A program made the translations under genes and the position numbers. From Lentisphaeria bacterium (GTDB lineage: Bacteria > Verrucomicrobiota > Lentisphaeria > Victivallales > Victivallaceae): a stretch of 63,426 bases of DNA. Positions within the stretch are counted from its first letter, which is position 1. The number at the start of each line of letters is the position of its first letter. Shown here in pieces: positions 1-63,426 of the stretch. The DNA is taken from the NCBI GenBank assembly GCA_022768375.1, contig JALEMG010000059.1, positions 1-63,426 of the forward strand, written 5' to 3'. The notes beneath the pieces are model-generated. The model did not search any database. It had not been told where the DNA came from and saw nothing but the letters and a program-made list of their open reading frames with translations.

Positions 1-44
1 AGATAATCCAGACGATTGTCTATGTCAAATAATCCGTTCAGCAT
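1..44 (-). CDS. 5' end of an unidentified gene running off the left edge
   Basis: A minus-strand ATG at 44-42 is preceded by AGGAGG five bases upstream, and the first codons read MLNGLFDIDNRLDYL. Only 14 codons are visible, so no family can be named. A possible minus-strand promoter lies at 70-98. The gene is divergent from the sugar operon that starts at 245. Confidence 0.6.
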   Translation of the reverse strand, partial: MLNGLFDIDNRLDY

Positions 45-69
45 CCTGTCCTCCTGTCATTGATGCTGT

Positions 70-98
70 AATGTACATCCTCTCGCGTTCCTTTGCCA
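70..98 (-). promoter_or_regulatory. candidate promoter of the left-edge minus-strand gene
   Basis: On the minus strand TGGCAA (98-93), a 17-bp spacer and TACATT (75-70) form a sigma70-like promoter about 25 bp upstream of the ATG at 44. The -10 departs from the TATATT seen at other genes here. Confidence 0.4.
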
Positions 99-156
99 GC
101 GTCATCTCAATTTATCCCCGAATAAATAGAGATGCCCTTAAAATTTAACGTTTCTG

Positions 157-184
157 TTGCATTGCCGGTTCCCGGTGGTATGTT
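157..184 (+). promoter_or_regulatory. candidate promoter of the sugar operon
   Basis: TTGCAT (157-162), 16-bp spacer and TATGTT (179-184). An overlapping alternative is TTGCCG (162-167) with TATAAC (184-189). Either would give a leader of about 55 bases before the ATG at 245. Confidence 0.35.
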
Positions 185-244
185 ATAACCGTCACAGATG
201 GGAAGTATCGCTGTTTCAAGGCAAACATACAAAGGAAAACGACC

Positions 245-1171
245 ATGGGCAAATTCAAACTCGGACTGGACCTCTCCTTCGCCAAAAAACGCTGGCCGGA
301 GCCGGAACTGTGGATCGACATCGTCCGCAATCAACTTGGGATCAGGTTTTTGGAATTCGACAGCGACTTCGTCGATCCGCTCTATCTGCGGGAAACGACG
401 TGGCGCGCCGCCGCCGCGGAGATCCGGCAACTGGCCGCGGCCGCCGATCTGGAGATCCACAATTACTTCACCGGCACCATGACCCACTGCGTCAATCTGC
501 TCTCCCACCCCCGGGCGGATGTCCGGGAGGACGGGATGATCTGGTGCGAACAGGCGCTGAAAGTCGCCACCGCGCTGGGGACCCGGGGGCTGGGCGGCCA
601 CTTCGATACCATCAGTTCGGCGGATATCGCCGACCCGGCCCGTTACGCCGCGCGCATCGACCACCTGGTCGAATGCGCGAAGCATCTGGCGCGCAAGGCG
701 GCGGAGGAACATCACGAGTTTCTGCTCTGGGAACAAATTTACGCTCCCTGCGAGATCCCCTACACCATCGCCCAGTGCCGGGATTTCTTCGACCGGGCCA
801 ACGCCGACAACCCCGGCGCCGTCCCGGTGGAACTGGTCATCGACACCGGCCATATGTGCTGTCAGAATTTCCCCCACGACCCCGGCGACGACGACCCCTA
901 CCGGTGGATGCGGCAGTTCGGCAAGATCACCCGGGTGGTCCATCTCCAGCAGTGCGACGGCTTCGGCAGTCCCCATCTGCCCTTCACCCCGGAATGCAAC
1001 GCCGAAGGCATCATCGACCCCCGCCGGGTCATCGACACCCTCGGGGAAGCGGGGGCGGACAACTGCCTGCTCTGCTTCGAGATATTCTTCTCGCTCTCCC
1101 AGAATGACGCGCAGGTGCTCGACGCGCTGAAGCGTTCGGTGGATTACTGGCGCAATTTCGTCGAGGAGTGA
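245..1171 (+). CDS. sugar phosphate isomerase/epimerase, xylose isomerase-like TIM barrel
   Basis: The 308-residue product belongs by pattern to the AP endonuclease 2/xylose isomerase-like TIM-barrel superfamily. It has acidic and histidine residues at strand ends (LEIHNYF, WEQIYAP, VIDTGHM, LLCFEIF) of the kind that bind a divalent metal and a sugar or sugar phosphate. AAAGGAAAA precedes the ATG by about six bases. It is followed after two bases by an FGGY kinase and then by a second TIM-barrel gene, so it probably acts in catabolism of one sugar. The substrate cannot be read from the sequence; a tetrulose or pentulose phosphate is one option. Confidence 0.75.
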   Translation: MGKFKLGLDLSFAKKRWPEPELWIDIVRNQLGIRFLEFDSDFVDPLYLRETTWRAAAAEIRQLAAAADLEIHNYFTGTMTHCVNLLSHPRADVREDGMIWCEQALKVATALGTRGLGGHFDTISSADIADPARYAARIDHLVECAKHLARKAAEEHHEFLLWEQIYAPCEIPYTIAQCRDFFDRANADNPGAVPVELVIDTGHMCCQNFPHDPGDDDPYRWMRQFGKITRVVHLQQCDGFGSPHLPFTPECNAEGIIDPRRVIDTLGEAGADNCLLCFEIFFSLSQNDAQVLDALKRSVDYWRNFVEE

Positions 1172-1173
1172 AC

Positions 1174-2685
1174 ATGAATCTGCTGGGCATCGACGTCGGC
1201 ACCACCGGACTGAAGGCGGTGCTGTTCGATTCGGCTTCCGGAGAGGAACTGGGCAGCGGTTACGTCGAATACGCGCTGCAGACCCCGGGACCGGACCGGG
1301 CGGAGATCGACCCGGAGACGTGGTTCTCCGCGCTGAAAACCGCCGTGAGAAACGCACTGGATCGGGCGGGGACCCGGGAGTGCGCCGCGCTGGCCATTTC
1401 CAGTCAGGGCGAGAGTTTCGTCCTGCTGGACAAAGCGGACAAAGTCCTGCGTCCGGCCATCGTCTGGATGGATTCCCGGAGCGCCGCCGAATGCGCGGAG
1501 ATCGAAGCGCATTTCGGGCGGGAACGCCTCTACCGCACCACCGGCGACCCCGCCGTGGACCCGGTCTGGCTGGGGACCAAACTGCTCCATCTGCGCAAAA
1601 ACGAACCGGAGGTCTGGCGCGGGATCGCCAGGATCATGCTGGCGGAGGATTACCTCGTCCACCGGCTGACCGGGGAATTCCGGGGCAACGGCGCGCTGTG
1701 GTGTTCCACATTGCTGTACGACATCAACCGGCGGGATTACTTCCCGGAGATGCTGGATTATCTGGGCGTTTCCCGGGAACAACTGCCGAAGCAGATCGGT
1801 TCCGGCCGGGCCATCGCCCCGGTCAGACCGGAAATCGCCGCGGCCATCGGGTTCGCCGCGCCGGTGATGGTGGTTTCCGGCGGCATGGATCAGGCGTGCA
1901 GCGCGCTGGGCAGCGGCAATGTGACCGGCGGCACGGCGACGGACAACACCGGGACGAGTTTCAATCTGGCCGCCAGTTGCGAACGGGCGGTTTTCGACCG
2001 GAAGTTCCGGCTGCCCTGCCAACTGCATGTGGCGGACGGTATGTTTCTGGCGGTGGCGTGGTCGACCTCCGGCGGGGTGCTGCTCCGGGCGTTCCGGGAC
2101 GTGCTGGGCGCGGAGTGGGCCGCCGAACTTGAGCGGAACGGACAAAACTTCTATGCCGAACTGGACCGTCTCGCCGCCGCCGCTCCCCCGGGAGCCAACG
2201 GCGTGCTGATGCTTCCCCATCTGGCCGGGGCGCTGTGCCCCGAACTGGACGCCGACGCCACCGGCGCGGTCCTCGGGCTGACCGTGCAGACCACCCGGGC
2301 CGACCTCGTGCGGGCCATGCTGGAATCCGTCGCCTGCATGGGACGGGCCAATCTGGAACTGCTCAAGGAGTGCGGCGTGCCCGTCTCCTCGCTGATTCTG
2401 ACCGGCGGCGCCGCCCGCAGCCGGATCTGGAACGAAATCAAAGCCGGCGTCGCCGGCATCCCCGCCCGGACGCTGCGGCAACCGGAGGCCGGCTGTCTCG
2501 GCGCCGCCATGCTCGCCGGTCTGGGCATCGGCGTCTGGCCGTCGCCGCGGGCGGCGGCGGAGGCCGTGGTCCGCGCCGGGGAGGATTTCGCGCCGGAAGC
2601 GGACCTCGTCGCCGCCGGAGACCGGATCTTCGCCCGCTATCAGAGATTTTATCAGCAACTCAAACCCCTATTCAAGGAGAAGTGA
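1174..2685 (+). CDS. FGGY-family carbohydrate kinase (xylulokinase-like)
   Basis: The 503-residue product phosphorylates a ketose or polyol with ATP. The N-terminus IDVGTTGLKAVLFD is the FGGY phosphate-binding loop, GGMDQACSALG fits the substrate region, and LILTGGAARSRIWNEI is the second FGGY signature near residue 410. The length is typical of xylulokinases. I prefer the ATG at 1174, with GAGGAG five bases upstream, over an in-frame GTG at 1168 that overlaps the previous stop. It sits between two TIM-barrel isomerase genes with two- and three-base gaps, a tight catabolic operon. The exact sugar is unknown. Confidence 0.85.
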   Translation: MNLLGIDVGTTGLKAVLFDSASGEELGSGYVEYALQTPGPDRAEIDPETWFSALKTAVRNALDRAGTRECAALAISSQGESFVLLDKADKVLRPAIVWMDSRSAAECAEIEAHFGRERLYRTTGDPAVDPVWLGTKLLHLRKNEPEVWRGIARIMLAEDYLVHRLTGEFRGNGALWCSTLLYDINRRDYFPEMLDYLGVSREQLPKQIGSGRAIAPVRPEIAAAIGFAAPVMVVSGGMDQACSALGSGNVTGGTATDNTGTSFNLAASCERAVFDRKFRLPCQLHVADGMFLAVAWSTSGGVLLRAFRDVLGAEWAAELERNGQNFYAELDRLAAAAPPGANGVLMLPHLAGALCPELDADATGAVLGLTVQTTRADLVRAMLESVACMGRANLELLKECGVPVSSLILTGGAARSRIWNEIKAGVAGIPARTLRQPEAGCLGAAMLAGLGIGVWPSPRAAAEAVVRAGEDFAPEADLVAAGDRIFARYQRFYQQLKPLFKEK

Positions 2686-2688
2686 ACC

Positions 2689-3663
2689 ATGTCAGCGCAA
2701 CTGAAATTCGCCATTGAAGCCAGCGTCTTCTGGCCCCCCGCCGACCGCGTGGTCGCCTCGGGATACAAAGAGAGCATCGACGCTTCCCAGGTCTACGAAC
2801 TGGTCCGCAAGGTCGAGGGCGTGGACGGCGTGGAACTCTATTTGCCCTACGATCTGGAAGTTTCCGCCGACCTCCTGCCGGAACTGCGGAAGCGGCAGTT
2901 GGCGGTCTCCGCCGTCGGCATCGGCAACTTCGCGGCGGCGCGGTTCCAGCGCGGCGGCGTCACCTCCGACGATCCGGCGGTCCGCAGGGAATCTTTCGAA
3001 CTGGGCGTCCGGTCGATCCGCGCGGCGAAGGAACTGGGATCCAAAATGGTGGTCTTCTGGCCCGCCCACGACGGGTACGATTACTACTTCCAGACCGACT
3101 ACCTGAAAAAGCACGACCTCCTGCGCGGCGCGCTGCGCGATCTGGCTCAGGTCGACCCCGAGATCAACATCGGCATCGAATACAAACCCCGGGAACCCCG
3201 CACCCATCAACTGGTCCCCAACGCCGCCAAAGCCCTGCGTCTGGCCGAGAAGACCGGCTGTGCCAACGTCGGCGTCATCATGGACATCGGCCACAGTCTG
3301 CTGGCCATGGAAAATCCCGCCGAGGAGGCCGCGCTGCTCATCCGGGAAAACCGGCTCTTTCACCTGCACAACAACGATAACTACGGCGACTGGGACTACG
3401 ACATGATCCCCGCCAGCGTCCACTTCTGGGAACAGTTGGAGTTTTACTGGACGCTGGTCAAAATGGATTACCGGGGCTGGATGAATTTCGACATCTGCCC
3501 GTTCCGGGAGAATTCCGTCGAAGCCTGCACCCTCTCCATCCGCCACGCGAAAAAACTGCTGGAACTGGCCGGACGGCTCGATCCCGCGGTGATGGCGGAC
3601 ATCGCCGCCCGGGACGACGCCATGGCCGCCCAGCGTTACGTCTGGGACAAATTGTTCTTCTGA
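2689..3663 (+). CDS. sugar isomerase-like TIM barrel protein
   Basis: This 324-residue protein is a second xylose isomerase-like TIM barrel, unlike the first in detail. Metal-site-like segments are IGIEYKPREPR, VIMDIGHSL, FHLHNNDNYGDWDYD and MNFDICPFRE. It starts three bases after the kinase stop, with AAGGAGAAG upstream of its ATG. An FGGY kinase flanked by two such barrels suggests isomerisation or epimerisation steps before and after phosphorylation, or an aldose-ketose isomerase with a downstream epimerase. GC-rich inverted sequence follows the stop and may end the operon. Confidence 0.75.
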   Translation: MSAQLKFAIEASVFWPPADRVVASGYKESIDASQVYELVRKVEGVDGVELYLPYDLEVSADLLPELRKRQLAVSAVGIGNFAAARFQRGGVTSDDPAVRRESFELGVRSIRAAKELGSKMVVFWPAHDGYDYYFQTDYLKKHDLLRGALRDLAQVDPEINIGIEYKPREPRTHQLVPNAAKALRLAEKTGCANVGVIMDIGHSLLAMENPAEEAALLIRENRLFHLHNNDNYGDWDYDMIPASVHFWEQLEFYWTLVKMDYRGWMNFDICPFRENSVEACTLSIRHAKKLLELAGRLDPAVMADIAARDDAMAAQRYVWDKLFF

Positions 3664-3680
3664 TCCGCGCCGTCCGTCCG

Positions 3681-3718
3681 CGCCGCCGCGCCGTCACCGG
3701 CCCGGCGGCGTTAATTTT
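3681..3718 (+). terminator. possible terminator of the sugar operon
   Basis: A GC-rich imperfect hairpin (CGCCGCC pairing with GGCGGCG) is followed by TTAATTTT. The loop is long and the U-run broken, so this is tentative. Confidence 0.35.
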
Positions 3719-3728
3719 GTCCGGCGGC

Positions 3729-3757
3729 TTGTAAAAGACCGTTGTCCATGATATATT
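3729..3757 (+). promoter_or_regulatory. promoter of the EF-hand protein operon
   Basis: TTGTAA (3729-3734), 17-bp spacer and TATATT (3752-3757). Transcription would begin near 3764, downstream of an in-frame ATG at 3758. That argues for the ATG at 3800 as the true start. Confidence 0.65.
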
Positions 3758-3799
3758 ATGACGATGAGAGTGTCTGCTCCAAGGGAGGATTTTCAGAAT

Positions 3800-6079
3800 A
3801 TGGTGCCGAAACGACCGCCCACCGGCAAATTCCGCTTCCGTCTGATCGGCGGTTCGCTGCAACTGCGGATCGAGGACGAGGATGCGCTGCACAACGTGCT
3901 GACACTGGACGAAGCGTTCTGGGCGATGACCGGGTGCGATGTGGAGTCGCTGCGTTTCGACCGCCGGTTTCTGGAATTTCTCGACGCGGATGGCGACCGG
4001 CACATCCAGTGCGCGGAGGTGAAAGCGGCGGTGGAGTTTCTGCTCGCCCGTCTGGACGATCTCTCCGGCGTGGTCTCCGGCAGCAATGTCCTGCTTCTGG
4101 ACGCGATCGCCGCGGACGGACCGGACGGTCCGGCCCTGCGGGAGAGTTTCCGGCTGATCGCCCGCAATCTGGGCAAGGATGAGGGCGCCGGTCTCACGGC
4201 GGAGGAGATCCGGGCGGACCGGGGGACCGTCGGTTTCTCCCGGCGCAACGGCGACGGGATCATCACCGCCGACGCCGATGTCAGCGCGGATCTGGCCGCC
4301 ATGGTCGACCGCATCATCGCTTCCGGGCGGGCGGTGACGGACCGTTCCGGCGGCCGGGGGGTCTCCCGGGCCGAGATCGAATCCTTTGAAACCGCCGCGG
4401 CCGCCCGGCTCGCCCACGCCGCCGAAGCGGAAAACGATCCGGCGATCATGGTCTACGGCGACCGGACCGCGGAAGCCTGGAGGCTGTTTCAGGAGTGCGA
4501 AGCGCTCATCGACGGTTATTTCCTCAACACCGCCGCCGCCGGATTTCTGACCGGAGACCCGGCGCGGACCGGCAAACTTGAGTGCGCCGCCGACCTGATG
4601 GTCCCCGGCGACGTCCGCCGGGCGCTGGAGTCCGCGGTGGCCGCCCGCCCCGATCACGGCGGAGAACTGGATTTCTCCGCGCCGCTCAATCCCCTCTACG
4701 CCGCAAAACTGCGGCAACTGGCGGAGTCGGACGTGCTGAAAAAATTCCTCATCGGCAGTCGCCTCGATCCGACCTCGTGGGCCGCCGCCAAAGCCGCGCT
4801 GGCGCCCTACGGCGCGTGGCGGGCGAAGTTCCCGGCGGACGACGGACTGGACAACTTCACCCGGGAGGAACTCGCGCGGTTCCTCGCCGGAGACGAACTG
4901 GCGGAACTCAAAAAACTCTCCGATGCCGATCTGGAGTTCGCACTGGCGGTGGACAGCAGCACCATGCTGCTGAAACTGGCGCTTTTCCAGCGGGACATGA
5001 TGGAATTTCTCAATAACTTCGTGGCCCTGCCCGATCTTTTCGACACCCGGCGTCCGTCCAGGCTGCAGATGGGCAAACTGGTGATGGACGGGCGGCACTT
5101 CACGCTGGCGGTGCCGGTGAAAAACGCCGCCGAACACAAACGGATCATCCTGAGCAGCAACATCTGCGTCATTTATGTGGAGATCAGCCGCAACGTGGCC
5201 GGGGTCCCGGAGAAAAAACTGCTGGCCGTCGCCGTGACCGGCGGCACCATGCGCACGCTTTTCGTCGGCAAGCACGGAGTGTTTTTCGACACCGACGGCA
5301 ACATCTACGACGCCCGCATCTCCGAAATGGTGGATCAGCCGGTCTCCATCGGCGAAGCATTGAAAGCGCCGTTTTTCCGATTCGCGGACTTCCTCGGCAG
5401 GCAGGCGGAGAAAATTTTCAACACCCGCAACGCCGAGATCCAGAAGAACATGTCCGCGGAACTGAGCAAGACCGGAACTCCGGCCAAGCCCGCCGCCGCC
5501 GCGCCCGCGCCCTCCAACCTGCCGATGATGCTCATGGGCGGCGGCATCGGCATCGCCGCGCTGGGCAGTTCGGTGGCGTTCATCGCCAAGTCGCTGCAAA
5601 ACGTGTCGTTCCTCACGGTGCTGGCGGTCCTCGCCGGCATCATCGTGATTTTCGGCGGCCCGATGGTGGTCGTGTCGCTGGTGAAACTTTATTTCCGCAG
5701 TCTTTCCCGGTTTCTGGAAAGTTGCGGCTGCGCCGTCAACCGCCGGATGCGGCTCTCCCGGCGGATGGGCGCCATTTTCACGTTCACCCCCCGGCGGCCC
5801 AAAGGCGAACTGCTGCTGATCGACCCGGCGGAACTGCTGCCGCTGTCCCGGCGGACATCCCCCCGGTTCTGGAAGATTCTGGCCATGTTGCTGGCGATCC
5901 TGCTCGGCGGCGCCAGCGGCGTGGTTCTGACCCGCTGGTGGGTCGCCCGGACGCGGACGCCCGAGCGCACCGCGACGGCAACACAGGAGGCCCCGCCGCC
6001 CGCCGGCGCGGAACATAAAGTGGCAATCCCGGTCCCGGCCGCGTCCCGGGCGGCGGAAAAAAACATCAAGGAGAAGTAG
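3800..6079 (+). CDS. large membrane-anchored protein with an EF-hand loop, function unknown
   Basis: The 759-residue product is not one I recognise. Residues 62-73 (DADGDRHIQCAE) match an EF-hand calcium loop, with D62, D64, D66, I69 and E73 in the expected places. A degenerate second loop (NGDGIITADAD) lies near residue 150. Most of the chain is soluble and helical. Near the C-terminus are two hydrophobic segments around 507-560, a basic stretch, and a third membrane segment (FWKILAMLLAILLGG) followed by an Ala/Pro-rich tail. The start is set by GGGAGG 11 bases before ATG 3800 and by the promoter position. It leads an operon with DegT, ABC exporter and MurC-like genes, with a five-base gap to the next gene, suggesting an envelope role. 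Confidence 0.7.
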   Translation: MVPKRPPTGKFRFRLIGGSLQLRIEDEDALHNVLTLDEAFWAMTGCDVESLRFDRRFLEFLDADGDRHIQCAEVKAAVEFLLARLDDLSGVVSGSNVLLLDAIAADGPDGPALRESFRLIARNLGKDEGAGLTAEEIRADRGTVGFSRRNGDGIITADADVSADLAAMVDRIIASGRAVTDRSGGRGVSRAEIESFETAAAARLAHAAEAENDPAIMVYGDRTAEAWRLFQECEALIDGYFLNTAAAGFLTGDPARTGKLECAADLMVPGDVRRALESAVAARPDHGGELDFSAPLNPLYAAKLRQLAESDVLKKFLIGSRLDPTSWAAAKAALAPYGAWRAKFPADDGLDNFTREELARFLAGDELAELKKLSDADLEFALAVDSSTMLLKLALFQRDMMEFLNNFVALPDLFDTRRPSRLQMGKLVMDGRHFTLAVPVKNAAEHKRIILSSNICVIYVEISRNVAGVPEKKLLAVAVTGGTMRTLFVGKHGVFFDTDGNIYDARISEMVDQPVSIGEALKAPFFRFADFLGRQAEKIFNTRNAEIQKNMSAELSKTGTPAKPAAAAPAPSNLPMMLMGGGIGIAALGSSVAFIAKSLQNVSFLTVLAVLAGIIVIFGGPMVVVSLVKLYFRSLSRFLESCGCAVNRRMRLSRRMGAIFTFTPRRPKGELLLIDPAELLPLSRRTSPRFWKILAMLLAILLGGASGVVLTRWWVARTRTPERTATATQEAPPPAGAEHKVAIPVPAASRAAEKNIKEK

Positions 6080-6084
6080 AGAAA

Positions 6085-7209
6085 ATGTCGATCCCGTTGC
6101 TTGACCTCCGGGCCCAGTACGCCCCGCTGAAAGAAAAAATCCTCGCCGAGATCGCGGAGATCTGCGACAGCCAGCGCTTCATTCTCGGAGAAAAAGTCGA
6201 AACATTCGAGCGGGAACTGACCGCGTACTGCCGCTGCGGCGCGGCGGTGGGGGTCTCCAGCGGCTCGGACGCGCTGCTCATCGCGCTGATGGCGGAGAAA
6301 CTCCGCCCGGGCGACGAGATCATCACCACGCCGTTCACCTTTTTCGCCACCGTTGGCGCGATCGTCCGGGCGGGGGCGAAGCCGGTGTTCGCGGATATCG
6401 ATCCGGTGACGTTCAACATCGATCCGGCCAAGATTGCGGACAAGATCACCCCCCGGACCCGGGGCATCATCCCGGTGCATCTTTTCGGTCAGGCCGCTGA
6501 CATGGACCCCATCGTCGAACTGGCGAAAGCGCACGGACTTTTCATCATCGAAGACGCCTGTCAGGCCATCGGCGCGGAATACCGGGGCCGCCGGGTGGGG
6601 TCGTTCGCCGAGTACGGCGCATTCAGTTTCTTCCCCAGCAAGAACCTCGGCTGTTTCGGCGACGGCGGCGCGGTGAGTTGCGACACCCCGGAGCGGGCCG
6701 GACTGCTGAAAATCTACCGCAACCACGGCCAGAGCCGCACCTACATCCACGAATATGTGGGCGGCAACTTCCGCATCGACGCGCTGCAGGCGGCGATCCT
6801 CTCGATCAAACTTCGGTCGCTGGACCGGTGGTCGGAAGCAAGACAGAGCAACGCGGCGGTCTACCGCGAACTTTTCGCCGCCGCCGGACTGGAAGAGGAG
6901 ATCGTTCCGCCCGGGGTCGCCGCCTACCCGGTGCGCCATATCTACAACCAGTTCTGCATCCGGGTCAGGCACGGCAGACGCGACGCGCTGAAACAGCATC
7001 TGCTGGATTCCGGCATCGGCTGCGCGGTCTACTATCCGCTCTCGCTTCACCTGCAGGACTGCTTCAAGGAACTCGGCGGCAAGCCGGGCGACTTTCCGGA
7101 GAGCGAGGCGGCCAGCCGGGAGATCATGGCCCTGCCGATTTTCGGAGAACTCGCCCGGGAGCAGTTGGAGTGCGTCGTGTCCACCATCGCCAAATTCTAC
7201 GGTAAGTGA
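6085..7209 (+). CDS. DegT/DnrJ/EryC1/StrS family sugar aminotransferase
   Basis: This 374-residue PLP enzyme would aminate a nucleotide-bound keto sugar. DegT landmarks are present in order: GVSSGSDALLIAL, ITTPFTFFATVGAI, IIEDACQAIGAEY and the PLP-lysine motif FFPSKNLGCFGDGG (Lys near 186), then RNHGQ and GGNFRIDALQAA. The length is normal. Its stop TGA shares a base with the ATG of the ABC exporter (TGATG), implying translational coupling. Making an amino sugar next to an exporter suggests glycoconjugate or envelope polysaccharide synthesis. The precise substrate is unknown. Confidence 0.88.
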   Translation: MSIPLLDLRAQYAPLKEKILAEIAEICDSQRFILGEKVETFERELTAYCRCGAAVGVSSGSDALLIALMAEKLRPGDEIITTPFTFFATVGAIVRAGAKPVFADIDPVTFNIDPAKIADKITPRTRGIIPVHLFGQAADMDPIVELAKAHGLFIIEDACQAIGAEYRGRRVGSFAEYGAFSFFPSKNLGCFGDGGAVSCDTPERAGLLKIYRNHGQSRTYIHEYVGGNFRIDALQAAILSIKLRSLDRWSEARQSNAAVYRELFAAAGLEEEIVPPGVAAYPVRHIYNQFCIRVRHGRRDALKQHLLDSGIGCAVYYPLSLHLQDCFKELGGKPGDFPESEAASREIMALPIFGELAREQLECVVSTIAKFYGK

Positions 7210-9176
7210 TGAAAAAGACGCGCAACAATTATTTTCGGCTGCTGGCGTACGTCAAACCGTACTGGTTCCGGCTGAGCATCGGTATTATCGCCGGAATGCT
7301 GGTGGGCGGGTCCCTTTTCGTGACGCTGATGATGCTCCCGCAGATGGTGGGCGCGGTCTCCACCGCCGCGGCCCCCGGCGTCACGGAACACCGTGCGGAA
7401 GGCCGGCCGGCGGCCCCGGAGACCGTCTCCGAGGCGCTGAGACGCGACCCGCAACTGGCGAAAATGCTCCGTCAGGCGCAGGAGGCGGCGGAGAAATTCC
7501 GCCTGCCGTTCAGCATTTCCGGGACGACGGTGACGGTCCGGTGGCCCCGGGAGTTCGTCTTCGACGCCGTCGGTTCCGACGGCCGGGTGGCGTGGCAGTT
7601 GTTCGGGCTGTACGCGGTGATGTTTCTGCTGGTGTGGACGTGCAAGAACACCGCCCACTACATCAACGGCTACTGCACCCGCTGGGTGGGAACGCGGGTG
7701 GTGGCGGACCTGCGCAACGAACTTTTCGCCAAACTCACCTCCCAGTCGCTCAAGTTCTACGGCGGCATCGACTCCGGCCACCTGATCAGCCGCTGCAGCA
7801 ACGACGTGCAGGCGATGGAGTACACCATCACCCACAGCGTGGAAGACCTGACCAACGCGCCGCTGCAGATCCTCGGCTGTCTGGCGGCCATCATCATCGC
7901 CTGCGCCGAAAGTCACAACTATGTCCTGCCGCTGCTGCTGGGCACCTGCTTCCCGATCCTGCTGATCCCGCTCAATCTGCTGGGCCGCAAGATCCGCAAA
8001 CTCTACCATAAAAGTTACACCTACATCGCGGACGTGACGTCGCGGATGCGGGAGGTTTTCTTCGGCATCAAGGTGGTCAAGGCCTACCATACCGAGGAGT
8101 TCGAAATACTCCGCTTCAGAAAGGCCAACCGCCACTACTACCGCAAGGTCCTGAACGCGGTCCGCCGCCAGATGCTGATCTCCCCGCTCACCGAACTGGT
8201 CATGGTGATCGCCACGGTGGCGTTTCTGCTCTACAGTTACACGCAGGGCGTGACCATCACCCAACTGGCGGCGCTGCTCGCGCCCGCGCTGATGGCCTAC
8301 CGCCCGATCAAGGACATCTCCAAGGTGGTCTCCCAGATCCAGCAGTCCATGGCGGCGGCGGAACGGGTCTTCGAGACGCTGGACACCGACATGACCCTGC
8401 CGGAGAAAGCCGACGGCGTCGTCATCACCGACGTGGGCGAGGGGATCGAACTGGAGCATGTGATGTTCACCTATGGAGAAACCCCCGTCATCAACGACGT
8501 GAGTTTCTCCATTCCCCGGGGGCACGTGGTGGCGGTGGTGGGCGAGACCGGCAGCGGCAAATCGACGATCGCCAATCTGATCGCGCGCTTCTACGACGTG
8601 ACCGGCGGCCGCATCACCATCGGCGGCCGCGACGTCCGGGACTGCACCGTTGATTCCCTGCGGAAACTCATCGGCATCGTCACGCAGGAACCGATCCTTT
8701 TCAACGAAAGCATCCGGGCCAACATCGCCTACGGTTCGCCGGAGGCCACGGAGGAGGAGATCGTCAACGCGGCAAAACTCGCCAACGCGCACAACTTCAT
8801 CGTCAACGGCCCGCATCCCGAGGGCTACGATACGATCGTCGGGGAGAACGGTTTCAAACTCTCCGGCGGCGAAAAACAGCGGATCACCATCGCCCGGGCC
8901 ATTCTGCGCAATCCGCCGGTGCTGATCCTTGACGAAGCCACCAGCGCGCTGGACAACGTGACGGAGAAACTGGTGCAGGAGGCGTTGGACAAAGCGATGC
9001 GGGACCGGACCGTTTTCGTCATCGCCCACCGGCTCAGCACCATCGAACACGCCGACCGGATCATCGTGCTGGACCGCGGCCGGATCGCGGAATCCGGCAC
9101 CCATCAGGAACTGCTGGCCATGCAGGGCATCTATTACCGGCTGCACCAGAGCCGGAAAAAACAATCGCTGTCATGA
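7209..9176 (+). CDS. ABC exporter, fused permease and ATPase (MsbA-like)
   Basis: The 655-residue half-transporter should dimerise in the inner membrane. The N-terminal half has about six membrane segments, the first at residues 20-42. A non-membrane insertion of roughly 80 residues follows segment one (about 50-125), longer than in MsbA. The ATPase has Walker A GETGSGKST near 445, signature LSGGE near 551, Walker B LILDEATS near 570 and switch histidine IAHRLS. I chose ATG 7209, coupled to the upstream stop, over GTG 7206. The neighbours suggest export of a lipid or glycan. lpxK lies elsewhere in the window, so an msbA role is possible but unproven. Confidence 0.88.
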   Translation: MKKTRNNYFRLLAYVKPYWFRLSIGIIAGMLVGGSLFVTLMMLPQMVGAVSTAAAPGVTEHRAEGRPAAPETVSEALRRDPQLAKMLRQAQEAAEKFRLPFSISGTTVTVRWPREFVFDAVGSDGRVAWQLFGLYAVMFLLVWTCKNTAHYINGYCTRWVGTRVVADLRNELFAKLTSQSLKFYGGIDSGHLISRCSNDVQAMEYTITHSVEDLTNAPLQILGCLAAIIIACAESHNYVLPLLLGTCFPILLIPLNLLGRKIRKLYHKSYTYIADVTSRMREVFFGIKVVKAYHTEEFEILRFRKANRHYYRKVLNAVRRQMLISPLTELVMVIATVAFLLYSYTQGVTITQLAALLAPALMAYRPIKDISKVVSQIQQSMAAAERVFETLDTDMTLPEKADGVVITDVGEGIELEHVMFTYGETPVINDVSFSIPRGHVVAVVGETGSGKSTIANLIARFYDVTGGRITIGGRDVRDCTVDSLRKLIGIVTQEPILFNESIRANIAYGSPEATEEEIVNAAKLANAHNFIVNGPHPEGYDTIVGENGFKLSGGEKQRITIARAILRNPPVLILDEATSALDNVTEKLVQEALDKAMRDRTVFVIAHRLSTIEHADRIIVLDRGRIAESGTHQELLAMQGIYYRLHQSRKKQSLS

Positions 9177-10411
9177 AGTTTCACTTCATCGGCATCGGCG
9201 GGGCCGGCATGGCCCCGCTGGCGGAACTGACGCTGCGGCGGAGCCACCGGGTCTCGGGGTCGGATCTGACGGACAACGCCAAATGCCGGCATCTGCGGAC
9301 ACTCGGCGCGACGGTCGCAGTCGGCCACTCGCCGGAGAATCTGCCGCCGGATACGGATTGCGCGGTCTACTCCAGCGCGGTCGGCCCGGACAACTGCGAA
9401 CGGCGCCGCGCCGCCGCATTCGGGATCGCACAACTGCGCCGGGGGGAGTATCTGGCCCGGTTCGCCGCCGGATACCGTCGGTGCGTCGCGGTCACCGGCT
9501 CCCACGGCAAAAGTTCCATCACCGCGCTGCTGGCCGCGATTCTGCGGCAATGCGGTTTCGATCCCGGATTCATGGTGGGGGCGGCGGTGCGGGACCTGCC
9601 GGCCTGCGCCGCGGGCAACGGGGATATTTTCGTCACGGAAGCGGACGAATCCGACGGCACCCACACCGAATTGCGGAATTTTCTCGCGGTCATCCCCAAT
9701 GTGGAGGACGATCACGCCTGGAGCGTCGGCGGCACAGCGGCGCTGGAGGCGAACTTCCGCACCGTGGCGGCGAATTCCGAACATCTGATCTACTATGCCT
9801 CGCCCCGGTGTGACGCCCTCTTCGGCGGCCACCCCCGGGCCGAGCGGCTGGCCGAAGCGCCGGAGCAATTCGCCGGACTGTACGGATTTCAGGCGGAGAA
9901 CGCCTTTCTCGCCTGCCGCGCGGCCATCCTCCTGGGCTGTGACCCGGAAGCGGCACAACGCGCCGCCGCGCACTACCCGGAAGTGGCGCGCCGCATGAGC
10001 GTCCGCGCCGCATTCGACCGCGTCACCGTGATCGAAGACTACGCGCACCACCCGACCGAAGTGCGCTGTGCACTCGCGCTGCTGCGGCGGCGCTTCCCCG
10101 AATGCCATCTGCGGGTCGTCTTCCAGCCCCACCGTTTCGCCCGGCTGCAGCGGTACTTCAGCGATTTCGTCCGGGAACTCCAAACCGCCGACAGTTGCTT
10201 CATCCTGCCGGTTTTCGCCGCGTGGAGCGAACGCGGACAGGTCGACGGCGCGGCATTGGCCCGAGCCTGCGGCGCGAAGTACCTTGACATTCCGTACCCG
10301 GAAGCGGCGCGGACCGTGCTGAACGCGCTGCCGCGTCCCGCCGTCCTCGCGGTCCTCGGCGCGGGAGACAGCGAAGACCTGCTGCCGTACCTGACGCGGA
10401 GGGAAGACTGA
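9173..10411 (+). CDS. MurC-like UDP-N-acetylmuramate amino acid ligase
   Basis: The 412-residue Mur ligase has the MurC dinucleotide-like N-terminus (FHFIGIGGAGMAPLAE), ATP loop GSHGKSS in place of the usual GTHGKTT, the TEADESDGT segment, and EDYAHHPTEV, a MurC/Mpl hallmark. It is shorter than a typical MurC (about 450-490), and the segment VEDDHAWSVGG departs from the usual D-x-DH form. It overlaps the ABC gene by four bases (ATGA). No other mur or fts genes are near, so it may be a diverged murC, an Mpl-like recycling ligase or a paralogue with another substrate. Confidence 0.75.
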   Translation: MKFHFIGIGGAGMAPLAELTLRRSHRVSGSDLTDNAKCRHLRTLGATVAVGHSPENLPPDTDCAVYSSAVGPDNCERRRAAAFGIAQLRRGEYLARFAAGYRRCVAVTGSHGKSSITALLAAILRQCGFDPGFMVGAAVRDLPACAAGNGDIFVTEADESDGTHTELRNFLAVIPNVEDDHAWSVGGTAALEANFRTVAANSEHLIYYASPRCDALFGGHPRAERLAEAPEQFAGLYGFQAENAFLACRAAILLGCDPEAAQRAAAHYPEVARRMSVRAAFDRVTVIEDYAHHPTEVRCALALLRRRFPECHLRVVFQPHRFARLQRYFSDFVRELQTADSCFILPVFAAWSERGQVDGAALARACGAKYLDIPYPEAARTVLNALPRPAVLAVLGAGDSEDLLPYLTRRED

Positions 10412-10416
10412 TTCTC

Positions 10417-10466
10417 GGGAGCGGGGAAAACTTCTTTTCACGTGAAAAGAAGTTTTCCCCGCTCCC
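10417..10466. terminator. perfect 50-bp palindrome between convergent genes
   Basis: Two 25-base arms (10417-10441 and 10442-10466) are exact reverse complements with no loop, centred on CACGTG. It lies between the convergent MurC-like and SNF2 genes and could act as a bidirectional terminator. The inner CTTCTTTT/AAAAGAAG resembles the hairpins at 37170, 41213 and 55191. Confidence 0.55.
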
Positions 10467-10505
10467 AAACCCTCACCCTTTTCAAGAAAAGCGAAATGCT
10501 TTTAT

Positions 10506-13500
10506 TCAGTTGGTTTCGAAGATCCGCCGCAGATCGTCCAGCGACAGCCCGGCGGCGGCGGCGGGATCGCCCACCAGCGCATCGAAAAGATGTTTTTTCC
10601 GTTCCTGCAGAGCCAGCACCTTCTCCTCCACCGAATCGCGCATCACCAGTTTGAGCGTGGAGACCGGGCGGGTCTGACCGATCCGGTGGGTGCGGTCGGC
10701 GGCCTGCAGTTCCACCGCCGGATTCCACCACGGGTCGTAGAGAATGACGGTGTCGGCGGCGGTGAGGTTCAGTCCGGTGCCGCCGGCTTTCAGACTCAGC
10801 AGAAAGAGCGGGATCGCCGGATCGGAGTTGAAGCGGTCCACCCGCACCTGCCGGTCCCGCGTGGCGCCGTCGAGATATTCGAAGGGGATGCCCCGGGATT
10901 CCAGCATGGGGATGAGCAACTGGAGCATGCTGGTGAACTGACTGAACAGCAGAACCTTGTGTCCGCTGTCCAGCGTTTCGTCCAGAAGTTCAAAGAGCAG
11001 TTCGGTCTTGCCGGACGGGATGTCCTCCCCCCGGCCGTCCGGCAGCAGCGCCGGGTGACAGCAGACCTGCCGCAGCCGCAGGAGCAGCGAAAAGATGTCG
11101 GCGCTGCTGCCGCCGGAGATGATCTCCCGTCCGGCGGCAAGAAGTTCCCGGTAGAGATGCCGCTGTTCCGGCAGGGGATCGCAGTAGACGGTCCGCTCGC
11201 TTTTCTCCGGCAGGTCCCGGGCGACTTCGCTTTTGGTGCGCCGCCGGATGAAAGGCGCGGTGCGGCAGACCAGATCGTGCTGCAGTTCCGGGTCGTCGGC
11301 GATCCCGGCATAGCGGCGGCGGAAAGCCGGCAGCGTTCCCAGCATCCCCGGCTGGAGAAAATCCATGACGCTCCACAAGTCCCCCGGGGAGTTCTCCAGC
11401 GGAGTGCCGCTCAGGACCACCCGGTGGGCCGCGGTGAAGGATTTGCAGTTTCTGGCGTTGGCCGACCCGGGGTTCTTGATGTGCTGGGCCTCGTCCAGCA
11501 CCAGAAAATCAAACTGGTACTTGCGCAGAAGGTCCCGGCTCATCCGCGCTCCGGCGTAGGAAAGGATCAGCAGATCGAACGACTCCGGCTGTTTCAACAC
11601 CGCGTTCCGCTCGCTCCCCTGAGGCGCGGCCACCCGGAGATCGGGAACGAAGCGGCGGGCTTCCCGCTCCCAGTTCACGGTGAGCGAAGCCGGGCAGACG
11701 ATCAGCGACGGCCGACCGCCGGGGACCATCCGGGACGCCAGCAGTGCGAGCAGCTGCACCGTCTTGCCCAGGCCCATCTCGTCGGCCAGCAGCGCGTTGA
11801 AGTCCCGGTCGGCCAGATACTGCATGAAAGTTACCCCCTCCCGCTGGTAACCGCGCAGTTCCCCGTGGAAATGAAAATGCCGCTGTTCCGGCGGCGGAGC
11901 GGCTCCGGGACCGTCGGCGGCCAGTTCCGGCGGGACGGCGCCCGGAATATCCCGGGCCAGTTCCCGGAAGTAGGCAAGGTTGCAGCGGGGCAGTTCCAGC
12001 GTCCTGGCCGCCGGGTCGACTTTCCGGAACATCGCCCCGGAAGCGCGCATGAGCCGCCCGAGCGCGGGGGGAAGCGCGAAGATCCCGTTCCCGCTCCGGA
12101 GATAGGCGCGGCGGTCGGCGGCGTGGTGGAAACAGTCGTCCCAGTCGATGAGCCGCCCCCGCCCCGCCAGAGTGAAGTCGAGCAGACAGGCGTCCGCGCC
12201 GGTCTCCCGCAAGGTGCAGCGCAGCGTGATCTCCGGCACACCGGCGCCGCCGTTGAGCATCGCGGCCAGCGGCCCGCTCAACGCCAGATGCCAACGGGGA
12301 GAAACGAGCAGTTCCGGCAGGACCCGGTCCAAAAACAGCCCCGCCAGTTCCATATCGGCGGAGGAAGCGGCGGCGGTCCGGTCGTCCAGCGTAAAGCCGA
12401 ACATGGCGAGCAGGTTCTCGAACTCCCATTCCGCGCTCCGGTCCCGGCGGCGGCACCGTTTGCCGTCGACGACGATCCGGCCGCTTCGAGGCGGGAGCAG
12501 CCGCGTTCCCCCCGCGGTCCGGTAGCAGTATTCCGGGGTGAGGGTCAGCGCGCCCCCGGGGGTGAATGCGGCGTCCAGCAGGATCGTGACCGGCATGGTC
12601 TCCGGCTCCGCGCTCCCGGCATGGACCACCGGCAGCGGAAAGCCGGAAATGGAATCGCGTTCCTGCGCCCCGGCGCGGAAGAAACTCCGCAGAAACCCCG
12701 CCTCGCATTCGCCGCCGATGAAAAAGTATTCGTCGTTTCTGCCCACCCAGTACCCGGACCGCCCGGTGATGACCCGCGCCCCGGGCAGCGGCAGCGCGGC
12801 ATCGCCGATCAGAATGCCGGGCAGGAGTTTGTTCCCCACCCGGACCAGCGCGGGCGCGGCCCGCTCCGGGCGGACGATGATCCGGGTCCGGTCGCGGAAA
12901 AAGCGGGGAAATCCGGGCAGGGCGTGAAACAGTTCGGCGGTGAGTTCCGCGGAAAGCGAGATGTTGGAGTTGAGCGCTTCGCCGTTGAGCGCCAGAAAGC
13001 GGATGATCTGCTGGTCGTGAAGCGGGAAGTCGTCGAACTTCACCACCACGTTCAGCGATTTCTCGAAGTACAACTGCCGGAGGTTGCTCAGATTTCCGGT
13101 GTACTCCCGCTGGGGGGTGACGAGTTTGACGCTCAACGTCAGCGTTTCGTACTTGCTGGGGGCGTGGAGATTGTCCTCCGCCACGGTCAGCCGGAGTTGC
13201 GCGGAGTTGTTCATGCCCCGGGTCGCCAGCGTCTGCAGATCCTGCTTCAGCAGACCTTTGGCGTAGACCGGCGGAGTTTCCGGCGCGGCGTCGAACCCCC
13301 GGAAACGGCCGCCGTACATCAGCAGCGCCAGCGCGTGGGCGCAGACGCCGTCCCCGGAACAGCGGGAACACTCGGCGCGGGTGACTTCCCCGGTGGCGAC
13401 GGCGACTTCCGCCGGGATCGCCCCCGGTTCGCGGAATACGCCGTGCAGCCGCCCGTCCGCCCCGCGCCAGGCGCCGCAGAGCGTCCGGCGCTTGAGCAGG

Positions 13501-13565
13501 TCCTTGGCGCGCTTGAGTTCGGCGGGACCGGAAACGGCCAGCAGTCGGTCTTCAAAACTTCCCAT
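10506..13565 (-). CDS. SNF2/Rad54-family ATPase with N-terminal SWIM zinc finger
   Basis: The 1019-residue protein is a bacterial SNF2 DNA translocase. A SWIM motif occupies residues 66-77 (C66, C69, C75, H77). A long middle region of the SNF2-associated type leads to the motor: Walker A DEMGLGKT near 598, motif II DEAQHIKN near 691, SGTPLENS, and the second RecA lobe with LSLKAGGTGLNLT and ADRTHRIGQ. These proteins remodel protein-DNA complexes or act in repair and transcription; the exact role is unknown. AACGGAG precedes the ATG. It is transcribed alone, divergent from the aas-like gene. Confidence 0.9.
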   Translation of the reverse strand: MGSFEDRLLAVSGPAELKRAKDLLKRRTLCGAWRGADGRLHGVFREPGAIPAEVAVATGEVTRAECSRCSGDGVCAHALALLMYGGRFRGFDAAPETPPVYAKGLLKQDLQTLATRGMNNSAQLRLTVAEDNLHAPSKYETLTLSVKLVTPQREYTGNLSNLRQLYFEKSLNVVVKFDDFPLHDQQIIRFLALNGEALNSNISLSAELTAELFHALPGFPRFFRDRTRIIVRPERAAPALVRVGNKLLPGILIGDAALPLPGARVITGRSGYWVGRNDEYFFIGGECEAGFLRSFFRAGAQERDSISGFPLPVVHAGSAEPETMPVTILLDAAFTPGGALTLTPEYCYRTAGGTRLLPPRSGRIVVDGKRCRRRDRSAEWEFENLLAMFGFTLDDRTAAASSADMELAGLFLDRVLPELLVSPRWHLALSGPLAAMLNGGAGVPEITLRCTLRETGADACLLDFTLAGRGRLIDWDDCFHHAADRRAYLRSGNGIFALPPALGRLMRASGAMFRKVDPAARTLELPRCNLAYFRELARDIPGAVPPELAADGPGAAPPPEQRHFHFHGELRGYQREGVTFMQYLADRDFNALLADEMGLGKTVQLLALLASRMVPGGRPSLIVCPASLTVNWEREARRFVPDLRVAAPQGSERNAVLKQPESFDLLILSYAGARMSRDLLRKYQFDFLVLDEAQHIKNPGSANARNCKSFTAAHRVVLSGTPLENSPGDLWSVMDFLQPGMLGTLPAFRRRYAGIADDPELQHDLVCRTAPFIRRRTKSEVARDLPEKSERTVYCDPLPEQRHLYRELLAAGREIISGGSSADIFSLLLRLRQVCCHPALLPDGRGEDIPSGKTELLFELLDETLDSGHKVLLFSQFTSMLQLLIPMLESRGIPFEYLDGATRDRQVRVDRFNSDPAIPLFLLSLKAGGTGLNLTAADTVILYDPWWNPAVELQAADRTHRIGQTRPVSTLKLVMRDSVEEKVLALQERKKHLFDALVGDPAAAAGLSLDDLRRIFETN

Positions 13566-13679
13566 GAGGACGGCTTCTCCGTTGAATCTTCCTGCAACTC
13601 CGTGCGGGCGCGGCCGTTTCGCCTCCCCCCTTCCCGAAGAGAAGCGGAATCATCCGCCCCGCACACAATCTAACTCATT

Positions 13680-13708
13680 AAGATAGCCCCCCGGCGCGGG
13701 TTTTTCAA
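13680..13708 (-). promoter_or_regulatory. promoter of the SNF2 gene
   Basis: Minus-strand TTGAAA (13708-13703), 17-bp spacer and TATCTT (13685-13680). It is back to back with the promoter at 13726-13754. Confidence 0.6.
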
Positions 13709-13725
13709 TAGGCGCGGGGAAAAAG

Positions 13726-13754
13726 TTGAAGTATTTCCGTTTTGGTGCTATATT
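13726..13754 (+). promoter_or_regulatory. promoter of the aas-recQ operon
   Basis: TTGAAG (13726-13731), 17-bp spacer and TATATT (13749-13754), about 50 bases before the ATG at 13813. Confidence 0.65.
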
Positions 13755-13812
13755 ACAGACCTGTTCGGGTATTTGTGTCAACGAAAATATAATTTTCAAG
13801 GTATAGGGAACC

Positions 13813-16089
13813 ATGTCGGAAACCGTCAAAACCGTTTTTTCCTTCTGGCCGGTGCTGGTCGCCGCCGCCGCCGTATTCATCCTGCTGTCGCCCAAACTGC
13901 TGTTGAAACTCATCGCCGGTCTGCTGCGCGTGGGATTTCTCCGGGTGCGGGTGTTCGGCAGGGAGAATCTGCCCTACTCCGGGCCGATCCTGCTGGTCTC
14001 CAACCATGTTTCGCTGCTGGATCTGCTGATGATCCAGTTGGTGGCCCGTCAGCGGGTGCGCTTCATGGTGCGCACGGACCTGCTGAATTTTATCCCCAAC
14101 CGGCTGATCTTCTGGTATCTGGGCGCGCTGAAAGTGCCGACCTCCGGGCGGCCCAGCGATCTGAAGGCCTTCGTCGCCATGATCCACGAAAGGCTCCGGG
14201 CGGGCGAGACCATCTGCTATTTCCCGGAAGGGGAGATTTCCGGCAACGGCAATCTGATGCGGTTCCGCTCCGGGGTGCAGGCGCTGATCCCCCCGGAAGT
14301 GCAGGTGACGATCCTGCCGCTGCGTCTGGGCATGCTGCACGGGCGGCTGACCGGGATCCACGACAACAAACTCCATCTGCGGCCGCTGCACCGCTGGCCG
14401 GTGGATTACTCCGTGGCCATCGGCGAACCCGTCGAAGCGGGGCTTTCGCCTTTCCAGATGCGGCAGAAGATTTCGGAACTCGGCGCCATGGCGGAGCGCC
14501 AGCCCCAGCCGGGGGAACTGCCGGTCCATACCGCGTTTCTCTTTCACGCCAAACGGCATCCTTTCGGGATCACCTTTTACGACGCCTCCACCGGCAAGCA
14601 CCTGAACAACTTCAAGATCATGATGATGATGACGCTGCTGTCGCAGGAGATCCGGAAACTGGACGACGGCCGGTCCGGCTACATCGGCGTTTTGCTGCCC
14701 AACATGCCGGCGGCCGCCGGCGTGATGCTGGGCGTGATGTGCGCCGACCGGACCCCGGCGATGATGAACTACTCCGCCGGACAGCCGGTGGCGATGGATT
14801 CGGTGCGCCGGGCCGGGGTGAAAGTCATCCTCACCAGCCGCAAGTTCCTGGAAAAACTCAAGTGGGAAGCCACGGAGGAGATGGTCTTTCTGGAGGATCT
14901 GGTGCCGAGTTTCTCCGCCGGACGCAAACTCCGGGCCATGCTGATGCTGACTTTTCTGCTGCCCCGGGGACTGGCTCACACCATCGCGCCCCACAGTTGC
15001 TTCAACGTGTTCCATCAGGCGGCGCTGATCTTCTCCAGCGGTTCCACCGGCCGACCCAAGGCGGTGATGCTCACCCAGCGCAACATCAACTGCGACATTC
15101 AGGCGTTTTTCCGGGTGGTGGACTGGTCCCGCCGGGACGTGCTGGCGGGGAATCTGCCGATGTTCCACTCGTTCGGATTCATGGTGGGCTTCGCGTTTCC
15201 GGCCGCCAGCGGCACGCCGTCGGTATTCACGCTCAATCCGCTGGAATCGGCCACCATCGTCAAGGCGATCCGGGACTACAAGATCACCATTATGTGCGGC
15301 ACGCCGACTTTCCTGCAGCGGTATATGTCCAAAGCGACGCCGGAGGACTTCAAGTCGCTTCGGCTCTGCATCACCGGCGGCGAGAAACTCCGCACCGAAC
15401 TGGCCGACCGCTACCGGGAAATGACCGGCCGCGACGTCATCGAGGGATACGGCTGCACCGAATTGTCCCCCATCGTCTCCATCAACATCAACAACTCCAT
15501 CTACACGCTCAGCACCCGCTCCGACCATCCCGGCAGCATCGGCGCGCCCCTGCCGGGCATTCACGCCCGGATCATCGACCCGGAAACCGGCGTGGAAGTC
15601 CCCCCCGGGGTGGACGGCAATCTGCAGGTGCGTTCCGGTACGGTGATGAAAGGCTACCTCAACGAACTGCACCTCACCGATCTGGCGATCAAAAACGACT
15701 ACTACGACACCGGCGACGTGGCCCACATGGACCAGGACGGCTACATCTACATCACCGGACGCTCCAGCCGGTTCAGCAAGATCGGCGGCGAAATGGTTCC
15801 CCATGAGGGCGTGGAGGACGCCATCGTCCAGTTGCGCAAGTCGGAGGAACGCGACGTGGCGGTGGCCGGATGCAAGGACGCCAGCAAGGGCGAACGGCTG
15901 ATCGTCTTCTACACCGCCGACGACATGGACGTGCCCGGCACCATCGCCGCCATGCGGGAGATGGGTCTGCCGAACATCTGGATACCCAAAGCGGACGGCT
16001 TCATCAAAGTTCCCACGCTGCCGATGCTGGGCAGCGGCAAACTCGATCTCAAGAAACTGAAGGAAATGGCCGCGGAGTTGGATCAGTGA
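13813..16089 (+). CDS. aas: bifunctional acyltransferase/acyl-ACP synthetase (Aas-like)
   Basis: The 758-residue fusion has a membrane segment at residues 12-32, then a PlsC-type acyltransferase with NHVSLLD (the HX4D motif) and FPEGEIS. From about residue 235 an AMP-binding enzyme follows, with SSGSTGRPKAV, GYGCTELSP and YYDTGDVA, ending in GSGKLDLKKL. In the Aas family it activates fatty acids and re-acylates lysophospholipids at the inner membrane. Architecture and length fit Aas, though E. coli Aas lacks the exact N-terminus seen here. It overlaps recQ by four bases, an odd functional pairing that suggests only co-transcription. Confidence 0.85.
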   Translation: MSETVKTVFSFWPVLVAAAAVFILLSPKLLLKLIAGLLRVGFLRVRVFGRENLPYSGPILLVSNHVSLLDLLMIQLVARQRVRFMVRTDLLNFIPNRLIFWYLGALKVPTSGRPSDLKAFVAMIHERLRAGETICYFPEGEISGNGNLMRFRSGVQALIPPEVQVTILPLRLGMLHGRLTGIHDNKLHLRPLHRWPVDYSVAIGEPVEAGLSPFQMRQKISELGAMAERQPQPGELPVHTAFLFHAKRHPFGITFYDASTGKHLNNFKIMMMMTLLSQEIRKLDDGRSGYIGVLLPNMPAAAGVMLGVMCADRTPAMMNYSAGQPVAMDSVRRAGVKVILTSRKFLEKLKWEATEEMVFLEDLVPSFSAGRKLRAMLMLTFLLPRGLAHTIAPHSCFNVFHQAALIFSSGSTGRPKAVMLTQRNINCDIQAFFRVVDWSRRDVLAGNLPMFHSFGFMVGFAFPAASGTPSVFTLNPLESATIVKAIRDYKITIMCGTPTFLQRYMSKATPEDFKSLRLCITGGEKLRTELADRYREMTGRDVIEGYGCTELSPIVSININNSIYTLSTRSDHPGSIGAPLPGIHARIIDPETGVEVPPGVDGNLQVRSGTVMKGYLNELHLTDLAIKNDYYDTGDVAHMDQDGYIYITGRSSRFSKIGGEMVPHEGVEDAIVQLRKSEERDVAVAGCKDASKGERLIVFYTADDMDVPGTIAAMREMGLPNIWIPKADGFIKVPTLPMLGSGKLDLKKLKEMAAELDQ

Positions 16090-18092
16090 ACGATCCCCTG
16101 CTGGCCGGACTGAAGCGGTACTTCGGGTTCGAGGATTTTCTCGATCACCAGCGGCAGGTCGTGGAAAAAATCACCTCCGGGCGCGACCTCTGCGTGGTCA
16201 TGCCCACCGGAGCGGGCAAATCCCTCTGCTATCAGTTGCCGGCGCTGCTGGCGCCCGGATTCACGCTGGTGGTCTCCCCGCTCATCGCGCTGATGTTTGA
16301 TCAGGTGCAGGCGCTGCGCAAGCGGGGCATCCCGGCGGCGTTCATCAACAGTACCGTCCCCTTTGCCGAACAGACGGCGGCGGCGGAAGCGGCGGCGGCG
16401 GGGGAGATCAAACTGCTCTATGTCGCCCCAGAACGGCTGCAGACCGATTTTTTCCGCAATTTTCTGCTCCGCCACCGCCCGGAAATGCTGGTGGTGGACG
16501 AAGCCCACTGCATCAGCGAATGGGGTCACGACTTCCGCCCGAGTTACCGGCGGATCGGGGAGAGCGCGCAGGCCTGCGGCATTCCCCGCGTCTGTGCCTT
16601 CACCGCCACGGCGACGCCGCTGGTCTGCCGGGACATCCGCACCCAGTTGCGCCGGGAGAATATGGAACTGGTGGCGGCGGGATTCCGGCGGCCGAATCTG
16701 GCGTTCAAGGTCCTGCCGTGCGGCGGCGGCCGGGAGGCGAAGTTCGCCGCGCTGAAGCGGCTGCTGGCCGGAGCGCGGGTCCCGACGCTGATCTACGCCG
16801 CCACGAGGCAGGCGGTGGACGAATTGGCCGCGATCCCCGGCGTAGTCGGATACCATGCCGGAATGAGCGCGGAAAAACGCGGCGCGGCGCAGGAATACTT
16901 CATGACCGACCCGGCGCCGGTGCTGGCGGCGACGAATGCTTTCGGCATGGGCATCGACCGCCCGGATGTGCGCAGGGTGATCCACTACCAGTTGCCGGGG
17001 TCGCTGGAAGCCTACTATCAGGAAGCGGGCCGGGCCGGACGGGACGGCGAGAGCGCGGAGTGCGTTCTGCTGTTCAGTTACAGCGACCGGTACATTCAGA
17101 AGTTCCTCATCGAGATGAACAACCCGCCTCCGGCGACGATCCGCAACGTCTACCGGGTCCTGCGGCGCCGGGCGCTGGCCATGCCTGTTCCCGGACCGCT
17201 GGAGATCTCCGCGTCCGCGCTGACGCCGGAGATCCCCGGGGCAAAGAGCGACGGGCAGGTCTCCGCCGCGCTGGGCATTCTGGAGAAGATCGGAGCCATC
17301 CGGCGCGGCGCCCGCCGGGGCGGTCACGGCACGCTGCGGTTCATCGGAGATCCGGACCGACTCCGGGTCCTGCATCAGGAGGAGAAGACCCAGCGGTCGC
17401 GGTTCATCCACCGGGTGATCGCTCATATGGGGCGCGGCGCCGGGCGGGAGACGGAATTCGGCGTGGAGGAACTGTCGGAAATCTCCGGTTTGAGCGGCGA
17501 ACAGGTCCGGCGGGTGCTGAACGCACTCTCCGGGGAAGTGCTGGAATGGCGCGGCGGATTCGCGGGACGGACCATCGAATTGGCCGATCCCGAACTGGAG
17601 GTCCCGGAACTGGACGATGCGGAACTGAGCCGGAGACTGGATTACGAGACCGCGAGGCTGGACGATGTGGTCGCCTACGCTCAAAGCACCCGGTGCCGGC
17701 AACTGGAGTTGATCGAGTATTTCGGCGAAAACGGAGCGGACTGGCGCTGCGGGTGCTGTGACATCTGCAACGGGCGGGGAGATTCCGTCGCCGCGGGATT
17801 CCGCGATGACGACATCCGCGTCGCGCTGCGGGCGGCGGACATTTTCCACGGCCGCATCGGGGTCGGAAAACTCGGACAAATCCTTGCCGGCAGCCGGAGC
17901 GCATCCATTATCGCCGGGAACTGGCACCGCAACCCGTGCTTCGGCGCGCTGCGGCATCTGCGGGCCGCCAGGGTCGAACAACTGCTTCGAATGCTGATGG
18001 ATTCCGGCGACCTCGGCCGCGTCGACCGGAGCGGATATCCCTGCGTCGTCCTGAGTTCTCAAGGGCGGCGAAAACTCCTGAACGGGAAGTGA
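16086..18092 (+). CDS. recQ: ATP-dependent DNA helicase RecQ
   Basis: The 668-residue SF2 helicase has Walker A PTGAGKS near residue 39, DEAHCISEWGHDF near 137, TATATPLV, ATNAFGMGIDRPDVR and QEAGRAGRDG. The RecQ zinc ligands follow in CRQLELIEYF...CGCCDIC near 537-563, and a C-terminal winged-helix/HRDC-like region ends the chain. It unwinds recombination intermediates. The start is GTG 16086, inside the last codons of the aas-like gene (GTGA overlap). The reading frame stays open farther upstream, but that part overlaps aas and has no RecQ character. Confidence 0.9.
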   Translation: MNDPLLAGLKRYFGFEDFLDHQRQVVEKITSGRDLCVVMPTGAGKSLCYQLPALLAPGFTLVVSPLIALMFDQVQALRKRGIPAAFINSTVPFAEQTAAAEAAAAGEIKLLYVAPERLQTDFFRNFLLRHRPEMLVVDEAHCISEWGHDFRPSYRRIGESAQACGIPRVCAFTATATPLVCRDIRTQLRRENMELVAAGFRRPNLAFKVLPCGGGREAKFAALKRLLAGARVPTLIYAATRQAVDELAAIPGVVGYHAGMSAEKRGAAQEYFMTDPAPVLAATNAFGMGIDRPDVRRVIHYQLPGSLEAYYQEAGRAGRDGESAECVLLFSYSDRYIQKFLIEMNNPPPATIRNVYRVLRRRALAMPVPGPLEISASALTPEIPGAKSDGQVSAALGILEKIGAIRRGARRGGHGTLRFIGDPDRLRVLHQEEKTQRSRFIHRVIAHMGRGAGRETEFGVEELSEISGLSGEQVRRVLNALSGEVLEWRGGFAGRTIELADPELEVPELDDAELSRRLDYETARLDDVVAYAQSTRCRQLELIEYFGENGADWRCGCCDICNGRGDSVAAGFRDDDIRVALRAADIFHGRIGVGKLGQILAGSRSASIIAGNWHRNPCFGALRHLRAARVEQLLRMLMDSGDLGRVDRSGYPCVVLSSQGRRKLLNGK

Positions 18093-18103
18093 ACCGCTCC
18101 GTC

Positions 18104-18262
18104 CGTGCAGTCGCGGAGGCGGAGCCGACGCGCCGGGGGGCGGGGGAGTTCTCCCCCGGTGCGGCAAGTGCGGTCAAAGCGCGAAAACTCTTTTCCGCGG
18201 AAAAGCGGGAAACATTTTCACAGATTTGGCCGCGGAGTCGTCCGGAGCCGTCATCCGCAGAC
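18104..18262 (+). repeat. partial copy of composite intergenic repeat
   Basis: The sequence from the GCGGAGGCGGAGCCGACGCG segment to GCAGACCGCCGAA closely matches 37598-37765, including GCAAGTGCGGTCAAAGCG and TTTTCACAGATTTG. It lies between convergent recQ and the cyclophilin gene and has no credible ORF. Confidence 0.8.
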
Positions 18263-18301
18263 CGCCGAAAAAAGCCGGGGACCCCAAAAAGAACCGTCCG
18301 C

Positions 18302-18793
18302 TTATTCTTCCGTAACGTCGAGAATGACGACGTCTTCCGTCGGGACGTCCTGATGCATGCCGCGGCTGCCGGTTTCCACGGCGGCGATGGCGTCCACCAC
18401 ATCCATGCCGGAGACGACTCTGCCGAACACGCAGTATCCGAACAACCGGGGCGAGGGCCCTTGGTAATCCAGAAACGCGTTATCCACAAGATTGATGAAA
18501 AACTGGCTGGTGGCGGAATCCACCACCATGGTCCGGGCCATGGCGATGGTGCCCCGGCAATTGGAAATCCGGTTCGCGGCCTCGTTTTTGACCGGAGGAC
18601 GGGTCGGCTTCTGGACGAAACCGGTATCGAACCCGCCGCCCTGAATCATGAAGTTGGGGATCACCCGGTGAAAGAGGGTGTTCCGGTAAAAACCCTCGCG
18701 GACGTAGGCAAGGAAATTTTTTACGGTTTCCGGCGCTTCCGCGTCAAACAGTTCGATGACAATGTCTCCTTTGGAAGTCTTGATCGTGACCAT
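18302..18793 (-). CDS. peptidyl-prolyl cis-trans isomerase, cyclophilin type
   Basis: The 163-residue single-domain cyclophilin has the active-site blocks [30 protein letters not shown] and [14 protein letters not shown]. Catalytic-type Arg, Phe, Met and Gln residues are in place, but the TSQFFI motif lacks the usual tryptophan nearby. No signal peptide follows the chosen ATG at 18793, which has AGGAGG seven bases upstream, so it is probably cytoplasmic. An in-frame ATG at 18859 would add 22 unlikely residues. It lies downstream of the small membrane-protein gene but behind a terminator. Confidence 0.88.
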
Positions 18794-18877
18794 GCTGTCC
18801 TCCTTCTGTGGCGGGTGGGTGGTGATATTTTCGGGAGAGGGAAAACGGGATTCTTTCATTTCGCGGACCGCTCATGC

Positions 18878-18904
18878 AAAAAAGCGCCGGACGTGCCCGG
18901 CGCT
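18878..18904 (-). terminator. Rho-independent terminator of the 18926-19681 gene
   Basis: On the minus strand AGCGCCGG and CCGGCGCT form an eight-base-pair stem with a six-base loop, followed by TTTTTT. It lies 20 bases past the stop. Confidence 0.85.
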
Positions 18905-18925
18905 GTGCTTGCGGATTCGGCGGAC

Positions 18926-19681
18926 TCAGAAGTTCTTGTCGTACTTGTCCAGATTGGTCTTGTCAACGACCACATAGAGACGGTCGAACGCCTCCTGCAA
19001 TTTCCTGGCGCTGGGCTCGTAGTCCGGGTCGCGCTTGCCGCCCTTGCCGATGACCACGCCGCTGATCTTCCCCTCCTTGATGAGTTTCTTCACGACCTTG
19101 CCGCTGACGGGGCCGATGTTGGTCAGGAAAAAGACCGGCCGCTTGTCCGCCGGCGAGGAGAAGCACTTGATCTGCGCGCCTTTTTCCGGCAGACCGATAT
19201 CCAGCACGAACGCCCCGGCGTCGGAATTGGCGGCGACCAGATCGTCGATGTGCTTGGGTTTGAGGAAACTGAAAAGGTCCATACCGCCCTCGGCGTAATC
19301 AGACGGAACTTCGATGGAGGCCAGCACGACGTCGTCGGAGCCGTAGGCTTTCTTAAACGTCTCCACCGCGGATTTGGCCGTTTCGCTGTTCAGCATCATC
19401 GGATCGACGACATAAACGACTTTCCTGCCGGGGACGGCGTCCTTCAGGACCGAGCCGGCCCGGTCCGCCACGGAACAGTAGTAAATGCGCCCGGTCTCCA
19501 TGCCGGAACCGCCGGAATTGCCGGAGAGAATGTCATAGGCGTAGACGCCGAGACCGCCCAGCAGCACCAGCACGCAGAGCAGCGCCACGGGCTGAATGGA
19601 GGGATTGGATCGTTGGATTTTCATGCAGACCATGACGCCGAGGAACCCGACGATCATCATGATGATTCCGACTGTGAGCAT
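18926..19681 (-). CDS. membrane-anchored protein of unknown function
   Basis: The 251-residue product begins with two hydrophobic segments (about 3-20 and 32-52). A soluble alpha/beta domain follows, with alternating strands and helices (VVYVVDPMML, FVLDIGLPE, VFFLTNIGPVSG, ISGVVIGKGG). I do not recognise the family; the fold could resemble a Rossmann or periplasmic-binding-like domain, but no catalytic motif is visible. AAAAGGAG precedes the ATG. It has its own promoter and terminator, so it is monocistronic. Confidence 0.75.
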   Translation of the reverse strand: MLTVGIIMMIVGFLGVMVCMKIQRSNPSIQPVALLCVLVLLGGLGVYAYDILSGNSGGSGMETGRIYYCSVADRAGSVLKDAVPGRKVVYVVDPMMLNSETAKSAVETFKKAYGSDDVVLASIEVPSDYAEGGMDLFSFLKPKHIDDLVAANSDAGAFVLDIGLPEKGAQIKCFSSPADKRPVFFLTNIGPVSGKVVKKLIKEGKISGVVIGKGGKRDPDYEPSARKLQEAFDRLYVVVDKTNLDKYDKNF

Positions 19682-19741
19682 TTTGTGATTCTCCTTTTGT
19701 GATTCGCTGTCAATCCGGGATTTACACCGGCGCGCGGTTAT

Positions 19742-19770
19742 ACATTACACACTTCCGGACGAAATGTCAA
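19742..19770 (-). promoter_or_regulatory. promoter of the 18926-19681 gene
   Basis: Minus-strand TTGACA (19770-19765), 17-bp spacer and TAATGT (19747-19742). Confidence 0.6.
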
Positions 19771-19852
19771 GCCGCAAGAGCAAAAAAACGAAGTTTTTTC
19801 CCGCGGGCGGGGGGTTCTCCGCCGCACCGGCCGAAAAACCCGCCGCCGCGAC

Positions 19853-19881
19853 TGGTTTTTTCCCGGTTCCGGTGTTATATT
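19853..19881 (+). promoter_or_regulatory. promoter of the nagA-like/galM pair
   Basis: TATATT at 19876-19881 with TGGTTT 17 bp upstream. The -35 is weak. The ATG lies about 54 bases downstream, with AAAGGG as ribosome-binding site. Confidence 0.5.
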
Positions 19882-19934
19882 CAGTGGCGACATCGGTCAT
19901 CTTCACGAAATCTTAAGAAAGGGATGTTCTCATC

Positions 19935-20849
19935 ATGATCAATCACGGCTGGGTGGATTTGCAGGTCAACGGGCATCGGGGCGTGGATTACAGCGACCCT
20001 GAACTGACGCGGGACATGATCCTGCGTTCGATCGAAGAACTGCTGGCGACCGGGACGGCGATGTTTCTTCCGACGATCGTCACCGGCGATCTGCGGAAGA
20101 ACGTACGCAACGCGCTGATGATCCGGGAAGTGGTCGAAGCCAACGGCCTGCGGGATCATGTGCCGGGCGTCCATTTTGAAGGCCCGTTCATCTCCCCCGT
20201 TCCCGGCGCGGTAGGGGCGCACGATCCCAAGTATGTGGTGCCGCCCACGGCGGAGAACATCGCCGCGCTCATCGACCCCTGCGGCGACTGGGTCAAAATC
20301 ATCACCGTCGCCGCCGACGCGGACGGAGCCGCCGAAGCCATCGCCGCGCTGAAGGAACGGGGCGTTGCGGTCAGCGTCGGTCATCACATGGCCACGACCG
20401 CGCAGGTCCGTTCCGCCGCCGACGCGGGGGCGAAACTGCTCACCCATCTGGGCAACGGCTGTCCGAATCTGCTGGACCGGCACCGCAACCCCTTTTACGC
20501 GGGGCTGGCCGAGGACCGGCTGACGGCGATGATCATCACCGACGGGCACCATCTGCCCGGGGAACTGATCAAGATCATTCTCCGGGTGAAAGGGACAGAC
20601 CGGCTCATCGTCACCAGCGACGCCTCCAGCGTCACCGGCTTCCCGCCGGGAGATTACTCCACGCTGGGGAACAAGGCGATCCTCTACCCCGACGGCAAAC
20701 TCTACAATCCCGACAAACAGTGTCTGGTCGGTTCGGCGTCCACGATCAGCGACTGCATGAACTTCCTCGCTTCGCTGGACATCCTCACCGACGCGGAACT
20801 GAAAAAAGTCGGCCGGGACAACGCGCTGGCCGTGCTGGGCATGAAGTAG
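19935..20849 (+). CDS. minimal NagA-like amidohydrolase (GlcNAc-6-P deacetylase family)
   Basis: This 304-residue protein starts directly at the metal-site strand WVDLQVNG. Residues Q10 and N12 match the QxN form of E. coli-type NagA rather than HxH. HFEGPF, GHHMATTAQV, THLGNG and VTSDASS follow, all typical of NagA. It lacks the N-terminal beta-sandwich half and the C-terminal closing strands, so it is about 80-100 residues shorter than usual. It probably deacetylates an N-acetylated sugar phosphate, but a different amide substrate is possible. galM follows after seven bases. A full-length HxH-type NagA is encoded at 25053. Confidence 0.8.
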   Translation: MINHGWVDLQVNGHRGVDYSDPELTRDMILRSIEELLATGTAMFLPTIVTGDLRKNVRNALMIREVVEANGLRDHVPGVHFEGPFISPVPGAVGAHDPKYVVPPTAENIAALIDPCGDWVKIITVAADADGAAEAIAALKERGVAVSVGHHMATTAQVRSAADAGAKLLTHLGNGCPNLLDRHRNPFYAGLAEDRLTAMIITDGHHLPGELIKIILRVKGTDRLIVTSDASSVTGFPPGDYSTLGNKAILYPDGKLYNPDKQCLVGSASTISDCMNFLASLDILTDAELKKVGRDNALAVLGMK

Positions 20850-20856
20850 GCCGTCC

Positions 20857-21891
20857 ATGACGCGGGAACCGTTTTTCCGTCTGCCGAACGGAGAAATCGC
20901 GTCAATCTTCCGCCTGCGGGAAGCCGACGGATTCGGCGTGGACATCACCGACTTCGGCGGGTGCGTCACCGCGCTATACGCCCCGGACCGGTACGGAACG
21001 CCGCGGGATGTGGCGCTGGGCTGGAAACATCCGGAAACGTACCGGGAGAATCCGGGTTATCTGGGTGCACTGATCGGCCGGATGGCCAACCGGATCGGCG
21101 GCGGCCGTTTCACGCTGGATGGCCGGATCTATCAGACGTGCCTCAACGACCGGAATCACAGCACGCTGCACGGCGGATTCGGCTATTCCCACCGGATGTG
21201 GACAGCGGAGGAGGCCGCGTCCGACCGTCTGACGCTGACGCTGACCAGTCCGGACGGGGACGCGGGATTTCCCGGGAAGTTGTTCATCCGGGCCGCTTAC
21301 TCGCTGAAACCGAAGCATACGCTGGAATTGGAGATCACCGCCGAAGCCGACCGGCCGACCGTGGCCGACTTCACCAGCCACATCTACTTCAATTTGGAGG
21401 GGGAGTCCTCCGGGCATTGCGACACCCACTTCATCACGCTGAAATCCGACCGGGTGACGGCGGTGAACGATTTTCTGGTGCCGACGGGAGAGGTGCTTCC
21501 GGTGGACGGAACCCGGTTCGACCTGCGGCGCGGCCGGAGTTTCGCCGCGATCCTGACGGACCGTCCCGGCGGCTTCGACGACAACTTCGTCCTCGGGGAT
21601 CAGGACCGCCGCTTTCAGGAGGATTGCGCGGTGGTGACGGCTGCCGGGTCCGGCATCCGCATGCGCCTGCACACCTCCCGCCCGGGGCTCCAATTCTACA
21701 TGGGCGGAGGACTGCCGGACACCGCTTTCGCCGGAAAAAGCGGACGACCCTACGCCGCATTCGGCGGCTTCTGTCTGGAACCCCAATGCTGGCCGGACGC
21801 GGTGAACCATCCGAACTTCCCGTCCGTGCGCGTGGCTCCGGACCGCCCGTTCCACGGAATCACCCGCTGGCAGTTCGACTACCTCAAATAA
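20857..21891 (+). CDS. galM: aldose 1-epimerase (mutarotase)
   Basis: The 344-residue GalM-family protein interconverts alpha and beta anomers of aldoses. Signatures are VALGWKHPETY, GALIGRMANRIGGGRF, LHGGFGYSHRMW (substrate His), SHIYFNLEG (second His) and CLEPQCWPDAVNHPNFPS with the catalytic Glu. It follows the nagA-like gene after seven bases and probably shares its mRNA. Its end overlaps by 13 bases the end of the convergent gene at 21879. A galactokinase lies elsewhere in the window. Confidence 0.92.
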   Translation: MTREPFFRLPNGEIASIFRLREADGFGVDITDFGGCVTALYAPDRYGTPRDVALGWKHPETYRENPGYLGALIGRMANRIGGGRFTLDGRIYQTCLNDRNHSTLHGGFGYSHRMWTAEEAASDRLTLTLTSPDGDAGFPGKLFIRAAYSLKPKHTLELEITAEADRPTVADFTSHIYFNLEGESSGHCDTHFITLKSDRVTAVNDFLVPTGEVLPVDGTRFDLRRGRSFAAILTDRPGGFDDNFVLGDQDRRFQEDCAVVTAAGSGIRMRLHTSRPGLQFYMGGGLPDTAFAGKSGRPYAAFGGFCLEPQCWPDAVNHPNFPSVRVAPDRPFHGITRWQFDYLK

Positions 21892-23108
21892 CGGTCCAGC
21901 GTCCGGGAGAAAAATTCCGTCTGCGCGGGGGAAAGCGCGGGATCGCCGCCATCCGCGCCCAGCAGGGGCAGACGAAGCCGGACCGCCGGAGAGACGGTCC
22001 GGTCCAGAACGGACCGCAGATACGCCTCCTGTTTCCGCCGCCGGTCAAGCGCGTTTCTCAGCGCGGCGACCGCGGCGGTGAAGCGTTCCGGCGCGGCGGG
22101 CTTCAATCCCGCGGTCAGTACGCATTCGACGACGCGGACGCAGAGTTCCCGCTCCGGCGGGGCGAGCATCGCGCCAAGTTCCCGCCACGGTCCCGCCGCC
22201 GCCCGGCGCAGACGCATGGCGTCGGGGCGGTCGGACGCAAGTTGCGCGGCCCACGCATGGATATCGCCGGAAACGATCCGGCCGGAGAGTGTTCCATTCG
22301 GCAGACGTTCCGGGAAAAAGAACTGCTCCAGTTCCGCGATCCGCGCCTCCGCCCGGTCCGGCGGCAGCGGAGAACTGCGGTTCCACAGGAGTTTCGCCGC
22401 ATCGGCGGTCAGGGCTTCCTGCGCTTCGGCGGGCGACGTGTACCAGACCAGCCACCGGTCCGGACCTTTCCCGTCCAGCATATCGGCGAAAAGTTCCCCG
22501 GTCCGGCCGTTCCGGGCCAGAATCTCCAGCAGCAGCCGCGCCTGTTCCGCGGCGAAGTCGTCCATCACCGCGCCGCCGGGACGGTCCCCCCGGCACATGG
22601 CCCGAAAATCCGGCAGCCGCCCGGTCCGCGCCGCGAATGCCGCCATCAGCGGATAGGTCCGGTTGCCGGCGACGTACCTGCCCATCGTGTCGGCGGCCCG
22701 GATCGCCTCCTCCAGCCCGACGACCGCCCACGGCGCCAGACCGGCGCTTTCCGGCGAAAAGGTCAGTTGGAATCGGTGGGCGGCCAGCGCCCCGCAGATC
22801 CGCCGCCGCAACGGGAGGTCCCGTTCCCAGAGTTCGGCGTCTCCGGGCAGTTGCAGCACCCCCGGCGCACAGACGAATTTCGGACAGCCGGTGATCACGG
22901 TCAGGTCGTTTTTCGGCGGTTTGAGCCCGGTCAGCCGCCGCCATGCGTCCAACTGCCGGAGCGTTGCCCGGAGAAATTCGGCGTCCCGTCCGGAGTGTTC
23001 GTTGCGCAGACGGACCCGGGAGGCCACGGGCAGATCGGCCCGAAGCGCTCCCGGAACGGCCGCGAACACGGTCAGTGAAAAAAATATGCGGATTATTTGC
23101 CGGTTCAT
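21879..23108 (-). CDS. predicted secreted protein of unknown function
   Basis: The 409-residue product starts with a signal-peptide-like sequence (basic MNRQ, hydrophobic IIRIFFSLTVFAAV, then GALRA). The mature part is helical and Arg/Ala-rich, with few cysteines, and shows no enzymatic motif I recognise. The ATG at 23108 is preferred because it places the signal peptide at the N-terminus. The promoter at 23162-23190 would start transcription near 23155, downstream of an alternative start at 23171. No strong ribosome-binding site is visible. It overlaps galM convergently by 13 bases and is divergent from thiD. Confidence 0.65.
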   Translation of the reverse strand: MNRQIIRIFFSLTVFAAVPGALRADLPVASRVRLRNEHSGRDAEFLRATLRQLDAWRRLTGLKPPKNDLTVITGCPKFVCAPGVLQLPGDAELWERDLPLRRRICGALAAHRFQLTFSPESAGLAPWAVVGLEEAIRAADTMGRYVAGNRTYPLMAAFAARTGRLPDFRAMCRGDRPGGAVMDDFAAEQARLLLEILARNGRTGELFADMLDGKGPDRWLVWYTSPAEAQEALTADAAKLLWNRSSPLPPDRAEARIAELEQFFFPERLPNGTLSGRIVSGDIHAWAAQLASDRPDAMRLRRAAAGPWRELGAMLAPPERELCVRVVECVLTAGLKPAAPERFTAAVAALRNALDRRRKQEAYLRSVLDRTVSPAVRLRLPLLGADGGDPALSPAQTEFFSRTLDRYLR

Positions 23109-23161
23109 CGTCCCGAAGGGGTTGTTTTTTCCTTGTTGCGGATGTACGTTACCCTGCAATG

Positions 23162-23190
23162 ATATTAACATAACATCCCAACCGGGTCAA
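23162..23190 (-). promoter_or_regulatory. promoter of the secreted-protein gene
   Basis: Minus-strand TTGACC (23190-23185), 17-bp spacer and TAATAT (23167-23162). Confidence 0.5.
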
Positions 23191-23195
23191 AACAA

Positions 23196-24041
23196 ATGAA
23201 AAAGAGCGGTAAAGAGCAATTTTATCCCGTGGCCATGACCATCGCCGGCACGGATTCCGGAGGCGGGGCGGGGGTCGCCGCCGATCTGCGGACGTTCAAT
23301 GCGCTGGGAGTTTTCGGCTGTTGCGCCGTGGCCGCGGTCACGGCCCAGAATCCCGCCGCCGTCCGCCGGATCGACCCGGTGGACCCGGCGGGGGTCGCCG
23401 CCCAGATCGACGCGGTGATGGAAGCAATCGCGGTGAAATACTGCAAATCCGGCATGCTCTTTTCCGCCGCGGTGGTCGACGTCGTGGCGGACGCGGTGAG
23501 GCGGCATAAACTGAAACTGGTCTGCGACCCGGTCATGGTCTCCACCAGCGGCGTCCGGCTGATGCGGGACGATGCCGTGGCGGCCATGCGGGAACGCCTG
23601 CTGCCGCTGGCAAGTTGGATCACCCCCAATCTGCCGGAGGCGGAACTGCTGCTGGACCGGAAGATCTCCGGCGTGGAGGAGATGAAGACCGCGGCGGCGG
23701 AATTGAGTTCCCGCTTCTCCTGCGCCGTGTTGCTCAAGGGCGGTCACGACGCGGGCGATCTCTGCGTGGACGTGATCGCCCGGGGCGGCGAACTTCACAC
23801 CCTGACCACGCCCCGGCTGGAAGTTCCGCGCGCCGCCGCCCACGGCACCGGATGCACGCTGTCCGCGGCGCTGGCGGCGACGCTGGCGCTGGAACTGCCG
23901 TGGAAACGGGCGCTGTGCGAGAGCCGGGCCTTCGTATACGGTTCGCTGGCGCAGACGGTGAAAATCGGACCGGGGATCAGCGCGATGTATCCGCCGGTCG
24001 AGGATTCCATCCGTCTGGTGAAACTCGCGCGGACGGAGTGA
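23196..24041 (+). CDS. thiD: hydroxymethylpyrimidine/phosphomethylpyrimidine kinase
   Basis: The 281-residue ribokinase-fold protein carries out the two HMP phosphorylations of thiamine synthesis. It has IAGTDSGGGAGVAADLRTF, AVTAQNP, VCDPVMVSTSG, TPNLPEAELLL, VLLKGGHDAG and the anion-hole motif AAHGTGCTLSAA, all typical of ThiD. The length is normal. The start region is weak: no clear ribosome-binding site precedes ATG 23196, and no TPP riboswitch is visible in the short upstream gap. Other thi genes are absent here; an amidase gene follows after five bases. Confidence 0.9.
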   Translation: MKKSGKEQFYPVAMTIAGTDSGGGAGVAADLRTFNALGVFGCCAVAAVTAQNPAAVRRIDPVDPAGVAAQIDAVMEAIAVKYCKSGMLFSAAVVDVVADAVRRHKLKLVCDPVMVSTSGVRLMRDDAVAAMRERLLPLASWITPNLPEAELLLDRKISGVEEMKTAAAELSSRFSCAVLLKGGHDAGDLCVDVIARGGELHTLTTPRLEVPRAAAHGTGCTLSAALAATLALELPWKRALCESRAFVYGSLAQTVKIGPGISAMYPPVEDSIRLVKLARTE

Positions 24042-24046
24042 CGCGG

Positions 24047-25006
24047 ATGGGGAAACGGTTTCTTTGTCTTCTGGCCGCCGCCGCCGCGCTGACGCTCCCG
24101 GCGGCTCCGGCGATCCGCCAGCGGACCATCGCCGGACGCAACTGCTGCAATCTTGACGACCTGCTGACGCTCAACCGCTTCCTCGTGCGGCAGACCGGCG
24201 GGACCCTGTCCGCCGCCGGGCGGGGGATGAGTCTGCGCTTCGAGCGCAATCAGCGGCGGTTTCTGTGCAACGGATTCCGGGTGGAACTCTGCTTTCCGAC
24301 CGCGTTCGACGGCGCCGCGCCGTATCTCAGCGTCCTGGATTGGCGCAAAGTCCTGCGCCCGCTGCTGTTTCCCGCCTCCGTGCCGTCCCATCCGGTGCGC
24401 ACGGTCTACTTGGATATGGGACACGGCGGCGCCGACCCCGGCGCGCTCGGCGCATTCTCCCGGGAAAAAGACCTGACGCTGGCGCTGGGGCGCAAAACGG
24501 CCGCGCTGCTGCGGCGGAACGGCTTCAAGGTGGTGATGAGCCGCAACTCCGACGTTCAGGTGCCGCTGGCCCGGATCGGACCGTTGCAGCGGCAGTCGAA
24601 AAGCGACATCTTCGTCTCCATCCACGTCAATTCCGCCGCCGACCGGACGCTCTCCGGGATCGAGACCTTCTGCCTAACCCCGGCGGGAGCGGCCTCCAGC
24701 AACGGCGGCAAAAACAAAACCAAGACGCATCCGGGAAACCGGTTCGACGCCAACAACCTCGCTTTGGCCTGGCACATCCAGCGCGCCGTGCTGAAAAGCA
24801 CCGCGGCGACGGACCGCGGCATCAAGCGGGCGCGGTTCGCCGTCCTGCGGGACCTGAGCGCGCCGGGGGTGCTGATCGAAGTCGGCTTCATCAGCAACCG
24901 CGCCGAGGAGAAGCGCCTGAACCGGAGCGACTATCAGGACAAGATCGCCCGGGGCATCGTCGACGGGATCGTCTCCTATCGCCGGAGTTTGTCCCTCAAG
25001 CCTTGA
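24047..25006 (+). CDS. secreted N-acetylmuramoyl-L-alanine amidase (Amidase_3)
   Basis: The 319-residue product has a signal peptide of about 22 residues ending in APA. A 90-residue N-terminal region follows, then a zinc amidase domain. Expected motifs are YLDMGHGGADPGALG (Zn His), EKDLTLALGRK (Zn Glu), FVSIHVNSA (Zn His) and VLIEVGFISNRAEE (catalytic Glu). It cleaves peptide stems from peptidoglycan in the periplasm. ATG 24047, five bases after thiD, is chosen because the signal peptide begins there. The open frame extends upstream only inside thiD. Confidence 0.88.
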   Translation: MGKRFLCLLAAAAALTLPAAPAIRQRTIAGRNCCNLDDLLTLNRFLVRQTGGTLSAAGRGMSLRFERNQRRFLCNGFRVELCFPTAFDGAAPYLSVLDWRKVLRPLLFPASVPSHPVRTVYLDMGHGGADPGALGAFSREKDLTLALGRKTAALLRRNGFKVVMSRNSDVQVPLARIGPLQRQSKSDIFVSIHVNSAADRTLSGIETFCLTPAGAASSNGGKNKTKTHPGNRFDANNLALAWHIQRAVLKSTAATDRGIKRARFAVLRDLSAPGVLIEVGFISNRAEEKRLNRSDYQDKIARGIVDGIVSYRRSLSLKP

Positions 25007-25031
25007 AAAAACGGACCGGACGGGTTATATT
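25003..25031 (+). promoter_or_regulatory. promoter of the nagA-methyltransferase operon
   Basis: TTGAAA (25003-25008, overlapping the amidase stop), 17-bp spacer and TATATT (25026-25031). AAGGAGAG precedes the ATG at 25053. Confidence 0.7.
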
Positions 25032-25052
25032 TACGCCGGTCAAGGAGAGATT

Positions 25053-26261
25053 ATGCTTCACGTCAACGCGAAAAAAACCCGGGTGCGGCGACTGTACGTC
25101 GCCGACTACCTGATCACCCCGGATCACATCGTCCGCAACGGCGCGGTGCTGTGCGAGAATGACATGATCATTGCCGTGGGCGGCGTTTCCGGCTTCAGTC
25201 TCGACAGGGAACTGGAGGTCTACCGCTTCGACAACGGCTACATCACGCCCGGGTTTCTGGACACCCACATCCACGGCGCGGGCGGATTCGACTGTTCCCG
25301 GGCGGCGGATTCGCCCACGTCCCTCGGCGCCATGAGCGCGATCCTGGGGCGTAAGGGGGCGACGGGATTCTGCCCGACGGTAGTTTCCGACGCTCCGGAC
25401 GTGATGATCGCCAATCTGGTCCGACTGGCGGAGGAGATGGGCAAGTCTCTGCCGGGAGCGGACGCCATCGGCATCAACATCGAGGGGCCTTTTCTCAATC
25501 CGGGAAAAGCCGGGGCCCAGCCGCCGAAGTTTCTGCGGGAGATCGACCTCAAACTGGCCGCCGACCTCATCGACGCGGGAGGGGGACTGGTGAAGATCAT
25601 GACCTTCGCGCCGGAACTTCCGGGCGCGGAACGGCTGATCGCTCTGCTGCGCGAGCGGGGGGTCATCGCTTCCATGGGGCACAGTCTGGCCGGGGAGGAG
25701 GAGACGCTCCGGGCCATCGACGCCGGGGCGAATCACTGCACCCACCTTTTCAACGGCATGAATCCGCTGCATCAGCGGCAGGTCGGACTGCCGGGCATCG
25801 TGCTGACCGACGACCGGGTCTCGGTGGAACTGATCATCGACGGCCGCCACGTCCACTCCCGGATGGTGGATCTGGCCTGTCGCTGCAAGACGCTGCGTCA
25901 GATCATCGGGATCAGCGACGGCACCATGGCCAGCGGCATGCCCGACGGCGCGTACCACATCGGGCCGTCGGAGATCATCGTGCAGAACGGGTTCTCCCAG
26001 AATGCCGCCGGCAATCTGGCCGGGACCACCACCATGCTGGACTCCGGGTGGCACAGTCTGATGAGTTGCGGCCACCTCTCGGAGACCAAGGCGGCGCAGG
26101 CGGTGACCTGCAATCCGGCGGAACATTACGGTTTCCGCGACCGGGGCGAACTGCTGCCCGGCAAGCGGGCGGATCTGGCGGTGTTCGAGAAGAACACCAA
26201 CCGGCCGCTGATGACCGTCCGCCGGGGCGAGACCATCTACCGGGCCGGGGAAACGGCATGA
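25053..26261 (+). CDS. nagA: N-acetylglucosamine-6-phosphate deacetylase
   Basis: The 402-residue amidohydrolase has the full NagA architecture: N-terminal beta strands (residues 10-62), metal motif FLDTHIHGAGG with H72 and H74, NIEGPFLNPGKAGAQ, SMGHSLAG, CTHLFNGMNPLHQR, ISDGTMASGMPDG and the closing beta segment GELLPGKRADLAVF. It converts GlcNAc-6-P to glucosamine-6-P and acetate in amino-sugar catabolism and wall recycling. The HxH form suggests a two-metal site of B. subtilis type, unlike the QxN paralogue at 19935. It overlaps the methyltransferase gene by four bases. Confidence 0.92.
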   Translation: MLHVNAKKTRVRRLYVADYLITPDHIVRNGAVLCENDMIIAVGGVSGFSLDRELEVYRFDNGYITPGFLDTHIHGAGGFDCSRAADSPTSLGAMSAILGRKGATGFCPTVVSDAPDVMIANLVRLAEEMGKSLPGADAIGINIEGPFLNPGKAGAQPPKFLREIDLKLAADLIDAGGGLVKIMTFAPELPGAERLIALLRERGVIASMGHSLAGEEETLRAIDAGANHCTHLFNGMNPLHQRQVGLPGIVLTDDRVSVELIIDGRHVHSRMVDLACRCKTLRQIIGISDGTMASGMPDGAYHIGPSEIIVQNGFSQNAAGNLAGTTTMLDSGWHSLMSCGHLSETKAAQAVTCNPAEHYGFRDRGELLPGKRADLAVFEKNTNRPLMTVRRGETIYRAGETA

Positions 26262-27094
26262 AGGAAACCGCCTACACGCTGCTGGACAGCGGGAATTTGC
26301 GCAAACTCGAACAGGTCGGCCCGTACCGGCTGATCCGCCCGGCGCTGAACGCGTTCTGGGCGCCGACGCTGCCGGAGGCCGAATGGCGGGAGGCGGACGC
26401 CGAATTCGTCCGGGACAGTTCCGGGCGCGGCGCGTGGCGCGGCCGGGAACGCCTTCCGGACCGGTGGGAAGCCGGGTGGGGCGGCATGGTCATGCGGATC
26501 AAGCCGACCGGTTTCGGGCATCTGGGCTTTTTCGCGGAACAGTTCCGCAACTGGGAGTTTTTCCGGCGGTCCTGCGCCGGACGGGAGGCGCTGAATCTTT
26601 TCGCCTATTCCGGGTTGGGGTCGCTGGCCATGGCCGCCGGCGGCGCCGCCGTGTGCCATCTGGACGCGGCCAGGGGCATGGTCGAGTGGGGCAGGGAAAA
26701 CCTCGCACTCAACCCGAAGATCCCCGACCGCGTCCGCTGGATCGTGGACGACGTCAACAAGTTCGCCGCCCGGGAACTGCGCCGCAACCGCACGTACGAC
26801 CTCATCGCGCTGGACCCGCCCACCTTCGGCCGCGGCTCCTCCGGGCAGTTGTGGAAAATCGAAACCGACCTGCCCAAACTGCTGGCCGATTGTCTGGCGC
26901 TGCGCCGGCCGGACCGCCCGTTCACACTGGTCCTCAGTTGCCACTCCCCCGGGTTTTCCCTGCTGGTTTTGGAGCGGCTGGTGCGCGAAGCGACCGGCGG
27001 CGCGGGGGAGATCGTCGCGGAGGAGATGTTCATTCCCGAGGCGACCGGGCGGAAACTGCCGTCCGGCATCGGCGTGCGTTGCGAACTGCCGTAG
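26258..27094 (+). CDS. class I SAM-dependent methyltransferase (RlmI/RlmK-like)
   Basis: The 278-residue protein has the SAM-binding motif ALNLFAYSGLGSLAMAAGGA with the acidic LDAARGMVEW, then YDLIALDPPTFGRG (the DPP motif IV of rRNA m5C and related enzymes) and LVLSCHSPGFS. The catalytic-loop SCHS resembles RlmI-type cytosine-C5 methyltransferases, but the N-terminal PUA domain is missing. Target RNA unknown. ATG 26258 overlaps the nagA stop (ATGA). It ends seven bases before the convergent dsbD-like gene, with no obvious terminator between. Confidence 0.8.
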   Translation: MKETAYTLLDSGNLRKLEQVGPYRLIRPALNAFWAPTLPEAEWREADAEFVRDSSGRGAWRGRERLPDRWEAGWGGMVMRIKPTGFGHLGFFAEQFRNWEFFRRSCAGREALNLFAYSGLGSLAMAAGGAAVCHLDAARGMVEWGRENLALNPKIPDRVRWIVDDVNKFAARELRRNRTYDLIALDPPTFGRGSSGQLWKIETDLPKLLADCLALRRPDRPFTLVLSCHSPGFSLLVLERLVREATGGAGEIVAEEMFIPEATGRKLPSGIGVRCELP

Positions 27095-27101
27095 TTCCGC
27101 T

Positions 27102-28304
27102 TCAGCGCGGCGCGGCGAGAACGGGCTTCAGGAGCACCAGCGCCGGGAAGCCGGGGATCTCCCACGCCTTGAGCAGGGCCGCGATCCGCGGCTCGGCGGG
27201 ATCTTCCGCCGGAAACGTCACCGGAATGACGCGCTCCTCCACCGCCGTCCGCACCCTCGGGTCGCGCCACGCGCCGCGCTCCATGGCGGCGCAGTTGCCG
27301 CACCACGACGCGGTGAACTTCACCAGGATCGGGCGGTTCTCCCGGAGCGCCCGCACCCGGGCGGCTTCCAGCGCGGCGAATCCGTCCGCCGCCGTCGCGG
27401 GCGCGGAAGCCAGTCTGATGCCTGCAAGAATGTAATATCCGGCGGCCAGAAAGATCACTCCGGCAAAGAGGTATTTCACCGCCGCCATGAACCTTCCCGG
27501 CTTCGGCAGGACCGCCAGTCCCGCACCCGCCAGCGGCCACGGCAGCGCCATGCCGATGCCGAGGGCAAAGGGGATCACCGCCGCGTAGTACCGCCCCTCC
27601 GTCACCGCCCGCGCGGTGTAGAGCAGAATGCTGACCGCCACCGGAGCGACGCAGGCTCCGGCCAGCAGCGCCGCCAGCGCCCCCAGCAGCAGCGGCGCGA
27701 CGCCGGGAAGCGTCCGCAGTCGTCCGGAGACGCGGGGCAGAAAAGAACTGAGGTCGAAGTTGACCGCGCCGGTCATGGCCGCCGCCATGACCAGCAGGAC
27801 GGCGCCCACGGCGAAATTGAACCACGGCGCGGCATTCAGCCCGCCGAATCCGACCCCGGCGAACGCCGCCAGGATTCCCAGCGTGCCGTATGCCGCCGCC
27901 ATGCCCAGACCGTAGAGCAGTCCGCGGCGGAACCCGGCGGCACCGCCCGCCGCGCCGATGATGGCGAGATTCACCGGGATCATCGGCAGCACGCAAGGGG
28001 TGAGATTGAGCAGAAACCCGCCCGCCAGCGCCAGAAGCAGCATGCCCCAGAATGCTCCCGTGTCCGGAACTTCCGCCGTGCCGCGCAGAAACTTCAACAC
28101 GCCGTCGGCGTCGGTCAGACCGATCTGCCGCCGCAGTACGGTGAATTGTTCCGGCACGGCGGATGCGGCCGTCTCCCGAGCCGCGCCGGGAAGATAGCAG
28201 ACCCCGTCCGGAGTGCAGACCGGCCCGGTGTCGGCGGCGCGGAGGACGGAGGATGTCCCCGACAGCAGAAACAGTGCCGCAAGCAGCAGTAAAACCGGCT
28301 TCAT
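27102..28304 (-). CDS. dsbD: thiol:disulfide interchange protein, DsbD-like
   Basis: The 400-residue product has a signal sequence, a short periplasmic region, then a CcdA/DsbD membrane domain with NLTPCVLPMIPVN and the partner cysteine in AGACVAPVAV. A C-terminal thioredoxin domain has FTASWCGNCAAME. It would pass electrons from cytoplasmic thioredoxin to periplasmic proteins. The large N-terminal DsbD-alpha domain of E. coli is reduced to about 90 residues that contain a VCTPDGVCY cysteine pair. The start overlaps the stop of the upstream thioredoxin gene (ATGA). Last gene of the Bat operon. Confidence 0.85.
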   Translation of the reverse strand: MKPVLLLLAALFLLSGTSSVLRAADTGPVCTPDGVCYLPGAARETAASAVPEQFTVLRRQIGLTDADGVLKFLRGTAEVPDTGAFWGMLLLALAGGFLLNLTPCVLPMIPVNLAIIGAAGGAAGFRRGLLYGLGMAAAYGTLGILAAFAGVGFGGLNAAPWFNFAVGAVLLVMAAAMTGAVNFDLSSFLPRVSGRLRTLPGVAPLLLGALAALLAGACVAPVAVSILLYTARAVTEGRYYAAVIPFALGIGMALPWPLAGAGLAVLPKPGRFMAAVKYLFAGVIFLAAGYYILAGIRLASAPATAADGFAALEAARVRALRENRPILVKFTASWCGNCAAMERGAWRDPRVRTAVEERVIPVTFPAEDPAEPRIAALLKAWEIPGFPALVLLKPVLAAPR

Positions 28305-28738
28305 CGAATGGCGTTTTGCAATTTTTGCAGATAGGCGCCGGCTTCGGCAAAACCGCTGACGCGCCCGGTGACTTTGCCGTCGGCATTGACGATCACCGCC
28401 GAGGGGACCCCCTGACCGGCCCGCAGGTCCCGGCTCCACTTCCGCTGTTTATTCAACTGCTCCCGCGGGAGACGGGTACTCTGCGGGAAGTCGCAGTAAA
28501 CGGTGACGAGATGCTCCTGCGCGAACTTTTTGAACGCGGGCTGTTCCAATACCTCCTTGCGCAGTCGGATGCACCAGTGACACCAGTCCGATCCGGTGAA
28601 AAGCACATAGACATGCTTCTTTTCCTTTTTGGCGATCTCCAGCGCCCGATCGTAGTCGGTGAGCCATCCGGCGGGCGCCTGGGCAAATGCCGACAGGATG
28701 CCGGAAGCAAGCAGCAGGGCCGACAGCAGTTTTTTCAT
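28301..28738 (-). CDS. periplasmic thioredoxin-fold protein (WCHWC)
   Basis: The 145-residue protein has an 18-residue signal peptide (LLSALLLASGILSAFAQA) and a thioredoxin domain. The active site is SDWCHWCIRLRKEVL near residues 50-62, with GVPSAVIV as cis-proline segment. The CHWC form is common in DUF255/thioredoxin_7 proteins. It likely takes electrons from the DsbD-like protein encoded directly downstream. ATG 28738 has AAAGAAAGGAA upstream and overlaps the preceding stop by four bases. Confidence 0.85.
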   Translation of the reverse strand: MKKLLSALLLASGILSAFAQAPAGWLTDYDRALEIAKKEKKHVYVLFTGSDWCHWCIRLRKEVLEQPAFKKFAQEHLVTVYCDFPQSTRLPREQLNKQRKWSRDLRAGQGVPSAVIVNADGKVTGRVSGFAEAGAYLQKLQNAIR

Positions 28739-29604
28739 GGTCTTACGTTCCTTTCTTTGATGTTTTCCCCACAATAAGATGCGAACACACACCGTTCGCA
28801 GTTGCCGAAATTCGCCGGGATCTCCGGTACGGGCAGGGCCATTTCCTCCCGGTGGGCGGCGGCTTCCGCGCTCATGAGACGGAGCGTGGCGGAGATGTCG
28901 AAGTCGCGGTCGACCCCGCGAAAGTCTCCGGTATCCGGGTCCAGTTGACAGGACGCGAGCGCTTCCGGGGCCCGCCCGGAGCGGTTCAGCGCGTAATACC
29001 GGTGCATCAGCATGACCTCCGGGTGGTCCGCGAGCGTCCCGCCGCGCAGTTCCACCCAGTACAGTTTGCCGCGGTCCGAATACGCCAGCAGGGGCGAGGC
29101 GTAGCAGGCCAGTTCGTTGATCCGCAGACACAGCGGCGAAGCGAGAAACCGCCGCCGGGACACCGGGATGTCCAGCAGTTCCCGCCACGCGCCGCCGCTC
29201 AGGGCGCGGCACTTGCGGTACAGGGAATCGCGCAGGGCGTCCCGCAAGGCGGTCACGCCCGATTCATGACGGTACACCGTGTCGATCACCAGCGGCGCAT
29301 CTCCGAAGATCATGCGCCGGAAATCGCTTTCGCACCGGTCCAGCGCCAGAGCAAGAAGGGTGTCCGGGTCGTCGCCGCCCCGGTAAAAGATCTCCCGCAT
29401 GATCCGCAGCAGCAGTTGCCGCAGATATTTGCCCTCCGGCACGATCCGGTGCAGACGGTTGATCCGCCGGTCCGTTTCGGAGGCGTCCGGAGCGAATCCC
29501 CGCCGCGCCTCCCGATAATGCAGGACCGCCGCCCGCGGACAGAAGCGGCGGCGGAGTTTCCGGCTCAACGACCAGACCAGCGGCGGTATCTCACCAGATT
29601 CCAT
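28735..29604 (-). CDS. Cas4/AddB-like four-cysteine protein, probably degenerate nuclease fold
   Basis: The 289-residue product has RRFCPRAAVLHYREA near residue 20 and NCERCVFASYCGE near the C-terminus. This C...C-x2-C-x5-C pattern is the [4Fe-4S] signature of Cas4 and AddB nucleases. Between them SPLLAYSDRGKLYWVELRGG (about 185-204) sits where a PD-(D/E)XK core should be, but the first Asp is Leu and D/E-x-K reads E-L-R, so nuclease activity is doubtful. It overlaps the BatD-E gene by 14 bases and the thioredoxin gene by four. No cas genes or CRISPR array are present. Function unknown. Confidence 0.6.
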   Translation of the reverse strand: MESGEIPPLVWSLSRKLRRRFCPRAAVLHYREARRGFAPDASETDRRINRLHRIVPEGKYLRQLLLRIMREIFYRGGDDPDTLLALALDRCESDFRRMIFGDAPLVIDTVYRHESGVTALRDALRDSLYRKCRALSGGAWRELLDIPVSRRRFLASPLCLRINELACYASPLLAYSDRGKLYWVELRGGTLADHPEVMLMHRYYALNRSGRAPEALASCQLDPDTGDFRGVDRDFDISATLRLMSAEAAAHREEMALPVPEIPANFGNCERCVFASYCGENIKERNVRP

Positions 29605-32014
29605 GCGGACAGACCTTCCGAATCTGCGCGGTTTTGACCCAGCCGCCGATCCTTCCGTCGGGCAGAACGATCTGCGTCCAGTCGCCGCGCTGTCCGGCAA
29701 TGCGCACGACGGTCCCGCCGGCGACGATCCCGGCCACGCTGCCGTCGGCGACGGGAACGCGGTGCAGTTCCGCCCGGACCGCGACGACCCTGGCCCGGGA
29801 CGGCGAATAACGGAAACTGATCTGCGTCCACGCCGCCAGCAAAGAGAGCAATACGATCCCCGCCAGAAACACCCCCAGCGCGGTCCGGCCCGGGAACCGG
29901 CCGCACAGCGAGAGCACTCCGGCAAGACAGAACGCCGCGGACGCCAGCAGCAGATACCGGTCCGGCCGGCACCGGTCCCGTAATCCGGCCAGAAATTCGG
30001 TGAAGGAATGATCGGGCTCCTCCGGCGCGCCGGAAAGTTTTTTCAGCGAATCCTGATAGGCGGCCCGGAAACCGGCGTTGCCCGGAGAGAGCAGCAGCGC
30101 CTGTTCAAACGCCAGCGTCGCGTCCGGGTATTCGCCCAAAAGTACGCCGGCACAGCCGCAGTTGTAGAGCAGATTGGGGTCGGGAGCGTCGGGATCGATC
30201 ATCCGGCGGAACATCGTCCGGGCCTCGGCGTATCGTCCGGCGTCGAACGCTTTGTACGCCGCGTCGCGGTCAGCTTCCACTTCCGCCGCCGATCCGGTGC
30301 CGGAGAACGCGCCCAAGAGAAAAATCAGCACGGCGCGCCGGAGAAACTTCGCCAGTTTCCGGCGGATTTCCGGCGGTTCCGCCGCCGCGCCGCCGGGATG
30401 AAACGCGGCGTCGTCAAGAGTTCGGAAAAACGCCCGCAGTTCCGGATCGTCCATTTTCTCCGCGATCTCGCCCGGCGTCGCCCCGGGCGGCAGGCCGACG
30501 GCGGCGGCGATCTCCGCCACTCCTTCGTCCCGCAGGACCCGCGCGGCGCGGTCGGCTGACCGGAGCCGGGAGGCCAGTTCCGCCAGTTTCCGCCGCCGCG
30601 CCCGCCGTTCCCGCCGCGAACCGTCCGCATCGCGCCGACGGCGCAGGAACCCGGCGAGGAAGCACCCCGCGCCGACGACGGTGAAAATGAGGATCCCCCA
30701 CCGGGAATTTTCCCACAGCGGCACCCGGACCGGACGGCCCGGGGCCAGCACGCTCCCCCCGGAAACCGCCGGCGCGGTCGTCGTCCCGCCGTCATGCCCG
30801 GACACCGGCGGCGGCGGGGCGGCGGGCGGCACGGCCGCCATCGCGCCGGGGACGACCGGAAACTTCACGGAACACGGTTCCATCCGGTACGCGCCCTTGT
30901 CCGGGTCGAACACCGCCAAATTGACCTGCAACTCCCGCGGTCCCGGCGTCAGCGGCACGAACAGATACTTGACGGAGAAGCCGGACGCGGTACGCTTCAC
31001 CTCCGGGGGATACATCCGCGCCCCCGGCACGGTCAGCGCCGGAGCGTGAAAGACCTCCGCCGCGCCGGAACCGGAGACATTCAGCGTCAGTTCCCCCACT
31101 TCGCCGGTCTTGAATTCCGCGCCCTCCGGCACGGTCAGCGCCATGCGCCAATCCCCCACCAGACCGGAATCCGTCGTGTCCGGCGGCACCGGCGGCAGGG
31201 AACGGACCGTCAGCCGCCGCGCCGCCGCCGCCCGGACCAGCATCTCCCGGGCGGAATTCATCGCGAAGAAATCCCCGAAAAAATCGTCCGCGGCGGACGG
31301 GCGGGAGACCGCCATCGACAACTCGCACTCCGGGGCGAACTCCCCGGGCTGCTGAGGCTGAAACCGTCCGGACAATTCGTACACGACATAATGGACGCCG
31401 TCCCGTTCCGCGCGCCGCCGCCCGGTATTGAGGAACCGGAGCCGTTCGCGCCCCTGCGTGATGAACAGCGCGTCCCCGAACCCGATCTCCCGGATATCCC
31501 GGATCGTCGCCCGCATCCCGGCGGGGATCATCACCTCCAACTGCGCTTCCACGGTCTCGCCCACATACACCGGGCGGTCCGGCAGACAGCGCAGAAACGC
31601 CTGCGGCCGGTCGGCGATCCGGCCGTCCGGCGCGGAGAGTTTCGCCGGGTCGCGGACCGTGAACGTGTACGCCGGGATCGGGATCGCCTTGCCGTTCAGC
31701 GTCACCTGAAATGCGGGGATCGTCACCCGCCCCGGACGCTCCGCCACCGCCGCCACCGCATACTGGAACCACTGTTCCTGTCTGCCGTTGACGATGCTGA
31801 TGCTGCTCCGGGTGGAGGTGACCCGCCGTCCGCTCCGCAGGCCCGGGACTTCCGGCAGAGTGAATTCCGGCGTGCCGGGCACATCCAACTCCAACATCAC
31901 CATGAATGTCTCCCCCGCCACCGGATTTACCGGTTCGACGGCCAGCCGGGGCGAGACCCCGTACAGCGTGAGCAGCGTTGCCAGCGCCGCCGTCGCGATC
32001 CCCAATCGTTTCAT
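29591..32014 (-). CDS. BatD-BatE fusion (oxygen-tolerance family)
   Basis: The 807-residue protein has a signal peptide and a long beta-rich BatD region to about residue 430 (PVYVGETVEAQLEV, LTPGPRELQVNLAVF). A membrane segment (GILIFTVVGAGCFLAGFL) and a cytoplasmic basic stretch follow, then another membrane segment near 590. Next come TPR-like repeats (AAYKAFDAGRYAEARTMF, LLGEYPDATLAFEQAL), two more membrane segments and a C-terminal SH3b-like domain (GGTVVRIAGQRGDWTQIV). The second half matches BatE. Bat proteins are linked to aerotolerance and envelope stress. It starts four bases after the BatB-C gene. Confidence 0.8.
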   Translation of the reverse strand: MKRLGIATAALATLLTLYGVSPRLAVEPVNPVAGETFMVMLELDVPGTPEFTLPEVPGLRSGRRVTSTRSSISIVNGRQEQWFQYAVAAVAERPGRVTIPAFQVTLNGKAIPIPAYTFTVRDPAKLSAPDGRIADRPQAFLRCLPDRPVYVGETVEAQLEVMIPAGMRATIRDIREIGFGDALFITQGRERLRFLNTGRRRAERDGVHYVVYELSGRFQPQQPGEFAPECELSMAVSRPSAADDFFGDFFAMNSAREMLVRAAAARRLTVRSLPPVPPDTTDSGLVGDWRMALTVPEGAEFKTGEVGELTLNVSGSGAAEVFHAPALTVPGARMYPPEVKRTASGFSVKYLFVPLTPGPRELQVNLAVFDPDKGAYRMEPCSVKFPVVPGAMAAVPPAAPPPPVSGHDGGTTTAPAVSGGSVLAPGRPVRVPLWENSRWGILIFTVVGAGCFLAGFLRRRRDADGSRRERRARRRKLAELASRLRSADRAARVLRDEGVAEIAAAVGLPPGATPGEIAEKMDDPELRAFFRTLDDAAFHPGGAAAEPPEIRRKLAKFLRRAVLIFLLGAFSGTGSAAEVEADRDAAYKAFDAGRYAEARTMFRRMIDPDAPDPNLLYNCGCAGVLLGEYPDATLAFEQALLLSPGNAGFRAAYQDSLKKLSGAPEEPDHSFTEFLAGLRDRCRPDRYLLLASAAFCLAGVLSLCGRFPGRTALGVFLAGIVLLSLLAAWTQISFRYSPSRARVVAVRAELHRVPVADGSVAGIVAGGTVVRIAGQRGDWTQIVLPDGRIGGWVKTAQIRKVCPHGIW

Positions 32015-32018
32015 CGGT

Positions 32019-34112
32019 CTACCAATCCTTTTCCACTTGTTTCCGGCGCTGCTGCCGGACGCGGCGCATCGCGTCCCGCAGGGCCCCGGCTTCCTCGTCG
32101 AGCAACTCCAGTTTGCGTTCGGCGGCGCGTTCCTTCGCCGTCCGTTCCGGTCCCGACGCCGCGCCGGTCCGGTCCGCCGTCTCGTTTTTTTCGGACTTGC
32201 CGTTTTTTTCGGACTTGTCCTGCGATCCGGGCCGATCCTGCGGCTTATCGGTTTTGTCCCGCGGCTCGGGCCGCCCCAGGGCCCGGACCGCGTCATCCAG
32301 TTTCTTCTGCGCCCCGGCGGAGTCGTTTTGCTCCTGATGCCGCTGCGCCTCGGCCAGATCCTTCTCCGCTTCCCGCGCCTTCTCCGCCAGATCCCGCTGC
32401 TGCAGATCCTGCGCCTTCTCCGCCAGATCCCGCGCCGCCTCCCGCGCCTTGCGGGTCTGCTCCGCGGCGGTGTTGTCCTGCCGGTCCTGCCGACCCTGCT
32501 GGTCTTGCCGACCCTGCTGATTCTGCTGACCCTGCTGATTCTGCTGACCCTGCTGGTTCTGCTGACCCTGCTGGTTCTGCTTGCCCTGCTGATTCTGCTG
32601 GTTCTGCTGTTGCGCTTTTTGAGCCTGCTCCCGGGCTTTTTGCTGCTGCTGTTTCAGTTCTTCAATGGCTTGTTTCAGTTTTTCCGCCTCCTGCCGGTCC
32701 AGCAGCAGTTGCCGGAAGTTCGCGCCGCCGGGGTCCCTCTCCCCGGGAACGCCGGAAAACTGCATGGACCCGGTGTAGAATTCCCCCGCGCCGGAGAATT
32801 TCTCCGTCGCTCCGGCCACGGCTTTCTGCGCCTCGTCCAACTGCTGTTTCCGCAGCATTTCCCGGCTTCGGGTCAGCATTTCCCGACCGTCCCGATGGGT
32901 CAGCACCCCGAGATTCTGCAATGCCGCCGCCCGGACCGGTTCCGGCGTCTCCGGCAACTGGACCGCCTTTTCATAGAACTGCCGGGCGGCCCCGTCGCCG
33001 TCGGTCTGGTGCCGCCGCCCCTGTTCGTACAGCGCGTAAGGATCGTCCGGCAGGTCCATCACCTTGTCCGCGCCGAACATCTCCGCGCCGGACAGCGCCG
33101 CCGCCAGCAGCAGCGCCGTTTTCACCGTCCGCCGCTCCGGAATGAGAATCGCCGCCAGCAGAGCGAACAGCGCCGCCGCCAGAAACCACGGAAAAAGATC
33201 GTCCACCTCCATGCGGTCCTTCGCGGCAAGATCCGCCGTGCCGATCCGGTTGATGAACCGGTTCAATTCGCCGATCCCGGTGTCCTCCGTCCGGCTGCGC
33301 ACGTAGATCCCGCCGGTGACGGACGCCAGATGCCGCAGCGCCGCTTCGTTCAGCCGACTGGCCGCCGCTTTGCCGTCCGCCCCGCGCATCACCCCGCCCC
33401 GGCCGTCCGGGACCGGAGCCTCCAGCGCCGGGTCTCCGAATCCGGCCACCGCCAGCGGAATGTGCTGTTTGCGCAGTTCGTCCGCCGCGGATGCCGCATT
33501 GCCGCTCAACTCATCGCCGTCCGTGAAAAGCAGCACCGCCCGGTTCTCCCCCTCCGCGCCGGAAAACGCCCGCTCCGCCACCTGCAGCGCCCGTTCGAGA
33601 TTCGTCCCGCCCAGCGGCACGCTGTCCACGCTCAGATCGGCGATCGCCTCCTCCAGCGCGGTGTGGTCGGCGGTCAGCGGACAACTCAGAAACGCATTGC
33701 CGGCAAACGGAATGATCCCGAACCGGTCGCCGGGATGTGCCTGGATCACTTCCCGCAGCAGATACTTCGCCTGATCCATCCGGGACGGCGGCAGGTCCGT
33801 CGCCCGCATGCTTCTGGAAACATCGAAAAGAACCAGAATATCCCGCCCCGCGCGTTCCGTCCGCCGCGTCACCATGTGCCGATACGGGCGCGCCGCCGCC
33901 GCGATCAGCAGCAGCATCGCCGCGACGAGCAGCACGTGTTTCCAGTTTCTCCGCCTTCGGGAAAGATGCACCGCGCGCGGGTCCCGGCTCCGCGCGCCCA
34001 GGACCGCCTCCAGCAGACGCCGCCGCTTCTCCGCCGCGTGCGCGAACAGCGCCGCCGCAAGGATCCCCGCCGCCGGAATCAGCAGGAAATAGTACGGGTT
34101 GACATATTTCAT
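32019..34112 (-). CDS. BatB-BatC fusion: VWA-domain protein with TPR and Gln-rich tail
   Basis: The 697-residue protein has two N-terminal membrane segments (about 8-25 and 58-75) and a VWA domain whose MIDAS motif is DVSRS (D97, S99, S101), with LLFTDGDE. A further membrane segment lies near 308-325. A BatC-like TPR region with YALYEQGRRHQTDGDGAARQ follows, then a Gln/Asn-rich repeat (about 500-540) and a charged, Lys/Glu/Asp-rich C-terminus. It probably works with the BatD-E protein at the inner membrane. No separate BatA or MoxR gene is in the window. Confidence 0.82.
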   Translation of the reverse strand: MKYVNPYYFLLIPAAGILAAALFAHAAEKRRRLLEAVLGARSRDPRAVHLSRRRRNWKHVLLVAAMLLLIAAAARPYRHMVTRRTERAGRDILVLFDVSRSMRATDLPPSRMDQAKYLLREVIQAHPGDRFGIIPFAGNAFLSCPLTADHTALEEAIADLSVDSVPLGGTNLERALQVAERAFSGAEGENRAVLLFTDGDELSGNAASAADELRKQHIPLAVAGFGDPALEAPVPDGRGGVMRGADGKAAASRLNEAALRHLASVTGGIYVRSRTEDTGIGELNRFINRIGTADLAAKDRMEVDDLFPWFLAAALFALLAAILIPERRTVKTALLLAAALSGAEMFGADKVMDLPDDPYALYEQGRRHQTDGDGAARQFYEKAVQLPETPEPVRAAALQNLGVLTHRDGREMLTRSREMLRKQQLDEAQKAVAGATEKFSGAGEFYTGSMQFSGVPGERDPGGANFRQLLLDRQEAEKLKQAIEELKQQQQKAREQAQKAQQQNQQNQQGKQNQQGQQNQQGQQNQQGQQNQQGRQDQQGRQDRQDNTAAEQTRKAREAARDLAEKAQDLQQRDLAEKAREAEKDLAEAQRHQEQNDSAGAQKKLDDAVRALGRPEPRDKTDKPQDRPGSQDKSEKNGKSEKNETADRTGAASGPERTAKERAAERKLELLDEEAGALRDAMRRVRQQRRKQVEKDW
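32481..32612 (-). repeat. in-frame 18-bp tandem repeat coding for Gln-Gln-Asn units
   Basis: About six copies of an 18-base unit (coding GQQNQQ, with variants GRQDQQ) lie inside the BatB-BatC gene. Such repeats are slippage-prone, and changes by whole units keep the frame. Confidence 0.85.
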
Positions 34113-34154
34113 GATCCGCCTTTTCTGTTTGGTTTACCGTTTCCGGTACTGGAG

Positions 34155-34182
34155 AATATAATCATTTCCCGGAATTTTTCAA
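34155..34182 (-). promoter_or_regulatory. promoter of the Bat-DsbD operon
   Basis: Minus-strand TTGAAA (34182-34177), 16-bp spacer and TATATT (34160-34155), about 40 bases before the ATG at 34112. Confidence 0.65.
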
Positions 34183-34232
34183 GGGGACCGCCGGGACAAT
34201 TCATCGGCTTTTCCCGCCGCCGGAAACAACCG

Positions 34233-36773
34233 TTACAGCAACTCCGGCTGGATAATGTCGCTGTCCGGTTCCTCCGCGCCCCCCATGCGGCGGCGGTTGC
34301 GGACCGCCTTTCGCGGCAGATTGGCCATGGCGTCCCGGGGCGCGGCGGCGTTGCTCTCCAGCAGTTCCAGAATGGATTTGGCCCGTTCCAGCACCGGTTC
34401 CGGCACCCCCGCCAGACGGGCGACGTGGATCCCGTAACTGCGGTCGGCCGGACCCGGCACGATCTGCCGCAGAAAGATCACTTCGTCGCCGTATTCCCGC
34501 ACCGCCACGTTGAAGTTGTTCACCCCCCGGCGCGTCTGCGCCAATTCGGTAAGTTCGTGATAGTGCGTGGCGAACATCGTCCGGCTCCGGGACTGATCGT
34601 GCAGATACTCCGCGATGGACCACGCCAGCGACAGCCCGTCGAACGTGCTGGTCCCCCGTCCGACCTCATCCAGGATCACCAGACTGCGCGCCGTGGCGTG
34701 ACGCAGAATATTCGCCGTCTCCACCATCTCCACCATGAACGTGCTCTGGCCGCGGCTCAGATCGTCCGACGCCCCGATCCGGGTGAATATCCGGTCCACC
34801 AGCCCCAGTTCCATGCTCACCGCCGGGACGAACGACCCCGCCTGCGCCATGATGACCAACAGCGCGGTCTGCCGGATGTAAGTCGATTTGCCGGCCATGT
34901 TGGGTCCGGTAATGACGCTCATGCGCCGGTCGCCGCCGTCGAGAAACGAATCGTTGGGAACGAATTTCCCCGGCCCCAGCAGATCGTCCAGCACCGGATG
35001 ACGGCCGCCCCGGATGTCCAGACGGTCGTCGTCGAAAATCGCCGGACGGCAGTAGTTGTGCAGCCGGGCCGCTTCCGCGAATCCGGCGATGGCGTCCATC
35101 TCCGCCAGCGCGTCCGCGCTCCGCTGAATGTCCGCGGTGCGGTCGGTGGCGCGGCGGCGTATCTCGTCGAAAAGTTTCTGCTCCAGCGCCAGCGCCTTCT
35201 CCTGCGCGCCGAGGATCCGGTTCTCCAACTCCTTCAGTTCCGGGGTGATGAACCGCTCCGCGTTGACCAGCGTCTGCTTTCGGATATAATCGTCGGGAAC
35301 CAGCGTCAGATTCGCCTTGCTCACCTCGATGTAATACCCGAACACGCTGTTATACCGGACTTTCAGCGACTTGATCCCCGTGCGCTCGATCTCCCGCTGC
35401 TGAATATTCCCCAGCCATTTCTTGCCTTCGCTCGAAGCCGCCCGCAATTCATCCAGTTCCGCCGAGTATCCGGAACGGATCACCCCGCCGTCCCCGATCA
35501 CCGCGGGCAGTTCGTCCGCCAGCGACGCGGCAATGAGTTCGGTCAGTTCCGTGAAATCCGCGATTTTTTCGCAATCCTCCGCAAAGAGCGGCGCATACAA
35601 ACTCTCCAGCAGCACCTTGATCGCCGGCAGCGCCGATAGCGAACTGCCCAGACTCTGCACGTCCCGGGGCGTGGCGATGCCGACATTGAGACGCCCGACG
35701 ATGCGCTCCAGATCCCGCACCACCCGCAATGATTCCCGGAACTCCGCCAGCGCCAGCGGGTCGACGGTGAAATTCTCCACTGCGTCCAGTCTCCGCACGA
35801 TGGCTTCATGATCGCGCAGCGGCCGCACCAGAAATCCCCGGAGTTTCCGCCCTCCCATCGGCGTCACCGACTTGTCCAGCACCCCCAGCAGCGAACCCCG
35901 GCGCCCGCTGCCGAAAAGCGATGCGGTGATCTCCAGATTGCGCAGCGTGATGGGGTCCAGTTCCAGCACTTCGTCCAGCGAACGGACATGCAGCAGCGTC
36001 ACATGCCCGGCCTCATGCCGCAAATTCTCCGTCGCATACCGCAGCACCGCCGCCGCCGCGCCGACCCCCGCGTCCAGTCCCCGCAGACCGAATCCGTCCA
36101 GCGTGGCGCAGTTGAAGTGGCGGCAAAGCAGTTCCGTCCCGTCCCGGAAATCGAACCGGTACGCATCCAGTTCCGTCCAGACCGGTCCGCGGTCGTCCGA
36201 AGAAAATTCTCCCGAATCCAGCAGGACCTGCTTCAACTCGGGCGTGACCAGACACTCCGCCGCCCCCAGCCGCCGCATCTCCGAAGCCAGTTTCGCCGCC
36301 GTTGCCGCACGGCAGACGGAAAATTCCCCCGTGCTCACGTCCAGCGCCGCCAGGAAAAACCCTTCCTCCTTGTCCGCCGTCACCGCGCACAGAAAATGAT
36401 TCCCGTCCCCCGCCAGCACCGAATCGTCGATCAGCGTGCCCGGCGTGATGATCCGGGTGATCTGACGCTTGACGATCCCCTTCGTCACCAGTTTCGGGTC
36501 TTCCATCTGCTCGGCAATAGCCACCTTCAGCCCCGCGGCCACCAGCCGGGGCAGATAACTGTCCAGCGCATGATACGGAAATCCGCACATCGGGATCCCC
36601 TGCCGCCGGGTCAGCGTCAGTTCCAGCGCCTTGCTCACCGTCTCCGCGTCTTCGAAAAACTCCTCGTAGAAGTCCCCCAGACGAAACAGCAGCACCGCGT
36701 CATCGGGTATCGCCGCTTTCGCTTCCCGATACTGGATCATCATCGGAGTGAGTTTACTGTCGGTCCCGTTCAC
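34233..36773 (-). CDS. mutS: DNA mismatch repair protein MutS
   Basis: The 846-residue protein begins KLTPMMIQYREAKA and has the mismatch-binding FRLGDFYEEFF (Phe-x-Glu motif). Connector, core and clamp domains precede the ATPase, with Walker A TGPNMAGKST near 624, DEVGRGTSTFDG and ATHYHELTEL. It recognises mismatches with MutL. The start is probably GTG 36773: the conserved N-terminal block precedes the first in-frame ATGs, and the folB stop is only 10 bases upstream. The ribosome-binding site is poor, so expression may depend on coupling to folB. Confidence 0.95.
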   Translation of the reverse strand: MNGTDSKLTPMMIQYREAKAAIPDDAVLLFRLGDFYEEFFEDAETVSKALELTLTRRQGIPMCGFPYHALDSYLPRLVAAGLKVAIAEQMEDPKLVTKGIVKRQITRIITPGTLIDDSVLAGDGNHFLCAVTADKEEGFFLAALDVSTGEFSVCRAATAAKLASEMRRLGAAECLVTPELKQVLLDSGEFSSDDRGPVWTELDAYRFDFRDGTELLCRHFNCATLDGFGLRGLDAGVGAAAAVLRYATENLRHEAGHVTLLHVRSLDEVLELDPITLRNLEITASLFGSGRRGSLLGVLDKSVTPMGGRKLRGFLVRPLRDHEAIVRRLDAVENFTVDPLALAEFRESLRVVRDLERIVGRLNVGIATPRDVQSLGSSLSALPAIKVLLESLYAPLFAEDCEKIADFTELTELIAASLADELPAVIGDGGVIRSGYSAELDELRAASSEGKKWLGNIQQREIERTGIKSLKVRYNSVFGYYIEVSKANLTLVPDDYIRKQTLVNAERFITPELKELENRILGAQEKALALEQKLFDEIRRRATDRTADIQRSADALAEMDAIAGFAEAARLHNYCRPAIFDDDRLDIRGGRHPVLDDLLGPGKFVPNDSFLDGGDRRMSVITGPNMAGKSTYIRQTALLVIMAQAGSFVPAVSMELGLVDRIFTRIGASDDLSRGQSTFMVEMVETANILRHATARSLVILDEVGRGTSTFDGLSLAWSIAEYLHDQSRSRTMFATHYHELTELAQTRRGVNNFNVAVREYGDEVIFLRQIVPGPADRSYGIHVARLAGVPEPVLERAKSILELLESNAAAPRDAMANLPRKAVRNRRRMGGAEEPDSDIIQPELL

Positions 36774-36783
36774 TTTTCGCCGC

Positions 36784-37134
36784 TCAACTCCGGAAAAATT
36801 CCGCCTGATAAGTAATCTCCGCCCGCGCGGACGCGCCCGGCTTCGTGATCGCCACCACACACGATTCCGCCTGCGGAAACTTCATCACCGTTTCTCCCAC
36901 CGCCCGCGCCAGCGCCTCCAGCAGAAAAAATTCGCTTCGCTCCACCGTCGCCACGACCTCCCGCTCCACCGCCGCATAATCCAGCGCATCACGCAGATCG
37001 TCCGTCCGCGACGCCTTTTCCCCGTCGCAGCGCACTTCCAGATCCAGGCACAGCACCTGACGGTCCCGCCTCTCCTGCGGCATCGTCCCGATGATCGCGG
37101 CCGCCTTCAAATTTCTGATCCATATCGTTCCCAT
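36784..37134 (-). CDS. folB: dihydroneopterin aldolase
   Basis: The 116-residue product matches FolB, which cleaves 7,8-dihydroneopterin in folate synthesis. It has WIRNLKAAAIIGTMPQERRD (catalytic Glu region), LDYAAVEREV, FFLLEALA and VAITKPGAS. Usual length is about 120. A start 12 codons upstream is possible, but the predicted promoter at 37141-37169 places transcription at about 37134, the A of this ATG. The message would then be leaderless, which fits the absence of a ribosome-binding site at proper spacing. mutS follows after 10 bases. Confidence 0.88.
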   Translation of the reverse strand: MGTIWIRNLKAAAIIGTMPQERRDRQVLCLDLEVRCDGEKASRTDDLRDALDYAAVEREVVATVERSEFFLLEALARAVGETVMKFPQAESCVVAITKPGASARAEITYQAEFFRS

Positions 37135-37140
37135 ACCATT

Positions 37141-37169
37141 AATATAGCACACCCTCCCCCCATTTTCCA
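37141..37169 (-). promoter_or_regulatory. folB promoter giving a leaderless transcript
   Basis: Minus-strand TGGAAA (37169-37164), 17-bp spacer and TATATT (37146-37141). Six bases separate the -10 from the ATG, so +1 would coincide with the start codon. Confidence 0.6.
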
Positions 37170-37249
37170 CTTACTTCTTTTCACGGGAAAAGAAGTAAGA
37201 CAAGAAAAGCGGACTGCGTTACTTTCTTTTGACCGCAAAAGAAAGTAAC
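37170..37249 (+). repeat. paired-hairpin repeat, copy 1
   Basis: Hairpin CTTACTTCTTTT/AAAAGAAGTAAG at 37170-37199, then an 18-base spacer containing AAGAAAAGCGGACTGC, then hairpin GTTACTTTCTTTT/AAAAGAAAGTAAC at 37218-37249. The same pair recurs at 41167-41244 (inverted) and 55191-55272, and partly at 56835-56893. Confidence 0.9.
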
Positions 37250-37830
37250 CAAAGAAAACTCTGCCCCGCAGTTGAAACTGCGGGGCGTTCGGCAGACTGC
37301 AACCGGCGGGGTGCGAGCCGGACGTTGTTCGGCGGACTGCGTGGCGGCGGGATGGAATGCGAAGCGTTTGGCCGCTTGAGAGAGACAACCGCTCACGGTT
37401 TTCTCTCTCAAACTCTCACTTTTCCCGGCACAAAGCAAATGGGGTTTCGCAAGTTTCGGGGAAAGGCGTGCGGACGCAAGCGGATGTGGTTTCGTGAATT
37501 CCCGTTCATTTTTCGGCGGCTGCGCGAAAAGGCGGCAACCGCCTCGCATCTGCTTGCAAACCAAGCGTTGGCAGACCACCGCGCGACCAACGGGAGCGCG
37601 AGACGCGCGGAGGCGGAGCCGACGCGCAGGGGGGCCGGGGGTAACCCCCGGAGCGGCAAGTGCGGTCAAAGCGTGAAAACTCTTGTCCGCAGAAAAGCGG
37701 GAAAAGTTTTCACAGATTTGATCGCGTTTTTCCCGAAGCCGTCCTCCGCAGACCGCCGAACGATACCTCGGGGTGCAGGGCCTTAAGCCATGCCGAGGAG
37801 GTGTCGGGGGGTGAGCAGCCCCCTGACAAA
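37250..37830 (+). repeat. composite intergenic repeat, copy 1
   Basis: Blocks in order: CCCCGCAG...CTGCGGGG hairpin, GTTGTTCGGCGGACTGCG, GAGAGAGACAACCGCTC, CGTGAATTCCCGTTCATTTT, GGCGGAGCCGACGCGCAGG, TTTTCACAGATTTG, and a block with GGCCTTAAGCC. Parts occur in the same order on the minus strand at 56484-56885 and 60725-61206, and on the plus strand at 18104-18262. Confidence 0.85.
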
Positions 37831-37846
37831 CAAACCGCCCCGCTTG

Positions 37847-39037
37847 CTATCCCGCCGTCCGCGGACCGCCGCCGGGGCGGTTTCCCGCTTCGCGCAGCAG
37901 TTGAAGATACTCATTTTCGAGAATGTCGCACATGCGCTGCCACGAGAACTTCTCCAGCACCATCCGGCGGCCGGTTTCTCCCATTGCGGCGGCCTGTTCG
38001 GGGTGTCGGATCAGAAAGAGGGTTTGTTCCGCCACTTTGTCCACATCTTCGGGAGCGGTGAGAAAACCGGTTTCGCCGTCGAGGATGACTTCGGGGGTGC
38101 CGTCGAGGGCGAATCCGATCGCCGGGATACCGGAAGCAAGCGCCTGCACCACTGCCCGGGGCAGACCCTCGTGGAGCGAAAGATGCCACAGCAAATCGCC
38201 TTGGATCAAATGGGAACAGACCTCTCCCGGCGGCACAAGTCCGGCAAAGTGGAAATGTTCCGCAATGCCTTTCCGTTTCAAATCCTTTCGCAATTCATCG
38301 TACATTGGGCCGTCGCCGATGAAAAGAAAGTGTGTTTCCGGCGCGGCGCGCAGCACTTTTTCCGCGGCCGGAATGACATATTCATAGCCTTTCTGGGGAA
38401 AAAGGCGGGCGATGGTGACCACGACTTTGCCGTCTTCGGGCAAACCGAGCCGGCTTCTTAATCCGCGGTCCCGCTTCGCCGCCGCGAAGTCCCGCGTCTC
38501 CATGCCGCTGTAAACGACCATGTACTTCTCCCGGGGGGCGACATTCGCGGCGACGCATTGGTCAATCATCGCCTGCGCCACCGCGTAGATTTTATCGCAG
38601 TATTTTGCGGCAAAGCGTTCCAGGAAAACGAACAGCCGATTTTTCCACCGGTTCTGGTACGGGTGGAACGCCTGTCCGTGCACGGTATGCACCACTACCG
38701 GCACCCCGGCGGCGCGGGCGGCCAGACGGCCGATGATCCCGGCTTTGGAACTGTGGGTGTGAACGACGTCGAACCGGTTGTTCCGGAAAAATTTCTTCAA
38801 TTTGAAATATGCTTTGAGATCATGAAGCGGGGAAACTTCCCGCACCAGATCGGCAAATTCCGTCACCGGGAACGAACCGTATTCCGCATTCTCCAGCAAC
38901 TTTCCCTCCCGCCCCGGGGAGAAGCCGGAAGCCAGTTCCACATGGTGCCCTTTGGCCAGATGGCCGCGAATGGTGAGCAGGGTGTTTTCCTGCGCGCCGC
39001 CGACGATCAGCCGGGTGATGACATGGCAGATACGCAT
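37847..39037 (-). CDS. GT4-family glycosyltransferase
   Basis: The 396-residue GT-B enzyme starts MRICHVITRLIVGGAQENTL and has HTHSSKAGIIGRLAAR, VVYSGMETRDF, VVTIARLFPQKGYEYVIPA, FIGDGPMYDELR and the donor-site acidic motif LHEGLPRAVVQALASG. It transfers a sugar from a nucleotide donor to an envelope glycan or lipid. ATG 39037 is chosen because the GT4 N-terminus begins there. An upstream GTG at 39073 would overlap the carboxypeptidase gene. It follows that gene after 11 bases. Confidence 0.88.
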   Translation of the reverse strand: MRICHVITRLIVGGAQENTLLTIRGHLAKGHHVELASGFSPGREGKLLENAEYGSFPVTEFADLVREVSPLHDLKAYFKLKKFFRNNRFDVVHTHSSKAGIIGRLAARAAGVPVVVHTVHGQAFHPYQNRWKNRLFVFLERFAAKYCDKIYAVAQAMIDQCVAANVAPREKYMVVYSGMETRDFAAAKRDRGLRSRLGLPEDGKVVVTIARLFPQKGYEYVIPAAEKVLRAAPETHFLFIGDGPMYDELRKDLKRKGIAEHFHFAGLVPPGEVCSHLIQGDLLWHLSLHEGLPRAVVQALASGIPAIGFALDGTPEVILDGETGFLTAPEDVDKVAEQTLFLIRHPEQAAAMGETGRRMVLEKFSWQRMCDILENEYLQLLREAGNRPGGGPRTAG

Positions 39038-39048
39038 CGGTTCGGCGG

Positions 39049-40104
39049 TCACGGTTTTTTCCGATAAGCCCACTCGATGATCTCCCGACAGAAATTATCC
39101 CGGTCCAGCGCGCTGGGAAACCCGGTGACGCAGCCGATCACCGTCCGCCCGTTCCGCTTCACGCCGAATGCGAGACAGCATCCCGCCGCGTTGGTGAATC
39201 CGGTCTTGAATCCAATGATCCCCGGTACGGGGCGGCGCTTCGGCTGACGCTTGGTCGGGCCCAGCAACAGATTGTTGTGGGAATAGACTTTTTTTCCGGT
39301 ATGCAGTTGCGCGGAACGCATGGTGCACAGTTCCATGACCTTCGAGTACTGGATCAGCGCTTCGCAGATGTGGGAAATGTCCTCGGCGGAAGCAAAGGAA
39401 TTGATCCGCTTTTTCCCCTGAGGCAGACCGTTCGGACTGTTGAAGTTCAAACCGGTCATCCCGAGTTCTCCGCCCCGGCGGTTCATGGCGCGCACGAACT
39501 CCTCCACGCTGCCGGAAACATTCTCCGCCAGCATGACGGCGGAATCGTTGTGACTGTTGATGATCATGGACTGCATCAACTCTCCCACCGCGTAGTATTC
39601 GCCCTCTTTCATCCCGAGGACGCAACTGCGCTCCACGTTGACGACGTTTTTGGAGACTTTCAGCGGAGTATTCCAACGCCAGTTCCGGTCGTGATGCATT
39701 TTTTCCGCCACCAGCAGCGCGGTCATCAGTTTGGTGAGCGACGCGACCGCGACAGGGCGGCGCGGGTCTTTGGACCAGAGAACTTTGCGGCTCTCAAGAT
39801 CGACGAGGATCCCGCTTCTGGCCCGGGCGGAATGTTTGGCGATGTCCGCCGGCAGAACACCCTGACCGCGATAATCCCACGGCGCAAGTCTTTTCATTGC
39901 GGGAGCAGGTTCAGGCGGCGGTTCCGAAGGGGGCGGCGCGGGAGGTTTGACCTCGTCTTCTTTCGGAACGGAAACCTCATTTTCCGTTTTTGCCGGGGGA
40001 GTTTCCACCGGGGATTTCCGTTCTTTCGGCAGGATCCGAAACAGCACCACCGCGTGGACCGCGACGATGGCGGCCAGAATCAGACCAACTTTTTTCCAAG
40101 ACAT
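39049..40104 (-). CDS. D-alanyl-D-alanine carboxypeptidase (S11 family)
   Basis: The 351-residue protein has an N-terminal membrane anchor (residues 6-25), a Pro/Glu-rich spacer of about 45 residues, then a penicillin-binding S11 domain. The active site is SLTK (S122, K125), with SHN near 185 and FKTGFTN near 295. It trims the terminal D-Ala from peptidoglycan stems. The C-terminal beta-sandwich of DacA-type enzymes is missing. GGGAGA precedes the ATG at 40104, and a clear promoter lies just upstream. Confidence 0.88.
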   Translation of the reverse strand: MSWKKVGLILAAIVAVHAVVLFRILPKERKSPVETPPAKTENEVSVPKEDEVKPPAPPPSEPPPEPAPAMKRLAPWDYRGQGVLPADIAKHSARARSGILVDLESRKVLWSKDPRRPVAVASLTKLMTALLVAEKMHHDRNWRWNTPLKVSKNVVNVERSCVLGMKEGEYYAVGELMQSMIINSHNDSAVMLAENVSGSVEEFVRAMNRRGGELGMTGLNFNSPNGLPQGKKRINSFASAEDISHICEALIQYSKVMELCTMRSAQLHTGKKVYSHNNLLLGPTKRQPKRRPVPGIIGFKTGFTNAAGCCLAFGVKRNGRTVIGCVTGFPSALDRDNFCREIIEWAYRKKP

Positions 40105-40131
40105 TGCGATCTCCCAAACATTTGTCCTGTG

Positions 40132-40160
40132 AATATACTGCGTTTTCCCGATTTTTACAA
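40132..40160 (-). promoter_or_regulatory. promoter of the carboxypeptidase-glycosyltransferase pair
   Basis: Minus-strand TTGTAA (40160-40155), 17-bp spacer and TATATT (40137-40132). Confidence 0.7.
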
Positions 40161-40171
40161 GCATTTTTTTC

Positions 40172-40200
40172 TTGAAGATACGGTTTTTTCGGATTATATT
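40172..40200 (+). promoter_or_regulatory. recR promoter
   Basis: TTGAAG (40172-40177), 17-bp spacer and TATATT (40195-40200). It is back to back with the promoter at 40132-40160, with only 11 bp between the two -35 boxes. Confidence 0.7.
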
Positions 40201-40232
40201 AGAACGGAAAGAAAGATCGGAAAGGAGTGTCG

Positions 40233-40835
40233 ATGCGTTACCCGGAAGCCGCGGAGGAACTGATCGAATATTTCCGCCAACTGCCCGGCGTCGGCCGACG
40301 GGCGGCGGAACGGATGGTTTTAGACCTGCTGAGTTGGGATGAGGAGAAACAGCGCTCTTTCGGACTGGCGGTGGCGCACCTGCCGGAACAAATCGGGCGC
40401 TGCCCGGAATGCGGCGCATTCGCCGTCAAGGGTGAACTCTGCACCGTCTGCGCCGATCCCAGGCGGGATGATTCTATCCTCTGTGTGGTGGAGGATATGC
40501 CCCAACTGCTCGCGGTGGAAAAGGGACTCTCCTATCGGGGAAAATATCTGGTTCTCGGCGGAAGACTCTCGCCGCTGGATGGCGAAGACGGATCGTCGCT
40601 CCGTTTCGATCTGCTTCGCCGCCGCGCCGCCGCGCCGGAAGTCAGGGAAGTCATTCTCGCTCTCGGTTCCGATGTGGAGGGCCGCGCCACCGCCGCGTAT
40701 CTCGTCGAATTGCTCCGCGATCTGCCGATAAAACTTACCCGGCCCGCGCTGGGACTGCCTGCCGGAACGAGTTTGTCCTTTGCCGACGGCGCCACCATCA
40801 CCGCCGCCTTCTCCGCCCGATGCGAAGTAGAATGA
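40233..40835 (+). CDS. recR: recombination protein RecR
   Basis: The 200-residue protein has a helix-hairpin-helix (LPGVGRRAAERM), a four-cysteine zinc finger (CPECGAFAVKGELCTVC) and a Toprim domain with VVEDMPQLLAVE and ILALGSDVEGRATAAYL. It acts with RecF/RecO to load RecA at gaps. AAGGAG lies seven bases before ATG 40233; a GTG two codons upstream is too close to it. The length matches the family. Confidence 0.95.
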   Translation: MRYPEAAEELIEYFRQLPGVGRRAAERMVLDLLSWDEEKQRSFGLAVAHLPEQIGRCPECGAFAVKGELCTVCADPRRDDSILCVVEDMPQLLAVEKGLSYRGKYLVLGGRLSPLDGEDGSSLRFDLLRRRAAAPEVREVILALGSDVEGRATAAYLVELLRDLPIKLTRPALGLPAGTSLSFADGATITAAFSARCEVE

Positions 40836-40845
40836 TCTTCGCATC

Positions 40846-40931
40846 TGTCAACACCTCTGTCAATAAGTTGTCAGAACGGTGTCAAAACCGTGTCAGCACC
40901 ATTTTTTTTAACGGTTTTCAACAGGATGTCA
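40846..40931 (+). repeat. TGTCA direct-repeat array with 11-bp spacing
   Basis: TGTCA begins at 40846, 40858, 40869, 40880 and 40891 (steps of 12, 11, 11 and 11) and again at 40927. An inverted copy (TGACA) is at 40973. Spacing close to one helical turn puts all units on one face of the DNA. Confidence 0.75.
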
Positions 40932-41082
40932 ACCCGGATATTGACCACTTTGTAAAGTTGCAACATTGCTTCTGACAGTCGATTGTATCGACCGTTTACA
41001 GTTTTTCCCTTTTCTGCTGTCCCTCTTATTTTTATTAATCATATAAAGTCTCAGTATAAAGTATCGGTACTAAAAGAAACCT

Positions 41083-41300
41083 GATTTTCTGTTCTGTGCG
41101 GTTGACCGCCTCCCGCTTCCGCCTTCGCCAAGGCTACGGCGGACAAGCAACCCTGCTCTTTCTTTGGTTACTTTCTTTCGTGAAAGAAAGTAACGCTGTC
41201 GCCTTTTCTTGTCTTACTTCTTTTCCCGCGAGAAAAGAAGTAAGGATCACATCCGGGTAGCACCCGGTGGCAGATTATTTATTTTTCAGTTCTCTTTTCG
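41083..41300 (-). repeat. paired-hairpin repeat element, copy 2 (inverted)
   Basis: Contains CCGCCTCCCGCTTCCGCC, GCTACGGCGGACAAGCAA, hairpin 41167-41194, the AAGAAAAGGCGAC spacer in reverse, hairpin 41213-41244 and the CCGGGTAGCACCCGG hairpin. It is the reverse complement in order and sequence of 55141-55345. Confidence 0.85.
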
Positions 41301-41308
41301 TACAGAGC

Positions 41309-41339
41309 AAAAAAAAAACGCTCCCGGATGGAGAGCGTT
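41309..41339 (-). terminator. Rho-independent terminator after tRNA-Cys
   Basis: On the minus strand AACGCTC and GAGCGTT form the stem, followed by a run of about eight T. It starts 13 bases past the tRNA 3' end. Confidence 0.85.
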
Positions 41340-41351
41340 CGGAAACACGGA

Positions 41352-41425
41352 TGGAGGCGTGGACCGGAATCGAACCGGTCTAAGCGATTTTGCAGACCGC
41401 TGCCTAACCTCTTGGCTACCACGCC
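41352..41425 (-). tRNA. tRNA-Cys (GCA)
   Basis: On the minus strand GGCGTGG pairs with CCACGCC in the acceptor stem. The anticodon loop is CTGCAAA (anticodon GCA, stem GCGGT/ATCGC) and the T-loop is TTCGATTC. The discriminator is T and the CCA end is encoded. A promoter and a terminator flank it, so it is a single-gene unit. Confidence 0.95.
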
Positions 41426-41440
41426 GTCAATTCTGCGTAT

Positions 41441-41469
41441 AAGATATCATTCGCTTTTCGGTTTGTCAA
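41441..41469 (-). promoter_or_regulatory. tRNA-Cys promoter
   Basis: Minus-strand TTGACA (41469-41464), 17-bp spacer and TATCTT (41446-41441). Predicted +1 lies about 8 bases before the mature tRNA. Confidence 0.75.
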
Positions 41470-41497
41470 CCATGAAAGGCGAAAAAAACGGGATTTC

Positions 41498-42742
41498 TTA
41501 CGGTTTCGATAGTTTTGCGATGTGTTCTGCGATGACATTTTCCGCTTCTTCGCGAACCTCTTTCGGCACGGTATGCATGGCGTTGACGGAATTGATGATG
41601 CGCTTTTTTAAAGACGGGATCACATTGAATGCGGCGTAGACGGTGGCGGACGGGCAGGCACGGTCGATGAATCCGGTGGAGAACAGGACTTCCGCGTTTT
41701 TGATCCGCCGGGCGAAGTTCACCGCATCGACGTAGGCGGTGGCGGCAAGGGCCCGATCCGGGTTTTCCTGGAAAATTTTGCGCTGATAAAAGAACGGCCA
41801 GCCGGATTCCACACCGTCGTTTCGTCCGGCATGACCGCAGAGCGCGGGAACATGAGCGACGCAGAGAGTGACGTCCGGGTCGAGTCCGGCTCCGGCGATG
41901 GCTTGTCCGCCGCCCTGACTGGTGCCGGAGACGATGAGGGTTTTCCGGTTCCACTCGGGCAGCGATTTAAGAAACCGCAGCGAACGATAGACCCGCTGAA
42001 ACATGCCGTTGAAGAAAATTTTATCCCGATCCAGCATGTTTTCCCACCGGTAGTTGCGGAATCTGCCGGTTTTGATCTGCTCGCCGTTTTTGCCCTTGTT
42101 CTCCGTCGGCATCGGATTGAGGGAAAATACCATGCATCCCGGACGGAAGATCGGAGAAACCGTGTCGGTCCCGGCACCGTGGACGACAAGTCGGGCGGGC
42201 AGCGATTTCGGCGCGGCGCCGGCGGGAACGGTGAGAATGCCGTATGCGTCGAGATTTTCCCGGTCTCCGAGGTCGATCCGAATTTTATAGGCATGGAAAT
42301 TTTTCATTTTAACGGGAATTTCCTCCCGGTCAAAGGTCATGGGCATGCGGTCGATTTTGGTTTTGACGGCATCCCAGTAGGCGTCGAAGTCGTCCGGCGC
42401 GGGGCGGGACGGGGTTATTTTTTCCGGTTCGACCGCGACTCCGGCGGCGGCGGTGATCTTTTCATCCTGGATTTTGACGTAAAGAAATCCCGGTCGCAGC
42501 GCGGGCAGTTCCAGTTGCGCTTTACCGGAATCATCGCTGACAAGATTTCGAACGCCGAGAATATCCTTGTTTCCGTAGACGGTGGCGCGAAATTCGGTCC
42601 GGTTCCGGCCCGGATCAAGTTGGATGTTGAAAACGACCTTGTCTCCGACCTTCCGGTAGTGCCGGCCGCCTTCGGGAACGATCGAGGCCGCCGACAGCAC
42701 CGCCGCCGCGCACAGCGCAAACGCAAGAGTCATGGCTTTCAT
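41498..42742 (-). CDS. secreted acetyl-ester hydrolase, CE7/acetyl xylan esterase family
   Basis: The 414-residue product has a signal peptide (MKAMTLAFALCAAAVLSA), an N-terminal beta domain of about 100 residues and an AXE1-type alpha/beta hydrolase. The nucleophile motif is GTSQGGGQAIAGAGLD, the acid is in STGFIDRACPSATVYAAFN and the histidine is likely in NAMHTVPKE. CE7 enzymes remove acetyl groups from xylan or oligosaccharides and antibiotics. GGAG precedes ATG 42742. It is flanked on both sides by repeats and appears monocistronic. Confidence 0.85.
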   Translation of the reverse strand: MKAMTLAFALCAAAVLSAASIVPEGGRHYRKVGDKVVFNIQLDPGRNRTEFRATVYGNKDILGVRNLVSDDSGKAQLELPALRPGFLYVKIQDEKITAAAGVAVEPEKITPSRPAPDDFDAYWDAVKTKIDRMPMTFDREEIPVKMKNFHAYKIRIDLGDRENLDAYGILTVPAGAAPKSLPARLVVHGAGTDTVSPIFRPGCMVFSLNPMPTENKGKNGEQIKTGRFRNYRWENMLDRDKIFFNGMFQRVYRSLRFLKSLPEWNRKTLIVSGTSQGGGQAIAGAGLDPDVTLCVAHVPALCGHAGRNDGVESGWPFFYQRKIFQENPDRALAATAYVDAVNFARRIKNAEVLFSTGFIDRACPSATVYAAFNVIPSLKKRIINSVNAMHTVPKEVREEAENVIAEHIAKLSKP

Positions 42743-42791
42743 GGCTGAAAACTCCTTTTTTTTGCTCTTTAACAAAATAGGATTAAAAAAT

Positions 42792-42964
42792 AAATAATTT
42801 GCCCCCGGGTGCTACCCGGACGTGGTCCATCGGCGGAACGCTGGTCGCCGCTTAACGCGGCGAAACAGAAGCGCAGCGTTCAGGTCGGCGTAAGCCGACA
42901 CCTCCCGCCGGGAGCGATGTTGCGAAAAATCGCAGATTTTTCACAACGGTTGAGCGGGAGGCGG
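42792..42964 (+). repeat. left arm of 173-bp inverted repeat
   Basis: Runs from AATTTGCCCCCGGGTGC to TTGAGCGGGAGGCGG. It is nearly the exact reverse complement of 43293-43465, with only a few mismatches by eye, and contains the CCGGGTGCTACCCGG hairpin. Confidence 0.9.
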
Positions 42965-43292
42965 CTAACCGCACGGAACAAAAAATCAAGTGTCTTTTTA
43001 GTACAGAGCCTTATTTTTTTGAAAATGATCGTTACCGGGAGAGGGAAAAACCTCTTTTCAAGAAAAGCGTCCGTTACTATATCATAACGGGGTGGAAATT
43101 ACAAGTTTTCGTAAGGAGAAAAACCGGAAAATTTGGATGATTAATGAATTCTACCTGTTCCTCTACTCCGTTCGCCGCCGTCTGCCGCCGTCCGCTTCCG
43201 CCTTCGCCGAGGCTACGGCGGACAAGCAATCCCGCTCTTTCTTTATCTGCTCTACACTCAATATTGCCTGATTTTTTATTCCGTATGTTCAA

Positions 43293-43465
43293 CCGCCTCC
43301 CGCTCAACCGTTGTGAAAAATCTGCGATTTTTCGCAACATCGCTCCCGGCGGGAGGTGTCGGCCTGCGCCGACCTGAACGCTGCGCTTCTGTTTCGCCGC
43401 GTTAAGCGGCGACCAGCGTTCCGCCGATGGATCACGTCCGGGTAGCACCCGGGGGCAGATTATTT
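43293..43465 (-). repeat. right arm of 173-bp inverted repeat
   Basis: Reverse complement of 42792-42964. It ends eight bases from the stop of the AddB-AddA gene. Confidence 0.9.
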
Positions 43466-43473
43466 TTATTTTT

Positions 43474-46400
43474 TTAGTTCTCGTTTGGAACGGGAATGAT
43501 CTGCTTGAGTTTGAGCGAACAGATAAATGCGGCAACGGCGAATTCCGGGAGATCGAGCAGACGGGAGAGGGACTGGCGGTAGATTTTCAACTGCCCGGCG
43601 TAGACGAGGAAATCCTCGGCGTCGGCCAGATCGTCGGTCTTCCAGTCGAAAACCTCCGCCCTGACCGGTCTGCCGCCGCGCCGGAACAGCACGACCCGGT
43701 CAAAGGTCCCGGGGATCACGGTGCCGTTGCCGGCGGTGCTCAGAAAACCGCGTTCGTTCCAGACCTCCGCGTCTTCCGGGACGTCGGCAAGCAAAGTTCG
43801 GATCGCGGAGGGTGCTTCCAGCGCCCGGACGAAAATTTCGGCTGCTGCTGCGGCAAACGGCGAGTCCGGCAGATTGGCCGCCGCGAATTTTTTCGCGTCG
43901 AAATCCGGCGCGATGCGGACGATCTTTTCCATCAGACCGTGGACCAGAGTGCCGACCTCGGTGCCGCCGGACGGATGGAAGCGCCTGGCCGGAGTGATGG
44001 CGGCGGATTTGGCGTCGGAGGCCCGAAGCGTCCGATTCCCGGCGAAACGGCATACCGTCCGGGGCGGTTCCGCCGCCGCCGCAAACGCGGGCGGAGCGTC
44101 GGATTCGGGGATCAGACCGGGCCACGACCTCCGCCCCGACGTGTAGTGCGGCGTCAGTTCCAGACCGGTCCGTTGCCGCAGGTCGTCGAAATACTCCAGA
44201 TCGTCGGCCTGAGGACCCCGGGCGCGAAGTTGTTCCCGGACGATCTGGTCCAGCGCCATGGACCTGGACTCGGTCGCGGAAGGGGAGATGAGAACGTAGA
44301 GCGAGCGTTTGGCTCGGGTGAGGGCGACGTAGAGGTCGCAGCAACTTTCAAAGGCCTGATCCTGCCGGTGCTTCGCGGCGTTTTCCGCGAAAGGCGGTAT
44401 CTCCGCGGCAACTCCGGCGGGCGGCGGGTAGCAGATCCACTCCGGCGTCGGCAGAGATTCGCCGTAGACTTCGGAAGTGGCGACGATCTGAGCGTCGGGA
44501 AGCAGCAAATTCCGTCCGCCGCCGGTCTGACGGCAGATGTCCGGCAGAAAAACGATGTCGAATTCCAGTCCTTTGGATTTGTGAAAAGTCATCACCTGGA
44601 TCGTCCGGTCCACGGCGGCGGCGGCGCTGCCGGTTTCCTTGACGAGGGCGATGAAGTCGGTCGGCGAACCGGAAAAATCCGCCGCCATTTTGACCATGCC
44701 GGTCACGCGCTTCAAGTCGAACGCGGTCATTTCCCCTCCGAATCCGTCCAGAAACCTTTCCGCCAGTCCGCCGATTCCGGAGCGGAAAAGTTCGTTTCGG
44801 AGCGCGGAAGCGGGCTCCTGCGCCGGATCAAGCCCCAGTCTCCGGAGGATTTCCGCCGCTCCCAGCGGTTCCGGGTCGCTCTCCGCCCGGTCGAATGTGA
44901 CGGTCGCAAGAAACTCCCGCGCCGACTGGTCCTGCGGATGCGAGGCCAGTGTGATCAGCGCGGAGAAGAAGTGGAACCCCATGCTTTCGCCGATTCCGAT
45001 CCTGCCCTCGGAGGAGACCGGCAGGTCCGCGCCGGCGTCGGCGGCAAGCATGCGCAGTTCTTCGGAAAAAAGTTCCACGGTGCGGTTTTTCTGGACCAGC
45101 ACGCCGACGGTGAGATTTTTTTTCAGGGGGCGGATCTCCCGGAGGATCTCGAAAATGATCCGGGCCTTGCGCCGGACCTGAATGCCGTCATTCCGGCCGG
45201 ACGCGGGGTCGCGTTCGCATTCGATGAGCGCGGCAAATCCCTCCATGTCGGTTTTGGCGGCGATGTGGGGCGTGAACTCCATCCTTTTTTGGGCCGGAGC
45301 GAAAAGCGGCAGATTTCCGGTGTACGGTACGCCGAAAATGCCGTTCACCATGTCCAGCACGCTCTGAGCGGAGCGATAGGAGCGATTCAGCGATTCCCGG
45401 GGATCGTAGCCGTGGAGTTGCGCCGCCGGAGTTGCCAGCGCGGTCAGGTAGGCGAAAAGTCCGGGATCGCCGTCCCGCCACTGGTAGATGGACTGCTTGA
45501 TGTCCCCGACGCAGAAAAAGGATCGGAACTCCTCCCTCTCCGCGCTGAAAAGTTCCCGGACCATCCCGTCGAAAATCCGCCACTGGGAGTCGCTGGTATC
45601 CTGAAATTCGTCGAAAAGAAAGTGCCGGATCTCGGTGTCCAGCCGCAGTTCCAGCGAACGGTCGTGACCGCCGAACACGGATTCCCGGGTCTCCGGGTCG
45701 GTCCCGCCCAGCAGGTAGGGCAGATCGGTGAAGGTGAGATTTCCGGCGCGTCGGACGCCGTCGTACACCGCGTCGAACTGCCGCATCAACTCGAATACGG
45801 CGGCGGTCTTGTTTCGGTTTTTGACGTAGAGCGCCGCCCGGATGTGGCGGAAGACCCGGCGGATCAGCGCCGAACACTCCATGCGGAAAGTAAGGTCCCG
45901 GGTGCAGCACAGTTCGCCCTCCGCGGCGTCGGCCCAGCCGGGACCGTTCTGCTCTCCGAGTTTCCGAAAGAGTTCGTTGACCGGATCGTCCAGCCTTCCG
46001 AATCCGTCCAGCGCGCGGGTTTTGGGGACGAATTGCGCCAGAGCGCGAAGTTTTTCCGCGAAGTTTCGGGTGCTCGCGGCTTTCGTCTTGTGGGTGAGAA
46101 ACGCGGCGGAATCGTCCAGTTCGGCGGCGAATCCGTCCAGTCGGGCGGCCGCCTCGTCCAGTTCGGCGGCGCTCATGACGTCGGCGCTTTCCGGCACCCA
46201 CGGCGCGAAGCGGACCTGAGGCATGGAGCCGTCGCGGTCCCGGAGGACCCGGAGCATGTAGTAGGGGTAGACTTCATGGAGCAGCGTTTGTAGACTTTGG
46301 GCGAAATTCCGGTCCTCGGACGAATTGGCCTCCTTGAGCAGTTCCCGCAGGGAGTCCAACTGCCGGGGGTCGGAGATGGAGCGTATCCACTCCCGGAACG

Positions 46401-49400
46401 TGCGGCGGATCAACCGTTTGTCGCCGGGGTCGAGCATGGAGACTTCGCCCCAGACGCCCAGTTCCGGCGCGAATGCCTTCAAGAGCCGCATGAAAAAACT
46501 GTCGATGGTGCTGATCTGGAGGTCCCGTTCGCAGGTGAGCAGCGAACGCAGCAAGGCGACGATTTTGCCGTGTTCGATGCAGAAGCATCCGATCCCGGGC
46601 CGGGAAGCGAGTTCCAGCATCCGGGCGATGATCTTGTCGAAAATCTCTCCGGCGGCCTCTTTGGTGAAGGTCACCGCCATGATCTGGGCCGGGTCCGCGT
46701 GACAGGCGAGCAGTTGGATGAACCGGGACGCCAGACGGTAGGTCTTGCCGGTCCCGGCGGACGCGGTGATGATCTTGAAGCGGCGGAACCCGTTGAAATC
46801 CTTGCAGTCGGCGCAGTTGCCGTGACAGCAGCGGCATTCGGCCTGAACTTCCGGCGGACAGTCGCAGATTCTCGTCGCCGCCGCCGGGGTGATCCGCGTC
46901 GGGAGACGGAGCGGCGGCGCGGGGACGGTTTCCGCCGGAAGGAGCGGTTTTCCGCGGGACGGCGGGAGGGGGACCGTTTCGGATACGCCGGAGTCTGCCG
47001 GAGCGTCCTTCGCCCAGACGACGTGGGTGAGGCAGGCCCGGGGCCCGCCGGGGAAGCCGTCGTGCAGGTCCCGCGCTTTGGTGCGGTGAAAGAAGTCCGG
47101 ATCCTCGTGCAGGACGCCGCGGGGCAGGTCCCGGATCTCCGCGACGATCTCCTCCGTCCGGCGCAGCGCGTCCGGCAGGACGGCGGCGAAGTCTTCCGGG
47201 TCCCAGAGGTTGACGCCGGTGGCGCTGACGTTCCGGGGCAGATTCAGATATCCGCACTCGATGCGGTCGAGTTTCAGTTCCGGGAAGCGGCGGCGGAACT
47301 CCCCGTCCGCCCGCAGCAGCAGCGCGTAAAGGGGCAGTTGGAGTTTCTTGAACCGGAGAAGTCCGTTCCGGCCGCGTGTATAATGGGCCTCGGCGATGTT
47401 TTCGGGGGTGCCGGTCTTGATGTCGATGATGCGGAGCGTCCCGGTGGAGCGATTGTACTCGATGCGGTCGATCTTGCCGGAAAAGAGCGCCCCGGCCAGC
47501 GGAACGCGGTCCAGTTTGTACTCGTTGATCACCGGTTCGAATCCGGCGGCGCGCTCCTGAACCAGCGCGGCGGCGGCGAATTTCAGCCGCTGGCGCATGG
47601 TTTCGGCCAGCAGCCGGATCAGCGCCGGGCGCGGCGGCGGCCCGAACTGCCGGTCCAGCACCCGCTCCAGTTGGGTCGACAGATGCCGTTCCAACTCCCG
47701 CGGGGCCGCGGCGTCGGCGGTCTCCAGGACCGCGTGGTACAACGTGCCGGTGATCCGGGCGTCCGGCTCCTCCTGATCGTAGTCGATGCGCTCCAGTTTC
47801 CGCACCCGGCGCAGGAAAAAGACCAGCGGAGAATCCAGATAGTCGTCCAGGTCCGTGGGCGACAGCAGCGGCCGGTCGTCGCCGTCGCCGCCGCGCCGGT
47901 AGTCCAGCGCGGGCCGGAGCCGGAACACCTTGCCCGGCGATCCGTCCGGCAACTCCGGCGGCGGGGGCGGGTCGGCAAAAAGAGTCCGGCACCGTTCGAA
48001 AAGAATTTCTTCCGGCAGGTCTTCCCCGGCGAAAAGCAGCGGCGACGGGCGCAGCACCGATTTTTCCCGGTCCCGGCGCAGGATGAGAAACTCCACCGCG
48101 CCGGGTTCCCGGCATCCGAGCAGACTCTGGAGGTGGCAGCGGGCGCGGGCGGCGGTCTCCCGATTGCTGCGCAGACCGATACGGCGGCGGAGGGAATCGG
48201 TGAGAAAGGGGGTCGGTTCGATCCGGTCGGGGAAAAATTTCTCGTTCAGACCGCAGAAAATCACCCGGGGCGCATCCAGAAACGGCATTTCCAGACACCC
48301 TTCCACGCCCCACGAGAACTCTCCCGGCTCCCCGGGGACGGTCGCGGCGGCGCAGTGGCGGAAGAAGATCTCCAGCACCCGGACCCGGCGGGAGGGGCCC
48401 GTCAGTTTTTCCGGCAGGCGGTCCAACTCCGCCAACTGCTTCCGAAATTCGGCGCATTCGGCGGCGAACGTCGTCTGAAACAGCGTCTCCCGATCGAGTT
48501 TCGGATCCGGCGGGTAGACCGTACGGAAAAATTCCCGGAGAAACTCCGCCGCGCCCGACTCGTTCAGCCGCCGCGGCCACGCCGCCAGTTCCGCCAGCAT
48601 GTCGTGGAGACAGCCGCCCTGCTCCGGCGGCAACTCCCGCGTCAGGGCCAGCGCCCGGTCCAGATCGTCCGGCACAAAGCGGACGGTGAAGCGGTCCAGC
48701 GCCGCCAGAATGTCCTCCGCCGTCCGTCCCGGAGAGGTCAGATGAAGCAGATAATCGTGTTCCCGAAGCAGTTCCGCCGCGCCGGAGAAGTCGCCCGGAG
48801 CGGCCAGAAACTCCGTCAGGCGGGTCCCCAGACGGCAGAGCCGCAGTTTCCGCATGGGCACTCCGGCGGGATCGTACAATGTCAGCGGTTCGCCGTCCGG
48901 GGAGGTGAAGCGGGCGAATTCCCTGCGGAAGGCGTCGAACATCCCCGGGTCGGCGAGCACCATCGCGCACCGGTCCGGGCGCAGACCCTCCTGTCCGGCG
49001 GCCAGTTGCGCCGCGATCCCGGCGGCATGGTCCGCGTCCCGGACCAGACAGCAGTTGCCGGGGGCGATCGGCAGGGCCCGCTTGTGCCACACCTCCGGGT
49101 CGGGCGCGCCCCAGCGGTCGAAGGCGGCGGCCTGATCCGCCGTGGCGTGGATCCAGACCTCGATCCGGCCGGGGAACTGCCGGTCGATATTCTCCAGTTT
49201 GGTCCTCAGCGGATTGGGCAGGTCCGGCACTCCGGCGAGGACGATCTTCATTCCCGGGTCGGCAAAGGGGGCGGTGTCGGCGGCGTCTTCCCGGTCCCGC
49301 TCCAGCGGGTCGCGTCCGCCGCAGGCGGCCAGTTCGCGCAGATAGAGTTGTTCCAGTTCCGCGAACTGCGCCCCCCTTTCACCGGTGTACCGGGCGATGT

Positions 49401-49821
49401 CGGCCAGCGAAAACCCGCCCCGCGCCGTCTCGTTGCGGAACTCCCGGAATTTCCGCCCGGAAAGGTACAGATCCGCGCTCCGGGTCCCCTCCGGGAAGAT
49501 CAGATGAAACCGTTCCGGCGTACGCAGCGCCTGTTCCGCCGCCCGGACCCAGAGCAGTTCCTCGGCCATCGCCGGCATTTCCGGTCCGTCGTCCCGGCGG
49601 AAATGCAGCAGTTGCGCCGGCGTGACGATCCGGGGCATGAGCACTCCCCGGGGGGCTCGGGCGGCCAGCGCCGCCAGAACTTTCTTCCGGGCCAACTGGC
49701 CCGGGAGCGTCAGCAGAACGCCGCTCAGATCGACCGGAACGCCGAGGGCGGAACGGAGCAGCCGTTCCGCGATGAGCGACGGCAGATCCCGGTCCCACCC
49801 CAGAAAAACCGTTTCGGCCAT
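43474..49821 (-). CDS. single-chain AddB-AddA-like helicase-nuclease
   Basis: One 2115-residue frame joins two halves. Residues 1-1000 resemble AddB: a helicase-like region without a normal Walker A, then a PD-(D/E)XK nuclease with GKIDRIEY near 784 and IIDIKTG near 800. After a cysteine-rich linker (about 985-1010) residues 1015-2115 resemble AddA. It has Walker A ITASAGTGKTYRLA, ISTIDSFFMRLLKAFAPEL, LFDEFQDTSDSQW near 1405, HKSKGLEFDIVFLPD near 1750, and a second nuclease with GTFDRVVLF and EVFDWKTD near 2059. Such enzymes process double-strand breaks for RecA. The first AddB Fe-S cysteine is absent (YLDSPLVFFL). Last gene of the mutM operon. Confidence 0.85.
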   Translation of the reverse strand: MAETVFLGWDRDLPSLIAERLLRSALGVPVDLSGVLLTLPGQLARKKVLAALAARAPRGVLMPRIVTPAQLLHFRRDDGPEMPAMAEELLWVRAAEQALRTPERFHLIFPEGTRSADLYLSGRKFREFRNETARGGFSLADIARYTGERGAQFAELEQLYLRELAACGGRDPLERDREDAADTAPFADPGMKIVLAGVPDLPNPLRTKLENIDRQFPGRIEVWIHATADQAAAFDRWGAPDPEVWHKRALPIAPGNCCLVRDADHAAGIAAQLAAGQEGLRPDRCAMVLADPGMFDAFRREFARFTSPDGEPLTLYDPAGVPMRKLRLCRLGTRLTEFLAAPGDFSGAAELLREHDYLLHLTSPGRTAEDILAALDRFTVRFVPDDLDRALALTRELPPEQGGCLHDMLAELAAWPRRLNESGAAEFLREFFRTVYPPDPKLDRETLFQTTFAAECAEFRKQLAELDRLPEKLTGPSRRVRVLEIFFRHCAAATVPGEPGEFSWGVEGCLEMPFLDAPRVIFCGLNEKFFPDRIEPTPFLTDSLRRRIGLRSNRETAARARCHLQSLLGCREPGAVEFLILRRDREKSVLRPSPLLFAGEDLPEEILFERCRTLFADPPPPPELPDGSPGKVFRLRPALDYRRGGDGDDRPLLSPTDLDDYLDSPLVFFLRRVRKLERIDYDQEEPDARITGTLYHAVLETADAAAPRELERHLSTQLERVLDRQFGPPPRPALIRLLAETMRQRLKFAAAALVQERAAGFEPVINEYKLDRVPLAGALFSGKIDRIEYNRSTGTLRIIDIKTGTPENIAEAHYTRGRNGLLRFKKLQLPLYALLLRADGEFRRRFPELKLDRIECGYLNLPRNVSATGVNLWDPEDFAAVLPDALRRTEEIVAEIRDLPRGVLHEDPDFFHRTKARDLHDGFPGGPRACLTHVVWAKDAPADSGVSETVPLPPSRGKPLLPAETVPAPPLRLPTRITPAAATRICDCPPEVQAECRCCHGNCADCKDFNGFRRFKIITASAGTGKTYRLASRFIQLLACHADPAQIMAVTFTKEAAGEIFDKIIARMLELASRPGIGCFCIEHGKIVALLRSLLTCERDLQISTIDSFFMRLLKAFAPELGVWGEVSMLDPGDKRLIRRTFREWIRSISDPRQLDSLRELLKEANSSEDRNFAQSLQTLLHEVYPYYMLRVLRDRDGSMPQVRFAPWVPESADVMSAAELDEAAARLDGFAAELDDSAAFLTHKTKAASTRNFAEKLRALAQFVPKTRALDGFGRLDDPVNELFRKLGEQNGPGWADAAEGELCCTRDLTFRMECSALIRRVFRHIRAALYVKNRNKTAAVFELMRQFDAVYDGVRRAGNLTFTDLPYLLGGTDPETRESVFGGHDRSLELRLDTEIRHFLFDEFQDTSDSQWRIFDGMVRELFSAEREEFRSFFCVGDIKQSIYQWRDGDPGLFAYLTALATPAAQLHGYDPRESLNRSYRSAQSVLDMVNGIFGVPYTGNLPLFAPAQKRMEFTPHIAAKTDMEGFAALIECERDPASGRNDGIQVRRKARIIFEILREIRPLKKNLTVGVLVQKNRTVELFSEELRMLAADAGADLPVSSEGRIGIGESMGFHFFSALITLASHPQDQSAREFLATVTFDRAESDPEPLGAAEILRRLGLDPAQEPASALRNELFRSGIGGLAERFLDGFGGEMTAFDLKRVTGMVKMAADFSGSPTDFIALVKETGSAAAAVDRTIQVMTFHKSKGLEFDIVFLPDICRQTGGGRNLLLPDAQIVATSEVYGESLPTPEWICYPPPAGVAAEIPPFAENAAKHRQDQAFESCCDLYVALTRAKRSLYVLISPSATESRSMALDQIVREQLRARGPQADDLEYFDDLRQRTGLELTPHYTSGRRSWPGLIPESDAPPAFAAAAEPPRTVCRFAGNRTLRASDAKSAAITPARRFHPSGGTEVGTLVHGLMEKIVRIAPDFDAKKFAAANLPDSPFAAAAAEIFVRALEAPSAIRTLLADVPEDAEVWNERGFLSTAGNGTVIPGTFDRVVLFRRGGRPVRAEVFDWKTDDLADAEDFLVYAGQLKIYRQSLSRLLDLPEFAVAAFICSLKLKQIIPVPNEN

Positions 49822-49824
49822 CGG

Positions 49825-50661
49825 TCACACCTCCGGCAGTTTGTACCGCAGCCGCAGGGATTGCCGGAGATAGACCGGAATGCCCCGGATGCGCCAGCCG
49901 ATGAGCCGTCCGCGATGGGAATACTGGATCGTCTCTCCGAAAACCGCGGCGTGATCCGGCAGTTTCCGCCAGAATCCCAGATTCAGCACCGGCACGAAAA
50001 CTTTCCGCAGAAACACCCGGAGTTGCCGCTGCAGCCGCAGCCGGTAAAAGTGGCGCATGCCCGCCGCTCCTCCGGCAATGGCGGCGTAGCGTCCGTCGCG
50101 GCGGCGGCCGGTGATGAGCGGGATCGGCCCCTCGGGGGCCAGCGGCTTCGGATCGGGAAGATCGTTGTTGTCCCCCATGGTGATCCACGCCCCCGGCTTC
50201 CCGCCGACGATCCGGTGTCCGGTCTGACGGCCGGACGCGTCGGAGAAAACGACCACGTCGCCCCGGCGCAGCCGTTCCGGGGCGACGGTCACGGTCTCCA
50301 GTTCGTCGCCTCCGGCAAAGGTGCCCAGCATGCTGGAACCGATTCCGCACCGGCGGTCCGCCGTTTCCGCCGCGTTCGTTTTCGTCGCGGGCAGGGGCGG
50401 CAGACTTTCCCCGGAGAATCCGGTGAGAAATCCCGCGCCCTGCAGCATGGCCAGAAACGGTTCCACTTCGCAAATTTTCCGGCGGTCTCCGCCGGTGATC
50501 TCGTCCAGCGTCGTCCTAAGGGGCAGACGGTCCCGCATTTGGATATAGATCGCCGCGCCGGAAGCGTTGACCGTCAACGCACGCTTGCGGTCCGGGTCGT
50601 AGAGGATCGCCCGGTCCCGGAGGTAACGGAGGACGATGCGGCGGTTGAGTTCCAGGGTCAT
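49825..50661 (-). CDS. PqqD-like domain fused to S26-type signal peptidase-like domain
   Basis: Residues 8-80 of this 278-residue protein resemble PqqD (AILYDPDRKRALTVNASGAAIY, then FLAMLQGAGFL). Residues 105-185 resemble S26 peptidases of the Ser-His type: GIGSSMLGTFAGGD with S110, LRRGDVVVF, TGHRIVGG with H149 and TMGDNNDLPD. The tail of about 90 residues is basic, with no clear transmembrane helix, which is odd for a signal peptidase. It overlaps the upstream gene by four bases and ends three bases before addBA. Such fusions could process or chaperone a peptide; the substrate is unknown. Confidence 0.7.
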   Translation of the reverse strand: MTLELNRRIVLRYLRDRAILYDPDRKRALTVNASGAAIYIQMRDRLPLRTTLDEITGGDRRKICEVEPFLAMLQGAGFLTGFSGESLPPLPATKTNAAETADRRCGIGSSMLGTFAGGDELETVTVAPERLRRGDVVVFSDASGRQTGHRIVGGKPGAWITMGDNNDLPDPKPLAPEGPIPLITGRRRDGRYAAIAGGAAGMRHFYRLRLQRQLRVFLRKVFVPVLNLGFWRKLPDHAAVFGETIQYSHRGRLIGWRIRGIPVYLRQSLRLRYKLPEV

Positions 50662-51362
50662 GTTTCCGCCTCCGGGGTCTCCGGGCCGCCGTATCCGCGC
50701 CACGACCTGATGAACCGCTGAACGGAGATGATCGGACCGACCACTCCGATTTGGTCCGGGTCGAAGGCGGCGAACGAGACCTGTTTGCGCTCCGGGTCGG
50801 CCAACTCCCTCAGCATGGTCTGATTGCGGAAAAAGCACCGGACGCAGACGTGTCCGTCCTCCGGCAGCACGCACAGCACCGGCGCGCCGTCCCGGGGCGG
50901 CAGCCCGATGGCGCAGACCACCGCGTCGCCCCGGAAAATGTGCAGCGGCGCCATGACGTTGTCGTCCACGAGAAACGCGCAGAACCGGACCACGCTCCCG
51001 GCGTACTCCCGGGGTACGGCCAGCGTGACGAAGGGACGGCGGTCCCGCCGCCCTTTCCGGGGCAGAAATTCCCCCGCCCGGATCTCCTCCGCGCTGAGCA
51101 GCGGCGCGCCGACCAGATGAGCCGGGCGGCACAGTTCGCCGTCCAGCAGTTTCTGAAGCGAGACCCGGCGGTCCACTTCCCGGTCCAGCAGTCCCTTGCG
51201 GCGCAGGGCTTTCAGGGTCGTCAGCAGATCTTTCTCGGAGACCCCGGCGGCGCGGGCGGCCCTGTCCGTCGTCAGCGGCAGCCGGACGTAGCGGGAAATC
51301 CCCGCGAGAACGGCGTTCAACACGGAAGCGTGCCGGGATGCGGCGGAAACATTGTCCTTCAT
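50658..51362 (-). CDS. LexA/S24-like protein with helix-turn-helix, catalytic pair apparently lost
   Basis: The 234-residue protein has an N-terminal winged-helix-like region (LTTDRAARAAGVSEKDLLTTL, 31-60). A LexA-like layout follows: APLLSAEEIRAGEF with an Ala-Gly pair at 96-97, FLVDDNVMAPLHIFRGD and DGHVCVRCFF. Aligned to LexA, the serine of the SM motif falls on V136 and the lysine of VKR on R175, so self-cleavage looks impossible. It lies in an operon with mutM and an AddB-AddA gene, so a damage-related regulator is an attractive inference. A non-LexA S24 relative is also possible. Confidence 0.6.
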   Translation of the reverse strand: MKDNVSAASRHASVLNAVLAGISRYVRLPLTTDRAARAAGVSEKDLLTTLKALRRKGLLDREVDRRVSLQKLLDGELCRPAHLVGAPLLSAEEIRAGEFLPRKGRRDRRPFVTLAVPREYAGSVVRFCAFLVDDNVMAPLHIFRGDAVVCAIGLPPRDGAPVLCVLPEDGHVCVRCFFRNQTMLRELADPERKQVSFAAFDPDQIGVVGPIISVQRFIRSWRGYGGPETPEAET

Positions 51363-51364
51363 CG

Positions 51365-51823
51365 TCAAAACCTTTTCACTCCAAAACCGCTGATCTCCGG
51401 TTCGCCGCCCTCCCGCCGGAAGACCCGGACGAGAAAAATCACCTCCCGCACCCTGCCGTCCCGGACAAGGCGCAGTTTCCACAGATGGTCCCGCAGATCG
51501 CCGCTGCACAGGACCCCGAAGTACGTGCCGGACTCCAGTTCGCCGCACAATTCCGTCAGTTCCGTTCGCATCCGGGCAAAAATTTCCGGCGTGATCCGGC
51601 TCTTTTCCCGGTCCGGCAGTACCGGCTGCCACGCGGAGAAGTCGTTGCGTTTCACCGCCGTGATGAATCCCTCGGCAAACACCTCGGCGACCGCCCGGCC
51701 CCGCGATTCATCCGTCGCGCGGAAGGGCTGCGGCGTCACCGCTTCCGGCTTTTCCGGTCTTGCGCAGGAGAAGCCGGCCAGCGCCGCGGCGATTGCCGCC
51801 ATGATGATCCGGGCGCGGCTCAT
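51365..51823 (-). CDS. small predicted lipoprotein
   Basis: The 152-residue product has an N-terminal signal with lipobox-like LAGFSC (Cys at 20). The mature domain is mixed alpha/beta (AVAEVFAEGFITAVKRND, ARMRTELTELCGELESG, LRDHLWKLRLVRDGRVREV) and resembles small NTF2-like or DUF lipoproteins, without certainty. Its ATG overlaps the mutM stop (ATGA), and the LexA-like gene starts two bases after its stop. A role with the repair genes is not evident. Confidence 0.7.
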   Translation of the reverse strand: MSRARIIMAAIAAALAGFSCARPEKPEAVTPQPFRATDESRGRAVAEVFAEGFITAVKRNDFSAWQPVLPDREKSRITPEIFARMRTELTELCGELESGTYFGVLCSGDLRDHLWKLRLVRDGRVREVIFLVRVFRREGGEPEISGFGVKRF

Positions 51824-52641
51824 TGCTGGCACCCCGGACAGAATACGCTGGTGCGGCCCCCCAGCGAACAGCGGGCGAGCGTCGCGCCGCACCGGGGGCA
51901 CGCTTCGCCGGATTTGCCGTAGATCCGCAGTTTCACCGCGAATTTTCCCTCGCTGCCGTCCACGCCCCGGAAGTCCGCGATGGTGGTGCCGCCGCAGGCG
52001 ATCGCTTCCCGGAGGATCCGTTTCGCATGCCGGACGATCGCCGCGCACTCCTCCGGCGTGACCGTGTCGGCCCGCCGGCGGGGATCGACGCCGGAAGCAA
52101 ACAGCGTCTCCGTGGCGTAGATGTTGCCGATGCCGCAGACGACGGCGTTATCCATCAGCGCGACCTTGACCGGAGTTTTCCGTTTCGCCAGCGCCGCGTA
52201 CAGCGCCGCGCCGGTGAATTTCCCGCTCAACGGCTCCACGCCCAGACATTGCAGCGCATCCGGCCAGCCGTCCGGCCCCAGGTCGCGGACCTCCAGCAGA
52301 CTGAATCTCCGGGGGCATTCAAAACGGAACACGTTGCCGTCGTCCAGATGGAGAAACACGTGTTCGTGCTTCCGCCTCGGCGTCTCCGGGCCCTCCACCC
52401 GCGCCACGCCGGACATCCCGAAGTGCATCAGCACCCCCCGGCCGTCGTCCATCGCCGCCACCAGATACCGCCCCCGGCGGCGGACCGAGGTGAAAACGCG
52501 TCCCTCCAGTCCCGCCGTCGTCAGCGGCGTCAGCGGCGTCCGCATTTTCGGCGTGAAAACCTCCACTTTGACGATCCTGCGCCCCGTCAGGACCCGGTTC
52601 AACGCGCGGCCGACGGTTTCGGCCTCCGGCAGTTCCGGCAT
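51820..52641 (-). CDS. mutM: formamidopyrimidine-DNA glycosylase
   Basis: The 273-residue enzyme begins MPELPEAETVGRALN, the Pro-Glu catalytic N-terminus of Fpg. It has HFGMSG with the H2TH segment DNAVVCGIGNIYATETLF, and a C-terminal zinc finger (CPRCGATLARCSLGGRTSVFC-type, four cysteines). It removes 8-oxoguanine and formamidopyrimidines. GGGAGG precedes the ATG. First gene of the five-gene repair operon, divergent from lpxK. Confidence 0.95.
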   Translation of the reverse strand: MPELPEAETVGRALNRVLTGRRIVKVEVFTPKMRTPLTPLTTAGLEGRVFTSVRRRGRYLVAAMDDGRGVLMHFGMSGVARVEGPETPRRKHEHVFLHLDDGNVFRFECPRRFSLLEVRDLGPDGWPDALQCLGVEPLSGKFTGAALYAALAKRKTPVKVALMDNAVVCGIGNIYATETLFASGVDPRRRADTVTPEECAAIVRHAKRILREAIACGGTTIADFRGVDGSEGKFAVKLRIYGKSGEACPRCGATLARCSLGGRTSVFCPGCQQ

Positions 52642-52690
52642 GAAGCATCCTCCCGCATGGCAAAAATACCAAAAAACGACTCTCGCAGGT

Positions 52691-52718
52691 AATTTAGCAC
52701 CTTAAAAAATTTTTTCAA
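52691..52718 (-). promoter_or_regulatory. promoter of the mutM-addBA operon
   Basis: Minus-strand TTGAAA (52718-52713), 16-bp spacer and TAAATT (52696-52691). The near-palindrome at 52700-52720 covers its -35 box. Confidence 0.6.
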
Positions 52719-52720
52719 GG
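52700..52720. promoter_or_regulatory. near-palindromic candidate operator between mutM and lpxK
   Basis: CCTTAAAAAA faces TTTTTTCAAGG; the arms match in all but one position. It overlaps the mutM -35 and abuts the lpxK -35 at 52722, so a bound protein could affect both. Confidence 0.45.
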
Positions 52721-52721
52721 G

Positions 52722-52750
52722 TTGCGCCGGACGGATTGACGGACTATATT
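52722..52750 (+). promoter_or_regulatory. promoter of lpxK-galK
   Basis: TTGCGC (52722-52727), 17-bp spacer and TATATT (52745-52750), 22 bases before the ATG. Confidence 0.6.
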
Positions 52751-52772
52751 ATCTGTTTGAAGGTTGAAGGCC

Positions 52773-53945
52773 ATGCACAAGTTCAAATTCGATACCGAAA
52801 ATCTGGAACAGTATTTTCTGGAGGTGATCGCCGGCAGGCGGCGCGGGTGGCTGGACCGGCGGCTGACCGATCTGCTTTTCGTATCCTCCCGGTTCTACCG
52901 CATGGCGGTGCAGTTCCGGCTCTGGATGTACGACAAACGGGTCATCCGCAATCACGCCCTCGGCTGTCTGGTGGTCAGCATCGGCAATCTGAGTTGCGGC
53001 GGGACGGGCAAAACCCCGGTGGTGGAGGTTTTCGCCCGCACGCTTTCCTCCCAGGGGCGGCGCGTCGCCATCCTCAGCCGGGGCTACCGGAGCAAAAAGC
53101 GCACGTTCCGGGAAAAACTGGCCCACATTTTCCGCCACCGCCGGATCGAGGCCCCGCCCAAAGTGGTCTCCGACGGCAGAAATCTGCTGCTCAATTCCGA
53201 ATACGCCGGCGACGAGCCGTACATGCTCGCCTCCAATCTCCACGACGTGGCCGTGGTGGTGGACAAGGACCGGGTCAAGTCCGGCATCTACGCCATTGAC
53301 CATTTTCAAAGCGACGTGATCATTCTGGACGACGGCTTCCAGTACCTGATGATGAAGCCTCACATCAACATCGTGCTGGTGGACGCCACCGACCCTTTCG
53401 GCAACGGTCATGTGCTGCCCCGGGGCATCCTGCGGGAACCGATCAAGAACATTCGGCGGGCCGACTACATCTTCCTCACCAAATCCGACGGCAGTCACCG
53501 TCTCTCCCACCTGAAGCGGTTCATCCGCCGCCACACCCGGCGGGCCGAGATCATCGAGTGCTGTCACAAGCCCCGTTACCTCGTCGGGTTCGCCGCCGGA
53601 GAGATCCTGCCGCTGAAAACGCTTCGTTCCGCCCGGGTCGCGGCGCTCTCCGCCATCGCCCGGCCCGACAGTTTTGAACGGTTTCTGGAGGATTTCGGCG
53701 CGGAACTGGTGCTCAAAGACCACTTCGCCGACCACCACCGCTACACCCAGCAGGAGATCATCGACTTCGTGAACCAGGCCAAAGCCGCCGGAGCGGAGAT
53801 GATCGTCACCACCGAAAAGGACGCGGTGCGCATCCCCCGGATCGACCGGTGCGATGTGCCGATCTTCTTTCTGCGCATCGAGATCGACATTTTGAGCGGC
53901 AAGGAGAGTTTCGACCAGTGTATTTCCCGTATCTGCTTTATGTGA
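52773..53945 (+). CDS. lpxK: tetraacyldisaccharide 4'-kinase
   Basis: The 390-residue LpxK phosphorylates the lipid A disaccharide at the 4' position on the inner membrane. It has the P-loop [19 protein letters not shown] near residue 69, [40 protein letters not shown] and [10 protein letters not shown]. The N-terminal 50 residues are longer than in E. coli and include an amphipathic membrane-binding region. ATG 52773 with GAAGG upstream is preferred to a TTG at 52764. galK starts 13 bases later. Confidence 0.92.
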
Positions 53946-53958
53946 AAGGTTTCCGAAA

Positions 53959-55119
53959 ATGCAAAATCTGATCGAGAAGTTTTCCGCCTGTTACGGCCTC
54001 GCCCCCATCGCGGCGGCGCAGGCCCCCGGGCGGCTGGAGGTGCTGGGCAACCACACCGACTATAACGAAGGTCTGGTCCTCTCCTGCGCGGTGGAACAGA
54101 AAACCGCGTTCGCTCTCGCTCCGGTGGAGGGTTCGCTCTGCCGGATCATGGATTTCCGGGAGGGGCGCGAAATGACCTTCGACCTCGCCGACGTGGACGG
54201 CGCGCCCCCGAGGGACGGCAGCAAGTACATCATCGGCATGATCCGCGAACTCCGGCGCTACGGTCTGCCCGCGCAGGCGTTCTGCGCCGGACTGGAGAGC
54301 AGCGTGCCGCTCGGTTCCGGAATGTCCAGTTCCGCCGCGCTGGAAGTCGCCAGCGGACTGGCCTTCAGTATCGCCTTTCGCCTCAATCTGGAACAGGACC
54401 CCGCCGTTATCGCCCGCGCCGGACAGGGCGTGGAGAATCATTACCTCGGCGTGAAAAGCGGTCTGCTGGATCAGTTCAGTTCCCTGTTCGGAGCCCGGGA
54501 CGCCCTCATTTTGAGCGACTTCCGCGAGGCGGCGGTGACGGGTTCCGCCCAACTGCCGCCGGGATACGCTTTTGTGGTGATCAATTCCATGAAAAAACAC
54601 AGTCTCGTGGATTCGGATTACAACTCCCGCCGGGAGGACTGCGAAAGCGCCGCGGCCAGACTCGCGGAGATGTTTCCCGGCGTGACCGCGCTGCGGGACG
54701 TGACCCCGGAACAACTCGCCGCCGCCCGCGCCGCCCTCCCGTGGCGCGAGTACCGCCGCGCCCAGCACATCGTCTGGGAGTGTTCCCGGGTGCGCACCGC
54801 CATGGAACTGCTCCGGGACGGCGATGTCCGCGGTTTCGGCAAACTTCTTTTTGAATCCCATGAGTCCAGCCGCCTCAACTTCGAGAACAGTTCCCCGGAA
54901 CTGGACATCCTCGTCGATATTGCCCGCCATACCCCCGGCTGCCTCGGCGCCCGGCTCTCCGGCGGTGGTTTCGGCGGCATCACCATTCATCTTGTCCGCG
55001 CCGCCCGCGCCGCCGAATACGCCGAATCCGTCTGCGCCGAATACCGTCGGCGCACCGGGATCGCCGCCGAAAGTTTCGTCTGCGCCCCCGGCGACGGCGC
55101 CATGGGATACGCGATCTGA
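53959..55119 (+). CDS. galK: galactokinase (GHMP family)
   Basis: The 386-residue kinase has the GalK signature APGRLEVLGNHTDYNEG (residues 22-38), the GHMP ATP loop PLGSGMSSSAALEVA, GLLDQFSSLFG with the catalytic Asp, and the C-terminal LSGGGFGGITI. It phosphorylates galactose at C1; a related sugar is possible. It follows lpxK closely, probably on one transcript, though the two are metabolically unrelated. galT and galE are not here. Confidence 0.88.
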   Translation: MQNLIEKFSACYGLAPIAAAQAPGRLEVLGNHTDYNEGLVLSCAVEQKTAFALAPVEGSLCRIMDFREGREMTFDLADVDGAPPRDGSKYIIGMIRELRRYGLPAQAFCAGLESSVPLGSGMSSSAALEVASGLAFSIAFRLNLEQDPAVIARAGQGVENHYLGVKSGLLDQFSSLFGARDALILSDFREAAVTGSAQLPPGYAFVVINSMKKHSLVDSDYNSRREDCESAAARLAEMFPGVTALRDVTPEQLAAARAALPWREYRRAQHIVWECSRVRTAMELLRDGDVRGFGKLLFESHESSRLNFENSSPELDILVDIARHTPGCLGARLSGGGFGGITIHLVRAARAAEYAESVCAEYRRRTGIAAESFVCAPGDGAMGYAI

Positions 55120-55190
55120 ACCAATGAAATAAAAAAGGATCAAAAAATAAAAAATCTGCCCCCGGGCGCTGCCCGGACGTGATCCAGCGG

Positions 55191-55272
55191 CTTACTTCTT
55201 TTCTCGCGGGAAAAGAAGTAAGACAAGAAAAGGCGACTGCGTTACTTTCTTTTGCCGACAAAAGAAAGTAAC
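55191..55272 (+). repeat. paired-hairpin repeat, copy 3
   Basis: CTTACTTCTTTT/AAAAGAAGTAAG hairpin at 55191-55222 and GTTACTTTCTTTT/AAAAGAAAGTAAC hairpin at 55241-55272, with the AAGAAAAGGCGACTGC spacer. Same order as copy 1, inverted relative to copy 2. Confidence 0.9.
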
Positions 55273-55273
55273 C

Positions 55274-55489
55274 AAAGAAAGATGCGGGGTTGCTTGTCCG
55301 CCGTAGCCTCGGCGAAGGCGGAAGCGGGAGGCGGCCGACGCATTAAATAAAAAATCAGGCAATATTGAGTGTAGAGCCGATAAAGAAAGATGCGGGGTTG
55401 CTTGTCCGCCGCAGCCTCGGCGAAGGCGGAAGCGGGAGGCGGCCGACGCATTGAATGGAAAATCAGACAACATTGAGTATAGAGCCAAA
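55274..55489 (+). repeat. 108-bp tandem duplication upstream of trpS
   Basis: Units 55274-55381 and 55382-55489 both begin AAAGAAAGATGCGGGGTTGC and differ at about eight positions. Parts occur in reverse at 43180-43290 and 41100-41150. Confidence 0.9.
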
Positions 55490-55500
55490 TAAAATATTCA
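55473..55500 (+). promoter_or_regulatory. candidate trpS promoter inside the repeat
   Basis: TTGAGT (55473-55478), 16-bp spacer and TATTCA (55495-55500). The -35 lies in the second 108-bp unit and the -10 just past it. Confidence 0.4.
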
Positions 55501-55523
55501 AATCCAACGGAGCATCGGACATT

Positions 55524-56483
55524 ATGAGAATCCTCACCGGCATCCAGCCTTCCGGCACCCCCCATCTGGGCAACTACTTCGGCGCCATGCGCCAGGTCTG
55601 CGAACTGCAGAGCAAAGGCGAATCCTTCCTCTTCATCGCGGATTACCACGCGCTGACCACCAACCCCGAACCCGAACAACTCCGGGAGCGCATTCTCAAT
55701 CTGGCGCTGGATTTCCTCGCCTGCGGCGTCGATGTGGACAAAACCGTCTTCTTCCGCCAGTCCGCCGTGCCGGAAGTCTGCGAACTTATGTGGATCCTCA
55801 ATACCGTCACCCCCGTCGGACTGCTCGAACGCGCCCACAGTTACAAGGATAAAACCGCCAAAGGCTTCATGCCCAATAACGGCCTCTTTTCCTACCCCGT
55901 GCTCATGGCCGCCGATATTCTGCTCTATCATGCCGACCTCGTCCCCGTCGGCAAGGACCAGAAACAGCATTTGGAGATCACCCGCGACCTCGCCATCAAA
56001 TTCAACAACGAATACGGCGATATTTTCACCGTTCCCGAAGGCTTCATTCCCGAAAATGTCGCCATCGTCCCCGGGCTCGACGGGCAGAAAATGTCCAAAA
56101 GTTACCACAACACCATCCCCATTTTCAGTACCGAAAAAGCCTTGCGCAAAACCGTCATGAATATCGTCACCGACTGCAAGGCGCTTGAGGAGCCCAAAGA
56201 CCCCGACAACTGCAACGTCGTCGCGCTGTACAAACTTTTCGCTTCCCCGGAGGAAGTCGCGGAGATGGCCGCCCGCTACCGCGCCGGCAATTACGGCTAC
56301 GGCCACGCGAAACAGGCCCTCTTTGAGAAAATCTGGGCCTTCTTTGAACCCATGCGCGCCCGCCGCGCCGAACTCGCCGCCAATCTGGACTTCGTTCACG
56401 AACTCCTCCGCAAAAACGGCGAACGCGCCCGCGCCGAAGCCGCCCGGACCCTCTCCCGCGTCCGCCGCGCCGTCGGCCTTTGA
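55524..56483 (+). CDS. trpS: tryptophanyl-tRNA synthetase
   Basis: The 319-residue class I synthetase has the HIGH-like PSGTPHLGNYFGA, FLFIADYHALTT, MAADILLYHADLVPVGKDQKQH (Trp recognition) and GQKMSKSYHN. Length is usual. The ATG at 55524 has CGGAG 11 bases upstream; the frame stays open into the repeat, but those residues are not TrpRS-like. No T-box or trp leader is seen. Repeats flank the gene on both sides. Confidence 0.95.
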   Translation: MRILTGIQPSGTPHLGNYFGAMRQVCELQSKGESFLFIADYHALTTNPEPEQLRERILNLALDFLACGVDVDKTVFFRQSAVPEVCELMWILNTVTPVGLLERAHSYKDKTAKGFMPNNGLFSYPVLMAADILLYHADLVPVGKDQKQHLEITRDLAIKFNNEYGDIFTVPEGFIPENVAIVPGLDGQKMSKSYHNTIPIFSTEKALRKTVMNIVTDCKALEEPKDPDNCNVVALYKLFASPEEVAEMAARYRAGNYGYGHAKQALFEKIWAFFEPMRARRAELAANLDFVHELLRKNGERARAEAARTLSRVRRAVGL

Positions 56484-56885
56484 CCCCCCTCCCCGGGAGA
56501 AGACGTCAGACGGGAAAAGCGCTCCCCTTGCTTGCACGCGGATGCGAAGCGGTGAGGCGGCGGCCCGCGGATAGCGGGAGCGCGAAAGGGCGGTTTTTTG
56601 TCATGGGGCTGCTCGCCCCCGACACCCCCCGGCAGGGCTTAAGGCCCTGTACCCCGAGGCCTCTTTCGGCGGCCTGCGGATGTCGGCTCCGCCTCCGCGC
56701 GTTTCTCGCGCTCCCGTCGGTCGCGCGGCAGTCTGCCGCCGTTGGAAAACCGCACCGCGTCCGCAGTCCGCAAGCGGCGGGAACGCGGACAAAATACGCC
56801 CCGCGGTCGAAACTGCGGGGCGGAGTTTTCTTCGGCTCCTTTCTTTTGCGGTAAAAAGAAAGGAACGCAGTCCGCTTTTCTTGTC
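56484..56885 (-). repeat. composite intergenic repeat, copy 2; fills a gene-free gap
   Basis: This 402-bp gap between convergent trpS and the oxidoreductase gene reads, on the minus strand, in the same order as 37170-37830. A truncated paired hairpin (about 56835-56893) comes first, then a CCCCGCAG hairpin, the GCGGAGGCGGAGCCGAC block, GGCCTTAAGCCCTG and the GGGGCGAGCAGCCCC block. The hairpin runs into the last codons of the oxidoreductase gene. No gene is seen. Confidence 0.85.
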
Positions 56886-58007
56886 TTACTTCAAACAGAT
56901 CCAGGAGCGGGCGGCGGCGGATTCGCGGATCTTGTCCATGATGGACTGGATGCGGATGCCCTGATCGACGCCGGGGTTGCCGGGGCGTCCGGCGTGGACG
57001 GAACAGAGGAAGTTCCAGAGACAGTGCATGTGGCCGCGCATCCAGCCGATGGGGGCTTTGGGGGTGGGGAAGCCGGCGGGCTTGTCGTAGCGCTGACCGC
57101 AGTCGATGGCGGTCCATCCGCGCAGACCGCCCTGAGGGGAGCCGGGGGCGGTGCGGTCGTAGAAAAAGAGTTGTTCGAGATTCATGGGGTCCCAGCGGAG
57201 CGCGCCTTTGGAGCCGTAGATCTCGAAGCCCATGCCGTCCTCCACGCCGGTGGAGATTTTGCTGGCGCTGATGACGCCGCAGGCTCCGTTGGCGAGTCGG
57301 ACCAGCGCGTGCATGTTGTCCTCGGCGGTGACGGGGACGGTTTTGCCGGGTTCGTCGGCGGAGGGCCGGGTCGGGTAGGCGATATGGGTGGCGGCGGAGA
57401 CGGCGGCAAATCCGCCCAGCAGGTAGTCCATGAGGTCGAGAATATGGCTGCCGAGGTCGGCGATGGTGCCCGCTTCAAGTTTCCATTTCAGCGGGGCGTT
57501 GGGATCGGAACTGCCGGAATGCAGGTATTGGCCGCGAAATTCGAGGATCTCGCCCAATTTGCCTTCGTCGATCAACTGTTTGGCGCGGATGGTGGCGGGG
57601 AAGAAGCGGTTTTGCAAAGTCATCTGCATGGTGCCGGAGTAATGTTTGGCGGCGGCTTCGACTTCCCGGGCCTCGTCCATGGTGGCGACAAGCGGTTTGT
57701 CGCAGTAGATGTGCTTGCCGTGTTTCATGGCGGAGAGGATGGCTTCGAGGTGGCGGGAATTGGGGGTGGCGATATCGACGATGTCGATGTCGGGATTTTC
57801 GGTGATCTCCCGGAAATCGGTCACGGCCCGTTCCGCTCCGGTCTGACGGGCGAATTTCTCCGCGCTGGACTGATGGGCCGCGCATACGGTGGTGATCCGG
57901 GCGCGGAACTCGTCCTGATCGTAATGCAGCGGGATGTTCAGATAACCGTAGGCGTGAACTCTGGCGATGAATCCCGCCCCGACGATGCCGACTCTGTATT
58001 CTTTCAT
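56886..58007 (-). CDS. Gfo/Idh/MocA-family oxidoreductase
   Basis: The 373-residue NAD(P)-dependent dehydrogenase has an N-terminal Rossmann motif (VGIVGAGFIARVH), VDIATPNSRHLE and YCDKPLVAT (the EKP-type lysine). A C-terminal alpha/beta substrate domain follows, with GTIADLGSHILDLMDYLLG. These enzymes oxidise or reduce sugars, inositols or amino-sugar derivatives. It is downstream of a class III aminotransferase by 91 bases and probably in its operon. AAGGAT precedes the ATG. Substrate unknown. Confidence 0.85.
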   Translation of the reverse strand: MKEYRVGIVGAGFIARVHAYGYLNIPLHYDQDEFRARITTVCAAHQSSAEKFARQTGAERAVTDFREITENPDIDIVDIATPNSRHLEAILSAMKHGKHIYCDKPLVATMDEAREVEAAAKHYSGTMQMTLQNRFFPATIRAKQLIDEGKLGEILEFRGQYLHSGSSDPNAPLKWKLEAGTIADLGSHILDLMDYLLGGFAAVSAATHIAYPTRPSADEPGKTVPVTAEDNMHALVRLANGACGVISASKISTGVEDGMGFEIYGSKGALRWDPMNLEQLFFYDRTAPGSPQGGLRGWTAIDCGQRYDKPAGFPTPKAPIGWMRGHMHCLWNFLCSVHAGRPGNPGVDQGIRIQSIMDKIRESAAARSWICLK

Positions 58008-58098
58008 GGCAAGATATCCTTAAATAAAACCGCTCCACCCGGGAAGGTTCCCCGGTGAAGCGGCGTGAGGGGTTGTCAACCAACGGAGATCATCGGGC

Positions 58099-59466
58099 TC
58101 AGCCCAGCAACTCTTTTTCGGTTTCCGCGATGGCTTCCTCGATGATGTCCATACCCTTGAGGGCGACTTCGTTGGGCATGACGATCGGGGGCGACATCCG
58201 GAGGATATGACCGGCGGGGACCCAGGCGAGACCTTTGCCGAATGCTTTCTGGTAGACCATTTTTCCGGCCTCGTCGAACGGGGTCTTCCTGACTTTGTCC
58301 TTAACCAGTTCGATGCCCAGCAGACAGCCTTTGCAGCGGGTGTCGCCGACGATCCGGTACTTGGTGGTCCAGTCGGCCATGCGCTTGACGAAAAGTTTCT
58401 CCAGTTCCTGCGCGTGTTCGAGCAGCCCCTCCTCCTCAATGACTTCGAAGCAGGCGAGCGCGGCGGCGCAGGCCATGGGGTTGCCGCCGTAACTGGTGGA
58501 AGCGCTGATCTTGTCCACCGCGTCGGCGTAGGGTTTGCGCACCGCCATCGCGGTCACGGGGAAGCCGTTGCCGAAGCCCTTGCCCAGCGTGACGACATCG
58601 GGGATGACGTTCCAGTGTTCGCAACAGAGGATCTTGCCGCAGCGCCCCATGGAGGTGAGGACTTCATCGGCCATAAAAAGGATGTTCCGCTCCTCGAGGA
58701 ATTTTTTGAGTTTCGGGAAGAAGTCGTCCGGCGGCATGATGGAACCGGCCCAGCCCTGAATGGGTTCCGCGACGAGGGCGGCGATCTGCCCGGTGGTGCA
58801 TTCCTTGATCATCTGGTCGTAGAATTCGAGATACCGGTCGGTGTCGAGTTGTCCGTCCGCGTCGACCCAGAGGGGCCGGTAGGTGTCGGGGCGGGGCATC
58901 AGGTAAAATCCGGGGGTCCGGCTGGCGCCGCTGAATCTGGTCATGCGGGCGAGACTGATGGAGTGGCCGCTTTTGCCGTGGAAATCCTGAAAGAAACTGA
59001 GAAACTCGTGCTTGCCGGTGGCGGCGCGGCAGGTGCGCAGGCCGGCTTCCACAGCGGCGGTGCCGCAGTCGTAGAGTTGGAAGCACTTGAGGTCGCCGGG
59101 CAGCGTGGCGGCCATTTTTTCCAGCAGCCGCACTTTGATCTCGGTGGTGAAATCGTGGCAGTTCATCAGTTGTTTGGCGTATTTGGCCACGGCTTCCGAG
59201 ATTTTCGGATGACAGTGTCCGAGGCTGGTGACGTAGATGCCGCTGGAGAAGTCGATGTACTCGTTGCCGTCCACGTCCTGCATCATGCAGCCCTGGGCGC
59301 GTTCAAAGGCGACCGGAAAGAGCCGGACCTGACCGGAGATGCCCCGGTAATACTGTTTGGCCCGGTCGTGCAGCGCGGTGCTTTTCGGCCCGGGGAGGGT
59401 GGAACTGACGATCTTCGGGATCCGGTTCAGATCGAGTTGGTAGGGTGCGGGATTGTACTTGCCCAT
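58099..59466 (-). CDS. class III (ornithine/GABA-type) PLP aminotransferase
   Basis: The 455-residue enzyme has MMQDVDGNEYIDFSSGIYVTSLGHCHP, the PLP phosphate region YDCGTAAVEAGLR, ALVAEPIQGWAGSIMPP, ILFMADEVLTSMGRCG with the PLP-ring Asp and VTLGKGFGNGFPVTA with the Schiff-base Lys near 302. It transfers amino groups to or from omega-amino or sugar-type substrates. An N-terminal extension of about 45 residues is present. With the oxidoreductase it may interconvert a keto and an amino compound. AAAGGAAAA precedes the ATG. Confidence 0.85.
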   Translation of the reverse strand: MGKYNPAPYQLDLNRIPKIVSSTLPGPKSTALHDRAKQYYRGISGQVRLFPVAFERAQGCMMQDVDGNEYIDFSSGIYVTSLGHCHPKISEAVAKYAKQLMNCHDFTTEIKVRLLEKMAATLPGDLKCFQLYDCGTAAVEAGLRTCRAATGKHEFLSFFQDFHGKSGHSISLARMTRFSGASRTPGFYLMPRPDTYRPLWVDADGQLDTDRYLEFYDQMIKECTTGQIAALVAEPIQGWAGSIMPPDDFFPKLKKFLEERNILFMADEVLTSMGRCGKILCCEHWNVIPDVVTLGKGFGNGFPVTAMAVRKPYADAVDKISASTSYGGNPMACAAALACFEVIEEEGLLEHAQELEKLFVKRMADWTTKYRIVGDTRCKGCLLGIELVKDKVRKTPFDEAGKMVYQKAFGKGLAWVPAGHILRMSPPIVMPNEVALKGMDIIEEAIAETEKELLG

Positions 59467-59550
59467 GATGGTTTTCCTTTATGTTTTTAAGGTTGCTGTG
59501 AGTTGTCGTTCGTCGGGATCTTTCCTGTCCATGTCGTCTGGCAACGTCAT

Positions 59551-59578
59551 AAAATACCATCGCAAAAAGGGAATACAA
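59551..59578 (-). promoter_or_regulatory. promoter of the aminotransferase-oxidoreductase pair
   Basis: Minus-strand TTGTAT (59578-59573), 16-bp spacer and TATTTT (59556-59551). The DeoR-type operator at 59597-59624 lies about 20-45 bp upstream of its -35. Confidence 0.55.
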
Positions 59579-59596
59579 AGAAAAAAACGTAATTTT

Positions 59597-59624
59597 TTAA
59601 CAAAAATGCTGTTAATTTTTAACA
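59597..59624. promoter_or_regulatory. DeoR-type operator at the regulator's own promoter
   Basis: Half-sites TTAACA (59597-59602), TGTTAA (59610-59615) and TTAACA (59619-59624). The last two form the 15-bp palindrome TGTTAATTTTTAACA, whose left arm is also the -35 of the regulator gene. An identical palindrome, read on the other strand, is at 61283-61297. Confidence 0.7.
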
Positions 59625-59638
59625 TCACGGTTTATATT
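59610..59638 (+). promoter_or_regulatory. promoter of the DeoR-family regulator
   Basis: TGTTAA (59610-59615), 17-bp spacer and TATATT (59633-59638), overlapped by the operator, as expected for autorepression. Confidence 0.6.
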
Positions 59639-59692
59639 ATTTCCGCCCGGGGTTACATTATCCCCGTGCGGGAAACCAAAACGGGAACGGAG

Positions 59693-60451
59693 ATGAACGA
59701 ACGCAAGCAGAAAATTCTGGCGATCCTGAATCAGGGGCGGCTGGACATCAAGGAGGCCGCGGCGGATCTGGGGGTTTCCGAGATGACGCTACGGCGGGAC
59801 CTGCGGGATTTGGAGGCCAAGCAGTTTCTGGTTCAGGTCAAAGGGGGGGCGGTCCTCTGTTCCCGGGGGTTCGAACCGAAAGACGGCGCTTATCAGGTCA
59901 GGAACATCCACATGCGGATCGCGGAAGCGCTGCTGGAGCGGATCATGCCGTGCCAGTCGGTCTTCCTGAGCGCGGGCCGTACCGCGTTTGCGCTGGCGAA
60001 ACTGCTGATGACCGGACGGGCCGGACGGATCAAGGTCATCACCAATTCGCTCTCCACGGCGGCGGTGCTGTTTCACTCCCAGTGTCAGGTGATCCTGCTG
60101 GGCGGGGAACTGCGGAGCAACTCATTGGACCTGATCGTGACCTCGGCGGAGAAGATGCTGGAGAACTACAGCGTGGACTGGCTGATCTCCGGGTGCGACG
60201 CGGCGTCGGTGGACGATGGGTTCTACACCGCCGACGTCAGTCTGGCCAATCTGGAAACGAAAAGCCTCTCCATCGCTCAGCATGTGGCGGTGATCACCGA
60301 AAGCGATAAATTCGGGCGGCGCGCCTTCGCCCGATTCGCCACGCTGCAGGACGTCGATCTGCTGGTGACCGACGACGGATTGCCCGATCCCGCCGTCCGG
60401 GCGCTTCGGGCCGGCGGGGTCGAAGTCCTTCAGGTTTCCAGCCGGCGCTGA
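59693..60451 (+). CDS. DeoR-family transcriptional regulator
   Basis: The 252-residue protein has a DeoR helix-turn-helix at residues 19-40 (DIKEAAADLGVSEMTLRRDL, then DLEAKQFL). A DeoRC sensor domain of the ISOCOT fold follows, with SVFLSAGRTAFALAKLL, VITNSLSTAAVLF, LLGGELR and ITESDKFGRRAF. It normally senses a sugar phosphate. ATG 59693 with GGAACGGAG upstream is chosen; the frame is open upstream but lies before the promoter. The shared palindrome suggests it controls itself, the glycosidase at 61426 and perhaps the divergent aminotransferase pair. Confidence 0.92.
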   Translation: MNERKQKILAILNQGRLDIKEAAADLGVSEMTLRRDLRDLEAKQFLVQVKGGAVLCSRGFEPKDGAYQVRNIHMRIAEALLERIMPCQSVFLSAGRTAFALAKLLMTGRAGRIKVITNSLSTAAVLFHSQCQVILLGGELRSNSLDLIVTSAEKMLENYSVDWLISGCDAASVDDGFYTADVSLANLETKSLSIAQHVAVITESDKFGRRAFARFATLQDVDLLVTDDGLPDPAVRALRAGGVEVLQVSSRR

Positions 60452-60724
60452 CCGTGCCTTGATCGGAGGGGCGGTGACCGGGGCGTTGTCCGGCGGACTG
60501 CGGACGGCGGGATGGAATGCCGGGCGTTGTTTTTTTTGCAGGGGGCTCACGCCGCCCCCTGCACCCCGGCGGCGGCCAGGGCCGCGTTTGGTACTGGGTG
60601 TGGTTGGATTCTCGGCGCTGGTGGTGGTTCGGCTCATGTGGCGCAATCCTGCGACCCGCTTCCGCCTTTTTTGGCGAAAGCGGCTCTTGTCTTGCGCCAC
60701 GAGTTGCCACCCGGGGGAGAACAC

Positions 60725-61206
60725 CCCCGGCCCCCCCTGCGCGTCGGCTCCGCCTCCGCGCGTCTCGCGCTCCCGTTGGTCGCGCGGTGGTCTGCCAACG
60801 CCTTGTTTGCAAGCGGATGCGAGGCGGTTGCCGCCGAGCGCGGAGCCGCATGTGAACGGACCGCGCGTCAGCGCGGCGGCGAGGAAATATCCGAAGCCGG
60901 TGAACGGAGGCGAGCATGTAAGCCGCGAGCGCAGACGGCCTTAAGGCCGTCAAGCGCAGGCGCCGAAAAATGAACGGGAATTCACGAAACCACATCCGCC
61001 CGCGTCCGCACGCCTCTCTCAAGAACTCTCGTAACCCCATCCGCTCCATGCCGGGAAAAGTGAGAGTTTGAGAGAGAAAACCGCGAGCGGTTGTCTCTCT
61101 CAAGCGGCCTAACGCTCCGTATTTCATCCCGCCGCCACGCAGTCCGCCGAACAACGTCCGGCTCGCGTTCCGTCGGTTGCAGTCTGCCGAACAACGTCCG
61201 CTTTGC
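60725..61206 (-). repeat. composite intergenic repeat, copy 3
   Basis: On the minus strand it follows 37290-37655 closely: GTTCGGCAGACTGCAACCG, GCCGGACGTTGTTCGGCGG, GAGAGAGACAACCGCTC, ATGTGGTTTCGTGAATTCCC and GGCGGAGCCGACGCGCAGG. An extra segment of about 110 bp, absent at 37.5 kb, lies in the middle. Confidence 0.85.
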
Positions 61207-61282
61207 ATCCCGTACCTTGCATCCCGCCGCCCGCCGATCAAGCCGCGATAACGGGGCGGAGCGGTTGCCGCTTCGGGACTCA

Positions 61283-61297
61283 TGTTAAAAATTAACA
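61283..61297. promoter_or_regulatory. DeoR-type operator upstream of the glycosidase
   Basis: The 15-bp palindrome TGTTAAAAATTAACA is the reverse complement of the palindrome at 59610-59624. A further half-site TGTTAA is at 61319-61324, next to the -35. Confidence 0.7.
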
Positions 61298-61327
61298 TCA
61301 ATCCTTTCGAAAAATTTTTGTTAAGTG

Positions 61328-61356
61328 TTGAAATAACAATTTCCTCGTGGTAGAAT
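61328..61356 (+). promoter_or_regulatory. promoter of the glycosidase-isomerase genes
   Basis: TTGAAA (61328-61333), 17-bp spacer and TAGAAT (61351-61356). The ATG is about 70 bases downstream. Confidence 0.7.
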
Positions 61357-61425
61357 AGTCCCGCGACACGCTTTTGTGTCGAAATTTTATCGTCAAACGA
61401 CAGGGAAAGCCGGGATTGGAGGAAA

Positions 61426-63033
61426 ATGAAAAAATACATGCCCGATATTTACAGTGCCGACCAGTTGTTCACCTTCAGCGGGTTGGATGGGGAGACCAGT
61501 TATTTCAACATGCTGACGCTGCTTTCGCGGCCGGAACGGTTCTCCTACTACGTCATGTTCCCGCAGCGGCGCGGCGAGATCCGGATCCCGGATTTTTCCG
61601 GGCCGTTGGCGGTGGGCGGGGATTTCGCGGATTTCGGGCCGACCCGGATGCTGCTGGCCGATCACTGCAATCTGCTGATCGACGGTCCGGCGGAGGTGCG
61701 GGACGTCGACCCCGAAGTCTACGTCCTTGAGCGCAGGGGAAACCGGACCCTTTTCGCGGTGAAGGGCTTCGAGCGCCCGAATCTGCTGGACGCCGACTTC
61801 GAGGCGCTGAGAAAGGGCAAGGAGAAGTTTCTGGACGAACTGGCGGATTTCCCCGAAGTGCCGGATGCCGCTACCGGCAAAGCCGCCGCCCGGGCCTGGG
61901 CGGTGATGCGCAACTGCATTTACGCGCCGGAGGGCAAGTACAAAGGGTACTACATCACGCCGGATCGCTGGCCCCACCGGGCCTGCTGGATCATGGATTC
62001 GCTTTATCAGGCGATCTCGGTGCGGCACTTCCACCGTTAGGCGGCGGTGGACGCGGCGTTTGCGCTTTTCGCCCACCAGCAGGAATCCGGCCGCATTCCG
62101 ATGAACGGCGACCCGGAGCGGCAGTGCGTCCGGGTCCAGACCCAGCAGCCGATCATCGCCGCGATGCTGAAGAAACTTGAGCCGACCGTCGATGAGATCG
62201 CCGCGGCGTTCCCGCATCTGGTGAAATTCATCGACTGGCTGTATCTGCACCGGGACTGCGACTCCGACGGGCTGATGGAGTGGTTCACCAGCGGCTCCAG
62301 CAAGGATTGTCCCTGCGGCGAGAGCGGCATGGACAACTCTCCCCGGTTCGACACCCGTTCCACCTACGCGGCGGTGGACCTCAACTGCTTCATCTCCCGG
62401 GAGTGCGAAGTTATCGCGGAATTCGCGGGCATCCTCGGCGACACCGCCGAGCAGAAGCGGTTCGCGGACCGGCACGCCAAACTGAACGAACTGATCGAAC
62501 GGCATTTCTGGAACGACGAGATCGACTTTTACTGCGACCGGGACATTCTGTACTGGCAGCCGACCAAAGTGGCCGCGGTGTCCGGGTTCCTGCCGCTGGT
62601 GTGCGGCGCGGCGTCGGCGGAGCACGCGGCGAAACTGGCCGCGCACGTCCGCAACCCCAAAACCTTCGGCACCCGGTATCCGCTGCCGTCGGTGAGCGTT
62701 TCCGACCCCGGGTTTCAGAAGGACATGTGGCGGGGTCCGGTGTGGCATATTTTCAACTACTGGACCGCCGAGGGGCTGGACCGGTACGGTTACGCTGCCG
62801 AAGCGCGGCTCATTCGGGAAAAGACGGTGGAGGCGGAGACCCGGTACTACTGCGAACTGGGCGGCTTCGACGAATTCTACGACTGCGACGGCGAGATCCC
62901 GCCGCCGCTCATCCGGCGCAAAGGCAGCAACTCCCAGGACCTCAAAAGCGGCCTGCACCGGGCGATCCACGACTACGGCTGGAGCGCGTCGATCTATCAC
63001 GACATGCTGCGGCGTGTCCTGAGCGGCAAATGA
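61426..63033 (+). pseudogene. GH63/MGH-like glycoside hydrolase interrupted by an in-frame TAG
   Basis: Codons 1-204 and 206-535 share one frame, with TAG at 62038-62040 between HFHR and AAVDAA. Both sides belong to one (alpha/alpha)6-barrel glycosidase: WPHRACWIMDSLYQAI before the stop, then QQESGRIP, CGESGMDNSPRFDTRS (with the likely catalytic Asp) and DMWRGPVWHIFNYW after it. The catalytic barrel is therefore split and the gene as read would give an inactive 204-residue piece. A GTG at 62047 could restart but has no ribosome-binding site. GGAGG precedes the first ATG by three bases. Family substrates include glucosyl- and mannosyl-glycerate-type glycosides; the actual one is unknown. Confidence 0.8.
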
Positions 63034-63066
63034 ACGTCAACCGGAATCATGTAAGGAGATGATATC

Positions 63067-63426
63067 ATGAAAAACTACGACGCGGAACTGAAAGCCTTCT
63101 ACGAACTCATGGCCAAGTGGCAGATCGCCATGCCGGACGAGAAGCCGCTGGTCTCCGACTTCTGTCTGGACGACTTCCGTCACGTCGGCCTGATCGAAGT
63201 CTGGATCGCCAACGAGATGGAGGCGGGCTACTGCGGCAAATATCTTTTCGTCGACGACGGGCAGTTGTGCCCCAGCCACTGCCATAAGCAGAAACTGGAG
63301 ACGTTTTTCATCGTCAAGGGCGATGTGGAGATGACCTATGACGGCGAGACGTTCGTGATGCACCCGGGCGACCGCAAACTGGTGGAGCGGGGGCACTATC
63401 ACTCCTTCACCGGCAAGGGCCCGGCG
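63067..63426 (+). CDS. cupin-type sugar isomerase, D-lyxose isomerase-like (3' end missing)
   Basis: The visible 120 codons run to the window end. The metal-site motif SHCHKQKLETFF has the H-x-H-x4-E spacing of D-lyxose isomerases, followed by FIVKGDVEMTYDGE, MHPGDR and GHYHSF with the expected later His. These enzymes interconvert D-lyxose and D-xylulose, or mannose and fructose. AAGGAG lies eight bases before the ATG, and the gene follows the glycosidase by 33 bases, probably under the same DeoR-controlled promoter. Confidence 0.78.
   Translation, partial: MKNYDAELKAFYELMAKWQIAMPDEKPLVSDFCLDDFRHVGLIEVWIANEMEAGYCGKYLFVDDGQLCPSHCHKQKLETFFIVKGDVEMTYDGETFVMHPGDRKLVERGHYHSFTGKGPA

Follow-up and report, generated by a model that had tools for sequence, protein, structure and literature searches.

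The stretch of DNA analyzed here (the window, 63,426 nucleotides from a Lentisphaeria bacterium) contains a gene that joins AddB and AddA in a single polypeptide of 2115 residues. We conclude that its product is very probably a natural single-chain helicase-nuclease of the AddAB type, a conserved fusion that would act without being cleaved, would assemble within one chain, and would be regulated by Chi. AddAB and RecBCD are normally multi-subunit enzymes, with AddA and AddB being two separate proteins. The machine itself is of a known type and its one-chain form is a new arrangement; we found no report of fused AddA and AddB in the open-licence literature. The features concerned are the following.

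43474..49821, minus strand: fused AddB-AddA gene, one open frame of 2115 codons plus stop
49830..49834, minus strand: GGAGG, Shine-Dalgarno-like, 8 nt ahead of the ATG, with a putative role as such
47017..49821, minus strand: AddB half, residues 1-935, a helicase-like part without Walker A plus a nuclease (Foldseek, TIGR02786)
47143..47865, minus strand: AddB nuclease, PDDEXK_1, residues 653-893 (Pfam and alignment)
46873..47013, minus strand: linker, residues 937-983, without counterpart in split genes
46804..46872, minus strand: cysteine cluster, residues 984-1006, an N-terminal extension of AddA
44287..46773, minus strand: AddA UvrD-like helicase, residues 1017-1845, carrying its motor motifs
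43579..43953, minus strand: AddA C-terminal nuclease, residues about 1957-2081 (alignment)

The original prediction had described one uninterrupted frame and gave no strand. The frame is indeed unbroken over its 2115 codons and lies on the minus strand; translation of 43474-49821 on the plus strand is interrupted by an internal stop. The motifs quoted at that time were all located, GKIDRI at residues 782-787, IIDIKTG at 798-804, GTGKT at 1023-1027, DEFQDTS at 1404-1410, and DWKTD at 2059-2063, and a Pfam scan of the protein placed PDDEXK_1 at 653-893, UvrD-helicase at 1017-1457, and UvrD_C at 1735-1845. Frame, motifs, and the two folds described below all support the proposed presence of AddB plus AddA in a single chain, in the customary B-then-A order. 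The start codon is the ATG at 49821-49819. Because the TGA (49825-49827) of the upstream frame (49825-51132) finishes 3 nt ahead of this ATG, the two genes may be translationally coupled. When the 15 flanking frames of the window were compared with 28 loci, conserved context was seen only in genome G016, with one weak neighbor-frame match each at L041 and L049, so that genomic context tells little about function.

For the N-terminal half, residues 1-1012 were modeled with AlphaFold (31 rows, mean pLDDT 86.0, pTM 0.75). In a Foldseek search with this model the B chains of solved AddAB structures filled the top five places and RecC and AdnA chains came next. The best match was 4cej_B (E 5.5e-25, TM-score 0.57, rmsd 9.2); whole-length rmsd was high, 9-12 A, for the AddB-chain matches in general. 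Among NCBIfam models the best was the alphaproteobacterial AddB TIGR02786 (4.8e-16; 58 bits, cut-off 486.5). When the AddB half was compared as a profile with PDB sequences, no chain matched at E <= 0.01, and only chance matches came up to E 10; the assignment to AddB therefore rests on the fold, the gene order, the nuclease, and the sub-cut-off 58-bit match to AddB. A Walker A motif (G-x4-GK[ST]) is missing from the AddB half in all ten fused rows of the alignment, as expected of an inactive helicase-like part. In the same ten rows H696, D785, D800, K802, Q828, and Y832 are invariant, residues that we take to be catalytic from the known PD-(D/E)XK motifs. The AddAB feature of an inactive helicase-like part followed by a C-terminal nuclease with an intact H-D-DxK-QxxxY site is thus present, and with AddB leading the fold search and the nuclease site complete, the predicted identity of this half stands. 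Also invariant in the ten rows are E131, D542, and R545, which are candidates for the pair forming the AddB latch; that ionic latch, E129-R629 in B. subtilis numbering, belongs to the latch and Chi model as set out in PMC4824097.

The Fe-S cysteine before the AddB nuclease is absent, as had been noticed, and Ser664 occupies the position of the first cysteine. This first cysteine is retained in 16 of the 31 AddB rows examined. The C-terminal Fe-S triad after the nuclease is found in none of the 31, planctomycete rows included; its pattern does occur in eight rows, all of them fused and all within the AddA cysteine cluster. As the triad is missing from every AddB row, loss of the Fe-S cysteines is unlinked to fusion. 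AddB is reportedly divided into subclasses of differing distribution, with the nuclease's Fe-S cluster of four cysteines present only in a subset.

The C-terminal half was modeled over residues 976-2115 (34 rows, mean pLDDT 84.2, pTM 0.75). RecB and AddA chains headed its fold search, with 8b1t_B at 5.7e-30 and 4cej_A at 6.6e-30, matches whose whole-length rmsd was again high (16-18 A). RecB-like helicase and AddA models of NCBIfam were matched, every score lying under its cut-off. The motor residues that we checked are invariant across the ten fused rows, and so are H1961, D2041, D2059, K2061, Q2077, and Y2081 of the nuclease, presumably the catalytic set, named from known motifs. The half accordingly shows the AddA feature of a UvrD-like SF1 helicase with a C-terminal RecB-family nuclease, and its predicted identity as AddA is borne out by the fold search and by a complete second nuclease site.

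No counterpart of the linker was found in split AddB or split AddA. Cleavage of the linker after translation would yield ordinary separate AddB and AddA and leave the fusion a matter of expression only. Low model confidence (pLDDT < 50 at 941-985) and variation among the ten fused rows, both in sequence and in length, are compatible with such processing; however, the ten linkers share no common cleavage motif by eye, and their length is confined to 38-49 residues. We consider cleavage improbable. Alternatively, AddA might additionally be translated alone from an internal start. Over the 130 codons that precede Walker A, eight of the nine other fused orthologs have at least two in-frame ATG, GTG, or TTG codons and the remaining ortholog has one, but within residues 881-1030 of the window protein there is no such codon in frame, which makes a separately started AddA unlikely. 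Moreover, no two orthologs have a start at the same offset within the final 80 codons ahead of Walker A, and L033 and L041 have no start codon there at all. This alternative strikes us as very unlikely, and we retain the single uncleaved chain as the preferred reading.

Next to the linker lies the cysteine cluster, which the original prediction regarded as a new element of the linker. Its cysteines are present, and across the fused rows they read CxC-x(4-7)-CxC-x(2-7)-C, with C986, C988, C996, C998, and C1006 in all ten fused rows and C1003 in nine. It is not a feature of the fusion linker, because separate AddA proteins of four sister genomes carry the same cluster N-terminally. In a survey of 116 AddA-like ORFs, many of which are the same gene fetched twice, 27 had the cluster, 62 did not (3 of these being RecB or RecC-RecB frames), and 27 were untestable for want of a match to the Walker A pattern. 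The 27 positives represent nine distinct fused and four split proteins, excluding the window's own, and the four split AddA all come from sister genomes of the same genus. Judged by these sequences, the cluster is an N-terminal AddA extension that predates the fusion. Four cysteine segments scanned with Pfam gave no match to zinc-finger families, and one of them gave a weak UvrD match due to the adjoining Walker A. The pattern suggests that the cluster likely binds metal. The module is interesting in itself, yet separate from the fusion.

A search of 60 relatives for the same fusion recovered fused orthologs at ten loci in nine other genomes of the same genus (G001, G008, G011 twice, G014, G016, G020, G021, G025, and G028), two of the loci encoding an identical protein. 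Their frames are intact (2082-2105 aa by ORF calling), with 39-52% identity to the window protein over nine fused rows, one of the two identical copies being omitted. One of the G011 copies, which equals the G020 gene in score and length, may be foreign, given the 5% contamination listed for G011. The window genome is a draft of 64 contigs, in which a stop lost through an error of sequencing or assembly could produce a single frame. The same fusion at these identities in nine other genomes, which represent at least two sets of assemblies (RGIG and SIG), argues against both chance and assembly error, and we give the artefact next to no credence.

The genus consists of gut bacteria, and the fused chain is encoded in 10 of its 34 genomes, including that of the window. 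In a class sample of 197 genomes, 56 matched at E <= 1e-20 and 10 carried the fusion, in 11 copies. Of 387 genomes sampled evenly across the phylum, at least 169 matched at E <= 1e-40, with fused matches in at least eight, all of this genus among the matches listed; no other fused frame was seen among the matches listed for the 197 class and 387 phylum genomes. A contig scan with the window protein alone gave no match; with the alignment as query, the best 80 of 365 relatives were retained. In the plasmid collection 18 records matched, none covering over 80% of the query. Several candidate fusions were rejected on reading the ORFs. The AddB-AddA candidates in G051 (2225 aa), G340 (2065), and G354 (2046) and the RecC-RecB candidates in G109, G108, G098, G003, and G100 are two separate ORFs each, and the long AddA frames in G263, G351, G309, and G007 are open frames overlapping addB in another frame. 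The ORF read in G112 is 1453 aa long.

A tree of 29 loci (1950 columns, LG+F+R4, ultrafast bootstrap, G007 left out) groups the ten fused rows in a single clade with a bootstrap of 100. The split pair G006 and G026 is sister to it (100), and split G002 and G015 branch off before them (98); in other parts of the tree certain nodes have weak support (46-60). A single origin is probable, one fusion event being the simplest reading of this topology. Loss of an intergenic stop, the proposed origin, fits G015, where 6 nt separate the stop of addB from an addA ATG in the same frame, but this is the sole in-frame case among the four sister split loci. The genes of both nearest-clade loci overlap out of frame (17 nt in G006, 38 nt in G026), and those of G002 are 20 nt apart and out of frame. 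Given these frames and a 38-49-residue linker without split counterpart, the fusion required a frame match and gained linker sequence, and not one lost stop alone.

The place of the enzyme in its genome is also informative. That genome (94.75% complete) has a single PDDEXK_1 place, which is the fused gene, as well as RecA. There was no match to RecC (Exonuc_V_gamma), which at this completeness is not proof of its absence, and no recD above the cut-off; the best hit, at 130.5 bits against 310.15, is a 794-aa frame that appears RecD2-like. Across the 34 same-genus genomes, 17 have RecC, 15 have AddAB-type genes (the matches in G007 being split and more divergent), none has both, and 2 have neither (G004, 54% complete, and G033, 76% complete). 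A complementary distribution of RecBCD and AddAB across bacteria generally is described in PMC1193525. The single nuclease place, the lack of a RecC match and of recD above the cut-off, the presence of RecA, and the mutual exclusion within the genus together support the fused enzyme as the only one of its class in the genome.

A second fusion occurs on the RecBCD side of the genus. In G019 one uninterrupted frame of 2054 codons contains Exonuc_V_gamma, RecC_C, UvrD, and PDDEXK_1; its N terminus is cut by the contig end, and recD follows it. In G005 and G032, the closest to G019 among the matches listed, recC and recB are in frame with one stop between them. The G019 junction has about 30 residues that, by eye, are unlike those of G005 and G032, and it lacks an ATG where RecB would begin; one wrong base would therefore not account for the fusion. 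This RecC-RecB fusion, found in one genome of the 197 searched among the matches listed, is independent of the AddB-AddA fusion. It is tempting to extend this to genus-wide selection for single-chain double-strand-break resection complexes, with one AddB-AddA fusion event retained in ten genomes, an independent RecC-RecB fusion in a RecBCD-using genome, and the AddA cysteine module as a new metal-binding element at the joint that may clamp the halves or sense redox state; we regard this broader idea as doubtful.

Taken together, the following mode of action can be envisaged for the single chain. The AddA half would be the ATP-driven motor and would cut one strand, while the AddB half, a dead motor, would hold the DNA, use its own nuclease to cut the second strand, and probably scan for a Chi-like signal. 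The halves would fold separately and, tethered by a flexible stretch of about 40-50 residues, assemble like the normal heterodimer within one chain, forming the cell's only end-resection complex of this class and feeding RecA. Subunit assembly and stoichiometry are part of the studied mechanism of AddAB and RecBCD, and a natural one-chain AddAB would mean that separate subunits are unnecessary. Single-molecule studies would also gain an enzyme of fixed 1:1 composition whose motor or either nuclease could be inactivated in cis. With AddAB and RecBCD as alternatives and a fusion in each, the genus could serve as a small test bed for their mutual replacement.

Several known systems resemble the enzyme in part. 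The best NCBIfam matches of its C- and N-halves, PRK13909 ("RecB-like helicase", which we take to be Helicobacter-type AddA) and TIGR02786 AddB, score far under their curated cut-offs and describe separate, unfused proteins. RecBCD is represented by RecC as the second fold family for the N-half and by the RecB chain 8b1t_B at the top of the C-half list; in contrast to RecBCD, the N-half keeps a complete nuclease site, and neither a RecC match nor a recD above the cut-off came from the genome. The mycobacterial AdnAB gave fold matches to both halves and likewise has two nuclease sites, but carries Walker A in both subunits, unlike the window protein, whose N-half has none. AddAB/RexAB (PDB 4cej and 3u44, presumably the B. 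subtilis enzyme) has the same two folds in the same B-then-A order, with one motor and a pair of nuclease sites. The window enzyme differs from it in an AddB half without Fe-S cysteines or Walker A, in the cysteine-rich N terminus of its AddA half, and in being encoded as one chain where AddAB consists of two subunits.

Because the open-frame lengths returned by genome searches may run across stops between neighbouring genes, candidate fusions need to be confirmed by direct reading of the ORFs, as was done here. One bin of a same-genus relative, G011, holds two differing fused AddB-AddA genes (loci L033 and L034). One of these equals the fused gene of a second relative, G020, in both score and length, and this copy may therefore be contamination.

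The frame upstream of the fused gene in the window is as follows.

49825-51132, minus strand, upstream frame, its stop ending 3 nt before the fused gene

Its sole match is a weak one to the signal-peptidase model TIGR02228 (33 bits, under the cut-off), and in the same-genus genome G016 a homolog of this frame occupies the equivalent place. Elsewhere in the window there are two tandem repeats: a 108-bp unit present twice at 55274-55486, with 93% matches, and an 18-bp unit of ~7 copies at 32477-32600, the latter lying inside a frame with a von Willebrand A domain (32019-34112, minus strand).

A single 2054-codon frame encodes RecC-RecB in G019, again of the same genus (locus L134, 3909-10073, minus strand), which is truncated at its N terminus by the contig end and is followed next by recD. 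Among the matches listed, G019 is the sole genome with this fusion, in which the other resection complex is fused, independently of AddB-AddA. Across the 34 same-genus genomes, RecC was found in 17 and AddAB-type matches in 15, with neither in 2 and both in none. AddAB and RecBCD substitute for each other within one genus.
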